Assembly (NCBI GenBank): GCA_009773185.1
Contig: WPIF01000028.1
Coordinates: 1-33,460 of the forward strand
Direction of reading: 5' to 3'
DNA: 33,460 bases
DNA from: Nitrospirota bacterium
GTDB lineage: Bacteria > Nitrospirota > Thermodesulfovibrionia > Thermodesulfovibrionales > UBA1546
Shown here: one piece after another, positions 1 to 33,460 of the stretch
Layout of the letters: every line of letters starts with the position of its first letter
Numbering within the stretch: position 1 is the first letter of the stretch
Translations under genes and position numbers: made by a program
The notes under the pieces: generated by a model
What the model saw: only the letters and a program-made list of their open reading frames with translations
Told to the model about the DNA's origin: nothing
Database searches by the model: none

Positions 1-24
1 TCTCCTTTTACGCGCATGTTTTTC

Positions 25-93
25 CGGTAACATGCATTATGAGTCAACGATTCCTTTTTATCCTTTACTTCGGTAACATTTATTGTGAGGCAA
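25..93. repeat. Pair of 23-bp imperfect direct repeats
   Basis: Positions 25-47 and 71-93 match at 19 of 23 bases (both begin CGGTAACAT and end CAA) and are 46 bases apart start to start. The second copy is also part of a 7-bp inverted repeat (AACATTT with AAATGTT). They sit in the otherwise gene-free first 189 bases, upstream of the operon that starts at 190. They could be tandem binding sites or the repeated end of a mobile element that lies outside the window; the sequence does not decide. Confidence 0.5.
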
Positions 94-145
94 TTCGCAA
101 ATGTTAGCCCCCTTTCATTTTTTCATGCTGCTGTACTATAATAAT

Positions 146-175
146 TTGGATTTGCTCCATTTAAGATTCTATAAG
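146..175 (+). promoter_or_regulatory. Possible sigma-70 promoter before the first operon
   Basis: TTGGAT and TATAAG are separated by 18 bases and lie just upstream of the ATG at 190. The match is moderate and the leader would be very short. No clear Shine-Dalgarno sequence precedes the ATG at 190. Confidence 0.3.
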
Positions 176-189
176 AATGTGTCATAGTT

Positions 190-603
190 ATGCTTGTTGG
201 TTATAACAATAACGTAACCTATAAGGGAAAGGTTTATCATGCCCAGACAGAGGACAGCGGATTGAAAAATCCTATCATAGTCACGCTCTTGTACTATAAA
301 GGCACTATCCTTGCTTCAAAGAAAATCAATTATTCCCACCTCCTCGGAAATAAAGACATCAAAGAAGCCGTCAGGGAGTTAATGAAGGAACAGCACAAGG
401 CAATACTGAAAGAATTGATAGCAGGGAAATATACCGGCGAGGCTGAGGCCGGTAGCCCGGAGCCTGTAGCAGGTGAGAGCAGAGCAGAAGTACAAAATGC
501 AGTAAGCGCGGGCCTTTCTGAACAAGGTTCAAAGGGCGATGCAGATAAAACACTTGATGACATTCTTCTGGACTATATAATAAAAAGGGAGAAAAGCAAA
601 TGA
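190..603 (+). CDS. Conserved-looking hypothetical protein, 137 aa
   Basis: Function not recognised. Residues 1-75 look like a small folded domain (beta-rich start with YKGKVYHAQTED, then a charged helix around residues 55-78). Residues 80-118 are rich in Ala, Glu, Gly and Ser and are probably a flexible linker. A short helix follows (TLDDILLDYIIKREKSK). It has no signal peptide or membrane segment. Its TGA overlaps the ATG of the transketolase subunit (ATGA at 600-603), so the two are probably translationally coupled. The start codon has no obvious ribosome-binding site, so the exact N-terminus is uncertain. Confidence 0.7.
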   Translation: MLVGYNNNVTYKGKVYHAQTEDSGLKNPIIVTLLYYKGTILASKKINYSHLLGNKDIKEAVRELMKEQHKAILKELIAGKYTGEAEAGSPEPVAGESRAEVQNAVSAGLSEQGSKGDADKTLDDILLDYIIKREKSK

Positions 604-1436
604 CCCAGGTTAGGGATATCGGCCGGCTTAAGAAACAGGCCAGGACAGTGCGCGCCGAGATACTGAAGATGCTTACAGAAGCTGGTTCAGGCCATACAGG
701 CGGTTCACTCTCGGCAGCTGATATTGTGACAGCGCTGTATTTTTGTAAAATGAGACACAATCCAAAAGACCCGGCATGGAAAGAAAGAGACAGGTTTGTC
801 CTATCAAAAGGCCACGCCGCTCCTCTGCTGTACACGGCGCTTGCGCTTTCCGGATATTTTGATAAGTCATTGCTTAAGACATTGCGGAAGATTGGAAGCC
901 CGTTACAGGGGCATCCATGCTCAAAACTGCTTCCCGGGGTCGAGATATCAACAGGTTCATTAGGGCAGGGGCTCTCTATTGCAAACGGGATGGCCATGGG
1001 GCTTAAGATGGACGGACTGAACTCTCGCGTCTACTGTCTCCTCGGAGACGGCGAGACACAGGAAGGACAGGTATGGGAAGCTGCAATGAGCGCCTCTCAT
1101 TACAGGCTTGATAATATATGTGCAATAATTGATAACAACGGCCTTCAGATTGACGGGCATTGCTGCGATGTAATGGCGCTTGAGCCCATCGTTGGCAAGT
1201 GGGCTGCATTTGGCTGGCATGTGATTGACATTGACGGGCATGACATGGTGGCTGTAATTAATGCACTCGATGAGGCGGAAACAGTAAAGAAAAAGCCTAC
1301 GGCAATAGTTGCAAGGACAGTTAAGGGCAAGGGAGTCTCCTTCTTCGAGGGAAAAGTCAAGTATCACGGGATAACTCCTACAAGTGATGAACTTGAAAAG
1401 GCATTGGGAGAACTAGAGGACATAGACAATGGGTGA
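600..1436 (+). CDS. tktA: Transketolase, N-terminal (thiamine diphosphate-binding) subunit
   Basis: First half of a split transketolase, which with the next gene moves two-carbon units between sugar phosphates in the non-oxidative pentose phosphate pathway. The 278 residues match the usual length of the N-terminal subunit. Visible family signatures are SGHTGGSLSAADIV near the N-terminus, the SKGHAAPLLY segment, and the thiamine diphosphate/Mg motif GDGETQEGQVWEA followed by NN (IIDNNGLQIDG). It overlaps the preceding gene by 4 bases and the C-terminal subunit gene by 8. The split form is common in anaerobic bacteria and archaea. Confidence 0.95.
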   Translation: MTQVRDIGRLKKQARTVRAEILKMLTEAGSGHTGGSLSAADIVTALYFCKMRHNPKDPAWKERDRFVLSKGHAAPLLYTALALSGYFDKSLLKTLRKIGSPLQGHPCSKLLPGVEISTGSLGQGLSIANGMAMGLKMDGLNSRVYCLLGDGETQEGQVWEAAMSASHYRLDNICAIIDNNGLQIDGHCCDVMALEPIVGKWAAFGWHVIDIDGHDMVAVINALDEAETVKKKPTAIVARTVKGKGVSFFEGKVKYHGITPTSDELEKALGELEDIDNG

Positions 1437-2388
1437 AAGAGCAGAGAGCACGGGAGGGAAAAATATAGCAACGAGAGATGCTTATGGAGAGGCGCTTCTG
1501 GAACTCGGCAAAAAAAGGAATGACGTTGTTGTTCTTGATGCCGACCTTTCAGGCTCCACAAAAACAGGGGCCTTTGCAAAGGCATTCCCCGGAAGATTTT
1601 ATAATATGGGCATTTCAGAACAGGATTTAATCGGGACAGCAGGCGGCCTTTCCCTTACAGGCAAGCTGCCGTTTGCCTCTACATTTGCAGTGTTTGAGAC
1701 AGGCAGGGCCTGGGAGCAGATAAGGCAGACCATTGCCTATTCTCACCTGAATGTAAAGCTTGTTGCAACCCACAGCGGCATTACTGTTGCCGAAGACGGC
1801 GCATCACATCAGGCCATAGAAGACATAGCGCTGATGAGGGTGTTGCCAAACATGACGGTAATAGTCCCTTCAGACGGCATTGAAACAAAGCAGGTCATTG
1901 CCGCAATAGCAGACTACTGCGGCCCTGTATATGTCCGGCTGGGCAGGTCCAAGGTGCCTGTGGTAATGCCTGAAGACTATAAATTCAGCATAGGCAAGGC
2001 ACATACATATCACACAGGGAAAGATGCAAATATAATAGCAGCAGGAATAATGGTAGATGTAGCGCTCAAGGCCATGGGAATCCTGAAAAACGAGGGAGTT
2101 GATGCCGGTGTAATAAACATGTCTACCATAAAACCGCTGGACAATGATGCAGTCCTCAGAGCTGCAAAGGCTTCAGGGCTTATTGTAACAGCAGAAGAGC
2201 ACTCCATTATAGGAGGGCTTGGGGGAGCAGTGTGTGAATTCCTTTCAGAGAATTATCCTGTGCCGGTAAAGAAAATAGGCATTAAAGATACCTTTGGATG
2301 CTCAGGGCCTTCTGATGAATTGATGAAATTATACGGTCTGACTGCTGATAATATTGTGAAGACAATAAAAGAGGCGCTGAAGAAATAA
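1429..2388 (+). CDS. tktB: Transketolase, C-terminal (pyrimidine-binding) subunit
   Basis: Second half of the split transketolase, 319 residues. It contains the pyrimidine-binding domain (ATRDAYGEALLELGKKRNDVVVLDADLSGST; GISEQDLIGTAGGLSLTGKLPFASTFAVF, which holds the catalytic Glu of SEQDL) and a C-terminal transketolase domain from about residue 190 (ITAEEHSIIGGLGGAV-type segment). The start ATG at 1429 lies within the end of the N-terminal subunit gene, so equimolar synthesis by coupled translation is likely. DXS-like proteins share this fold, but the split arrangement and length favour transketolase. Confidence 0.95.
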   Translation: MGERAESTGGKNIATRDAYGEALLELGKKRNDVVVLDADLSGSTKTGAFAKAFPGRFYNMGISEQDLIGTAGGLSLTGKLPFASTFAVFETGRAWEQIRQTIAYSHLNVKLVATHSGITVAEDGASHQAIEDIALMRVLPNMTVIVPSDGIETKQVIAAIADYCGPVYVRLGRSKVPVVMPEDYKFSIGKAHTYHTGKDANIIAAGIMVDVALKAMGILKNEGVDAGVINMSTIKPLDNDAVLRAAKASGLIVTAEEHSIIGGLGGAVCEFLSENYPVPVKKIGIKDTFGCSGPSDELMKLYGLTADNIVKTIKEALKK

Positions 2389-2390
2389 TT

Positions 2391-3053
2391 ATGATACATT
2401 TTACCAATGTCTCCAAGATTTACGAAAACCATGCAGCCCTCAGGGATATAACCTTTTCAATAGAGAAAGGGGAAATGGCTTTTATAACAGGGCCGAGCGG
2501 CGCCGGAAAATCAACCCTTCTTAAGATTATTTATCTTTCTGAAAAACCTGATGAGGGCAGCGTAACAATTGCAGAGTGGGAACTCAGCAAGCTCAAGGAG
2601 TCCAGCATCCCTTTCTTGAGAAGGAATATAGGCGTGGTATTTCAGGACTTCAGGCTTCTGGACAACAGGAATGTATTCGATAATATTGCCATGGCGCTGA
2701 GGATAAGAGGGATGACGGAGTACGAGGTAAAGGAAAGGGTCATGGAGGTCTTGAAGACAGTTAACCTCAGGCATAAGGCTGATAGTTTCCCGAAGACACT
2801 CTCAGGCGGGGAACAGCAGAGGGTTGTTATTGCTCGTGCAATAGTCGGGGAGCCGACAGTGCTCCTTGCCGATGAACCTACAGGGAACCTTGACGCTGAC
2901 ACTGCAGCCGGAATTACAAGGATGTTCAAGGAGATAAATGCAAAAGGCACAACAGTGCTTGTTGCTACACACAACAAGGAACTTTTCAGAAATACCGGCA
3001 GGAGGGTGCTCAAAATTGACAACGGGACCATTGTAGGCGAGGAGATGGGCTGA
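2391..3053 (+). CDS. ftsE: Cell division ATP-binding protein FtsE
   Basis: ATPase of the FtsEX complex. FtsEX does not transport a substrate; it activates periplasmic or extracellular peptidoglycan hydrolases at the division site. In 220 residues it shows Walker A GPSGAGKST (about residue 35), the ABC signature LSGGEQQR, Walker B VLLADEPTGNLD and the H-loop VATHNKEL. The start has the usual FtsE form (MIHFTNVSKIYENHAALRDI). Its TGA overlaps the ATG of ftsX by one base, and an EnvC-like gene follows, which is the expected functional context. Confidence 0.96.
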   Translation: MIHFTNVSKIYENHAALRDITFSIEKGEMAFITGPSGAGKSTLLKIIYLSEKPDEGSVTIAEWELSKLKESSIPFLRRNIGVVFQDFRLLDNRNVFDNIAMALRIRGMTEYEVKERVMEVLKTVNLRHKADSFPKTLSGGEQQRVVIARAIVGEPTVLLADEPTGNLDADTAAGITRMFKEINAKGTTVLVATHNKELFRNTGRRVLKIDNGTIVGEEMG

Positions 3054-3931
3054 TGTATATATTATATTCTCTCAGGCTTGCTATTCAAAGCGTATGGCAT
3101 GAAAAGTGGATAAACCTCCTCTCGGTGCTGACGATAGCAGCAGGCCTGTTCATGATCACCCTTACATTTTTTTCTGTTTATAACATGGATCTGGCAACAA
3201 AAAAACTTCCGGAGAAGTTTTCCATGATGCTCTACCTTAACAATGACCTGTCAGAGCAGGAGGTAGGGAACATAATGTCAACACTGAAAAAAAATATCGC
3301 TGTTGAGCGGGCAAGATATATCTCGAAAGACAAGGCGCTGGAAGAACTGAAGGGAGTTCTGAAGAATGCAGACTATGTGCTTGAAGGCATAAACGAAAAC
3401 CCTCTTCCTGCATCCATAGAGGTAAAGCTGAGGCAGGAATCCGTCAGTATCTCAAAGGTAAAAAAGCTTGCCGCAGATATCAGGAAGATTAAAGGCATTG
3501 AAGAAGTAGAATATGGCGAGCAATTTCTGAACTCTATCCATTCCATAAAGGCAGGCGCGCAGACACTCGGATTGCTCATGATAAGCGTAATGTCCACGGG
3601 TGTTATATTTGTATGTTACAGCACCGTAAAGATCATGTTTTACCGCAGGAAGGAAGAGATAGAGACCTTTAAACTCCTTGGAGCAACGAGAGGATTTATA
3701 AGGGCTCCTTTTGTTATAGAGGGCGGCATCCTTGGTATTGGCGGCGGTGTGGTGAGCCTTATCGGCACAATGGCCTTATACTATACCCTGTTTTATAAAC
3801 TGGCCCTTACTATGCCTATCTTCAAGATTATCGTGTTCCCATCCGAGGTATTTATTGCGCTTCCTTTTGTGGGCCTGGCGCTGGGCGTCAGCGGCGCCGT
3901 AATAGCATTGGGCAGGATAAGGTTTTCCTGA
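3053..3931 (+). CDS. ftsX: Cell division membrane protein FtsX
   Basis: Membrane partner of FtsE, 292 residues. One N-terminal membrane helix (about 20-44) is followed by an extracytoplasmic domain of about 125 residues. Three more helices follow (about 173-197, 222-250 and 265-287), the standard four-helix FtsX layout. The stretch FYRRKEEIETFKLLGATRGFIRAPFVIEGGILG is the typical cytoplasmic coupling and membrane region of the family. The extracytoplasmic domain is where FtsX is known to recruit EnvC-type activators; such a gene starts 4 bases downstream. Confidence 0.95.
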   Translation: MYILYSLRLAIQSVWHEKWINLLSVLTIAAGLFMITLTFFSVYNMDLATKKLPEKFSMMLYLNNDLSEQEVGNIMSTLKKNIAVERARYISKDKALEELKGVLKNADYVLEGINENPLPASIEVKLRQESVSISKVKKLAADIRKIKGIEEVEYGEQFLNSIHSIKAGAQTLGLLMISVMSTGVIFVCYSTVKIMFYRRKEEIETFKLLGATRGFIRAPFVIEGGILGIGGGVVSLIGTMALYYTLFYKLALTMPIFKIIVFPSEVFIALPFVGLALGVSGAVIALGRIRFS

Positions 3932-3934
3932 GAA

Positions 3935-4020
3935 GATGCACGATACACGATACACGATGCACGATACACGAAAAAGACAATCTCTCCATTTTGTATCCTG
4001 CATCTTGTATCTTGCATCAA
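3935..4020. repeat. Heptamer-repeat inverted element (GATRCAN type) forming the start of the EnvC-like gene
   Basis: Five consecutive 7-base units at 3935-3969 (types GATGCAC and GATACAC) face four units on the opposite strand at 3993-4020 (read there as types TTGATGC, AAGATAC, AAGATGC and AGGATAC). About 23 bases lie between the arms. Both arms fit GATRCAN and can pair imperfectly. The ATG of the downstream gene (3936) lies inside the first unit, and the second arm encodes the core of its signal peptide. The same unit recurs at 6502-6578 and 16383-16456. Confidence 0.85.
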
Positions 4021-5120
4021 TTTTTATATTAAATGGCACTGCCTTTTCTGCTGAAACCCCCAAGGAAGAATACAAGAAGCTTCAAAAAGAGATTGATACG
4101 CACAAGGAAAAAATTGAGAAGACAAAAAGGGCGGAACATTCAATACTTGAAGAGCTTGACAGGACCAATAAAGACCTCAATCATGTGCAGTCAGAACTGA
4201 GAAAATACAGGGCTAAGCTCAGGATTACAGAAAATGAGATACACAAGGTTGAGGCAGAGATAGAGGCAAATAAGGCCAGGCTTGCAAAACAGGCCGAGTG
4301 GCTGAAGAGGAAACTGCGCATTATGCAGAGGCATGGATATTCAGGCGACATAATACTCCTGCTCTCGACCTCTGACGACATATCGCAGCTCATGAGGAGA
4401 TGGCGGTATATAAAAGAGATAACCTTCTATGACCATAAGATGCTGGAGGGGTACAAACAGACTATAGATAATCTTGATAAACAGGAGAACCGTTTAAAAT
4501 CGCTGCGAGCTGAACTTAAGGCGAATGAAGAAGACATAGAAGTGAACGAGGCATCTATTCTGGAGAAGAAAAAGGGCAAAGAGATACTCCTTTCTTCTGT
4601 CAGGAAAGAAAAATCCTCTTATGAAAAAATGCTGAAAGAACTGAGGGAGGCATCCAGCAGGCTCCTCGAGATAATAAGGCACGCGGAAGAAACAGAGGCT
4701 TATGCTGCCAAAGGTTTTCACAACCTGAAGGGAAGGCTCCTGTGGCCTGTTCACGGCAAGGTCACAATCCCGTACGGAGCCCAAAAGGACCCCCAGTTTA
4801 ATACCCCTGTGTTCAAAAACGGCATTCACATAAAGGCAGAAGGCGATTCTAACGCAAAGGCGGTTTACAGCGGCAAGGTGGTATTTGCAGAATGGTTTAA
4901 AGGCTATGGCCAGCTTGTCATAATAAGCCATGGAGAGGGGTACCATACCCTTTATGCAAATTTAGCAGAGATTTTTTATAAGGTTGGAGATATAATAAAA
5001 GAACAGCAGGTAATTGGAAGGGTGGGGGAGTCAGGGACCCTGAATTCTTCAGGGCTGTACTTTGAGATAAGGTATAAAGGCAAACCGCTTGATCCGGCAC
5101 AGTGGCTGAAAAAAAGATAA
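3936..5120 (+). CDS. envC: EnvC-like murein hydrolase activator (coiled coil plus degenerate LytM/M23 domain)
   Basis: Probable periplasmic activator of peptidoglycan amidases, recruited by FtsX. In 394 residues the order is: signal peptide (hydrophobic core about residues 18-36, cleavage probably after TAFSA), a long coiled coil (about 42-265) and a C-terminal LytM/M23 domain (about 275-392). The M23 zinc motifs are degraded. NGIHIKA stands where active enzymes have HxGxD, and SGLYFEIR stands where they have HxHFE. This matches the known catalytically dead EnvC and argues for an activator rather than an endopeptidase. The start codon and much of the signal peptide derive from the heptamer element at 3935-4020. 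No alternative ATG gives an intact signal peptide. It directly follows ftsX. Confidence 0.88.
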   Translation: MHDTRYTMHDTRKRQSLHFVSCILYLASIFILNGTAFSAETPKEEYKKLQKEIDTHKEKIEKTKRAEHSILEELDRTNKDLNHVQSELRKYRAKLRITENEIHKVEAEIEANKARLAKQAEWLKRKLRIMQRHGYSGDIILLLSTSDDISQLMRRWRYIKEITFYDHKMLEGYKQTIDNLDKQENRLKSLRAELKANEEDIEVNEASILEKKKGKEILLSSVRKEKSSYEKMLKELREASSRLLEIIRHAEETEAYAAKGFHNLKGRLLWPVHGKVTIPYGAQKDPQFNTPVFKNGIHIKAEGDSNAKAVYSGKVVFAEWFKGYGQLVIISHGEGYHTLYANLAEIFYKVGDIIKEQQVIGRVGESGTLNSSGLYFEIRYKGKPLDPAQWLKKR

Positions 5121-5168
5121 CCTCTTGGCAGTTAAGAGGGGCAGATAGATTTGGAGGGTAAGAAGATA

Positions 5169-6494
5169 ATGAAAAAGAAAAAACTTATTTTGATAATAGC
5201 GCTTATATTGGCTACTGCAATAAGCGGTATTCTCATAGGCCGGTTATCCGTTGGCATTGTGAGCGCAGAAGGCGAAGGCTATGAGGACCTTAAGATATTC
5301 ACAGAGGTGCTTTCTATTGTCAAAAGAAACTATGTTGAAGACGTGAAGATAAAAGATATGGTCTACGGAGCGATAAAAGGCATGCTCAATTCACTGGACC
5401 CTCACTCGGGTTTTATGCCGCCGGAGGCCTATAAGGAAATGCAGGTTGATACAAAAGGTGAATTTGGCGGGCTTGGCATACAAATAGGCATAAAGGATGC
5501 AACCCTTACAGTGATAGCTCCTATTGAGGACACGCCGGCCTTCAATGCAGGAATAAAGGCAGGCGACAAGATAATAAAGATTAGCAGCGAGTTTACAAAA
5601 GATATGAGCCTGCATGATGCAGTCAGCAAGATGCGCGGGCCCAAGGGGACATCTGTGGTAATTACAATCATGCGCGAAGGCTGGAAAGAGACCAGGGATT
5701 TCACAATTGTAAGGGATATAATAAAAGTAAAAAGCGTGAAGGCTAAAGTCATAGAAGGCAATATCGGTTATGTGAAGCTTAGTCAGTTCCAGGAGCGTAC
5801 CTCTTCTGACCTTGCAGCTTCACTGGCTGATATCACCAGGGAACCGGTGACTTCTCTTATTCTGGACCTGAGGAATAACCCGGGAGGGCTCCTGAACAGC
5901 GCTGTTGAGGTTTCAGGTCAATTCCTGCCGTCCGGAAAGGTTGTTGTTTTCATAAAAGGAAGGTCAGGAGAAAAAACAGAGTACCGTACTGAAAGTGAAG
6001 GGACTGCTGAAGCCGGAGGAGAAAAAACAAAACTTAAGACTATGCCCATGATCGTGCTGGTAAATCAGGGCAGTGCAAGCGCCTCAGAGATTGTTGCAGG
6101 CGCGCTTAAGGACTGGAACAGGGCTGTGGTGCTTGGAGTGCAGACCTTTGGGAAAGGCTCTGTCCAGAGCGTAATCCCTCTCAGTGATGGCTCAGGGCTC
6201 AGGCTCACAACTGCACGTTACTATACCCCAAAAGGGATTTCCATTCAGTCAACAGGCATAACGCCTGATATCGTCGTAAAGCTGGAACAAAAAGGCGATG
6301 CCAAGGAACATCCTGTCATAAGAGAAAAAGACCTTGAAAGGCATCTGAGGAATGATCAGTCCGATGAAAAGACAAAAGAACCAGAGGAGATGGCGCCTGT
6401 AGAAGTTGGTGAAAAAGACGATGTTCAGCTTCAAAGGGCAATAGACCTCCTTAAGTCATGGAAGGTATTTAAAGAACTGCCAAAGGCATCGTAA
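5169..6494 (+). CDS. ctpA: S41 family C-terminal processing protease
   Basis: Secreted or membrane-anchored PDZ serine protease that trims or degrades periplasmic proteins; in several bacteria such proteases adjust the level of cell-wall hydrolases. I chose ATG 5169, with GGAGGG at 5153-5158 ten bases upstream; a TTG at 5151 would add six residues. An N-terminal hydrophobic segment (about 6-26) is followed by the N-terminal helical domain, a PDZ domain (about 85-165, with GGLGIQIG) and the protease core. The Ser-Lys dyad is visible: Ser304 in GSASASEIVAG and Lys329 in TFGKGSVQ, 25 residues apart as in the family. The position after ftsEX and envC suggests a role in cell-wall remodelling. Confidence 0.93.
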   Translation: MKKKKLILIIALILATAISGILIGRLSVGIVSAEGEGYEDLKIFTEVLSIVKRNYVEDVKIKDMVYGAIKGMLNSLDPHSGFMPPEAYKEMQVDTKGEFGGLGIQIGIKDATLTVIAPIEDTPAFNAGIKAGDKIIKISSEFTKDMSLHDAVSKMRGPKGTSVVITIMREGWKETRDFTIVRDIIKVKSVKAKVIEGNIGYVKLSQFQERTSSDLAASLADITREPVTSLILDLRNNPGGLLNSAVEVSGQFLPSGKVVVFIKGRSGEKTEYRTESEGTAEAGGEKTKLKTMPMIVLVNQGSASASEIVAGALKDWNRAVVLGVQTFGKGSVQSVIPLSDGSGLRLTTARYYTPKGISIQSTGITPDIVVKLEQKGDAKEHPVIREKDLERHLRNDQSDEKTKEPEEMAPVEVGEKDDVQLQRAIDLLKSWKVFKELPKAS

Positions 6495-6501
6495 AAAAGG
6501 T

Positions 6502-6578
6502 GCATGATTCATGATGCAAGATGCAAGTTAACTGCAAGCTGTATCATCTTGAATCGTGCATCATGTATCTTGTATCCT
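6502..6578. repeat. Heptamer-repeat inverted element (GATRCAN type) between ctpA and the exonuclease gene
   Basis: The left arm has units of types GATTCAT and GATGCAA (6506-6526). The right arm, read on the opposite strand, has GATACAA, GATACAT, GATGCAC and GATTCAA (about 6541-6578). It fills almost the whole gap between the ctpA stop (6494) and the next start (6586). It keeps an open frame that would add MHHVSCILKK to the exonuclease if a GTG at 6556 were used. Confidence 0.85.
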
Positions 6579-6585
6579 TAAGAAA

Positions 6586-7254
6586 ATGTCCAGAATTATT
6601 TTTGATATAGAGACTGCCGGCAAGGACTTTGACTCCCTTGATAAGGGTACCCAGGAGTACCTGCTGAAGTGGGCCGAATCAGAAGAAGATGTTAAAGACG
6701 TAAAAGAAAGCCTGTCTCTTTATCCCCTGACCGGTGAGATAATTACCATCGGCATGCTTAATCCTGAAACAGATAAAGGCGCAGTATATTTTCAGGCGCC
6801 CCAAACACCGATTGCCCCTTTTGAAGAAAACGGGATAAGGTTTGAAACAGGTTCTGAAAAAGATATACTTGAAAAATTCTGGAGTACAGTAAAGAGTTAT
6901 AAAGAGATAGTAACATTTAATGGAAGGGGTTTTGACTGCCCATTTATACTGGTCCGCTCCGCAGTGCATAAGATAAAACCTACAAAAGACCTTATGCCCA
7001 ACAGATATAACGGCTCCCATATAGACCTGCTCGACCAGCTTACTTTTTACGGAGCATCAAGGCGCAGATTCAGCCTTGATATGTGGTGCAAGACCTTCGG
7101 CATAAAAAGCCCCAAGGAAGGTGGCATAACAGGATATGACATTAAAGACCTGTTTGCAAACAAGAGGTATACTGATATCGCAAGGTACTGTTTCGGGGAT
7201 ATCAGGGCGACAAAAGAGCTTTTTCACTATTGGGAAAACTACATAAAGTTCTAA
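6586..7254 (+). CDS. Predicted 3'-5' exonuclease (DnaQ-like, PolB-type exonuclease domain)
   Basis: RNase H-fold exonuclease of the family related to the proofreading domain of B-family DNA polymerases. It has the first acidic motif FDIETAG (Exo I, residues about 5-11), the Exo II region ETFNGRGFDCPF-like (ivTFNGRGFDCPF, about residue 110) and an Exo III-like tail (ARYCFGDIRATKELFHYW), consistent with a DEDD nuclease. There is no polymerase domain. ATG 6586 starts the conserved fold directly. Upstream GTG 6556 lies in repeat DNA and is unlikely. The substrate cannot be read from the sequence; repair or replication is a guess. Confidence 0.85.
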   Translation: MSRIIFDIETAGKDFDSLDKGTQEYLLKWAESEEDVKDVKESLSLYPLTGEIITIGMLNPETDKGAVYFQAPQTPIAPFEENGIRFETGSEKDILEKFWSTVKSYKEIVTFNGRGFDCPFILVRSAVHKIKPTKDLMPNRYNGSHIDLLDQLTFYGASRRRFSLDMWCKTFGIKSPKEGGITGYDIKDLFANKRYTDIARYCFGDIRATKELFHYWENYIKF

Positions 7255-7350
7255 TAATCTCCTCGGTTTTTTCATTTATAAGCTGTATCCTGCTTATTTT
7301 ACTCCCCCTCCCATTTGAAACAACTCCCGATAATAAGTTATCATTTTTAG

Positions 7351-8355
7351 ATGCTGATAAAACCATTTTCAACAACAGGAATCGGAAGCCTTCCATATAC
7401 AGACCCTGGAGAGGCATGCAGGAATGTGCTCGAGACATTTGACATACCTTTCTGGCCTCAATTGCCCAGGTTGTCTTTCAGGGAATGGATGATACCGCAG
7501 TATTCAGAAGGCATGCCTTATGTGAAGATTGACCCTAAAAAAGAAACGATATGCATAGACAGAAGCAAAAGCGATGAGCTCGAAAGGTTTTATGAAAGCT
7601 ATGAAGACAACAGCAGGATTGCAATCTCAGAGGATTATGCAAAAGGGCTGCATACATTTTTGAGGATAGTCAAACAAAGGTTCAAATTTCTGAAAGGGCA
7701 TATAACAGGCCCGCTGACCTTTACGCTCGGGCTCAAGGATACAGAGGGGAGGCTTGTTTATTTTGATGAGGAATTAAGGGAGATAGCCCTCATGCTTCTT
7801 AAGGCAAAGATAAGATGGCAGATTGATGTGCTGAAGCAATTTGCAGATGAGGTGATAATTTTCATTGATGAACCGATACTCTCTGCATTAGGGAGTTCTG
7901 CATACCTTGGAGTAAACCCGGGCGAGGCCATGAGGCTGATTGAAGAGACCGCAAATACAGTGAAAGAGGCCGGAGGCATCTCAGGCATACACTGCTGCGG
8001 AAATGCCGACTGGCCGTCTGTGCTCAAAAGCAGCGTAGATATCCTGAACTTCGATGCCTATGGCTATTTTGATGCCTTGTCAATATATCACAGCGAGGTC
8101 AGGGGATTTCTTGAAAAAGGCGGATATCTTGCATGGGGGATTGTGCCTACAACAGATGCAATAAAAGATGAATCATTCTATTCGATAAAAAAGCGCTTTA
8201 GCTACGGGATTGAAAAACTGTCGAAATCAATCCCGTCAGACCTTATACTCTCCAGGATGATACTTACACCTTCATGCGGCACAGGCTCAAGGAGCATCGA
8301 GGAGACAGAGAAAATATTCCAGCTGCTTATCCGCATGGAAGAAGCATTTGCATGA
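7351..8355 (+). CDS. MetE-core-like methyltransferase (cobalamin-independent methionine synthase catalytic domain only)
   Basis: A 334-residue protein equal to the C-terminal catalytic barrel of MetE, without the N-terminal half. It begins with the family hallmark FSTTGIGSLPYTDP. Likely zinc ligands are His214 and Cys216 (GIHCCGNADW) and Cys309 (TPSCGTGS), matching the HxC and late Cys of MetE; the third ligand (Glu in MetE) is not clear. Such short core proteins are known to make methionine from homocysteine with methyl donors other than methyl-folate, for example corrinoid proteins. The exact donor here is unknown. The stop overlaps the tmk start (ATGA). Uroporphyrinogen decarboxylase-like methyltransferases share the fold, but the HxC...C pattern favours the MetE side. 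Confidence 0.8.
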   Translation: MLIKPFSTTGIGSLPYTDPGEACRNVLETFDIPFWPQLPRLSFREWMIPQYSEGMPYVKIDPKKETICIDRSKSDELERFYESYEDNSRIAISEDYAKGLHTFLRIVKQRFKFLKGHITGPLTFTLGLKDTEGRLVYFDEELREIALMLLKAKIRWQIDVLKQFADEVIIFIDEPILSALGSSAYLGVNPGEAMRLIEETANTVKEAGGISGIHCCGNADWPSVLKSSVDILNFDAYGYFDALSIYHSEVRGFLEKGGYLAWGIVPTTDAIKDESFYSIKKRFSYGIEKLSKSIPSDLILSRMILTPSCGTGSRSIEETEKIFQLLIRMEEAFA

Positions 8356-8975
8356 AAAAGGGTATTTTTATTTCCCTCGAAGGCATTGAAGGCACAGGAA
8401 AATCCACACAGGCAAAGCTGCTCTCGGAATATCTTTTAAAAAAAGGGTATAAGACAGTGCTTACACAGGAGCCCGGAGGCACGCTGATAAGCAGCCAGAT
8501 AAGAAAAGTCCTTCTCTCAACAAAACATCACAGGATGGATTATATGGCAGAGTTGCTGCTTTATAACGCGGCGAGAATCCAGCACATAAAGGAGAAGATA
8601 CTGCCGGCGCTTAACAGCGGCAAGGTAGTCATAACAGACCGCTTCAGCGATTCGACAATTGCATATCAGGGATACGGAAGGGGCATAAGCCTTAAATTAA
8701 TAGATGCCCTTGACAGGATAGCAACCAGCGGCATGAGACCTGACCTGACAATTCTCCTTGACCTTGATGTCGAGACAGGGCTTAGGAGAAATAAGAGAAT
8801 AAACAAAAGGGACAGGCTTGAGCTTGAGGATGTCGAATTCCACAAGAAAGTAAGAGAGGGGTTCCTCGAGCTTGCGGCAATGGAGCCCGAGAGGATAAAG
8901 TTGGTAAAGGCATCAAAGGGGATTGATGAGGTGCACAGGGAGATTGTGAAGATAGTTGAGAAGGGTTTGAAATAA
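8352..8975 (+). CDS. tmk: Thymidylate kinase
   Basis: Phosphorylates dTMP to dTDP. In 207 residues it has P-loop FISLEGIEGTGKSTQAKLL, the DR(F/Y)xxS segment TDRFSDSTIAYQGYGRG and the LDLDVETGLRR region. The start is ATG 8352, overlapping the preceding stop by four bases, with a purine-rich GGAAGA upstream. An in-frame upstream ATG (8274) would add 26 residues encoded inside the previous gene and not typical of the family. It is the last gene of the plus-strand run that starts at 190. Confidence 0.95.
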   Translation: MKKGIFISLEGIEGTGKSTQAKLLSEYLLKKGYKTVLTQEPGGTLISSQIRKVLLSTKHHRMDYMAELLLYNAARIQHIKEKILPALNSGKVVITDRFSDSTIAYQGYGRGISLKLIDALDRIATSGMRPDLTILLDLDVETGLRRNKRINKRDRLELEDVEFHKKVREGFLELAAMEPERIKLVKASKGIDEVHREIVKIVEKGLK

Positions 8976-8991
8976 AATTCCCATCTTAAGT

Positions 8992-9019
8992 CGTCATTCT
9001 CGCGAAGGCGGGAATCCAG
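8992..9019. repeat. REP-like GC-rich palindromic unit
   Basis: TTCTCGC (8997-9003) and GCGGGAA (9008-9014) pair over seven positions, including one G-T, around a GAAG loop. The wider CGTCATTC...GGAATCCAG form is a well-known dispersed palindrome in many bacterial genomes. It lies just after tmk. No U-run follows, so it is not a standard terminator. Confidence 0.6.
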
Positions 9020-9111
9020 TGTTTCCTATCGCTTTAAATGATTTTTTTATTTTCTCTTTTTACCCAAACCCATACTTTTATATTGCTATTATTACATATT
9101 ATTAGTATATT

Positions 9112-9405
9112 ATGTCTATGATAAACACCCGTTTTGACTGGGACGAGGAAAAAGATAGAGAAAACCAAACTAAACATAATGTTTCTTTTGAAATGGCACA
9201 ACATGCTTTTCTTGACCCTCAGCGCGTCATAGTTGAAGATGTCAACCACAGTTCAGAAGAAGAACGGTTTTACTGTATCGGTCGTGTCGGCGACGGCATT
9301 ATGACCGTCAGATTTACTTATAGAGAAAATATCATCCGCATCTATGGTGCGGGATATTGGAGAAAAGGGAGGAAGATATATGAAGAGCAAAATAAAATAT
9401 ACTGA
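9112..9405 (+). CDS. brnT: BrnT-family toxin
   Basis: Type II toxin of the BrnT/BrnA pair; BrnT is a RelE-fold ribonuclease that blocks translation. The 97 residues carry the family pattern: FDWDEEKDRENQTKHNVSFEMAQHAF, then ERFYCIGRVGDGIMTVRFTYRENIIRIYGA, and a C-terminal basic tail. ATG 9112 is followed two codons later by another ATG (9118); either could be used. The order toxin first, antitoxin second, with a 26-base overlap is typical of brnTA. Confidence 0.92.
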   Translation: MSMINTRFDWDEEKDRENQTKHNVSFEMAQHAFLDPQRVIVEDVNHSSEEERFYCIGRVGDGIMTVRFTYRENIIRIYGAGYWRKGRKIYEEQNKIY

Positions 9406-9619
9406 TGAGCCGATGGGCAAGCTGAGAGCAGTTAAGGACTTTCTGCCGCCGCCGGAACAACTGGTATTGAAAGAAGAAAATGTAAAGGTAACCATTGCAT
9501 TGAACAAATCGAGTATTGAGTTTTTCAAAAGAGAGGCACAACGTTACCATACTTCGTATCAAAAAATGATTCGGCGGCTGATAGATTTATACGCCTCACA
9601 ACATAAAAAGAGTGCTTAA
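9380..9619 (+). CDS. brnA: BrnA-family antitoxin
   Basis: DNA-binding antitoxin partner of BrnT, 79 residues. The C-terminal half (VKVTIALNKSSIEFFKREAQRYHTSYQKMIRRLIDLYA) is a ribbon-helix-helix segment. The N-terminal half (FLPPPEQLVLKEE) carries the linker typical of BrnA. ATG 9380 follows GGGAGGAAG (9368-9376) inside the brnT 3' end, which supports translational coupling. Autoregulation of the operon is expected from the family. Confidence 0.9.
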   Translation: MKSKIKYTDEPMGKLRAVKDFLPPPEQLVLKEENVKVTIALNKSSIEFFKREAQRYHTSYQKMIRRLIDLYASQHKKSA

Positions 9620-9710
9620 CAAAAAAATCCAGCGAATGGCTGATAGCAACCGCTCTGTTCTGCCGTTAGCCCTCTAAACAACACAAAACTCACACCCAAA
9701 ACCCACTGCA

Positions 9711-9739
9711 TTGCATTTTGCTATGAAATGAATTATAAT
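9711..9739 (+). promoter_or_regulatory. Strong sigma-70-type promoter of the ParD-like/RelE/PP-loop operon
   Basis: TTGCAT and a perfect TATAAT are separated by 17 bases. The predicted start of transcription lies about 35 bases before the ATG at 9783. A clear GGAGG at 9768-9772 serves that ATG. Because the three following genes are tightly linked or overlapping, this promoter probably drives all of them. Confidence 0.75.
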
Positions 9740-9782
9740 GAAACAAGGCATATTATTCCATCTATCCGGAGGATAAAACATA

Positions 9783-10001
9783 ATGGCAACAGCAGTCAGA
9801 ATATCAGAGAAGCTTGTAAGTGAGGCCAAAAAAATCAGCAGGATAGACCACAGGTCTTTGACCGGACAGATCGAGCATTGGGCGCTTATGGGCAAATGCG
9901 CCGAAGAAAATCCTGATTTAACTTACTCGCTTATAAAAGAGATATTGATTGGAATAGAAGAGCTGGAGCACGGCGAGAAATCCGAATATAAGTTTGGATA
10001 A
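9783..10001 (+). CDS. ParD-like antitoxin
   Basis: A 72-residue protein that begins MATAVRISEKLVSEAKKISRIDHRSLTGQIEHWALMGK, which matches the ParD-like antitoxin family: a short beta strand, then helices with the SLTGQIEHW motif. It is followed after 5 bases by a RelE/ParE-type toxin gene, the expected partner. It probably binds the toxin and represses its own promoter (9711-9739). Confidence 0.85.
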   Translation: MATAVRISEKLVSEAKKISRIDHRSLTGQIEHWALMGKCAEENPDLTYSLIKEILIGIEELEHGEKSEYKFG

Positions 10002-10006
10002 AGATT

Positions 10007-10288
10007 ATGCGAATATTTCAGTCACGGTCCTTTGAGCGGAAAGTAAAGAAGATATCCGCGCAGGAAAAAGGAATATTGGATAAGGAAATAAGGAAGATTG
10101 CTGATAATCCATCTGTTGGAGATGGAAAAAAAGGAGACCTCAGGGGAATATTTATTCATAAATTTAAGCTTAAGGCAGCAGAGTATCTCCTTGCTTACCG
10201 GGTTACCGGAAAAGATTTGGAGCTAATCATGCTCGGCCCCCATGAAAATTATTACAGGGATTTGAAAAACTATTTAAAGAACCGATGA
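10007..10288 (+). CDS. RelE/ParE-superfamily toxin
   Basis: A 93-residue protein with the compact RelE fold pattern: RSFERKVKKISAQEKGILDKEI, then the basic strand GIFIHKFKLKAAEYLLAYRVTGKDLELIMLGPHENYYRDLKNYLK. The GPHENYYRDLK ending is typical of this group. It is probably a translation-dependent mRNA nuclease or a gyrase inhibitor; the sequence does not distinguish them. Its TGA overlaps the ATG of the next gene (ATGA at 10285-10288), which is unusual because that gene looks like tRNA modification. Confidence 0.87.
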   Translation: MRIFQSRSFERKVKKISAQEKGILDKEIRKIADNPSVGDGKKGDLRGIFIHKFKLKAAEYLLAYRVTGKDLELIMLGPHENYYRDLKNYLKNR

Positions 10289-11325
10289 CCATTAAACATA
10301 AAGCAATAGCATTATTTTCCGGCGGGCTTGACAGCACCCTTGCAATCCTCACAATCCTGAGGCAGGGGATAGATGTGACTGCAATTACGTTCCTTACGCA
10401 TTTCGGCTGCGATATCTCTGATAAGTCCTCCTGCTCGAAAGACCCTTTTTCAGCGGCAGAGAAATTCGGCTTTACTGTAAAGCTCTGCCACCTTGCGGAC
10501 AAGTTCATTGAGATTGTTAAAAATCCAAAGCACGGCCATGGCAGGAATATGAACCCCTGCATTGACTGCAGAATACTTATGCTGAAGGAAGCAAAGGAGC
10601 TGATGAACATGACAGGAGCTGACTTTATAATAACAGGGGAAGTAGTCAGTCAAAGGCCCATGAGCCAGATGAGGAATACCATTTATATGATTGATAAAGA
10701 GGCGGGTGTAACAGGCATTGTCTTAAGGCCCTTGAGCGCAAAGCTTCTTGAACCTACGCTTCCCGAGACAAAAGGCATCGTTGACAGGGAAAGGCTTTAT
10801 GGTTTTCATGGCCGTTCGAGAAAACCCCAGATGGCTCTTGCCAAAGAATTCGGGCTTACGGAATACCCGATGCCGGCAAGCGGGTGTCTTCTTACAGAGC
10901 CGAATTATTCTTACCGGCTAAGCGAGCTTCTTGAGCACAGCCCATCCCTGTCTTTAAATGACCTGAACCTTCTAAGGCTTGGCAGGCATTTCAGGATGTC
11001 TCCAACCTGCAAGGCGATAGTCGGGAGAGACGAAAAAGAGAATGACATGCTGGAGCAGTTTGCAGGAGGTGACGATTATCTGATGAAGGTAGACGATTTC
11101 GGAAGCCCGGTAACTTTTTTATCAGGAGAATGTGAGGAAGCTTTTATTCCTCTTGCAGCTTCAATCTGTGCAAGATATTCGGATGCAAGACATCTTCCTG
11201 AAGTTACAGTAACAGTCTTTAATAAAACAACTTCTTATACATTAAAAGTTGCTGCTGCTGACGAAAGCCTGCTTGAGACATGCAGGATAGAGAAGAAAAA
11301 GAGAGTCCTGGCTGCGAAAACATAA
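10285..11325 (+). CDS. PP-loop ATPase of the tRNA thiolation type (MnmA/ThiI-like) with C-terminal NFACT-R-like domain
   Basis: The 346-residue protein starts with a PP-loop, FSGGLDST (residues 11-18), which adenylates a base before sulfur transfer. NPCIDCR (Cys92, Cys95) resembles the catalytic NPCxxC of MnmA. FIITGEVVSQRPMSQ and the ASGCLLT segment are typical of this subgroup. The C-terminal part, from about residue 215, resembles the small RNA-binding domain seen at the end of such proteins (NFACT-R type). It lacks the THUMP domain of classical ThiI. Which tRNA position it modifies is not readable. It overlaps the RelE toxin gene by four bases and probably shares its promoter. Confidence 0.82.
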   Translation: MTIKHKAIALFSGGLDSTLAILTILRQGIDVTAITFLTHFGCDISDKSSCSKDPFSAAEKFGFTVKLCHLADKFIEIVKNPKHGHGRNMNPCIDCRILMLKEAKELMNMTGADFIITGEVVSQRPMSQMRNTIYMIDKEAGVTGIVLRPLSAKLLEPTLPETKGIVDRERLYGFHGRSRKPQMALAKEFGLTEYPMPASGCLLTEPNYSYRLSELLEHSPSLSLNDLNLLRLGRHFRMSPTCKAIVGRDEKENDMLEQFAGGDDYLMKVDDFGSPVTFLSGECEEAFIPLAASICARYSDARHLPEVTVTVFNKTTSYTLKVAAADESLLETCRIEKKKRVLAAKT

Positions 11326-11384
11326 ATTTTTGTCTGACGGCAGGAGATAAAATAATCACCCGAAGTTTTTAGAGTGAATACATA

Positions 11385-11414
11385 TTGAAATTGGCTATTT
11401 GGAATTGGTATACT
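11385..11414 (+). promoter_or_regulatory. Promoter of the PilZ gene
   Basis: TTGAAA and TATACT are separated by 18 bases, and the start codon lies 26 bases further on. GAGGTG precedes the ATG at 11441 with suitable spacing. Confidence 0.55.
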
Positions 11415-11440
11415 TAGAAAAAATGTTGTGAGGTGCTGGC

Positions 11441-11728
11441 ATGGCGATAGGCAAAAAAAATGAGGACGGCAGAAGAGAATTCAGAGAGCAGATACTCGGG
11501 CATGTTTCATGTTCGTATGCCTCTGAGACAAATGAACCTAATTTTGACGGGATAATAATAGATATAAGCAACGCCGGGCTGGGCATGTTTACCCACAAAC
11601 CGGTAACAGAAGGCGCCGGCTTAAAGATTCACGGGGAAGGCCTCTGGGAAAATTCCAAACATGCCACTGTGAAATGGTGCAGGAAAATAGCTTCTGACAT
11701 ATACAGGGCCGGGCTCGTTTTTAATTAA
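11441..11728 (+). CDS. Small PilZ-domain protein
   Basis: Single-domain PilZ protein of 95 residues, expected to bind cyclic di-GMP. The binding signatures are visible: an Arg-rich start RREFREQ (RxxxR type) and DISNAGLGMF (D/NxSxxG type), followed by beta strands (ATVKWCRKIASDIYRAGLVF). No output domain is fused, so it would act by binding another protein. It is transcribed alone from the promoter at 11385 and converges on hisF 16 bases later. Confidence 0.88.
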   Translation: MAIGKKNEDGRREFREQILGHVSCSYASETNEPNFDGIIIDISNAGLGMFTHKPVTEGAGLKIHGEGLWENSKHATVKWCRKIASDIYRAGLVFN

Positions 11729-11744
11729 AAGGAATTACTGCTGT

Positions 11745-12584
11745 TTACAGCCTTACTGTCACGCCCTTTGACTTTAGGTATTCTTTAGCCTCTTTAATTG
11801 TATATTCCCTGTAGTGAAATATTGATGCAGCGAGGGCTGCGTCAGCCTTTCCATAAACAAGGCCTTCGTAGAGATGCTCAAGATTGCCAACCCCTCCTGA
11901 GGCGATAACAGGAATAGATACAGTTTCAGCTATTGTTTTTGTGAGTTCGATATCATAGCCGTCCTTTGAGCCGTCCCTGTCCATGCTTGTAAGCAGAATC
12001 TCTCCTGCCCCAAGTTCTTCCATTTTCTTTGCCCATTTTACTGCATCTATCCTCTTCATCTTTCTTCCGCCATGAGTGGATATGGCCCATGTCAATCTGT
12101 CTTTAATATTTTCGAGAAGGACTTCTTTTAAAGAGGGTTTGCTCACCCACGTTTCATCGTCTGTATAAGAGGTGTCTTTTATTACTCGTTTTGCGTCAAT
12201 GGCAACAACAATGCACTGGCTTCCGAATCTCTCGGCTGCACGGCTTACAAAAAAAGGGTCTTTTACTGCAGTAGTATTTACGGAAACCTTATCACAGCCT
12301 GATTTCAACAGCTCTCTTATATCATCGAGAGTTTTAATCCCGCCGCCGACAGTCAGGGGCATAAATACGTCATTGGCGGTTTTTTCCACGACATCAAGTA
12401 TGATTTTTCTTTTTTCGTGTGATGCTGTTATATCAAGGAATACGAGTTCGTCAGCTCCCTGCTTATCATAAAATATGGCGTTTTCAACAGGGTCGCCCGC
12501 ATCCCTGAGATTAACAAAACTCACGCCTTTAACAACCCTTCCGTCTTTAACGTCAAGGCAGGGGATTATACGTTTAGCAAGCAT
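11745..12584 (-). CDS. hisF: Imidazole glycerol phosphate synthase cyclase subunit HisF, with a family-atypical insertion
   Basis: Barrel enzyme that with HisH makes imidazole glycerol phosphate and AICAR in histidine synthesis. The two catalytic aspartates are present: Asp11 (IIPCLDV) and Asp130 (VVAIDAKR). Phosphate-binding loops TVGGGI and IASGGVG are intact. The protein has 279 residues instead of about 252. The excess lies between AKR (133) and HGGRK (171), where about 37 residues replace the usual 9-10, in the region of the flexible catalytic loop. The reading frame is intact. It directly follows ybeY (TGA then ATG) as the last gene of the minus-strand operon; no other his gene is adjacent. 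Confidence 0.95.
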
Positions 12585-13079
12585 TCAGCTTTTATCCTTT
12601 CCTGTACTGCCCATATATTTTAACAGTTCTTTTTCTTTTTCCCTCATTTTCTTCCCGGCATATTTACCTTTTTCATGGTCGTATCCAATGAGGTGGAGGA
12701 TTCCGTGCACCAGCAACCAGCTTATTTCTTCCATGAATGAAAGCCCGTGCTCAGTTGCCTGTCTTTTTGCTGCCTGAAGGTTTATGACAATGTCTCCGAG
12801 CAGCGTTGTGCGTTGAGCGTTTATAGCGTTATAGGATTTTACGCCCAAAGCTTTACGCTTAACGCTATAACTCATCTGCGGAAACGAGAGCACATCGGTT
12901 GTCTTGCCTATGTGGCGGTGCATGGAATTCAATGCCTTCATCTTTCTGTCATTTACAAGGAGGATGCTGAGTTCGGCTTTTTTAAGGCCGAGCAGCCTGA
13001 GGGCTTCCCTTGAATTACATTTTAGCTTCTGCTGATTTATCTTTATTAGCCTTTGCCGGTTCTTTATTAAGACCTTCAT
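12585..13079 (-). CDS. ybeY: Endoribonuclease YbeY (rRNA maturation, ribosome quality control)
   Basis: Zinc-dependent RNase needed for 16S rRNA 3'-end maturation. The HGxLHLxGYDH motif gives His125, His129 and His135. The start MKVLIKNRQR at 13079 matches the conserved N-terminus of the family; an upstream ATG (13145) would add 22 unrelated residues. This start places the first 65 bases inside the end of the pgpH-like gene, in another frame. Residues about 70-93, between TDVLSFP and LLGDIVI, come from a heptamer element (12803-12866) inserted in a variable loop. Neighbours phoH, pgpH and ybeY form a widely conserved cluster. Confidence 0.93.
   Translation of the reverse strand: MKVLIKNRQRLIKINQQKLKCNSREALRLLGLKKAELSILLVNDRKMKALNSMHRHIGKTTDVLSFPQMSYSVKRKALGVKSYNAINAQRTTLLGDIVINLQAAKRQATEHGLSFMEEISWLLVHGILHLIGYDHEKGKYAGKKMREKEKELLKYMGSTGKDKS
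12803..12866. repeat. Heptamer-repeat inverted element (GCGTTNN type) inside ybeY
   Basis: Units GCGTTGT, GCGTTGA, GCGTTTA and TAGCGTT run in 7-base steps from 12803 to 12830. The opposite-strand counterparts TTACGCC, TTACGCT and TAACGCT follow at 12839-12866. The two arms can pair through GCGT/ACGC cores. The element adds in-frame residues to YbeY without disturbing its catalytic motif. It has the same 7-base period and inverted layout as the GATRCAN elements but a different unit. Confidence 0.75.
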
Positions 13080-14550
13080 TGTCGCGCTTTGGCAACTCCT
13101 GAGATTTTTTGGAATCCTCGTTAAAATTAAAACCCGGATAGTCAATTCTCTTGTGCATAATTCCTGTAAGTATATACGAGAAGTGGTTCTTTATTTCGGA
13201 TATGTCTTTCAACGTAAGTTCGCACTCATCGAGCTGCCCTTCGAGGAAGATGTGATTTATTATCCTGTCAACAAGAGCGGCAATCCTTGCAGGTGTAGGG
13301 TCATTTAAAACCCGGGATGCAGCCTCGACAGCATCTGCCATCATAACAAGCGCAGCCACGCGGGTCTGGGGTTTTGGCCCCGGGTATTTATATTCATCTT
13401 CAGAAAGTTTTTCTTCGCCTTCCTGTTCTTTTGCCTTCTGATAAAAATAGGTCATCAGTCCTGTGCCGTGGTGCTGTTCTATTATATCTATGATAGGTTC
13501 AGGGAGTTTTTGCTGCCGTGCAAGTTCTACCCCTTCTTTTACGTGAGAGCTGATTATCATGCTGCTCATATGAGGCGTAAGTTTGTCATGTTTGCTCAGA
13601 GAACCACTCTGGTTTTCAACAAAATATTCAGGCATCTTAACCTTGCCTATATCATGATAATATGAACTGACTCTTGCAAGCAGGGGATTCACGCCGACTG
13701 CCTCTGCAGCCGCCTCAACAAGATTGCCTACAATTACACTGTGGTGATACGTTCCCGGAGCTGATATCATAAGGTTTTTCATGAGGGGTTGTTCCAGATC
13801 CAGGAGTTCAAGAAGGCTTATATCGGTTGTGACCTTAAACATGTATTCGAGCAGCGGAAGCATTACAGATACGATTGCTACAACGCTTATGCCTGAAGAA
13901 AGCGCAAACATCACGGATGAGGCTGCCTCTATTGTAAAAAATTTTCCGGTAAAGAGCAGCAGGAAGCTTGCAGTCATGGCATTTACCAATCCGACATAAA
14001 AGCCTCCCCTCAGAAGCGCTGACCGCTTTTTACATCTTATAACGCTGAATGCCGCAGTAAGGCTGCCTATAAATGCATATACAGGGAAAATAGCATTATT
14101 AAGCCATAATCCGCTGAGAAGGCTCACTATAAAAGAAAATACTATTGCAGTATGAAAATCGAATAAAAGCATAACGAGCATTGCGCCCACAGATATTGGT
14201 ATGCCGAACAGGGTGCTTTCTATTGGTATGAAGCCAATCCCGCGGGCCAGATTTATTAACACATATCCGAAGAATCTTCCAAGGAACAATGTGCTGACAA
14301 TCATAAAACCGAGTAGGACGAGCATATTATAATTTTTCAGGTAAGCTGGTTTATAACGCCGGATGTCTCTATAGAGGATGACTAAAAGCAGGGAGGCTGT
14401 AAGCACTCCTCCAATGAGATGCTCTATCCCGATATTCTCCTGTATTGCAATGGCAGATAGAAATCCAAATACAATAAGGAGCGAATATTTTTTTACGTCA
14501 GTTTTACTGACCCTTGTGGTCTTCTGTATGCCGTTTTTCATATCTTTCAT
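13015..14550 (-). CDS. PgpH-like membrane HD-domain phosphodiesterase, short form
   Basis: Multi-membrane-helix protein (about seven helices, residues 22-250) joined to a C-terminal HD phosphohydrolase domain with HHSVIVGNLVEAAAEA, YYHDIGK (His-Asp about residues 300-301) and EQHHGTGL. The architecture matches the PgpH family, known to hydrolyse cyclic di-AMP. At 511 residues it lacks the large extracytoplasmic 7TMR-HDED domain usual in PgpH. The lysine- and glutamate-rich tail (about residues 485-511) overlaps the start of ybeY by 65 bases. The N-terminus overlaps the phoH end by 47 bases (38 if Met4 is used). The substrate is inferred from the family only. Confidence 0.9.
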   Translation of the reverse strand: MKDMKNGIQKTTRVSKTDVKKYSLLIVFGFLSAIAIQENIGIEHLIGGVLTASLLLVILYRDIRRYKPAYLKNYNMLVLLGFMIVSTLFLGRFFGYVLINLARGIGFIPIESTLFGIPISVGAMLVMLLFDFHTAIVFSFIVSLLSGLWLNNAIFPVYAFIGSLTAAFSVIRCKKRSALLRGGFYVGLVNAMTASFLLLFTGKFFTIEAASSVMFALSSGISVVAIVSVMLPLLEYMFKVTTDISLLELLDLEQPLMKNLMISAPGTYHHSVIVGNLVEAAAEAVGVNPLLARVSSYYHDIGKVKMPEYFVENQSGSLSKHDKLTPHMSSMIISSHVKEGVELARQQKLPEPIIDIIEQHHGTGLMTYFYQKAKEQEGEEKLSEDEYKYPGPKPQTRVAALVMMADAVEAASRVLNDPTPARIAALVDRIINHIFLEGQLDECELTLKDISEIKNHFSYILTGIMHKRIDYPGFNFNEDSKKSQELPKRDNEGLNKEPAKANKDKSAEAKM

Positions 14551-15481
14551 ATGCCCTTACTATTTCCTGAACAAGTTTATGCCTTACGACATCTCTCTCA
14601 GAGAAATATACAACCTTTATGCCTTCTACGCCATTTAATATCCGTTCTGCTTCTATAAGTCCCGATGTTTTTCCCGCTGGCAGGTCTATCTGTGTTACAT
14701 CTCCTGTAATTACAGTCTTTGAATTAAACCCGAGCCTTGTCAGATACATCTTCATCTGCTCTGAAGTTGTATTCTGCGCCTCATCGAGTATTATAAACGA
14801 ATCATTCAATGTTCTCCCTCTCATGAACGCCAGAGGCGCAATCTCTATGATGCCGCGCTCCATGAACTTGCTTGCCTTTTCAGCCTCTATCATATCAAAG
14901 AGCGCATCATAAAGGGGCCTCAGATAGGGATTAACCTTTTCGTACATATCACCGGGGAGGAATCCGAGTTTTTCGCCTGCCTCTACAGCCGGCCGCGCAA
15001 GGACTATCCTGCTTACCTGCTTTTTAATAAGGGCATTTATTGCCATTGCCATTGCCAGATATGTCTTGCCTGTGCCGGCTGGCCCTATCCCTATCACAAT
15101 ATCATAGTTCCTCATCGCTTCGATATACTGCCCCTGTACCTCTGTCTTTGGTATTATAAATCTCTTTTTTGAAGATACGGGGATGTTATTAAGGAAGAGA
15201 TCCTTAAGGGAGGTGTCATGCCCCGGAGTTGTTGATTTTATGGCATAACGGATGTCTTCCGGCTTAAGCAGATAACCGTCTGAACTTATAGAGCGCAGTT
15301 CGTTGATGAGTTTTTCCGCTCTCTTTGCAGGCTCCGGCTCTCCCTGAATAAATACCTTATTGCCCCTGAAGCTTGCAGTTACCCCAAAAGCCTCTTCTAT
15401 AAGCGTTAGGTTTTTCTCAAGCCCGCTGTAAAGAAAGGACAGTTCCTTTTCGCTGTCGAGTTGTATCTCTATTGTTACCGT
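14504..15481 (-). CDS. phoH: PhoH-family ATPase (YbeZ type), apparently with a non-AUG start
   Basis: RNA-associated P-loop ATPase found next to ybeY in many bacteria. The frame encodes a complete PhoH of 325 residues if begun at 15481: an N-terminal domain (VTIEIQLDSEKELSFLY onward), Walker A GIGPAGTGKT near residue 131 and Walker B FIILDEAQN near residue 230. An in-frame TAA lies at 15494-15496, and no ATG, GTG or TTG occurs between it and Met123 (15115), although the conserved N-terminal domain is clearly encoded there. ACG at 15481 lies five bases after AGGAG and is the best start candidate; ATA at 15472 is an alternative. It overlaps the SPOR gene end by 7 bases. Confidence 0.88.
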   Translation of the reverse strand, partial: TVTIEIQLDSEKELSFLYSGLEKNLTLIEEAFGVTASFRGNKVFIQGEPEPAKRAEKLINELRSISSDGYLLKPEDIRYAIKSTTPGHDTSLKDLFLNNIPVSSKKRFIIPKTEVQGQYIEAMRNYDIVIGIGPAGTGKTYLAMAMAINALIKKQVSRIVLARPAVEAGEKLGFLPGDMYEKVNPYLRPLYDALFDMIEAEKASKFMERGIIEIAPLAFMRGRTLNDSFIILDEAQNTTSEQMKMYLTRLGFNSKTVITGDVTQIDLPAGKTSGLIEAERILNGVEGIKVVYFSERDVVRHKLVQEIVRAYERYEKRHTEDHKGQ

Positions 15482-16179
15482 GGTTTCTCCTGTTTATTAG
15501 CGCGGGGGAGGGATGAAACTTTGTCTTCCTCGCGGGTTTCTCCGTTTTTAGCGGTCACGAACGCGGCCTTAAGGCCCTCTGATTTTTTAAGTTTGAGGGC
15601 AAAGTCCTCTGCCTTTTCCCTGTCTGTAAATTCTCCTGTCCGGACCTTGAAGAGCTTTGCATTTTTTTCTTCCGCAGATTTTTTTATGTACGCTTTATAT
15701 CCTTTTTTCTCCAGCTTGTGTTTCAGGGATAATGCATCCTTTGGATTTTTGAAAGCCCCTGCCTGAACCGTATATAGAGTTTCATTTTTCAGAGACTTTT
15801 GTTTGTTTTTTGCTGATAATCTGCCTTCACCTTCCCGTAGAGTCGAGTCTCCGGCCTTTACTGAAGAGGCAACGGGATTGTTTTCTTCCTTAACTGCAAC
15901 TGTCTTCAGAGGCATTGTTTTATCCTGCGGCAGCTGTTCATTTGCGAGAGGAGGCTGGGACTGAGGGGCCGGCGCTGTCTCCTGCTGGGGTGGTATTGTA
16001 ATTGCCTGTTGTTGTGCCCCGATTCCGGGAGGTTGTATACGTTTCTCTTTTAATACGGATGTGCCAACAAAATAACCGAGGGTAAAACTCAGGGCAGAGG
16101 TTACCACAACAATCGCAATAATGATTTTTCTGCCTGATATGGATTCTTTATGCCTTCCTTTACCGGTGCTGTATTTCAT
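15475..16179 (-). CDS. SPOR-domain membrane protein
   Basis: Single-pass inner-membrane protein of 234 residues. It has a short cytoplasmic basic start, a membrane helix (about 19-44, IIIAIVVVTSALSFTLGYFVG), a Pro/Gln-rich linker (about 50-130) and a C-terminal SPOR domain (about 135-212, beginning YTVQAGAFKNPKDALSLKHKLEKKG). SPOR domains bind denuded glycan strands at the septum, so a role at the division site is likely, in line with ftsEX/envC elsewhere in the window. The ATG overlaps the queA stop by four bases. Confidence 0.9.
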   Translation of the reverse strand: MKYSTGKGRHKESISGRKIIIAIVVVTSALSFTLGYFVGTSVLKEKRIQPPGIGAQQQAITIPPQQETAPAPQSQPPLANEQLPQDKTMPLKTVAVKEENNPVASSVKAGDSTLREGEGRLSAKNKQKSLKNETLYTVQAGAFKNPKDALSLKHKLEKKGYKAYIKKSAEEKNAKLFKVRTGEFTDREKAEDFALKLKKSEGLKAAFVTAKNGETREEDKVSSLPRANKQEKPR

Positions 16180-17228
16180 AAAATAAGCATAGCATCACCA
16201 TAGGAGAAAAATCTATATTTATAGTCTATGGCTGTGTTATACGCTTCCTTCAGATTTTTTAAGCCGCAAAAGGCAGCTGTCAGCATAATCGGGGTTGAGC
16301 GGGGGAGGTGAAAATTTGTGACGAGTGAATCAACAGCCCTGAATTTGTAACCCGGATAGATGAAGATGTTGGTGTAACCATAGATGCATGATGCATGATG
16401 CGTGATGCACGAGCCGTTTTTGTGTCCCGTATCCTGTATCTTGCATCCTGTATCTTTCCATTGCCCGCTCATATATCCCTCAATTGCCCTTGTTGTTGTG
16501 GTTCCAACAGATATGACTTTCCTGCCTGAAGCCTTTGTTTTTTTAATCTCATCAACAATATCTGCATCTATCTCAAAATATTCTGAATCCATGGAGTGTT
16601 CCTCTATATTTTCTGCCTTTATCATTTTAAATGTCCCTATGCCGACATGCAGTGTCAGATATCTTACATTTACACCCTTTGCCTTTATCCTGTCTATCAG
16701 CTCTCCGGTAAAATGAAGCCCTGCGGTTGGAGCTGCAATCGAGCCCTGCTGTTCCGCATATATTGTCTGATAACGTTCTTTATCAATTTGTTCAGGCCTG
16801 CGTTTTATGTATGGAGGCAGAGGCATATCCCCATATCTCCAGAGGTTATCCATAAAATCCCCTGAATATGTGAAACGTGCAACCCCTCCTTCTATCTCTG
16901 CTGAAAAGCCTCCTGATATTGATAGACTGCCGCTCCATTTCTTCTTGGATAATATCTCCCAGGTATCAGGCTCAATCTCTTTCACAAGGAGGATTTCCAC
17001 CTTCCCGCCTGACGGCTTGGTTCCTATAAGCCTTGCCGGAAAGACCATGGTGTTATTAAGTAAAAGCATATCTCCTTTATTCAGGTACTCTGCGAGGTCA
17101 TGGAATTTTCTCGATTCTATTTTACCGTCTCTGTGAAGCACGAGGAGATTTGACCTGTCTCTTTTTTCAGCAGGTTTTTTTGCTATCAGCGAATCCGGAA
17201 GGGAAAAGTCAAAATCAGCGGCCTTCAT
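16176..17228 (-). CDS. queA: S-adenosylmethionine:tRNA ribosyltransferase-isomerase QueA
   Basis: Transfers and isomerises the ribosyl group of SAM onto preQ1-tRNA to give epoxyqueuosine. The 350-residue protein has the expected start MKAADFDFSLPDSLIAKKPAEKRD, LLLNNTMVFPARL, APTAGLHFT, LHVGIGTFKMI, SVGTTTTRAIE and YPGYKFRAVDSLVTNFHLPRST. ATG 17228 was chosen because upstream in-frame residues lie inside the spoIID-like gene. Residues about 258-283, between the TTTTRAIE and IFIYPGY segments, are encoded by a heptamer element and show a 7-residue period (DTGCKIQ, DTGHKNG, SCITHHA). QueH, the last enzyme of the pathway, is two genes upstream. Confidence 0.95.
   Translation of the reverse strand: MKAADFDFSLPDSLIAKKPAEKRDRSNLLVLHRDGKIESRKFHDLAEYLNKGDMLLLNNTMVFPARLIGTKPSGGKVEILLVKEIEPDTWEILSKKKWSGSLSISGGFSAEIEGGVARFTYSGDFMDNLWRYGDMPLPPYIKRRPEQIDKERYQTIYAEQQGSIAAPTAGLHFTGELIDRIKAKGVNVRYLTLHVGIGTFKMIKAENIEEHSMDSEYFEIDADIVDEIKKTKASGRKVISVGTTTTRAIEGYMSGQWKDTGCKIQDTGHKNGSCITHHASCIYGYTNIFIYPGYKFRAVDSLVTNFHLPRSTPIMLTAAFCGLKNLKEAYNTAIDYKYRFFSYGDAMLIL
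16383..16456. repeat. Heptamer-repeat inverted element (GATRCAN type) inside queA
   Basis: Left arm: four units of types GATGCAT, GATGCGT and GATGCAC at 16383-16410. Right arm, read on the opposite strand: AAGATAC, AGGATGC and AGGATAC types at 16429-16456. The arms are separated by about 18 bases and can pair imperfectly. It is the same unit as at 3935 and 6502, here lying wholly within a conserved gene and keeping its frame. Confidence 0.85.
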
Positions 17229-18222
17229 ATAACTGGATTTCTGTTCCCGGATAAAAGGATGAGAGGATTTCTTTGTAACTCTTGCCTTTCTTTGCCATCT
17301 CAAGCGCACTCCACTGGCAGAGGCCGACCCCGTGGCCATATCCTTTGCCTTCAAAGATTATCGAATCGTTGTCTCTGACCAGGCTGAAATTGGTGCTTGG
17401 CAGTTTTTGCCAGCCGAGCAGCCTTCTTAGCTCAGTGGACTTGATTGTTGCAGTTTGCTCAGATTCACTGTCTATTTCCAATTCCTTTGTCCTGCCGGTT
17501 GCTGTATAAGATTTTATTTTTATCCCTTTTATGCCTGAAATATTTAAAGATTTTTCTATTTCAGATATCGGGATATTTCTTTCCCACACCCAGTATGGAG
17601 AGGCCTCACAGCTTGCCTGTACCGACTTGAGATAGGGATAGCTTTTTCCAAAAACTTCTTCAGGCAGTTCGGTCCTGTCTCCTGCTGTTGAGTGATAAAA
17701 AGCCTCTATAGGCTTATTGTTAAAGGTAAGTATTTCCCCCGATGTTTTTTCTACTGCATAGGCTATCCTTGTGTCAGAGGAGTTTCCCTTATAAACCTGA
17801 TGCAGCACAGATGATGTAAGATGGTAATAGGAGTTTCCATTTGCATTTTTCTGATATACAGCATAGGTCCTTGAAACAACCGCCTGCGCCTTGAGCGCCT
17901 CCATCTCCCAGTTTGCCCCAACCTCGGCCAGTACAACACTCTTGATGTAATCTTCAAAAGGTATTTCATTTATAACGTAAAGTCCGTTTTGGCCTTTCCA
18001 TACTTCAATCGCGCCTGTATAATGAACTCCACTGACAAGGAGGTCTCCTTTCATCTTATCCCCGATTTTTTCCAATTGTTCATTTTTTCCAGGGACACGC
18101 GAATAGTTTTCGTCTAATATAAGAACCTTTATCGTGGCAGCATATGCGACAGCTGACAGCTGACAGCTCACAGCTATCAGAGAAAATAAAACAAGACACG
18201 TTTTTAAGCTAAATGCTTTCAT
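17215..18222 (-). CDS. SpoIID/LytB-domain protein (putative lytic transglycosylase), exported
   Basis: The SpoIID/LytB family cleaves peptidoglycan glycan strands; outside spore formers it is linked to cell-wall processing. The 335-residue protein has a signal peptide (residues 1-29), a beta-rich N-terminal part, then the SpoIID core: FEDYIKSVVLAEVGANWEMEALKAQAVVSRTYAV (with catalytic-type Glu), FYHSTAGDRTELPEEVFG and the ending GKGYGHGVGLCQWSALEMAKKGKSYKEIL. ATG 18222 follows AGGTGA (eight bases upstream), which belongs to a heptamer repeat. A second heptamer tract (18148-18175) encodes signal-peptide residues AVSCQLSAV. Its end overlaps queA by 14 bases. Confidence 0.9.
   Translation of the reverse strand: MKAFSLKTCLVLFSLIAVSCQLSAVAYAATIKVLILDENYSRVPGKNEQLEKIGDKMKGDLLVSGVHYTGAIEVWKGQNGLYVINEIPFEDYIKSVVLAEVGANWEMEALKAQAVVSRTYAVYQKNANGNSYYHLTSSVLHQVYKGNSSDTRIAYAVEKTSGEILTFNNKPIEAFYHSTAGDRTELPEEVFGKSYPYLKSVQASCEASPYWVWERNIPISEIEKSLNISGIKGIKIKSYTATGRTKELEIDSESEQTATIKSTELRRLLGWQKLPSTNFSLVRDNDSIIFEGKGYGHGVGLCQWSALEMAKKGKSYKEILSSFYPGTEIQLYEGR
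18148..18175. repeat. Heptamer tandem tract (GACAGCT) in the spoIID-like signal peptide
   Basis: Three exact copies of GACAGCT and one CACAGCT run head to tail from 18148 to 18175. On the coding strand (AGCTGTC units) they encode the end of the hydrophobic core and the c-region of the signal peptide. The frame is preserved. No facing inverted arm is seen. Confidence 0.85.
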
Positions 18223-18243
18223 GTCACCTGTCACCTGAAACCT
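18223..18243. repeat. Heptamer tandem tract (GTCACCT) at the queH/spoIID junction
   Basis: Two copies of GTCACCT and one GAAACCT run in 7-base steps; the next heptamer is GACGGCT. On the coding strand the tract supplies the TGA stop of queH (18231-18233) and an AGGTGA that serves as Shine-Dalgarno for the spoIID-like gene, eight bases before its ATG. Confidence 0.75.
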
Positions 18244-18779
18244 GACGGCTGGATTTTTGCGTATCTCTCCATCTCCGAATAGATGCAGCCGCAATATTTC
18301 TGCCTGTAAAGGCCAAGCTCTTTTGACATCCTGACGCCTTCTTTCCATCCGGGCCTGAAATCCTCGTAATAAAACTGAACTGAATGCCTTTTCTCCATCT
18401 CCCTGCCTGTTTCTATTATAACATCATGCTTCTGATAAGGGCTCACAAGCAGGGATGTTGTAAAACCGTCAAGCCTCATTTCCTTTGTCTTTCTTGCTGT
18501 CTCATCCAGCCTCATCTCATAACATATGCGGCAGCGGTTCTCCCCGCCATTGTTTGTTCTTTCTATAAACTCCCTGAGGCCGTAATAATCTTTATATTCT
18601 ATATTGAGTTCCCGGAGTTTTTGAAGTTGTTTTACTGCATCGAGGCGCAGACTGTATTCGGTATAAGGATGGATATTGGGATTGAACCAGAGGCCTGTTA
18701 TAAAAATACCCTTCTCAGTGAGAGTTTTAATGGGATAGAGACTGCAGTTTGCGCAGCAGAGATGCATCAAAAGCTTCAT
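18231..18779 (-). CDS. queH: Epoxyqueuosine reductase QueH
   Basis: Reduces epoxyqueuosine to queuosine in tRNA. QueH is the cobalamin-independent alternative to QueG and typical of anaerobes. The 182-residue protein has paired cysteines that bind an Fe-S cluster and a second metal: LMHLCCANCSLYP near the N-terminus, NRCRICYEMRL in the middle and KYCGCIYS near the end. The SPYQKHD motif is also present. The last codons and the stop fall in a heptamer tract. With queA in the same operon, two successive steps of queuosine synthesis are coupled. Confidence 0.93.
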   Translation of the reverse strand: MKLLMHLCCANCSLYPIKTLTEKGIFITGLWFNPNIHPYTEYSLRLDAVKQLQKLRELNIEYKDYYGLREFIERTNNGGENRCRICYEMRLDETARKTKEMRLDGFTTSLLVSPYQKHDVIIETGREMEKRHSVQFYYEDFRPGWKEGVRMSKELGLYRQKYCGCIYSEMERYAKIQPSGFR

Positions 18780-18807
18780 TATATATTATAACCAATTACA
18801 TCTTTTG

Positions 18808-19440
18808 TTATACGCGGTATTGAAAGTCTGGCCTGAACATTTTTGCCGATAATAACTTGCCTATAATAAGACCAAGAATAGCCCCGGCCAAAACATCAGA
18901 AGGGAAGTGTGAGAGATCCTGAATCCTCTCAACACCCACAAAAATAGCAAACCCGTAAAAAACAAGCCTGTATCTCGGAAAATAAAGCGTGAGGATGTGT
19001 GCCAGGCAGAATGCGAGGGTTGTGTGACCTGAGGGGAAGGAATCATAACTGTTTTTCCATGAGGGGCCTATAAATACTGTATTGTCAGTTAACCGTGGTC
19101 TGGCCCTGCCGATAAGGTGTTTTAGGGACTGGACAAGAATGCTGGCAGAAGCAAGGCTGATAAATAAATGGCTGCCCATATCAGATAATCTGCTCTTATA
19201 AAATAACCTGCCGTATAGATAAAGCATAAAAGCAATAATTATCAGCGTTGAACCATTGCCAGCAACATCTATACCACTGTCTAAAGATTCCAGCCACAAA
19301 TAAACATTAGTGTGCTCTTCTCGAAAATGCTTGAACCATATGATGATTGCTTTATCAGGGCCAAAGAAAAAAACAGGCAATATAGCTGCAATGCAAAGTA
19401 AAATTTTATTTTCTTTCAAGTAATGCATATCTCCCATCAT
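18808..19440 (-). CDS. PAP2-family membrane phosphatase
   Basis: Integral membrane phosphatase of the PAP2 superfamily, 210 residues and about five to six helices. The three active-site motifs are KHLIGRARPR (about 107-116), SFPSGHTT (about 133-140) and GVERIQDLSHFPSDVLAG (with the His and Asp). Family members dephosphorylate undecaprenyl diphosphate, phosphatidyl glycerophosphate or lipid A. The gene overlaps the ArnT-like glycosyltransferase by 35 bases, so a joint role in lipid A or undecaprenyl-sugar metabolism is a reasonable inference. Confidence 0.9.
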   Translation of the reverse strand: MMGDMHYLKENKILLCIAAILPVFFFGPDKAIIIWFKHFREEHTNVYLWLESLDSGIDVAGNGSTLIIIAFMLYLYGRLFYKSRLSDMGSHLFISLASASILVQSLKHLIGRARPRLTDNTVFIGPSWKNSYDSFPSGHTTLAFCLAHILTLYFPRYRLVFYGFAIFVGVERIQDLSHFPSDVLAGAILGLIIGKLLSAKMFRPDFQYRV

Positions 19441-20965
19441 TTTCCAATAAATTAAACCCCAGAACCTTCAGAGTTTCAACATCCTTCATTTTTGCGATGG
19501 CAATCAATATACGATTATCGCTTAAGAAAGGCAAGAGCTTATTTCTGTCGCGAACATTTATCACCTTATGATCTGAGTAAAAAACAATGCTGGGATTGTT
19601 CATCCTGTAAGCGATTATCCCTCCATACGTTTCTGACTGATGGAGCCTGTCCTTTGCATACAAACTATACCTGTAAAGTGTACCCTGAAGATACTGATTT
19701 GCATCAGGCAGCACCTTTGTCAAAAGCGTAAAGAAAAAAATTATTGTAAGAAACGAAAGAACATGATAGTAGCCCTTCCCGGTAAAGACAGTGTAAATAC
19801 CCAAAGCTGTCACGGCAATCATTATTGAGGCAGCAGCGATCGTCCAGCCTGTGTCATAATCTCCTAATCTTGATATATATTTTTCTAAAAGCACAAACCC
19901 GATGCTTAACACGAGTGCCATAACTGAGATAAAAACATTTGAATATCTCCTCCATTTGTCCTGCTCATGCATCCCTGAAGAAATAAGTATCGCTATAGCC
20001 GGGATTGCGGGGAGCACATAATTTGGCAGTTTGGTTGTGGAAAACGAGAAAAAGACAAAAATAAATACAAACCATATTAATGCAAATAAACCGGCTCCGG
20101 AGTTCAAAGTTCGTAATTCAAGGTTTTCCCTATCAAAAACATTTCTGATCCCGGCTGGCAAAAATGCAATCCACGGAAACAGTCCTGCCAACAATACAGG
20201 AATGTAATAATAAACCGGGCCTCTATGTCCTGATATAACTCCGGTGTATCTGGCAAAGTGGTGCTTTATAAAGAATTGCTGGACAAATTCTCTGCCATTA
20301 GTCGCTATCTGGGCGATACACCATGGCGTCGAGAAAACCAAAAAGAGAACAATTCCCTTCAGGTTGAATACCTTTTTAATCCCGGCCGTTCCTTCTGTTA
20401 CTGACAGATAAATAACAGCGATCCCAAAGGGAAAGAACACGCCTATTAACCCTTTTGTCAGAAAGGCTAAGGCTGAAAATATGTAAAAACCATAAATATA
20501 ACTTCTTTTCTCATTAAGGGAAAGATAAATGGAGAATAGAGAGAGAGTTATAAAGAGGGTCAATGCCATATCTGTTACGGCAGCGTGAGAATAAGCAAGG
20601 AAAAACATTGACAGCACCAAAGAACCCGCCGCATGAATGGCGCCCTTTTCATCAGAGAAACGTCTTACAAAAAAGAAGACTGACAGCGCCAGGAAAAAAG
20701 AAGCCAGTGCGGATGGGAACCTTGCCCCAAATTCATTTATACCAAAAACTTTATAGGACCCTGCCATCAGCCAGTAAAATAAAATGGGCTTGTCATAGCG
20801 ATTTTCACCATTGTAGACTGGCGTTATCCAGTCTCCTCCCTGGACCATCTCCTTTGTCGCCTCTGCAAATACGGCCTCATCAACATCAAAAAGCGTAATA
20901 GAGCCGAGCCTGAAAAAAGATATAAATATAACCGGGATGATTATGATAAGCAGAACCTTTGTCAT
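19406..20965 (-). CDS. ArnT-like membrane glycosyltransferase (GT-C fold)
   Basis: Large multi-helix membrane protein (519 residues, about 12 helices) of the dolichol-P-mannose/ArnT group, which moves a sugar from a polyprenyl phosphate to a lipid or protein. The first periplasmic loop carries the conserved acidic motif LFDVDEAVFAEATKEMVQGGDW, then YDKPILFYWLMAGSYKVFGINEFGARFPSAL, as in ArnT. Acceptor and sugar cannot be read; lipid A with aminoarabinose or another sugar is the family precedent. Residues about 280-289 (NLELRTLNS) are encoded by a heptamer tract. It is the first gene of the ten-gene minus-strand operon. Confidence 0.88.
   Translation of the reverse strand: MTKVLLIIIIPVIFISFFRLGSITLFDVDEAVFAEATKEMVQGGDWITPVYNGENRYDKPILFYWLMAGSYKVFGINEFGARFPSALASFFLALSVFFFVRRFSDEKGAIHAAGSLVLSMFFLAYSHAAVTDMALTLFITLSLFSIYLSLNEKRSYIYGFYIFSALAFLTKGLIGVFFPFGIAVIYLSVTEGTAGIKKVFNLKGIVLFLVFSTPWCIAQIATNGREFVQQFFIKHHFARYTGVISGHRGPVYYYIPVLLAGLFPWIAFLPAGIRNVFDRENLELRTLNSGAGLFALIWFVFIFVFFSFSTTKLPNYVLPAIPAIAILISSGMHEQDKWRRYSNVFISVMALVLSIGFVLLEKYISRLGDYDTGWTIAAASIMIAVTALGIYTVFTGKGYYHVLSFLTIIFFFTLLTKVLPDANQYLQGTLYRYSLYAKDRLHQSETYGGIIAYRMNNPSIVFYSDHKVINVRDRNKLLPFLSDNRILIAIAKMKDVETLKVLGFNLLENDGRYALLERK
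20101..20121. repeat. Heptamer tandem tract (AGTTCAA) inside the ArnT-like gene
   Basis: AGTTCAA, AGTTCGT and AATTCAA run in 7-base steps from 20101 to 20121. The tract lies in a hydrophilic loop between membrane helices and keeps the frame. It is short, so on its own it would be weak evidence; it fits the same pattern as the other six places. Confidence 0.55.
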
Positions 20966-21164
20966 TAATGGCTGTTCTCCTCTATTTTACCCATGGTATT
21001 CTGCATGAAACAGGGCGAAAAAACAAGGGTAGGCGATATTAGTCCATACCTGCCAAATACTTCATGCCTGATATTGTTTTTGCCGCCCTTTTTTACAGAA
21101 TACATCACAACTGCGCTGTTGCTCCGATACTCACCAAGTCTCTGGCCGGTGAGCGCTTAAGACA

Positions 21165-21193
21165 TCGACATGATGCCCCGCCTTCCTTATAAT
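21165..21193 (+). promoter_or_regulatory. Promoter-like sequence directly at the start of the 21201 gene
   Basis: TCGACA and a perfect TATAAT are separated by 17 bases. The expected transcription start falls at about 21200, the base before the ATG at 21201, so the mRNA would be leaderless or nearly so. An AGGA at 21194-21197 would then be lost from the transcript. The rest of the 20966-21200 gap shows only a 6-bp hairpin (CTCACC/GGTGAG, 21130-21153). Confidence 0.45.
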
Positions 21194-21200
21194 AGGAATA

Positions 21201-21962
21201 ATGTATTTCCTTGCAATCTATAATCTCCCTGAAGACAGGACAGCTTTGGCACCGGCGCTGGCATCTGTTCTGGGAATCACCTCCTATGAAACAAGCGTTC
21301 GCCTGCGGGTTCCGGGGAGCGGGCCCCTTGTAATTGCCACCTTCGGAGAGAGGGTTGCAGCCGAAGGGGCCAATCGCAAACTCGAAGCCTCAGGACTCAC
21401 CACGGTCATGATCTCAGACGAAGAGAACACGGGCGCACAAAAGGAATTTCCTGTGCGGACGTTCAGATTCAACGGCCATGCGCTCCATGCGGAGTCACGG
21501 CAGCGGGAGGCTCTAGCCGTTGATTATCAGAAAATCTTCCTGATAATCCGTGGCACGGGCATTAAACAGGAAACATCCACCGAGACTACGACAGAGCAGA
21601 AGTTTGATATTGGAAAAGCTATTCTCACAGGCGGGCTGATAATGTCAAAAACCGTTAAGACCATTGAACAGAAGATAATAGAAGAACGGGAAGGGTTTCT
21701 TTTCGTCTATGCCGAAGGAGTCCTGCCGCTTGTATTTCGGGAAGGGCTGCTGGACTATAGTTCCCTCGGACCGGCCCTTCAGCCTTCCAGTCTGGCCAAT
21801 TTTACTACGCTGCTTGCTGAAATACGGCGCCGCTCTCCTCATGCGCGCTTCGATGACCGGCTTACCAGCAAGGCAGGCCAGGTACAGTTGCTCGGCCCCT
21901 TGCTCGATGTGCATAGATATATCGGGGTTGCAATCGAGCTTTTAGTGAGGGTATTGCGGTAA
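21201..21962 (+). CDS. Hypothetical protein, 253 aa
   Basis: Function not recognised. The protein is soluble with no signal peptide. Residues 1-75 (MYFLAIYNLPEDRTALAPALASVLGITSYETSVRLRVPGSGPLVIATFG...) look like a small alpha/beta domain resembling an ACT or ferredoxin-like fold. Residues 85-175 are a second beta-rich part, with FLIIRGTGIKQETSTETTTEQKFDIGKAILTGG. The C-terminal part (about 175-253, including LPLVFREGLLDYSSLGPALQPSSLANFTTLLAEIRRRSPHARFDDRL) looks helical. It is transcribed alone; the thioredoxin-like gene follows after about 120 bases. Coding is supported by a long open frame and conserved-looking composition. Confidence 0.75.
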   Translation: MYFLAIYNLPEDRTALAPALASVLGITSYETSVRLRVPGSGPLVIATFGERVAAEGANRKLEASGLTTVMISDEENTGAQKEFPVRTFRFNGHALHAESRQREALAVDYQKIFLIIRGTGIKQETSTETTTEQKFDIGKAILTGGLIMSKTVKTIEQKIIEEREGFLFVYAEGVLPLVFREGLLDYSSLGPALQPSSLANFTTLLAEIRRRSPHARFDDRLTSKAGQVQLLGPLLDVHRYIGVAIELLVRVLR

Positions 21963-22084
21963 GTCCCTGCTTGAAAAGTGAAGCAATTGAAGCCTCCCGA
22001 AAGTTATACTATAAAAAAGAAAGATATTTAAGTCTCTTGCAAAAGTTTCATTCCAAAGCTTTGTTACGCGGAGGCAATTTTTTT

Positions 22085-22456
22085 ATGGCAGAAGAAATTG
22101 TATGGGGGAAAAGCCTTAGAAGCGCTTTGGAGCAGGCAAGAACAGGAAATAAACTCGTGCTTGTTGCTTTTTTAAGTCGGGAGTGCGAGGCATGCATTAA
22201 AATGAACAAATGCACTTTGATTACTGAAAGCGTCAGGGAATATATAAAAAAATATTTTGTCCCTGTTAAATATGAATCAGGTAAAGATTCCGACCAGTTC
22301 ATGAGGTTCGGTGTAACGGAAAAGCCCGCAGTCATTGTGTTTGATTCTGCCGGCAATGAAATACTCAGGAAAATAGGCTACTTCGAGCCGGGCATATTTA
22401 TAGAAAAGCTCGAAAAGGCCAGGAAAAAAGCTGCACACAAAGCAGTTCGCCAATAA
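22085..22456 (+). CDS. Thioredoxin-fold protein with CxxC-like motif
   Basis: A 123-residue cytoplasmic thioredoxin-like protein related to the DsbD-gamma/thioredoxin_7 group. It contains VLVAFLSRECEACIKMNKCTL, where CEAC is the redox motif, and the later VTEKPAVIVFDSAGNEILRKIGYFEP, which supplies the cis-Pro (KPA). ATG 22085 has GCGGAGG about ten bases upstream; the upstream in-frame TTG (21971) would add 38 residues that do not belong to the fold. There is no signal peptide, so it is probably a cytoplasmic reductant or sensor. Confidence 0.8.
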   Translation: MAEEIVWGKSLRSALEQARTGNKLVLVAFLSRECEACIKMNKCTLITESVREYIKKYFVPVKYESGKDSDQFMRFGVTEKPAVIVFDSAGNEILRKIGYFEPGIFIEKLEKARKKAAHKAVRQ

Positions 22457-22508
22457 AAAATGCTATTGTATAAATAGCTGCAGCAAAGCAAAAAAGCAGA
22501 AGGCCGGT

Positions 22509-22545
22509 CTCCCCAGGCGACTCTTCGAGGCGAGAAGCGCGGGAG
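22509..22545. repeat. GC-rich imperfect hairpin between the thioredoxin-like and HNH genes
   Basis: CTCCC and GGGAG form an outer stem and CTCTTCG with CGAGAAG an imperfect inner stem (one mismatch). The GC content is well above the flanking AT-rich DNA. It could be a dispersed repeat or a structured RNA; no U-run supports a terminator. Confidence 0.35.
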
Positions 22546-22597
22546 TTCAAAAGAAAATTTTTTATTAGGCAGCAACCATCTTATTTAAAACCCAGGC

Positions 22598-22912
22598 TCA
22601 GACTTTTTCCCCTCTCTTCCCTTCCAGATAATCTCCGAGCAGCCCCCTGCTGTGCTCGTCGTCATGGCAATAGATGCAGAGGTTTTCCCAGTTGGAGCCG
22701 TCAGAAGGATTGTTCCGGTGGTTGCCGTCTTTATGATGCACTGTGAGGAGGCGCCGGTCTTTGGAATCAAACTCCCTCCCGCATTTGGCGCATATCAGGC
22801 CGTGGATCTTCAGGGATTGCTCTCTGTAATCGGAGACAACAGGGGCATTGCCCTCTTTTAATTCCCTGATGATTTCAGCGGCGGTCTTGCCTGCTGCGGG
22901 TTTTTGCGGCAT
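22598..22912 (-). CDS. HNH nuclease-fold protein (YajD-like)
   Basis: A 104-residue protein with an HNH domain: zinc-binding CAKCGREF, then LTVHHKDGNHRNNPSDGSNWENLCIYCHDDEHSRG, giving the HH-N-H catalytic core and the second CxxC-type pair (CIYCHDDEH). It is close in length and layout to the YajD-like HNH proteins, whose biological role is not established. It is preceded by about 110 bases without a gene. Confidence 0.88.
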   Translation of the reverse strand: MPQKPAAGKTAAEIIRELKEGNAPVVSDYREQSLKIHGLICAKCGREFDSKDRRLLTVHHKDGNHRNNPSDGSNWENLCIYCHDDEHSRGLLGDYLEGKRGEKV

Positions 22913-23021
22913 GGGTTTTCTGAATTTTATCCGCTGTCTGCTTCCCAGAAACTCACCTCCTGTGATGCAGTATTAAAACATAAAAATCAAATGAAAGGCA
23001 TTCGTTTATTATAAACTCTCT

Positions 23022-24572
23022 TTAGAATTCTGCGGAATCTCTTTTTGAATGTTCCATCACAAAGAACGGCGCATGATTTGAGGTGAATACAGGAGGGTCA
23101 TTTTTCAGGATATTTGAAACTACCGGGTGTCTCGTAAATTCATTCTCAAGAAACAGCCGGACACGCCTCCTGTCCCATCCCTCCGGATGGATAAAGTCAG
23201 TGTACAGGGAAAGGTCTCCCTCATAAAATTCCCTTGTCTTTATCCCTGAGCCGGCCTTTCCGCAGACAGGCATATTGAATACCGCGAGGTTCAGGAAGCT
23301 GATGCTGTCGCTGTGCCGGGCAGTAAATTCAAGTGTCTTCCTTGCACTCATCTCTGTTTCCGCAGGCGTGCCAAAAATAAGATAGACATAGGCGGCAATT
23401 CCGGCATTTTTCAGATTTTTCAGGACAACTGAAGCTGTCTCAACATTGATCCCTTTCTCCAGACTCTCCAGTACTTCCTGGTCCCCTGATTCAATTCCGA
23501 GCTTGAGCATAACGCACCCTGACCTTCTCAGCGCAACGCAGAAATCCGGGTCAGCCAGAAGGGGGCTGATGCGGCTGAACCCGTACCAGGGAATGCCGGC
23601 GTTGTCAGCAGCAAGGGACTTGAGGAGAGCCGGGCTTATGGCGTTGTCAAGAAGATGGATAAGCACTGGATGAGTATTTTCTTTCAGAGCTCTTAAGTCC
23701 GAAATTACCTGCTGCACCGGAATGGGGACATAAGGATTTCCCTCTGCCTTTTCAGGACAGAACCCGCACCTGTTCCAGTAACACCCTGTTGATGCGCTGT
23801 AGGGAAGTACAAAACCCGGTGAAAGGTATTTATCTCTTTGCAGAGAAAGATAATCAGGCATTGGCAGTTCTTCTTCCGTAGCAGCAAGGCCCAGAAGCGA
23901 GAGGAGCTGATATTCGCCGGGGCCTGCCACGAGATGGTCAACAAGGCCTGAAAAGGGGTTTTTCCACCGGGGATTCTTCAGCCATGAAGTAACAAGCCCG
24001 CCTCCCAGAATTATTCTCACTCCCGGGAATTCGCGCTTTATGAAACCTATCATCGCAAAGGCGCATAATGCCTGGCTCAGATAGTTCAGGGAGATACCGG
24101 CAAATGAAGGCTCTTTTTCGCGGAAGAGCCCTTCGAGTCTTATCCGGAAATATGGATAAAAGGGGTTTAGCTCAGGCTGTTCTGCGGCGTTCAGGAGGTC
24201 GTTGCTTTTTAATGGAGACATGTCTTTAAGCTCGTAATTTGCCAGGCCCACTACTGAACCCGTCAGAGAGGCTTTGCTGAGTACCCTGCCAATGTCGCTG
24301 ACCGTTCTTTTGTATCGGTCAGGATGGCGGTACAGCCCCGGGTTTCTAATGGAAGAAATGTTTTGTTTAATATTTTTGAAAGCCCTTCTTGTCCATGCAT
24401 CTTTTACTTTTTCTGCGGGAAAAGGCATTTGAAGGAGATAGAGCAGCCCCTCTATATTTGCATCGAGAAGACGGTGCTCAACTTTATGCCTTCCGAGCAT
24501 ACCTGAGAGCCTTGATATGCCGGCAGGCGGTTCGCATGGTTTTGCAACCGGAGGGTAGATAAGGAGTATCAA
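23022..24572 (-). CDS. Radical SAM protein with B12-binding-like N-terminus
   Basis: A 516-residue radical SAM enzyme of unknown substrate. The N-terminus (ILLIYPPVAKPCEPPAGISRLSGML) resembles a Rossmann B12-binding domain but lacks the DxHxxG cobalamin motif. The radical SAM core starts near residue 265 with GCYWNRCGFCPEKAEGNPY, a CX4CX2C variant used by some B12-type radical SAM proteins. KLGIESGDQEVLESLEKGI is the usual later motif. The start is TTG at 24572 with GGAAAGG just upstream; no ATG is available near the conserved start. It lies 11 bases after the RACo-like gene and is probably co-transcribed with it. Confidence 0.85.
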   Translation of the reverse strand: MILLIYPPVAKPCEPPAGISRLSGMLGRHKVEHRLLDANIEGLLYLLQMPFPAEKVKDAWTRRAFKNIKQNISSIRNPGLYRHPDRYKRTVSDIGRVLSKASLTGSVVGLANYELKDMSPLKSNDLLNAAEQPELNPFYPYFRIRLEGLFREKEPSFAGISLNYLSQALCAFAMIGFIKREFPGVRIILGGGLVTSWLKNPRWKNPFSGLVDHLVAGPGEYQLLSLLGLAATEEELPMPDYLSLQRDKYLSPGFVLPYSASTGCYWNRCGFCPEKAEGNPYVPIPVQQVISDLRALKENTHPVLIHLLDNAISPALLKSLAADNAGIPWYGFSRISPLLADPDFCVALRRSGCVMLKLGIESGDQEVLESLEKGINVETASVVLKNLKNAGIAAYVYLIFGTPAETEMSARKTLEFTARHSDSISFLNLAVFNMPVCGKAGSGIKTREFYEGDLSLYTDFIHPEGWDRRRVRLFLENEFTRHPVVSNILKNDPPVFTSNHAPFFVMEHSKRDSAEF

Positions 24573-24583
24573 TGGCCTTTCCG

Positions 24584-26449
24584 CTATCTTGCCTTGAGCA
24601 GTTTTTCTACTGTAGGGAAAAGCCCTATGTCAGTATGGGGAAGGAACAGCGCCGACATATATTCGTCCATGAAATTCCTTGAAACAGACAACTCCATGTA
24701 TGTCATTTTGTGAGCTATATCTTCTGCCTCTTTTCTTAATTTCTCAGAAAGAAGGCAAAGGTAAGCCCCGGCAATTGATGTATTTCCGAGGAACATGAAC
24801 TTTTCTTTTGGAAGGTCAGGAAGCATTCCAAGAATAATCGCCTTATCCACATTAAGATAATTGCCGAATCCGCCTGCAACATAAATCCTTTCAATGCTGT
24901 CCAGAGTAAAGCCGACTTCCTTAATGAGGAGAGATATGCCTGCATAGATTGCAGCCTTTGCCCTCAGGACATTCTCTATATCAACCTCTGTGAGGACAAC
25001 GTCCTTTTCTCCCCTGCAAAAAACAAATTCAGGGCCTTCATCTCCTTCTTGTATCCTGTCAGTCTTTATATCCCTGACAAACTTTCCCCTCTGGTCTATT
25101 ACTCCGGTCAATAACATCTCTGAAATGGCGTCTATCATTCCTGAGCCGCATATTCCTGTCGGCGTTGTATTGCCTATTACAGAAAAAGAAGGCTCAAATG
25201 TGTCAGGCGCAATCTTTATTGCCTCTATTGCGCCCTCTGTGGCCCTCATCCCATGCTTTATTCCGCTTCCCTCGAAACATGGGCCGGCAGAGCACGCGGC
25301 TGTCATAAGCCACTCGTTATTACCTACAGCTATCTCTCCGTTTGTGCCGATATCCATGAACAATGCTATCTCGCTGCTTCTATGCATCCTGGAGGCAAGA
25401 ACGCCGGAGACAATATCCCCTCCGACATAACTGGCAACACATGGAAGCGTATAGACAGGCGCCTGTTTGTTAATATTAAGCCTTGCTGTGCCTGCCTTCC
25501 ATAAAGGGAAAAAGTTTACCGCAGGTATATACGGCTCTTCCCTTATGTAACGCGGGTCAATGCCCCAGAATATATGGGACATGGTCGTATTGCCGGACAC
25601 AACAGCCGACTCAACGTGTCCCGGTTTAATTTTATGCTTCTCTGTAATGGTCCTTATAAGGTTATTGATATCTTCTGCAACAACATCCCTGAGTTCATTA
25701 AGCCCTCCGCGTTCTGTTGCATAGATTATCCTTGTTATAACATCGTCTCCGTGCCGTATCTGGGAGTTATATGTCATCCCGACATCAACAAGCCTTCCGT
25801 CAGAGAAGTCAATCAGGTAAACAACAATTGTTGTGGTACCTATATCAACCGCGAGCCCGTACCTTGAGGTATCTCTCCTGTCTGTTATAAAAATAGCCTC
25901 TGCACCGTTGACATGGGCAAGGTCTATGTCCCAGCCCGAGCTTCTCATGGAATCTGCCATAGATAAGACAAAACCATGAGAAAACCTCATCCCTGTCATG
26001 CCTTTGGTATTCAATTCTCTTTTTAATCTTTCGAGGTCGCTTATATGGTCTTCAATGGAAGGAGGCGGGAGTTTGACACTGACTTTATTCACTATCGGAG
26101 ATATCTTCCCGTCAAGAGATTTGAAGAGTTCCGCAAGGTCCTTTGATTTTGAAAGGGCGATTTTGTCTCCGATGACAAGCCTGGAGCTCTCTAACAGCTC
26201 TACGGAGATTTCCTGCTCAGGAACAGTCTGGCAGGCAAGGACAATTCCCTTGTCCCTGTCGCCCTTTGAAATCTTCCCTGCCTTTGCTGTCCTGTATTTG
26301 CCGGAGAGCACCTTTACACGGCATTTGCCGCATGTGCCCTTGCCGCCGCAGGAAGAGATAAGATATTTTCCGTGTCTCTTGAGGGCAGAGAGGATATTTT
26401 CTCCCTCTGCAATTGAAATCTCTTCTCCTGTTGCAAGTTTAATGTTCAT
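24584..26449 (-). CDS. RACo-like corrinoid-protein reductive activator (2Fe-2S ferredoxin plus ASKHA domain)
   Basis: Re-activates a cobalt(II) corrinoid protein by ATP-dependent electron transfer; known cases serve the corrinoid iron-sulfur protein of the Wood-Ljungdahl pathway or O-demethylases. The 621 residues begin with a 2Fe-2S domain whose ligands are Cys34, Cys40, Cys43 and Cys73 (CX5CX2C...C). A linker follows, then an ASKHA ATPase domain starting GLAVDIGTTTIVVYLIDF, with VVSGNTTMSHIFWGI, MDIGTNGEIAVG, AACSAGPCFEGSGI and IYVAGGFGNYLNVDKAI. No corrinoid protein gene is in the window, so its partner is not known. Confidence 0.9.
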   Translation of the reverse strand: MNIKLATGEEISIAEGENILSALKRHGKYLISSCGGKGTCGKCRVKVLSGKYRTAKAGKISKGDRDKGIVLACQTVPEQEISVELLESSRLVIGDKIALSKSKDLAELFKSLDGKISPIVNKVSVKLPPPSIEDHISDLERLKRELNTKGMTGMRFSHGFVLSMADSMRSSGWDIDLAHVNGAEAIFITDRRDTSRYGLAVDIGTTTIVVYLIDFSDGRLVDVGMTYNSQIRHGDDVITRIIYATERGGLNELRDVVAEDINNLIRTITEKHKIKPGHVESAVVSGNTTMSHIFWGIDPRYIREEPYIPAVNFFPLWKAGTARLNINKQAPVYTLPCVASYVGGDIVSGVLASRMHRSSEIALFMDIGTNGEIAVGNNEWLMTAACSAGPCFEGSGIKHGMRATEGAIEAIKIAPDTFEPSFSVIGNTTPTGICGSGMIDAISEMLLTGVIDQRGKFVRDIKTDRIQEGDEGPEFVFCRGEKDVVLTEVDIENVLRAKAAIYAGISLLIKEVGFTLDSIERIYVAGGFGNYLNVDKAIILGMLPDLPKEKFMFLGNTSIAGAYLCLLSEKLRKEAEDIAHKMTYMELSVSRNFMDEYMSALFLPHTDIGLFPTVEKLLKAR

Positions 26450-26464
26450 ATAAACTCATGATTA

Positions 26465-26599
26465 ATGGAGGGGTTATAGCATTTTCTCTCATTCTCGTCC
26501 CGATGAAACCGGGACTCCGAGGTTTTGCCCGCTTTATATCTGATGTTTGCTGTAGGAATTGCGGGCAAAAAAACCGCTCAAATGCTATAACCCCTCCAT
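26465..26599. mobile_element. 135-bp inverted-repeat element (MITE-like or structured RNA) between asd and the RACo-like gene
   Basis: The ends are a perfect 20-bp inverted repeat: ATGGAGGGGTTATAGCATTT at 26465-26484 and its complement at 26580-26599. Inside are a 10-bp perfect inverted repeat (26523-26532 with 26561-26570) and a 6-bp hairpin (GTCCCG 26497-26502 with CGGGAC 26510-26515). The whole can fold into a branched structure. It holds no gene and fills the 162-bp gap. It may be a non-autonomous mobile element or a cis-acting RNA; no clear target-site duplication is visible. Confidence 0.65.
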
Positions 26600-26611
26600 A
26601 TCTTTTAATTT

Positions 26612-27634
26612 CTACTTCGCCATCTCCACAAGCTTTTCTGCTATCTGGACAGCATTAAGGGCTGCGCCTTTCCTCAGATTATCAGCAACAATCCACATGT
26701 TTATCCCGTTCTCTATGGATTCATCCTCTCTTATCCTGCCGACATAGGTCTCGTCCTTGCCGGCAATATTGACAGCCAATGGATAAATATTCTTTTCAGG
26801 GGCGTCAAACACAACAATGCCCGTGGCCTTTGAAAGCAATGCCCTCACATCGTTCGGAGTAAGTTTTTTCTCTGTTTCGATATTAAGGCTCTCTGAATGA
26901 CACCTGAAAACAGGCACGCGCACAGTTGTTGCGGTGAGCCTGATTGAGTCATCCCCCATTATTTTTTTTGTCTCATTCACCATTTTCATTTCTTCTTTTG
27001 TATAACCGTTTTCAAGAAACTTGTCTATATGAGGAAGCACATTAAATGCAATCTGGTGCGGATAGACATTGCATTTTATCTCCTTAAAATTCAGCAGGTC
27101 TGCTGTCTGCTGAAGTAGTTCATCCATTGCCTTTTTGCCTGTGCCTGAGACAGACTGAAAAGTAGTTACGACAACCCTTTTTATCTTTGCAGCATCGTGT
27201 ATGGGCTTTAGGACCACAACCATCTGGATGGTGGAACAATTCGGATTTGCAATAATCCCCTTATGCCACTTAAGGTCATGGCTGTTCACCTCAGGCACAA
27301 CCAACGGCACTTCCGGGTCCATCCTCCACTGGCTTGAATTGTCAACAACAACACACCCTGACTTTGCTGCAACCGGAGCCCATATCTTGGACCTCTCAGC
27401 GCCAGCAGAAAAAAGGGCGATATCTATACCTTTAAATGAGCCTTCATTCAGGCTCTCAACAGGAATCTGCTGCCCCTGGAATTCAAGGGCCTTGCCCTCC
27501 GAGCGTTCAGAGGCAAAGAGCCTGAGCTTCTCAACAGGAAAATCCCGCTGCTCAAGCGTTGCAATCATCTCATTGCCGACTGCGCCTGTTGCGCCCACAA
27601 CAGCAACAACATATTTTTTCTTCTTCTTAAGCAT
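26612..27634 (-). CDS. asd: Aspartate-semialdehyde dehydrogenase
   Basis: Makes aspartate semialdehyde for lysine/diaminopimelate, threonine and methionine synthesis. The 340 residues contain the NADP-binding start VVAVVGATGAVGNEMIATL, the catalytic Cys in IANPNCSTIQ, FQSVSGTGKKAMDEL and VPVFRCHSESLNIET. I chose ATG 27634 because AAAGGA lies nine bases upstream; an ATG at 27652 would add six residues with no ribosome-binding site. Length and motifs are those of the common bacterial form. A 192-bp gap separates it from the accessory region upstream. Confidence 0.95.
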   Translation of the reverse strand: MLKKKKKYVVAVVGATGAVGNEMIATLEQRDFPVEKLRLFASERSEGKALEFQGQQIPVESLNEGSFKGIDIALFSAGAERSKIWAPVAAKSGCVVVDNSSQWRMDPEVPLVVPEVNSHDLKWHKGIIANPNCSTIQMVVVLKPIHDAAKIKRVVVTTFQSVSGTGKKAMDELLQQTADLLNFKEIKCNVYPHQIAFNVLPHIDKFLENGYTKEEMKMVNETKKIMGDDSIRLTATTVRVPVFRCHSESLNIETEKKLTPNDVRALLSKATGIVVFDAPEKNIYPLAVNIAGKDETYVGRIREDESIENGINMWIVADNLRKGAALNAVQIAEKLVEMAK

Positions 27635-27755
27635 TTCAGTAAATCCTTTCATTGATTAATTGAATTTATTAATTTATCACAGAGAGGGTAAAAATTTCTA
27701 TAATTGCCTCAGAGAGGCTGGGTTACCTGCGCAGGCTTTCTACAACCTTAGCGCC

Positions 27756-27803
27756 GTCAAGAGCGGATTTGAAGGAGGAGAGTTTTGAGAGGGTGTCGTT
27801 CAT
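27756..27803. repeat. Direct repeat copy A flanking the nucleotidyltransferase gene
   Basis: A 48-bp stretch nearly identical to 28258-28305 (about eight differences). On the minus strand it starts with ATG and encodes MNDTLSKLSSFKSALD, then runs to a TAA at 27723 (26 codons). The downstream copy encodes MNDILNKLSSLKSALDR and stops. These look like two remnants of one gene start. Confidence 0.8.
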
Positions 27804-27844
27804 TTAAGACTGTTTTGAATCTGTTTTGACAGTTTAGGCAGTTC

Positions 27845-28189
27845 TTACTTGACATAAATCAGGCTCCTTTTAATATCTTCCGCTATATGTCTGTATCTCG
27901 GGCTATGAAAACTTTGTTTGAAATGCTCGAAAGTTGCCATGTCAACTTTTCTCCCAAGTTTTGCTTCAAGCCTGTCGGCTAGCGCGATAAACTCAAAACC
28001 CAAAGTCTTTCGGAGGTCCACAAGAACATCCACATCGCTTTTTTTATTCTGTTTACCCTTCGCAAAGGAGCCATACAGCATTATCCGTTCAACACCGTAT
28101 TTGTCCTTAAGATAAGGCATTTCTTTCCTGAGGATTGAAATAACCTTTTCCTGCGACATCACATGGGGCTTCTTTGTTTCTCTCTTCAT
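27845..28189 (-). CDS. MNT-type nucleotidyltransferase-domain protein
   Basis: Minimal nucleotidyltransferase of 114 residues with the catalytic signature MLYGSFAKGKQNKKSDVDVLVD (GS...DxD). It is the size and type of MntA-like antitoxins, which modify or pair with HEPN toxins. GAGGG lies six bases before ATG 28189. No intact HEPN partner is adjacent; instead 48-bp direct repeats encoding truncated starts flank the gene on both sides. This may be a solitary survivor of a broken pair. Confidence 0.85.
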   Translation of the reverse strand: MKRETKKPHVMSQEKVISILRKEMPYLKDKYGVERIMLYGSFAKGKQNKKSDVDVLVDLRKTLGFEFIALADRLEAKLGRKVDMATFEHFKQSFHSPRYRHIAEDIKRSLIYVK

Positions 28190-28257
28190 ATAATACCCTC
28201 ACTTTGTTCGTTGCTTATATATTACCAATATGCCTGTCGGCAGACAAGTCCCTATCT

Positions 28258-28305
28258 GTCGAGGGCGGATTTGAGGGAGGAGAGTTTATTTAGGATGTCG
28301 TTCAT
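28258..28305. repeat. Direct repeat copy B flanking the nucleotidyltransferase gene
   Basis: Partner of 27756-27803, same orientation, about 500 bp apart. On the minus strand it begins with ATG (28305) and reads 17 codons to a TAG. A small GC-rich palindrome (TGCCTGTCGGCA, 28231-28242) lies just beside it. Confidence 0.8.
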
Positions 28306-28351
28306 AAATAAGGTGTGCAATTGAAAATGCATTTGGCCATTTTTGCTTGCG

Positions 28352-29800
28352 TCAGAACTTAGCAGTTCCAAACTCCTTTATCTTCCCAAGTATCTCATTC
28401 GACAAATTAGAATCTCCAATTAGTAAAGCTATTTGCAGGGCAGCAAGTAAGCACATGCTGCCAGAGAAGGTCAAAACTTTAATTGCCTCCTCATCGGCAT
28501 AGTTAGGTCCCAAGGAATCTGCGGATAAGCGACGGCTCACCTGAAAGTAACCAGTGTGTGCAAAACTGTTCATGGGACCCCAGTATTCTTCCTTGATGCT
28601 ACTGAGAACTCCTTCTTTGAAGCTTTCCAATTGCTCAACCTCTTGAAGAACATTATTAAACCCCTTGCGAAGATTGTCATTCCTGTATTGAATTAATTCA
28701 TCTTCAGTGGCACAGTTATGCAACCATATGCCTCGCACACATGCCTCGAAAATGACCCTAATCAATGCGCATGCAGTCCCAAAGTGGCCGTTTTCGCAGA
28801 GCACAACAATTCCGTTATGATGCTCAATTGCCACATCGAAACAACCAGCGGGTAGAGCAATGCGGGGGCTTGCCGAAATATTTTTTCCGCCTATGCGTTC
28901 AAGCACCCAGTTACCGAGTGCTTTATGATATTCCAGAGCAGGCGTAATTCTGTTGCGAGTTAGATATCTGAGTTGTTTTTCATATTTGCTAATATCAAAC
29001 GCTTGATGCGTAAGGTTCACTTCAGTACTGGTGACTTTTCTGTTATGGTAACTAACGAAATATAGCAATTTCCCCAGTTCCCTCGCATTGTTGAAGTTGC
29101 TTTCCAAGTTGAATGTAATGCCCTCTTTGATCTCTGCCAATTTTTTCTCTTTATTGTCACCCCAATTGCGCAGAGCGGAATAGATATCAAGGCAGTAATA
29201 TCCATCTTCATCTTTGTAGAAAAAACTCTCGATGTTGGGGTAAGAAATTTCTTCGAGATATTTACGCAAGGGTTCATCAAGTACAATTCGCGGGTATTCC
29301 GCCTTTTTATTTTCCAATGTAACAGCCATGTTATGTGCCTCGCTGAAAACAAATAGTTGCTTCTCCCTTTCACTCTCGTAGTGGTTGCCTATCGAAATAC
29401 CGCCTCTTAGTAGGTAGCCCATCTTGGAAATGAAAAGAGTAGCGAAGAAGGTCATCACTGAGAAATAGGTTTCAATACGGTTTCCTACCGTAGTTTGCTC
29501 ATCCCATGTTTTACACCTAAAATTGATATTGGAAAGGGGCAGGGTGAATATGAAGCTGTCAGCAATGCATCTCACCCCAATTGAATCAGCAATTTTTTTC
29601 AAATAATCCTGAGTTTCCACATCGGATTTATCGTCTACGCTTTCCAAGAATATTTCGCGCAATTTCCGTACCGCATTCACCGACATCTCATAAAACAGGT
29701 CTTCCATTCTTTTAACGAGTTCCGGTTTCTTGGCTACCCGTTCAACAAGGTCTTTGTATCCCAGAATATCAATGTATGCGACTATTGCTTTTTCGAACAT
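28352..29800 (-). CDS. Class III nucleotide-cyclase-like domain fused to a C-terminal helical domain (DUF6988-like)
   Basis: A 482-residue soluble protein. Residues 1-200 carry the landmarks of a class III cyclase fold in order: AYIDILGY (Asp11, first metal site), CIADSFIF (Asp81, second metal site), LLRGGISIG (residues 131-138), and SEAHNMAVTLE, where Asn157 matches the catalytic Asn of cyclases. The Arg expected four residues later is Thr161. Residues about 320-465 form a helical domain (EHHNGIVVLCENGHFGTACALIRVIFEACVRGIWL ... MNSFAHTGYFQVSRR), which resembles, from memory, the uncharacterised DUF6988 family. The gene stands alone among nucleotidyltransferase and toxin-antitoxin genes, with a weak ribosome-binding site. 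Enzyme activity is unproven; a signalling or defence role is inference. Confidence 0.7.
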   Translation of the reverse strand: MFEKAIVAYIDILGYKDLVERVAKKPELVKRMEDLFYEMSVNAVRKLREIFLESVDDKSDVETQDYLKKIADSIGVRCIADSFIFTLPLSNINFRCKTWDEQTTVGNRIETYFSVMTFFATLFISKMGYLLRGGISIGNHYESEREKQLFVFSEAHNMAVTLENKKAEYPRIVLDEPLRKYLEEISYPNIESFFYKDEDGYYCLDIYSALRNWGDNKEKKLAEIKEGITFNLESNFNNARELGKLLYFVSYHNRKVTSTEVNLTHQAFDISKYEKQLRYLTRNRITPALEYHKALGNWVLERIGGKNISASPRIALPAGCFDVAIEHHNGIVVLCENGHFGTACALIRVIFEACVRGIWLHNCATEDELIQYRNDNLRKGFNNVLQEVEQLESFKEGVLSSIKEEYWGPMNSFAHTGYFQVSRRLSADSLGPNYADEEAIKVLTFSGSMCLLAALQIALLIGDSNLSNEILGKIKEFGTAKF

Positions 29801-29846
29801 GCTTGTTTCAATTGCCTTAGTAAAAATCAGAGTTTTAATTTATTCT

Positions 29847-29879
29847 CTAAAAACAAGGTTGTCGCAATTTGCGACCACC
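29847..29879 (-). terminator. Probable rho-independent terminator with a strong palindrome
   Basis: On the minus strand GGTGGTCGC and GCGACAACC pair with one mismatch around an AAATT loop, followed by TTGTTTTTAG. It lies directly after the operon 30712-29890. The core GTCGCAATTTGCGAC (29861-29875) is also a perfect 7+1+7 palindrome about 60 bases before the cyclase-like gene, so it could be an operator instead or as well. Confidence 0.55.
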
Positions 29880-29889
29880 GCTGCATTCT

Positions 29890-30108
29890 TCACAGCCTAA
29901 ACCTCTCCCTCTTCCCTGCCAGAAACTTTGCCTTAATCAGCTTTAACTGCTTATCAATCTCAGAGAGAACCTTATTAACCTCTTCCTCTGAATATTCATA
30001 AGAACTCTTGTTAGAGCAGTTGCCGAGGATTCTGATTTTTTCTAGGATGTCGTTGGTACGTTTTGCGGCTATTCTTTTAAAGCGCTCATTTCTTGTCTCG
30101 TCAGTCAT
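29890..30108 (-). CDS. Small conserved hypothetical protein, 72 aa
   Basis: It reads TRNERFKRIAAKRTNDILEKIRILGNCSNKSSYEYSEEEVNKVLSEIDKQL. The pattern with RLLGNCSN-like and YEYSEEEV is one I recognise from many small bacterial proteins of unknown function, often in accessory regions. It is helical and charged, with no membrane segment. The ATG follows the stop of the nucleotidyltransferase gene without any gap, so it belongs to the same transcript. Confidence 0.75.
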   Translation of the reverse strand: MTDETRNERFKRIAAKRTNDILEKIRILGNCSNKSSYEYSEEEVNKVLSEIDKQLKLIKAKFLAGKRERFRL

Positions 30109-30567
30109 TTACTTCTTTCTTTCCTTTTTTTTCATCTTCTTGATTTCCTGCAGCATTTTTAAATCCTCAAGGTCTTTAGCCCTACCGGCTGCCTTTTTCA
30201 TCTTTATCAGATCATTAAGGCTAGCGAAATAAACAAATGTTTTTCCAAATTTCTCCCTTACTTTATTCCTCCATGCCTCATCAAAGCTGATTCCCTTCAC
30301 ATGAGGATGGATATCAGTTTCAACAGCATACTGCCGGATTAATAATTTTTTTGTTAGCAGATCCTCTATCGTGATATCTGTCATGTCATAACCGAATTTT
30401 TTTAATGCCTTCCATACCCTTTCCGCATTCTCCTGTGCCGGTTTGACAAAAATATCAATATCAAGGGTTGTGCGTGCATAGCCGTGCACAGGGAATGCAG
30501 TAGCGCCGATTACCACAAAATCAACCTTATTTTCTTTTAATAATCTCAAAAGGCTCTCTGTGTCCAC
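30109..30567 (-). CDS. Nucleotidyltransferase-superfamily protein (AbiEii/DUF6036-like)
   Basis: A 152-residue protein with the fold signature VIGATAFPVHGYARTTLDIDIFVK (G-containing loop, then DxD). DDL-like LNDLIKMKKAAGRAKDLEDLKML closes the domain, as in AbiEii and related proteins annotated as nucleotidyltransferases. In AbiE systems such a protein is the toxin. Its start lies 41 bases inside the upstream 61-residue gene in another frame, a tight arrangement typical of toxin-antitoxin pairs. The lysine-rich tail is unremarkable. Confidence 0.83.
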   Translation of the reverse strand: MDTESLLRLLKENKVDFVVIGATAFPVHGYARTTLDIDIFVKPAQENAERVWKALKKFGYDMTDITIEDLLTKKLLIRQYAVETDIHPHVKGISFDEAWRNKVREKFGKTFVYFASLNDLIKMKKAAGRAKDLEDLKMLQEIKKMKKKERKK

Positions 30568-30712
30568 TTTTCTCCAGTAACTCTTTTATTTCTTTTGATT
30601 TTTTCATCATCATTGCAAATCTCTGGCGGGTTGTTAAGGACAACTGATACTTGAGCTCGAAAAGAATCTCTTTTTTTTCATCATGCTCGCTTAGCTTCAA
30701 TACCGGACTCAT
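30527..30712 (-). CDS. Small protein partnered with the nucleotidyltransferase, 61 aa
   Basis: MSPVLKLSEHDEKKEILFELKYQLSLTTRQRFAMMM is followed by a charged helix and EPFEIIKRK. It is predicted to be all-helical. AAGGAG precedes ATG 30712 by five bases, and a good promoter lies upstream. The 41-base overlap and fixed order suggest a functional partner, possibly an antitoxin. I do not recognise a named family. Confidence 0.7.
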   Translation of the reverse strand: MSPVLKLSEHDEKKEILFELKYQLSLTTRQRFAMMMKKSKEIKELLEKSGHREPFEIIKRK

Positions 30713-30737
30713 GCATGCTCCTTATAAATTATAGGAA

Positions 30738-30767
30738 ATAATATCATATTTTCTGAATTATTGTCAA
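30738..30767 (-). promoter_or_regulatory. Sigma-70-type promoter of the 30712-29890 operon
   Basis: On the minus strand TTGACA (30767-30762) and TATTAT (30743-30738) are separated by 18 bases. The leader to ATG 30712 is about 20 bases. The rest of the gap 30713-30916 is AT-rich; a weaker plus-strand TACACT near 30901 may serve the divergent DUF488 gene. Confidence 0.7.
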
Positions 30768-30916
30768 GAAAAAATCTATTATTTCTACAAATAAGCGCAC
30801 TATTTACACCTAACCGCCAAATAGCCCTTTATTTACAATGAGTTTAATATCAAGCTGAATGTCTGAATAAAAAGAGCAAGGCATCAAACTCATTAACGTG
30901 CTACACTAAAACAAAG

Positions 30917-31339
30917 ATGAAAAAAATCTATACCCTCGGAACAAGCAGGCGGAGCGAGGAGGATTTTGTTGAAATTCTCCTTAATTATGACATCAGAACC
31001 CTGATTGATGTCAGAAGTTATCCAAAAAGCAAAATCCAGATATTTACGCGGGAGAACCTTGAGAATCTCTTAAGGAAAGAAAATATCGCCTATATCTTCC
31101 TCGGCAAAGAACTCGGCGGTTTCAGAAAGGGCGGCTACGAGGCATACACTTCAACCGAAGATTTTAAAATAGGGATTGACGAGCTTGAAAATGTTGCATC
31201 AGAAAATAACAGTGTAATCATCTGCGCTGAGAGATTCCCATGGAAATGTCATCGGAGGTGGATTGCAAGAGAGCTTCATAAAAGAGGGTGGCTTGTTGAG
31301 CACATAATAGATAAAGGCAAAGTCTGGGTGCCGAAGTGA
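30917..31339 (+). CDS. DUF488-family protein
   Basis: A 140-residue member of the DUF488 family: MKKIYTLGTSRRSEEDFVEIL, LIDVRSYPKSK, YIFLGKELGGFRKGGYEAY and VIICAERFPWKCHRRWIARELHKRGW. The CAE...CHR pair is the most conserved family site and suggests nucleic-acid or nucleotide chemistry, but no function is proven. The gene stands alone, divergent from the nucleotidyltransferase operon and convergent with the PIN toxin gene (4 bases apart). Confidence 0.9.
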   Translation: MKKIYTLGTSRRSEEDFVEILLNYDIRTLIDVRSYPKSKIQIFTRENLENLLRKENIAYIFLGKELGGFRKGGYEAYTSTEDFKIGIDELENVASENNSVIICAERFPWKCHRRWIARELHKRGWLVEHIIDKGKVWVPK

Positions 31340-31343
31340 AAAA

Positions 31344-31730
31344 TCAGCAACGGATTTGTGAGCCAAACAGAACTAACCCTTTAATTTTTCTGTAATGCTT
31401 CCAGTTCCTTGTAATCAACGGTAATTTTCTATCAAGCGCTGTTGCTGCTATTAAAGCGTCTTCCTTTGACATTTCCGGGTATTTATAAAGCACATCTGAA
31501 AATCTTTCGGCTATGTTTTGCGTGATAGGGATTATTCTGTATTTCTTCAGCACATAAAGGATTGCCTGTTTTTCTGAATCTTTTAGCCCCTGCTTTGCAA
31601 GCAGTTCTTTCTTAGTTACCGCAGAATAATATATATCAAAATCTTTGCCTTCAAGAATAGCTTCAAAATAGCCGCTATTAAAAAAATCTATGAATATGTC
31701 GGTATCTACTAAGAGCCTGATTTTTGCCAT
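31344..31730 (-). CDS. PIN-domain toxin (VapC-like)
   Basis: Probable metal-dependent RNase of a type II toxin-antitoxin pair, 128 residues. It has the acidic start LLVDTDIFIDFF (Asp9), a mid-protein Glu in SAVTKKELLAK, and EDALIAATALDRKLPLITRNWKHY with the later Asp residues. The start lies 22 bases inside the antitoxin gene. VapC-type toxins cut tRNA or rRNA; the target here is unknown. Confidence 0.88.
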   Translation of the reverse strand: MAKIRLLVDTDIFIDFFNSGYFEAILEGKDFDIYYSAVTKKELLAKQGLKDSEKQAILYVLKKYRIIPITQNIAERFSDVLYKYPEMSKEDALIAATALDRKLPLITRNWKHYRKIKGLVLFGSQIRC

Positions 31731-31975
31731 TTCTTAATCTCATCGAGAAATGCCTTTACAGAGACCTCTTTTGATTTTTTCCTTATTGCTTTGACATGAG
31801 CCACACTGTCTTTTACATCGGTGTAGCCGTAGGGATTCAGCTTCTCCCTGACCATTTCTTCGAGGAAATTGACAGGATAAACACCTTTTTTGCCTGCTTC
31901 ATTAATTACAGCTCTTTTTAATGAAGAATCAAAAGAAAGCGTCCATTTCTCTTTTTTGAGCGCCGCCTTTGCCAT
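31709..31975 (-). CDS. Antitoxin partner of the PIN toxin
   Basis: An 88-residue protein with a basic N-terminal part (SLKRAVINEAGKKGVYPVNFLEEMVREKLNPYG) that could be a ribbon-helix-helix DNA-binding segment, and a C-terminal helix (SVKAFLDEIKKWQKSG) likely to wrap the toxin. ATG 31975 has GGAGGT five bases upstream; the adjacent GTG 31978 is too close to it. Overlap and order identify it as the antitoxin. Confidence 0.8.
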   Translation of the reverse strand: MAKAALKKEKWTLSFDSSLKRAVINEAGKKGVYPVNFLEEMVREKLNPYGYTDVKDSVAHVKAIRKKSKEVSVKAFLDEIKKWQKSGS

Positions 31976-32049
31976 CACTCACCTCCATACGTGTATTATA
32001 CGTATAGTTTATGGGCAATGCAATAGGGTGATGGATATCGAAAGATATT

Positions 32050-32940
32050 TCAGCCTTCTTTTTTTAACCTCTCAATTATCTCTGCAATCTGCTGTTTTGC
32101 TTTTTCAGGCTTCAGGGGGCAGGCGCCGGCTCCCTTGTGGCCGCCGCCGCCAAAATCACTGCATATCCGGCCGCAGTCGGAGCGGCTTGTCCTGTTAAAA
32201 ATATTGTGTCCCAATGTTACTGCAACAAATTTCATATCAGGCCCCCACTGAAGGCGCATAGAAACATTAGCCTTAGGGAAAAGAGTATATATCAGGAACC
32301 TGTTTCCTGCCGGCACCTTTTTTATTTGGCGAAGGTCTGTTATCACAACATTGCCTTCCTGCCTTGAGGCCTTTTTCAGTATATCGAGAAAGGCTTTATT
32401 ATTCTCCCTGAGAACCTTTACCCTTTCCAGCACTTCAGGCTGGTTAAGTACTTTTTCTATTGGCATTGTTTTCAGCCATGCAACCAGGTCTACAAAATAC
32501 TTATTAAACCTTCCAATACCTGAGCGGGAATCTATGGTGAACCCGAGGAGGATTATCCCGCTTGGGTTAATAACTTCCTCTATATTAATCTGTGCGGAGT
32601 CAAGACGGTCTGTTTCTGCAACAAGGTATTCGTATTGAGCAAGTTTGTCCGAAGAATAATAATCGTAGATTACCCGTGAAACGCTTGGCGCTATGGTATG
32701 CCTCCCTTTAAAACTTTCAGGAGGTTTTTCATTGCTTTCAGTGAGTTCATGGTGGTCAAACCACATTGCACACCCGGGATGGTATGGCAGGTTTGCCATA
32801 ATATCATTTTCCGTGATTTCAAATTTTTTATCAGTGATGTCCTGAGGATGGACAAGCTCAATGGAATAAATCTTCTCCATTGTCGTAAGAAGCACTGCTG
32901 ATGTTACACCGTCAAGGTCTCCCCGGGTTACAAGTCTCAT
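32050..32940 (-). CDS. DHH-family phosphoesterase
   Basis: DHH/DHHA1 phosphoesterase of 296 residues. Metal-binding motifs are DLDG (residues 8-11), FDHHE (Asp62, His63, His64) and the DHHA1 ending [14 protein letters not shown]. Family members cleave polyphosphate, oligonucleotides or cyclic dinucleotides; this subgroup is often labelled exopolyphosphatase-like, which is not certain. The ATG overlaps the hisI stop (ATGA), so the two are translationally coupled. Confidence 0.87.
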
Positions 32941-33290
32941 TTTTTCTTCCTGGCCTCTTTTTTAGCAGCTTTTGAGGTAATACTCCTGAAGAAACATGTC
33001 CTGTTTCCTGTGTGGCAGGCTCCTGAACCATGCTGCTTTACTTTTACAAGCAGGGTATCTTCGTCACAGTCATAAAGGATTTCCATGACCTCCTGAACAT
33101 GGCCTGATGTCTCTCCCTTCATCCAGTATTTCTGCCTTGAACGCGACCAGAAATGCGTGAATCCTGTTGCAATAGTCTTTTCAATGGCAACCTTGTCCAT
33201 CCACGCCATCATAAGTACTTCATTGCTTTCAGAGTCTTGTATAATAGCCGGAATCAACCCCTTTTCGTTAAATTTTAAGTTAGGTATCAT
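32937..33290 (-). CDS. hisI: Phosphoribosyl-AMP cyclohydrolase
   Basis: Opens the purine ring of phosphoribosyl-AMP in histidine synthesis. The 117-residue monofunctional form has [38 protein letters not shown] and the zinc and Mg sites [35 protein letters not shown] precedes ATG 33290. It is not next to hisF, about 20 kb away in this window, so histidine genes are scattered. Confidence 0.95.
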
Positions 33291-33422
33291 GGCCCCTCCG
33301 TTTTAATAATACTTACAGCTTTCAAATTTTAGCATAAAACAGAAAAGCAGGGGATATTTAAGCCTATATTTCCTGATAAGCAGTCTGATAAACAGTAAAA
33401 GAGAAGGCACCTGTCGAGTTAT

Positions 33423-33452
33423 AATGTCTAAGTTTCTGACGGAAACGACATT
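33423..33452. repeat. Imperfect palindrome at the right edge
   Basis: AATGTC and GACATT form the outer arms and GTTTC with GAAAC the inner arms, with a 3-base bulge. It is located upstream of hisI on the minus strand, in a 170-base gap that is cut by the window end. It may be an operator or the end of an insertion sequence lying outside. Confidence 0.4.
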
Positions 33453-33460
33453 TCACCCTG

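Follow-up and report, generated by a model that had tools for sequence, protein, structure and literature searches.

Repeat elements built of 7-nt arrays in the predicted signal peptide of an EnvC-like protein and at other coding sites of Thermodesulfovibrionales

The start of an EnvC-like gene from a groundwater Nitrospirota bacterium lies within a short repeat element, from which most of the predicted signal peptide of the encoded protein is built. This element probably belongs to a frame-neutral class of repeats, comparable to the Rickettsia palindromic elements (RPE), that survives at permissive sites and above all in signal peptides. Its members would be short and consist of a single array of a 7-nt unit or of two such arrays, which in many cases face one another to form an imperfect palindrome. 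The window analyzed is contig WPIF01000028.1, from position 1 to 33,460, and forms part of a draft genome of 2.79 Mb in 44 contigs (G000).

In the window ftsE, ftsX, and the EnvC-like gene are consecutive (Table 1), and the product of the latter combines an M23 domain with a coiled coil and is encoded next to ftsEX, as is expected of EnvC. NCBIfam EnvC was its best match (121.6 bits), and the protein is referred to as EnvC-like because the equivalog cut-off of 270 was not reached. The initial annotation had placed a repeat element at 3935-4020, and this was borne out: an imperfect palindrome of 7-nt units, with GATRCAN on the left and TGYATCN on the right, spans 3935-4018 in frame with the EnvC-like ORF. 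The left array sets in 4 bases past the ftsX stop, and its 7-nt periodicity score was matched by none of 300 shuffles of the junction. Only lag 7 stands out, which identifies the units as heptanucleotides in tandem.

Table 1. Coordinates of the genes and repeat features in the window
Feature	Position	Strand	Remarks
ftsE	2391..3053	+	NCBIfam FtsE TIGR02673, 292 bits, above cut-off
ftsX	3053..3931	+	Best match NCBIfam FtsX_Gneg, 212.6 bits, under cut-off 255; stop 4 nt ahead of envC start
EnvC-like gene	3936..5120	+	Coiled coil and Peptidase_M23 (Pfam M23, 4e-26)
Predicted signal peptide, residues 1-34	3936..4037	+	Simple rule (not SignalP)
Left array	3935..3971	+	GATGCACGATACACGATACACGATGCACGATACACGA; GATRCAN units, seventh base always C; encodes n-region HDTRYTMHDTR
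Spacer, loop side of palindrome	3972..3991	+	20 nt; encodes about KRQSLHF
Right array	3992..4018	+	TGYATCN units, roughly the reverse complement of the left array; encodes SCILYLAS, first half of hydrophobic core
Second copy	6499..6576	.	Between ctpA-like gene and next gene; in-frame ATG follows at 6586
Third copy	16383..16454	-	In frame within queA (DTGCKIQDTGHKNGSCITHHASCI)

Reading the envC frame through the whole element yields the N-terminus MHDTRYTMHDTRKRQSLHFVSCILYLASIFILNGTAFSAE. The rule predicts the signal peptide MHDTRYTMHDTRKRQSLHFVSCILYLASIFILNG, cut before TAFSAE, and an alternative cleavage was noted by eye past residue 39 (to 4052). By rule of thumb alone, this stretch shows the basic n-region, hydrophobic core, and cleavage motif of a Sec signal. 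Of its bases, 62% lie inside 7-nt arrays (68% in the n-region and 61% in the h-region). The initial proposal that the targeting signal is built from repeat DNA thus holds for most of the predicted signal; it recurs with different repeats in relatives, and repeat-built predicted signals were also found in exported proteins other than the EnvC-like one. The second arm had been said to encode most of the core, which is correct for the first half; the second half (IFIL) and the cleavage region are non-repeat. Among the loci compared, no relative was found with the same N-terminus and no repeat, the N-terminus always occurring together with this repeat. Substitutions amount to Sd 3 and Nd 1 between G000 and G001 and to Sd 1 and Nd 6 between G000 and G004, and the constraint on the element that can be read from these counts is weak. 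Signal peptides and gene starts were called throughout by simple home-made rules, which missed some real cases and may also invent cases, because Y-rich arrays are read as hydrophobic.

The in-frame starts of the EnvC-like ORF are ATG 3936, ATG 3957, TTG 4005, and then GTG 4185. ATG 3936 overlaps the first unit of the left array and ATG 3957 a later one, and each of them yields a signal peptide by the rule; the statement that 3936 is the only suitable ATG is thus not correct. If the repeat were plain intergenic DNA into which the gene has been over-extended, EnvC would start downstream and lack this signal, and the element does directly precede later-starting genes elsewhere, as at 6499-6576 before ATG 6586. 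At envC, however, GTG 4185, which follows TTG 4005 and is the sole in-frame candidate past 4020, would delete the entire signal and about 45 mature residues, and the first ATG stays past ftsX in relatives. Furthermore, G004 carries the same element as G000 with ATA at codon 8 and yet has kept the first ATG, which is therefore the likelier start. Over-extension of the gene is accordingly regarded as very improbable. An in-frame ATG was absent from 2 of 20 array-bearing and 6 of 63 array-free relatives. In the others, the first one fell between -12 and +15 nt relative to the ftsX stop codon in 15 of 18 with arrays and 48 of 57 without. The array-free G006, for example, reads TGA-GGTAA-ATGCAG at the ftsX-envC boundary. 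Since array-free relatives start at the same place past ftsX, the ATG of envC is probably ancestral and need not have been brought by the repeat, and the earlier claim that the repeat supplies the start codon is unsupported.

The element could also matter at the RNA level, with a hairpin between ftsX and envC acting on translation or decay and the coding being a side effect. The predicted fold of 3915-4040 is indeed a hairpin of -31.6 kcal/mol (z = -4.76) that was equalled in stability by none of 200 shuffles, and the AUG of envC lies inside its stem; together with the two-armed copies, this fold gives the element the palindromic stem-loop character of RPE. Yet the junction arrays of several relatives are one-armed or, as judged by eye, have non-complementary arms (L015 and L112), and mismatches occupy the seventh positions in the ATC family (GATRCAN...TGYATCN), and we consider a hairpin function an improbable account of the element. 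Of 159 pairs of facing seventh bases in this family, 117 were purine-purine or pyrimidine-pyrimidine (78.7 expected), which gives the family an orientation, and only 14 were Watson-Crick (40.1 expected), so that a strict inverted repeat was rejected.

Several properties of these arrays follow from arithmetic. Because 7 is not a multiple of 3, an array gives the same cyclic heptapeptide, rotated, in all three frames, and the reading of a unit recurs every 21 nt, which is not a measured result. An array whose unit has no stops is therefore open in any frame, and only its total length needs to preserve the frame. TGYATCN permits no stop in any frame and GATRCAN only if N is T, and among the real, degenerate arms stops were present in 45 of 129 readings of the left arm and in 20 of 129 of the right. 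The mean hydropathy of the arm readings was -0.58 on the left and +1.02 on the right. Whole elements, with a mean length of 75 bp (21 two-armed elements), had on average 2.71 of six frames open compared to 1.51 in shuffles, so that the majority remain closed, in part because of the left array. In cases picked by eye, the right array was readable in 13 of 15 gene-internal elements, all with purines at the seventh bases (like RASCIMHHAS), and of eight starts of exported proteins, three had pyrimidines only (like SCILYLAS), three purines, and one a mixture, with one lacking a right array. Counting duplicates, array bases were 57% purine in the n-regions of 22 loci and 30% purine in the h-regions of 14 loci; the values of 53% and 26% for 35 array-free envC genes are similar.

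Arrays were also found at the ftsX-envC junction of some of the relatives. Of 110 envC loci, 108 were used, since L117 and L133 contained gene fragments only, and a first thinning, in which some duplicates remain, reduced these to 98. With a lag-7 score of at least 11, arrays were detected at the junction in 28 of 98 loci, compared with a single locus of the 98 for the coiled coil and two for the 3' end of ftsX; other lags gave 0 to 3 of 98 at the junction, except for 20 at the harmonic lag 14. At a threshold of 13 in 51 loci, the junction was positive in 14 of 51, whereas the junction behind envC was positive in 1 of 50 and the approximate ftsE-ftsX junction in none of 50. Stricter thinning to non-redundant EnvC loci left 7-nt arrays at 20 of 87 junctions, with more than 10 different units. 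On a tree of mature EnvC, the 20 of 83 scored rows that carry arrays require at least 11 gains or losses, a count from which four borderline rows scoring 9 to 10.5 were left out. In the family of the window the unit is GATRCAN. A congeneric species (G003) has AGCTATC, and other families contain, as sorted by eye, AAAATTC with CATCTGT, GGGCAAA with TTTTCAC, GAGCAAA, TTCACTG, AGTTCTC, GGGAAGT, and more. Examples of array-bearing N-termini are MEQRAMSKEQRAQGIRHNILRFLVFNSLLLALCSLLFFSYCYAAS (L084) and MQNFCHLSSAICHLLTAYCLLFTTLFLPNIVSAE (L015), both among the seven array-bearing loci on which the signal-peptide rule fails. These sequence comparisons indicate that the envC site has been repeatedly refilled by unrelated heptamers. 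The window comes from a draft genome and most relatives are metagenome bins, which might suggest an assembly artefact, but identical arrays stand at the same place and in frame in separately assembled genomes, and an artefact is extremely improbable.

Elements of this type are widespread beyond envC. A search of the G000 genome for TGYATCNTGYATCNTGYATC with up to 2 mismatches returned 65 + 70 = 135 matches, with none for the backwards control, and the exact pattern was present in 15 of the family's 16 genomes and, within the order, in 32 of 176. The initial remark that related residues appear where the same arm is read elsewhere is confirmed by these other copies. The copy at 6499-6576 is probably untranslated because an in-frame ATG follows at 6586; the ORF 6556-7254, called from GTG 6556 (MHHVSCILKK), probably reaches too far upstream, into the repeat, and more likely starts at ATG 6586 (MSRIIFDIETAG). 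Of 29 elements in 20 fetched regions and the window, 8 were judged by eye to lie in frame inside genes and 5 to form N-termini of exported proteins, namely, the EnvC-like protein, a small periplasmic-type protein (L148), an RlpA-like lipoprotein (L154), and two proteins in L158. Pfam assigned the internal cases to QueA, RsmE, DapF, RecJ, TatD, a CobB-type protein, a CoA-enzyme activase, and a radical-SAM protein, which we take to be of the MiaB/RimO type. Script labels classed 6 of 31 further elements (from G002, G009, G011, G012, and G014) as internal and 11 as N-terminal, 5 of the latter belonging by eye to exported proteins. In-frame insertion into conserved proteins, including QueA, DapF, RecJ, RsmE, CarB, LeuRS, and others, is thus a property shared with RPE.

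Individual loci show further arrangements. A leucyl-tRNA synthetase gene (L225, 5581-8283) contains three different in-frame heptamer elements, and the adjoining LptE gene has a signal peptide made of two arrays. A RapZ gene apparently starts at a GTG within the right array (L160, 3002-3059; MYRASGIKLQPAVVIISG), where the repeat may supply the start codon. A second palindrome, CCCCCCTT..AAGGGGGG, read as PPLSKGGQGG, occurs in frame at the same sites (L064 and L010, both envC of G012, and L241, L243, and L248, all DapF) and once is nested inside a heptamer element. Another short motif (near GTCGGAGCGACTC, accompanied by GAGACTCGCTTCGAG or CGCAACGAGAG) lies within heptamer elements at L151 (2964-3059) and L152 (2901-3001), and in G002 (L003) it is found in frame directly past the EnvC signal peptide. 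The window also holds a perfect 20-nt inverted repeat at 26465-26484 and 26580-26599, with 95 nt between the arms.

The density of the elements was determined in samples of the G000 genome. In 400 kb, 37 arrays scored at least 11 and none did so after shuffling; other lags gave 0 to 10 arrays and the harmonic lag 14 gave 24. A single repeat family was rejected, as the 37 arrays represent more than twenty unit sequences. They merged into 31 elements, of which scripts labeled 13 as N-terminal; 7 of these form signal peptides by eye, and the remaining 6 stand before a later start or in membrane proteins. The 7 cases matched the Pfam families HlyD, OEP (twice), LptE, Alph_Pro_TM, and ATP-synt_B, with one protein lacking a match. 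An automatic count over 776,567 bases (28% of the genome) found 6 elements in 10,464 bases of signal-peptide codons (0.57 per kb), 15 in 106,144 intergenic bases (0.14 per kb), 34 in 598,849 gene-internal bases (0.06 per kb), and 4 in 61,110 bases at the starts of other genes (0.07 per kb); the stretches were placed by contig, largely away from the separately chosen element loci, and ATC-type elements are therefore under-represented. In G000 the signal-peptide density is 4 times the intergenic and 10 times the gene-internal one, and 6 elements were reached in none of 2000 shifts. In G009, by the same rule, none of 14 elements fell in signal peptides in 280,000 bases (14 of 20 stretches, the 6 containing N having been left out), a test with little power because only 0.15 elements were expected there; by eye, an array does lie within the apparent signal peptide of a G009 M16 peptidase (L292).

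QueA and DapF are cytoplasmic enzymes, and their loops were refilled too. In QueA of relatives, the arrays between EGYMSG and TNIFIYPGY are of the ATC, ATTCACC, GTCAAGG, or ACTGACA type, and the DapF site holds ATC, AAGTCAG, TTCAAAG, AAAATTC, or a CCCCCTT-AAGGGGG palindrome and is empty in G006 and G008. G000 and G001, with EnvC proteins that are 98% identical, differ in the heptamer family at both sites. Because these cytoplasmic loops are refilled, tolerance is the main filter, and signal peptides are one permissive place with a suitable composition. The elements might instead be retained because export benefits from them or is tuned by them, a domestication beyond tolerance. This might be argued from the fourfold excess over intergenic DNA in G000, which tolerance alone does not predict, and from the number of changes at the envC site, but the refilled loops of QueA and DapF, the few substitutions with no clear selection signal, and the lack of support from G009 speak against it, and we hold it to be unlikely. 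A bolder possibility, which we find doubtful, is that signal peptides of the Thermodesulfovibrionales are drawn from a renewable stock of interchangeable arrays. An active process would then insert or swap arrays at preferred sites, many exported proteins would obtain their n- and h-regions in this way, and signal peptides would turn over by replacement of whole modules, not by point mutation. Comparison by eye of filled and empty DapF sites gave no clear target-site duplication of the kind expected for a MITE, and a search for a mobilizing enzyme that covered Y1_Tnp found none. Y1_Tnp matches do not track element number, and a Y1 transposase as sole mobilizer was rejected, since it is absent from the element-rich G009 (171 pattern matches) and G014 (78).

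In the favored explanation, that of a frame-neutral repeat surviving where it is tolerated, elements would be gained and lost quickly, as comparison shows, and most coding insertions would be removed by selection. Survivors would be found in surface loops and, at the highest density in the sampled genome, in signal peptides, which would be permissive because they need composition, not sequence. In GATRCAN...TGYATCN, the complementary arms provide purine-rich and then pyrimidine-rich codons, so that polar, basic residues are encoded by the left array and hydrophobic residues by the right one; this order corresponds to the n-region and h-region of a signal peptide. At envC, an element may have landed at or beside the existing start codon past ftsX and come to encode the n-region together with half of the core. 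Individual loci with a repeat-made signal peptide were already known, whereas here one orthologous site has undergone repeated, apparently independent replacement by different families, and the empty and filled relatives make the origin of signal peptides and the settlement of palindromes inside genes directly testable. For annotation, such N-termini resemble junk but may be real, and at other genes the ORF is wrongly lengthened by this repeat.

A literature search, covering published papers mainly from open journals, found neither heptamer-made signal peptides in Nitrospirota nor an account of heptamer arrays repeatedly replacing signal peptides. Already described in print are palindromes inserted in frame (RPE), a signal peptide made by a repeat (YPO1552), and arrays of heptanucleotides that in some cases lie inside ORFs. 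The heptanucleotide tandem repeats, TAACTGA in Beggiatoaceae and cyanobacteria and GGGAATC in Xanthomonas and Nostoc, share the tandem 7-nt units with the present elements, and TAACTGA arrays overlap or lie within a small number of ORFs, for the most part at the protein termini; however, in the parts of the reports drawn on, they are mostly intergenic direct repeats of one unit and no role in signal peptides is described (PMC4679880, PMC4692102). RPE, as characterized in a review, are short palindromic repeats that are found in intergenic regions and in frame within conserved proteins as tolerated insertions, which the elements described here resemble, but they measure 105-146 bp (PMC2229807), a length above the mean given above, whereas our elements are built of 7-nt units whose sequence varies by site. 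A likeness is also offered by the YPAL/RU-2 repeat of Yersinia, which at locus YPO1552 encodes part of the signal peptide of a putatively exported protein (PMC2229807), as is predicted here. That example comprises one locus and one family, whereas the present elements are spread over many proteins, belong to many unit families, and have replaced one another repeatedly at a single orthologous site.

Follow-up and report, generated by a model that had tools for sequence, protein, structure and literature searches.

In the Pycsar system as described, a cyclase with two metal aspartates (PycC) is accompanied by a separate cyclic-pyrimidine receptor that has a TM or TIR domain. DS-11 is a one-protein CBS-HEPN defense system in which the HEPN catalytic residues are required, and PD-T4-2 has been described with DUF262 and HEPN_RiboL-PSP domains. 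The signatures of HEPN domains are an Rx4-6H catalytic motif and, in many families, an Ex3[KR] acidic motif; families with partial motifs include AF0298 (2hsb) and AbiV (PMC3710099). DUF6988 is one of five DUFs newly implicated experimentally in phage defense, in E. coli, as reported in 2026; the text of that report names neither the host system of DUF6988 nor its role there (PMC13092281).

Here we describe a gene that joins a predicted cyclase fold to DUF6988. The window, the whole 33,460-nucleotide stretch of Nitrospirota DNA that was analyzed, encodes a 482-aa fusion protein in one uninterrupted ORF on the minus strand (28352-29800; ATG at 29800, stop at 28354-28352). Its start is the same as that of a 64% identical relative (L036/L056), and the gene is present as a single complete copy in its own 2.79-Mb genome. 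The original prediction had placed a cyclase-like domain and a helical domain in one chain at this position, and this was confirmed: the ORF is intact, and a modeled cyclase fold at residues ∼1-285 is followed by a complete DUF6988 domain at ∼290-477. The gene and its parts are as follows.

28352-29800, minus strand: gene for the fusion protein (482 aa), an open ORF whose start is shared with L036/L056
28946-29800, minus strand: predicted N-terminal class III cyclase-fold domain, residues 1-285, from the AlphaFold2 model, Foldseek and VIA matches, and the end point of stand-alone relatives
29768-29770, minus strand: codon of D11, first putative metal aspartate (49/49 family members with a residue there), aligned to a metal Asp of true cyclases
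29558-29560, minus strand: codon of D81, second putative metal aspartate (49/50 members), aligned to the Asp in the GD motif of true cyclases
29318-29332, minus strand: codons 157-161 (N-M-A-V-T), at the transition-state Asn/Arg positions of class III cyclases (N157 in 6/50 members, Arg161 in 3/50)
28370-28837, minus strand: DUF6988 domain, Pfam match to residues 322-477 (E 2.6e-27; PADLOC PDC-S52; model pLDDT 82)

An AlphaFold2 model of the N-terminal domain, built from an alignment of 24 sequences, reached a pLDDT of 90.9 and a pTM of 0.89. When this model was used in Foldseek, all 42 matches at E <= 0.001 were class III adenylate or guanylate cyclases. Class III cyclases also made up all 50 rows listed after VIA realignment, with Z from 14.5 to 12.3 and an rmsd of 3.2 over 170 residues for the top row. 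At the level of single sequences, no Pfam model covered residues 1-285, PF00211 did not match the fusion protein at E <= 1 (the genome search gave three other proteins), and a direct PDB sequence search with the protein returned chance matches only. A profile of 50 members of the N-terminal domain family aligned collinearly with three genuine PF00211 cyclases encoded in the same genome (P = 0.0013), so that D11, D81, the RGG...G stretch, N157/T161, and L162-E163 were all matched to true cyclases. In this register the two metal aspartates correspond to D11 and D81, and the transition-state Asn/Arg to N157/T161, T161 occupying the catalytic Arg position in the window protein. The family profile also gave 10 weak matches among PDB sequences, six of which were adenylate cyclases in register. 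Taken with Foldseek, these profile results make the cyclase assignment more than chance; as modeled, the N-terminal domain adopts the fold of class III nucleotide cyclases. The original prediction had recognized the class III order in Asp11, Asp81, R132-G-G-I-S-I-G138, and Asn157, with Thr instead of Arg four residues past the Asn. These residues are indeed present, their register is borne out by the profile-profile alignment, and the structure prediction that it had proposed as a check gave a cyclase fold rather than an unrelated one.

The N-terminal domain belongs to a family of divergent stand-alone proteins whose length is mostly 220-310 aa (∼280 aa). Of 396 genomes of the phylum, 19 carry the family, which also occurs in Pseudomonadota, Bacteroidota, Bacillota, Chloroflexota, Myxococcota, Verrucomicrobiota, and others, as well as on plasmids and viral contigs; the closest relatives of the window protein come from Nitrospirota MAGs. 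No confident match was obtained with Pfam for two members and the window protein, or with PADLOC and NCBIfam for nine members each. In a maximum-likelihood tree, the window protein fell in a fully supported clade of six, where it paired with the 64% identical stand-alone protein L018, the product of the L036/L056 gene (support 100/99).

In an alignment of 50 family members, D11 (49/49) and D81 (49/50) were kept almost throughout; also conserved were R132 (49/50), G133 (49/50), E163 (47/50), P170 (44/50), R171 (41/50), and a K/R at position 244 (47/50). Asn was found at position 157 in only six members and Arg at position 161 in three. Asn157 can thus not be read as a conserved catalytic residue and gives no evidence of ordinary cyclase chemistry; we dropped it as evidence of catalysis after this alignment. 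A two-metal site that is strongly constrained, next to a transition-state pair that is not, points to a domain that handles nucleotides by an altered chemistry; the conservation pattern is also compatible with a domain that only binds, and an enzyme that has lost Asn/Arg may be dead.

Two further members of the family are recorded here in their own right. The genome of the window carries a second, stand-alone member (G000:C15:29722-30507; L034, L037:8708-9508), which groups with L087, a member from a viral contig (support 100/94); a nearby gene resembles DUF4062 by eye. In an Elusimicrobia MAG (L061:1411-3272), the cyclase-like gene is broken by ∼1 kb of unrelated-looking sequence, by either an insertion or an assembly fault.

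The C-terminal helical domain had been said to resemble DUF6988; it is DUF6988 (PF22491), matched at residues 322-477 with 96.2 bits against a curated cut-off of 27 (Pfam E 2.6e-27; 5.2e-28 in the genome search). The related DUF5677 matched residues 317-399 (Pfam 1.9e-7), and PADLOC PDC-S52 matched residues 292-477 (3.2e-24). The experimental validation of DUF6988 in anti-phage defense strengthens the idea that this half is an effector. Its model (pLDDT 82) gave nothing significant in Foldseek; in VIA, its best match was the HEPN protein 2hsb (rmsd 3.1, 124 aligned residues) at a Z of 9.8, which is under the caution line for helical bundles. Several more HEPN chains followed, the toxin chains 7ae2 and 8xdj among them, and rhodopsins scored nearly as high, so the HEPN fold call is suggestive only; the lean of these model-based matches is toward HEPN. 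HEPN_AbiV matched the domain under its cut-off (E 0.044). DUF6988 lacks the Rx4-6H motif, since H415 is conserved in 11 of 13 sequences with no Arg 5-7 residues upstream. The Ex3[KR] motif is present (E352 in 12/13, R/K356 in 11/13), and R348 is invariant (13/13). In scans of viral contigs, the broader DUF6988 alignment found none and the narrower alignment found two.

Across 101 near relatives, 396 + 296 genomes of the phylum, 230 genomes of the class, and scans of plasmids, viral contigs, and genome contigs, the joined halves occurred only in the window gene, and whole-protein relatives were absent from phages and viral contigs. The 64% identical L036/L056 protein ends a few residues past a common YE(K/R)QL motif, where the window protein runs on into DUF6988; in a same-family genome, a remnant with 71% identity has a stop at this point. 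Because both end at the junction, the fusion is end to end and probably recent. Both halves are complete and retain the residues conserved in their families, with a similar GC3 (0.46 and 0.44). Among the relatives searched, we found no unfused operon of the two families, and the fusion is therefore the only direct evidence of their coupling; as it was seen once, in this genome, the coupling could be incidental.

Three candidates for a second pairing were rejected. A Sphingopyxis plasmid match that seemed to span both halves proved to be a DUF5677/DUF6988 gene alone, and its upstream neighbor is not cyclase-like. At L060:7001-8550, a cyclase-like gene from the clade of the window protein (41% identical) lies 2 bp ahead of the gene for a helical 236-aa protein that looked like an unfused partner; profile comparison detected no DUF6988 similarity in this protein (P 0.74 and 0.56), it has no Pfam match, and its Caulobacter relative lies near AbiEii, with no cyclase-like neighbor in the annotated region. 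A DUF6988-like gene three genes downstream of the relative in L070 was too weak to count (E about 0.01).

In the window, the fusion gene lies in a patch with a G+C of 0.40, against 0.44 for the window as a whole, together with the following features.

27845-28189, minus strand: MntA-like minimal nucleotidyltransferase gene, 162 bp downstream of the fusion gene (NTP_transf_2 E 1.3e-12; MntA_antitoxin 1.4e-11, under cut-off)
29861-29875: perfect inverted repeat GTCGCAA-N-TTGCGAC separating the fusion gene from its upstream neighbor; on the minus strand it resembles a terminator
29890-30108: 72-aa ORF accompanying the DUF6036/DUF2204 nucleotidyltransferase gene
30109-30567, minus strand: DUF6036/DUF2204 nucleotidyltransferase gene (Pfam)
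31344-31978, minus strand: genes of a VapC-like PIN protein (31344-31730; PIN E 1.1e-11) and a possible antitoxin (31709-31978)

The nucleotidyltransferase and PIN genes of a toxin-antitoxin-like patch were thus found as originally described. The terminator-like repeat has no second exact copy in the genome and one copy with a mismatch. It suggests, weakly, that the fusion gene is not cotranscribed with the upstream gene, as an equal number of terminator-like sites is expected by chance; the DUF6036/DUF2204 nucleotidyltransferase and its 72-aa ORF are probably a separate unit. The same patch also holds a DUF488 protein gene (window 30917-31339, plus strand) that matches the PADLOC candidate PDC-M45B (E 6.5e-30).

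The neighbors of homologues had been proposed as a further check, and relatives of both halves were found beside defense genes, as individual examples and not as a measured enrichment. Genes of the N-terminal domain family lie immediately upstream of a Gabija pair (L010; GajA 2.6e-203, GajB 8e-181), immediately downstream of Dsr1 (L109), 13 bp behind AbiEii (L113), and behind a PDC-S59 ATPase gene (L006), and the closest relative (L036) adjoins PD-Lambda-4_A. Other relatives adjoin copper-transport or plasmid-replication genes. DUF6988 comes third at L107:2191-4609, after DUF262 (GmrSD_N) and HEPN_RiboL-PSP genes (PD-T4-2_A 3.2e-39), and a similar operon with DUF262 and a RiboL-PSP-type HEPN holds DUF6988 at L099:445-2763; both operons are like PD-T4-2 with an extra gene.

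Other settings of cyclase-like genes were also seen. On a viral contig (L085:5154-6753), the cyclase-like gene overlaps its upstream gene by 11 bp; in the 280-aa product of the latter, membrane segments and a coiled coil are apparent by eye, and the pair is a possible two-gene unit of cyclase and membrane effector. Cyclase-like genes directly behind a ParA-type ATPase gene recur across phyla, in Hyphomicrobiales (L072:5800-7711) and in Taishania, Bacteroidota (L074:5937-7657); their proteins cluster together (98/98), though on long branches. On Acinetobacter plasmids (L011, L012, and L120) and a Hymenobacter plasmid (L110), and thus in two phyla, cyclase-like genes lie by genes for a heavy-metal P-type ATPase and DUF305; some of the Acinetobacter plasmid copies are truncated or have insertion sequences at their flanks.

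The reading that we favor, tentatively and at a little short of an even chance, is a one-gene defense module in which the divergent cyclase-fold domain controls a DUF6988 effector. The N-terminal domain would bind a nucleotide via its two-aspartate metal site (D11 and D81) and would probably act on it without the usual Asn/Arg pair; the family-conserved basic residues R132, R171, and K244 are candidates for phosphate or transition-state contacts. The state of this domain would control DUF6988 at the C terminus, which as a helical and probably HEPN-like effector would harm the cell or the phage once infection is sensed. Such a module would operate in the manner of DS-11, and as though Pycsar had been condensed into a single chain. 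The poor conservation of positions 157 and 161 would also suit an N-terminal domain that binds a nucleotide without turnover and serves the DUF6988 effector as its allosteric sensor, in the manner of CBS in DS-11, a precedent for joining a nucleotide-binding domain to HEPN, and a single chain of this kind needs no diffusible messenger. We consider this unlikely: metal aspartates kept in 49/49 and 49/50 members would be unusual in a purely binding domain, and most members of the family stand alone, without a fused effector. It is quite improbable that the chain works in a Pycsar-like way, with the N-terminal domain making a cyclic mononucleotide that activates the C-terminal domain of the same or other molecules. 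The class III fold, two metal aspartates as in PycC, and defense-type neighbors would fit; however, the Asn/Arg pair is lost, PADLOC gave no PycC match, a cyclic-nucleotide-binding domain is absent, and the receptor of described Pycsar is a separate TM or TIR protein.

An incidental fusion, in which the loss of a stop codon joined two neighboring mobile genes whose halves have no common function, is given a slim chance. The completeness of both halves, with their conserved residues and closely similar GC3, speaks against it, but the fusion was seen once, the 71% identical remnant from the same family stops at the junction, and the relatives are separate genes that were not found adjacent. The MntA-like gene that lies 162 bp downstream in the same orientation, with the HEPN toxin chains 7ae2 and 8xdj among the structural matches, would be in keeping with a toxin-antitoxin arrangement as in HEPN/MNT, in which a HEPN-like C-terminal toxin is neutralized through nucleotidylation by the N-terminal domain or the MntA-like protein. 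This is very improbable given that the Rx4HxY motif is absent, the MntA match is under its family cut-off, and no MNT gene was noticed by the other DUF6988 genes that we read.

Returning to the one-gene defense module, the fusion links a cyclase-fold family without a confident Pfam, PADLOC, or NCBIfam match to a domain family lately validated in phage defense. It offers a single small gene in which to ask two questions: do cyclase folds without the Asn/Arg pair still yield a nucleotide product, and does DUF6988 respond to that product? If both answers are yes, CBASS, Pycsar, Thoeris, and type III CRISPR would be joined by a further branch of nucleotide signaling, and there would be a first way into the mechanism of DUF6988. 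A wider proposal, which we regard as doubtful, is that the N-terminal domain defines a widespread, undescribed family of enzymes that combine the cyclase fold and a two-aspartate site with other catalytic residues (perhaps R171/K244). Such enzymes would make or use an unfamiliar nucleotide signal in defense, and here one would be fused directly to its DUF6988 effector.

Compared with class III cyclases (PF00211; for example, Rv1625c and soluble guanylate cyclase), the N-terminal domain shares the predicted fold, the two metal aspartates, the RxG...G stretch, and the A..A..LE helix in register, but it has no PF00211 match, its family does not keep the transition-state Asn/Arg pair, and it carries additional helices at the C-terminal end, in which K/R244 and Y251 are conserved. 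The fusion has the complete domain and conserved residues of other DUF6988 proteins (PF22491; PADLOC PDC-S52), whereas those examined stand alone (∼200-240 aa) or lie in DUF262 and HEPN operons. In type VII HEPN/MNT toxin-antitoxin systems, a HepT-type Rx4HxY toxin lies by MntA; here the neighbor is MntA-like with a match under cut-off, and the C-terminal domain has no Rx4HxY. The Pycsar-like logic of the original prediction stood in part. The cyclase fold, the fusion to DUF6988, the toxin-antitoxin-like patch, and homologues beside defense genes agree with a one-gene signaling or anti-phage module, and a cyclase-fold protein with a presumed effector, whose relatives lie in defense neighborhoods, is common to Pycsar (PycC with PycTM or PycTIR) and the fusion. 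The close parallel fell away: the fusion is one chain with DUF6988 in place of TM or TIR and no cyclic-nucleotide receptor, Asn/Arg is lost across the family, PADLOC PycC models gave no match at E <= 1 (PDC-S52 being the sole match), and in Pfam neither the fusion nor any of the neighboring genes tested matched a cNMP-binding or TIR domain. On these sequence comparisons, membership in Pycsar is not supported. The fusion differs from DS-11 in having a cyclase fold and not CBS, and a DUF6988 domain without Rx4-6H; yet both proteins join, in one chain, a nucleotide-binding-type domain to a HEPN-type domain, which in the case of DUF6988 is probably HEPN-like.
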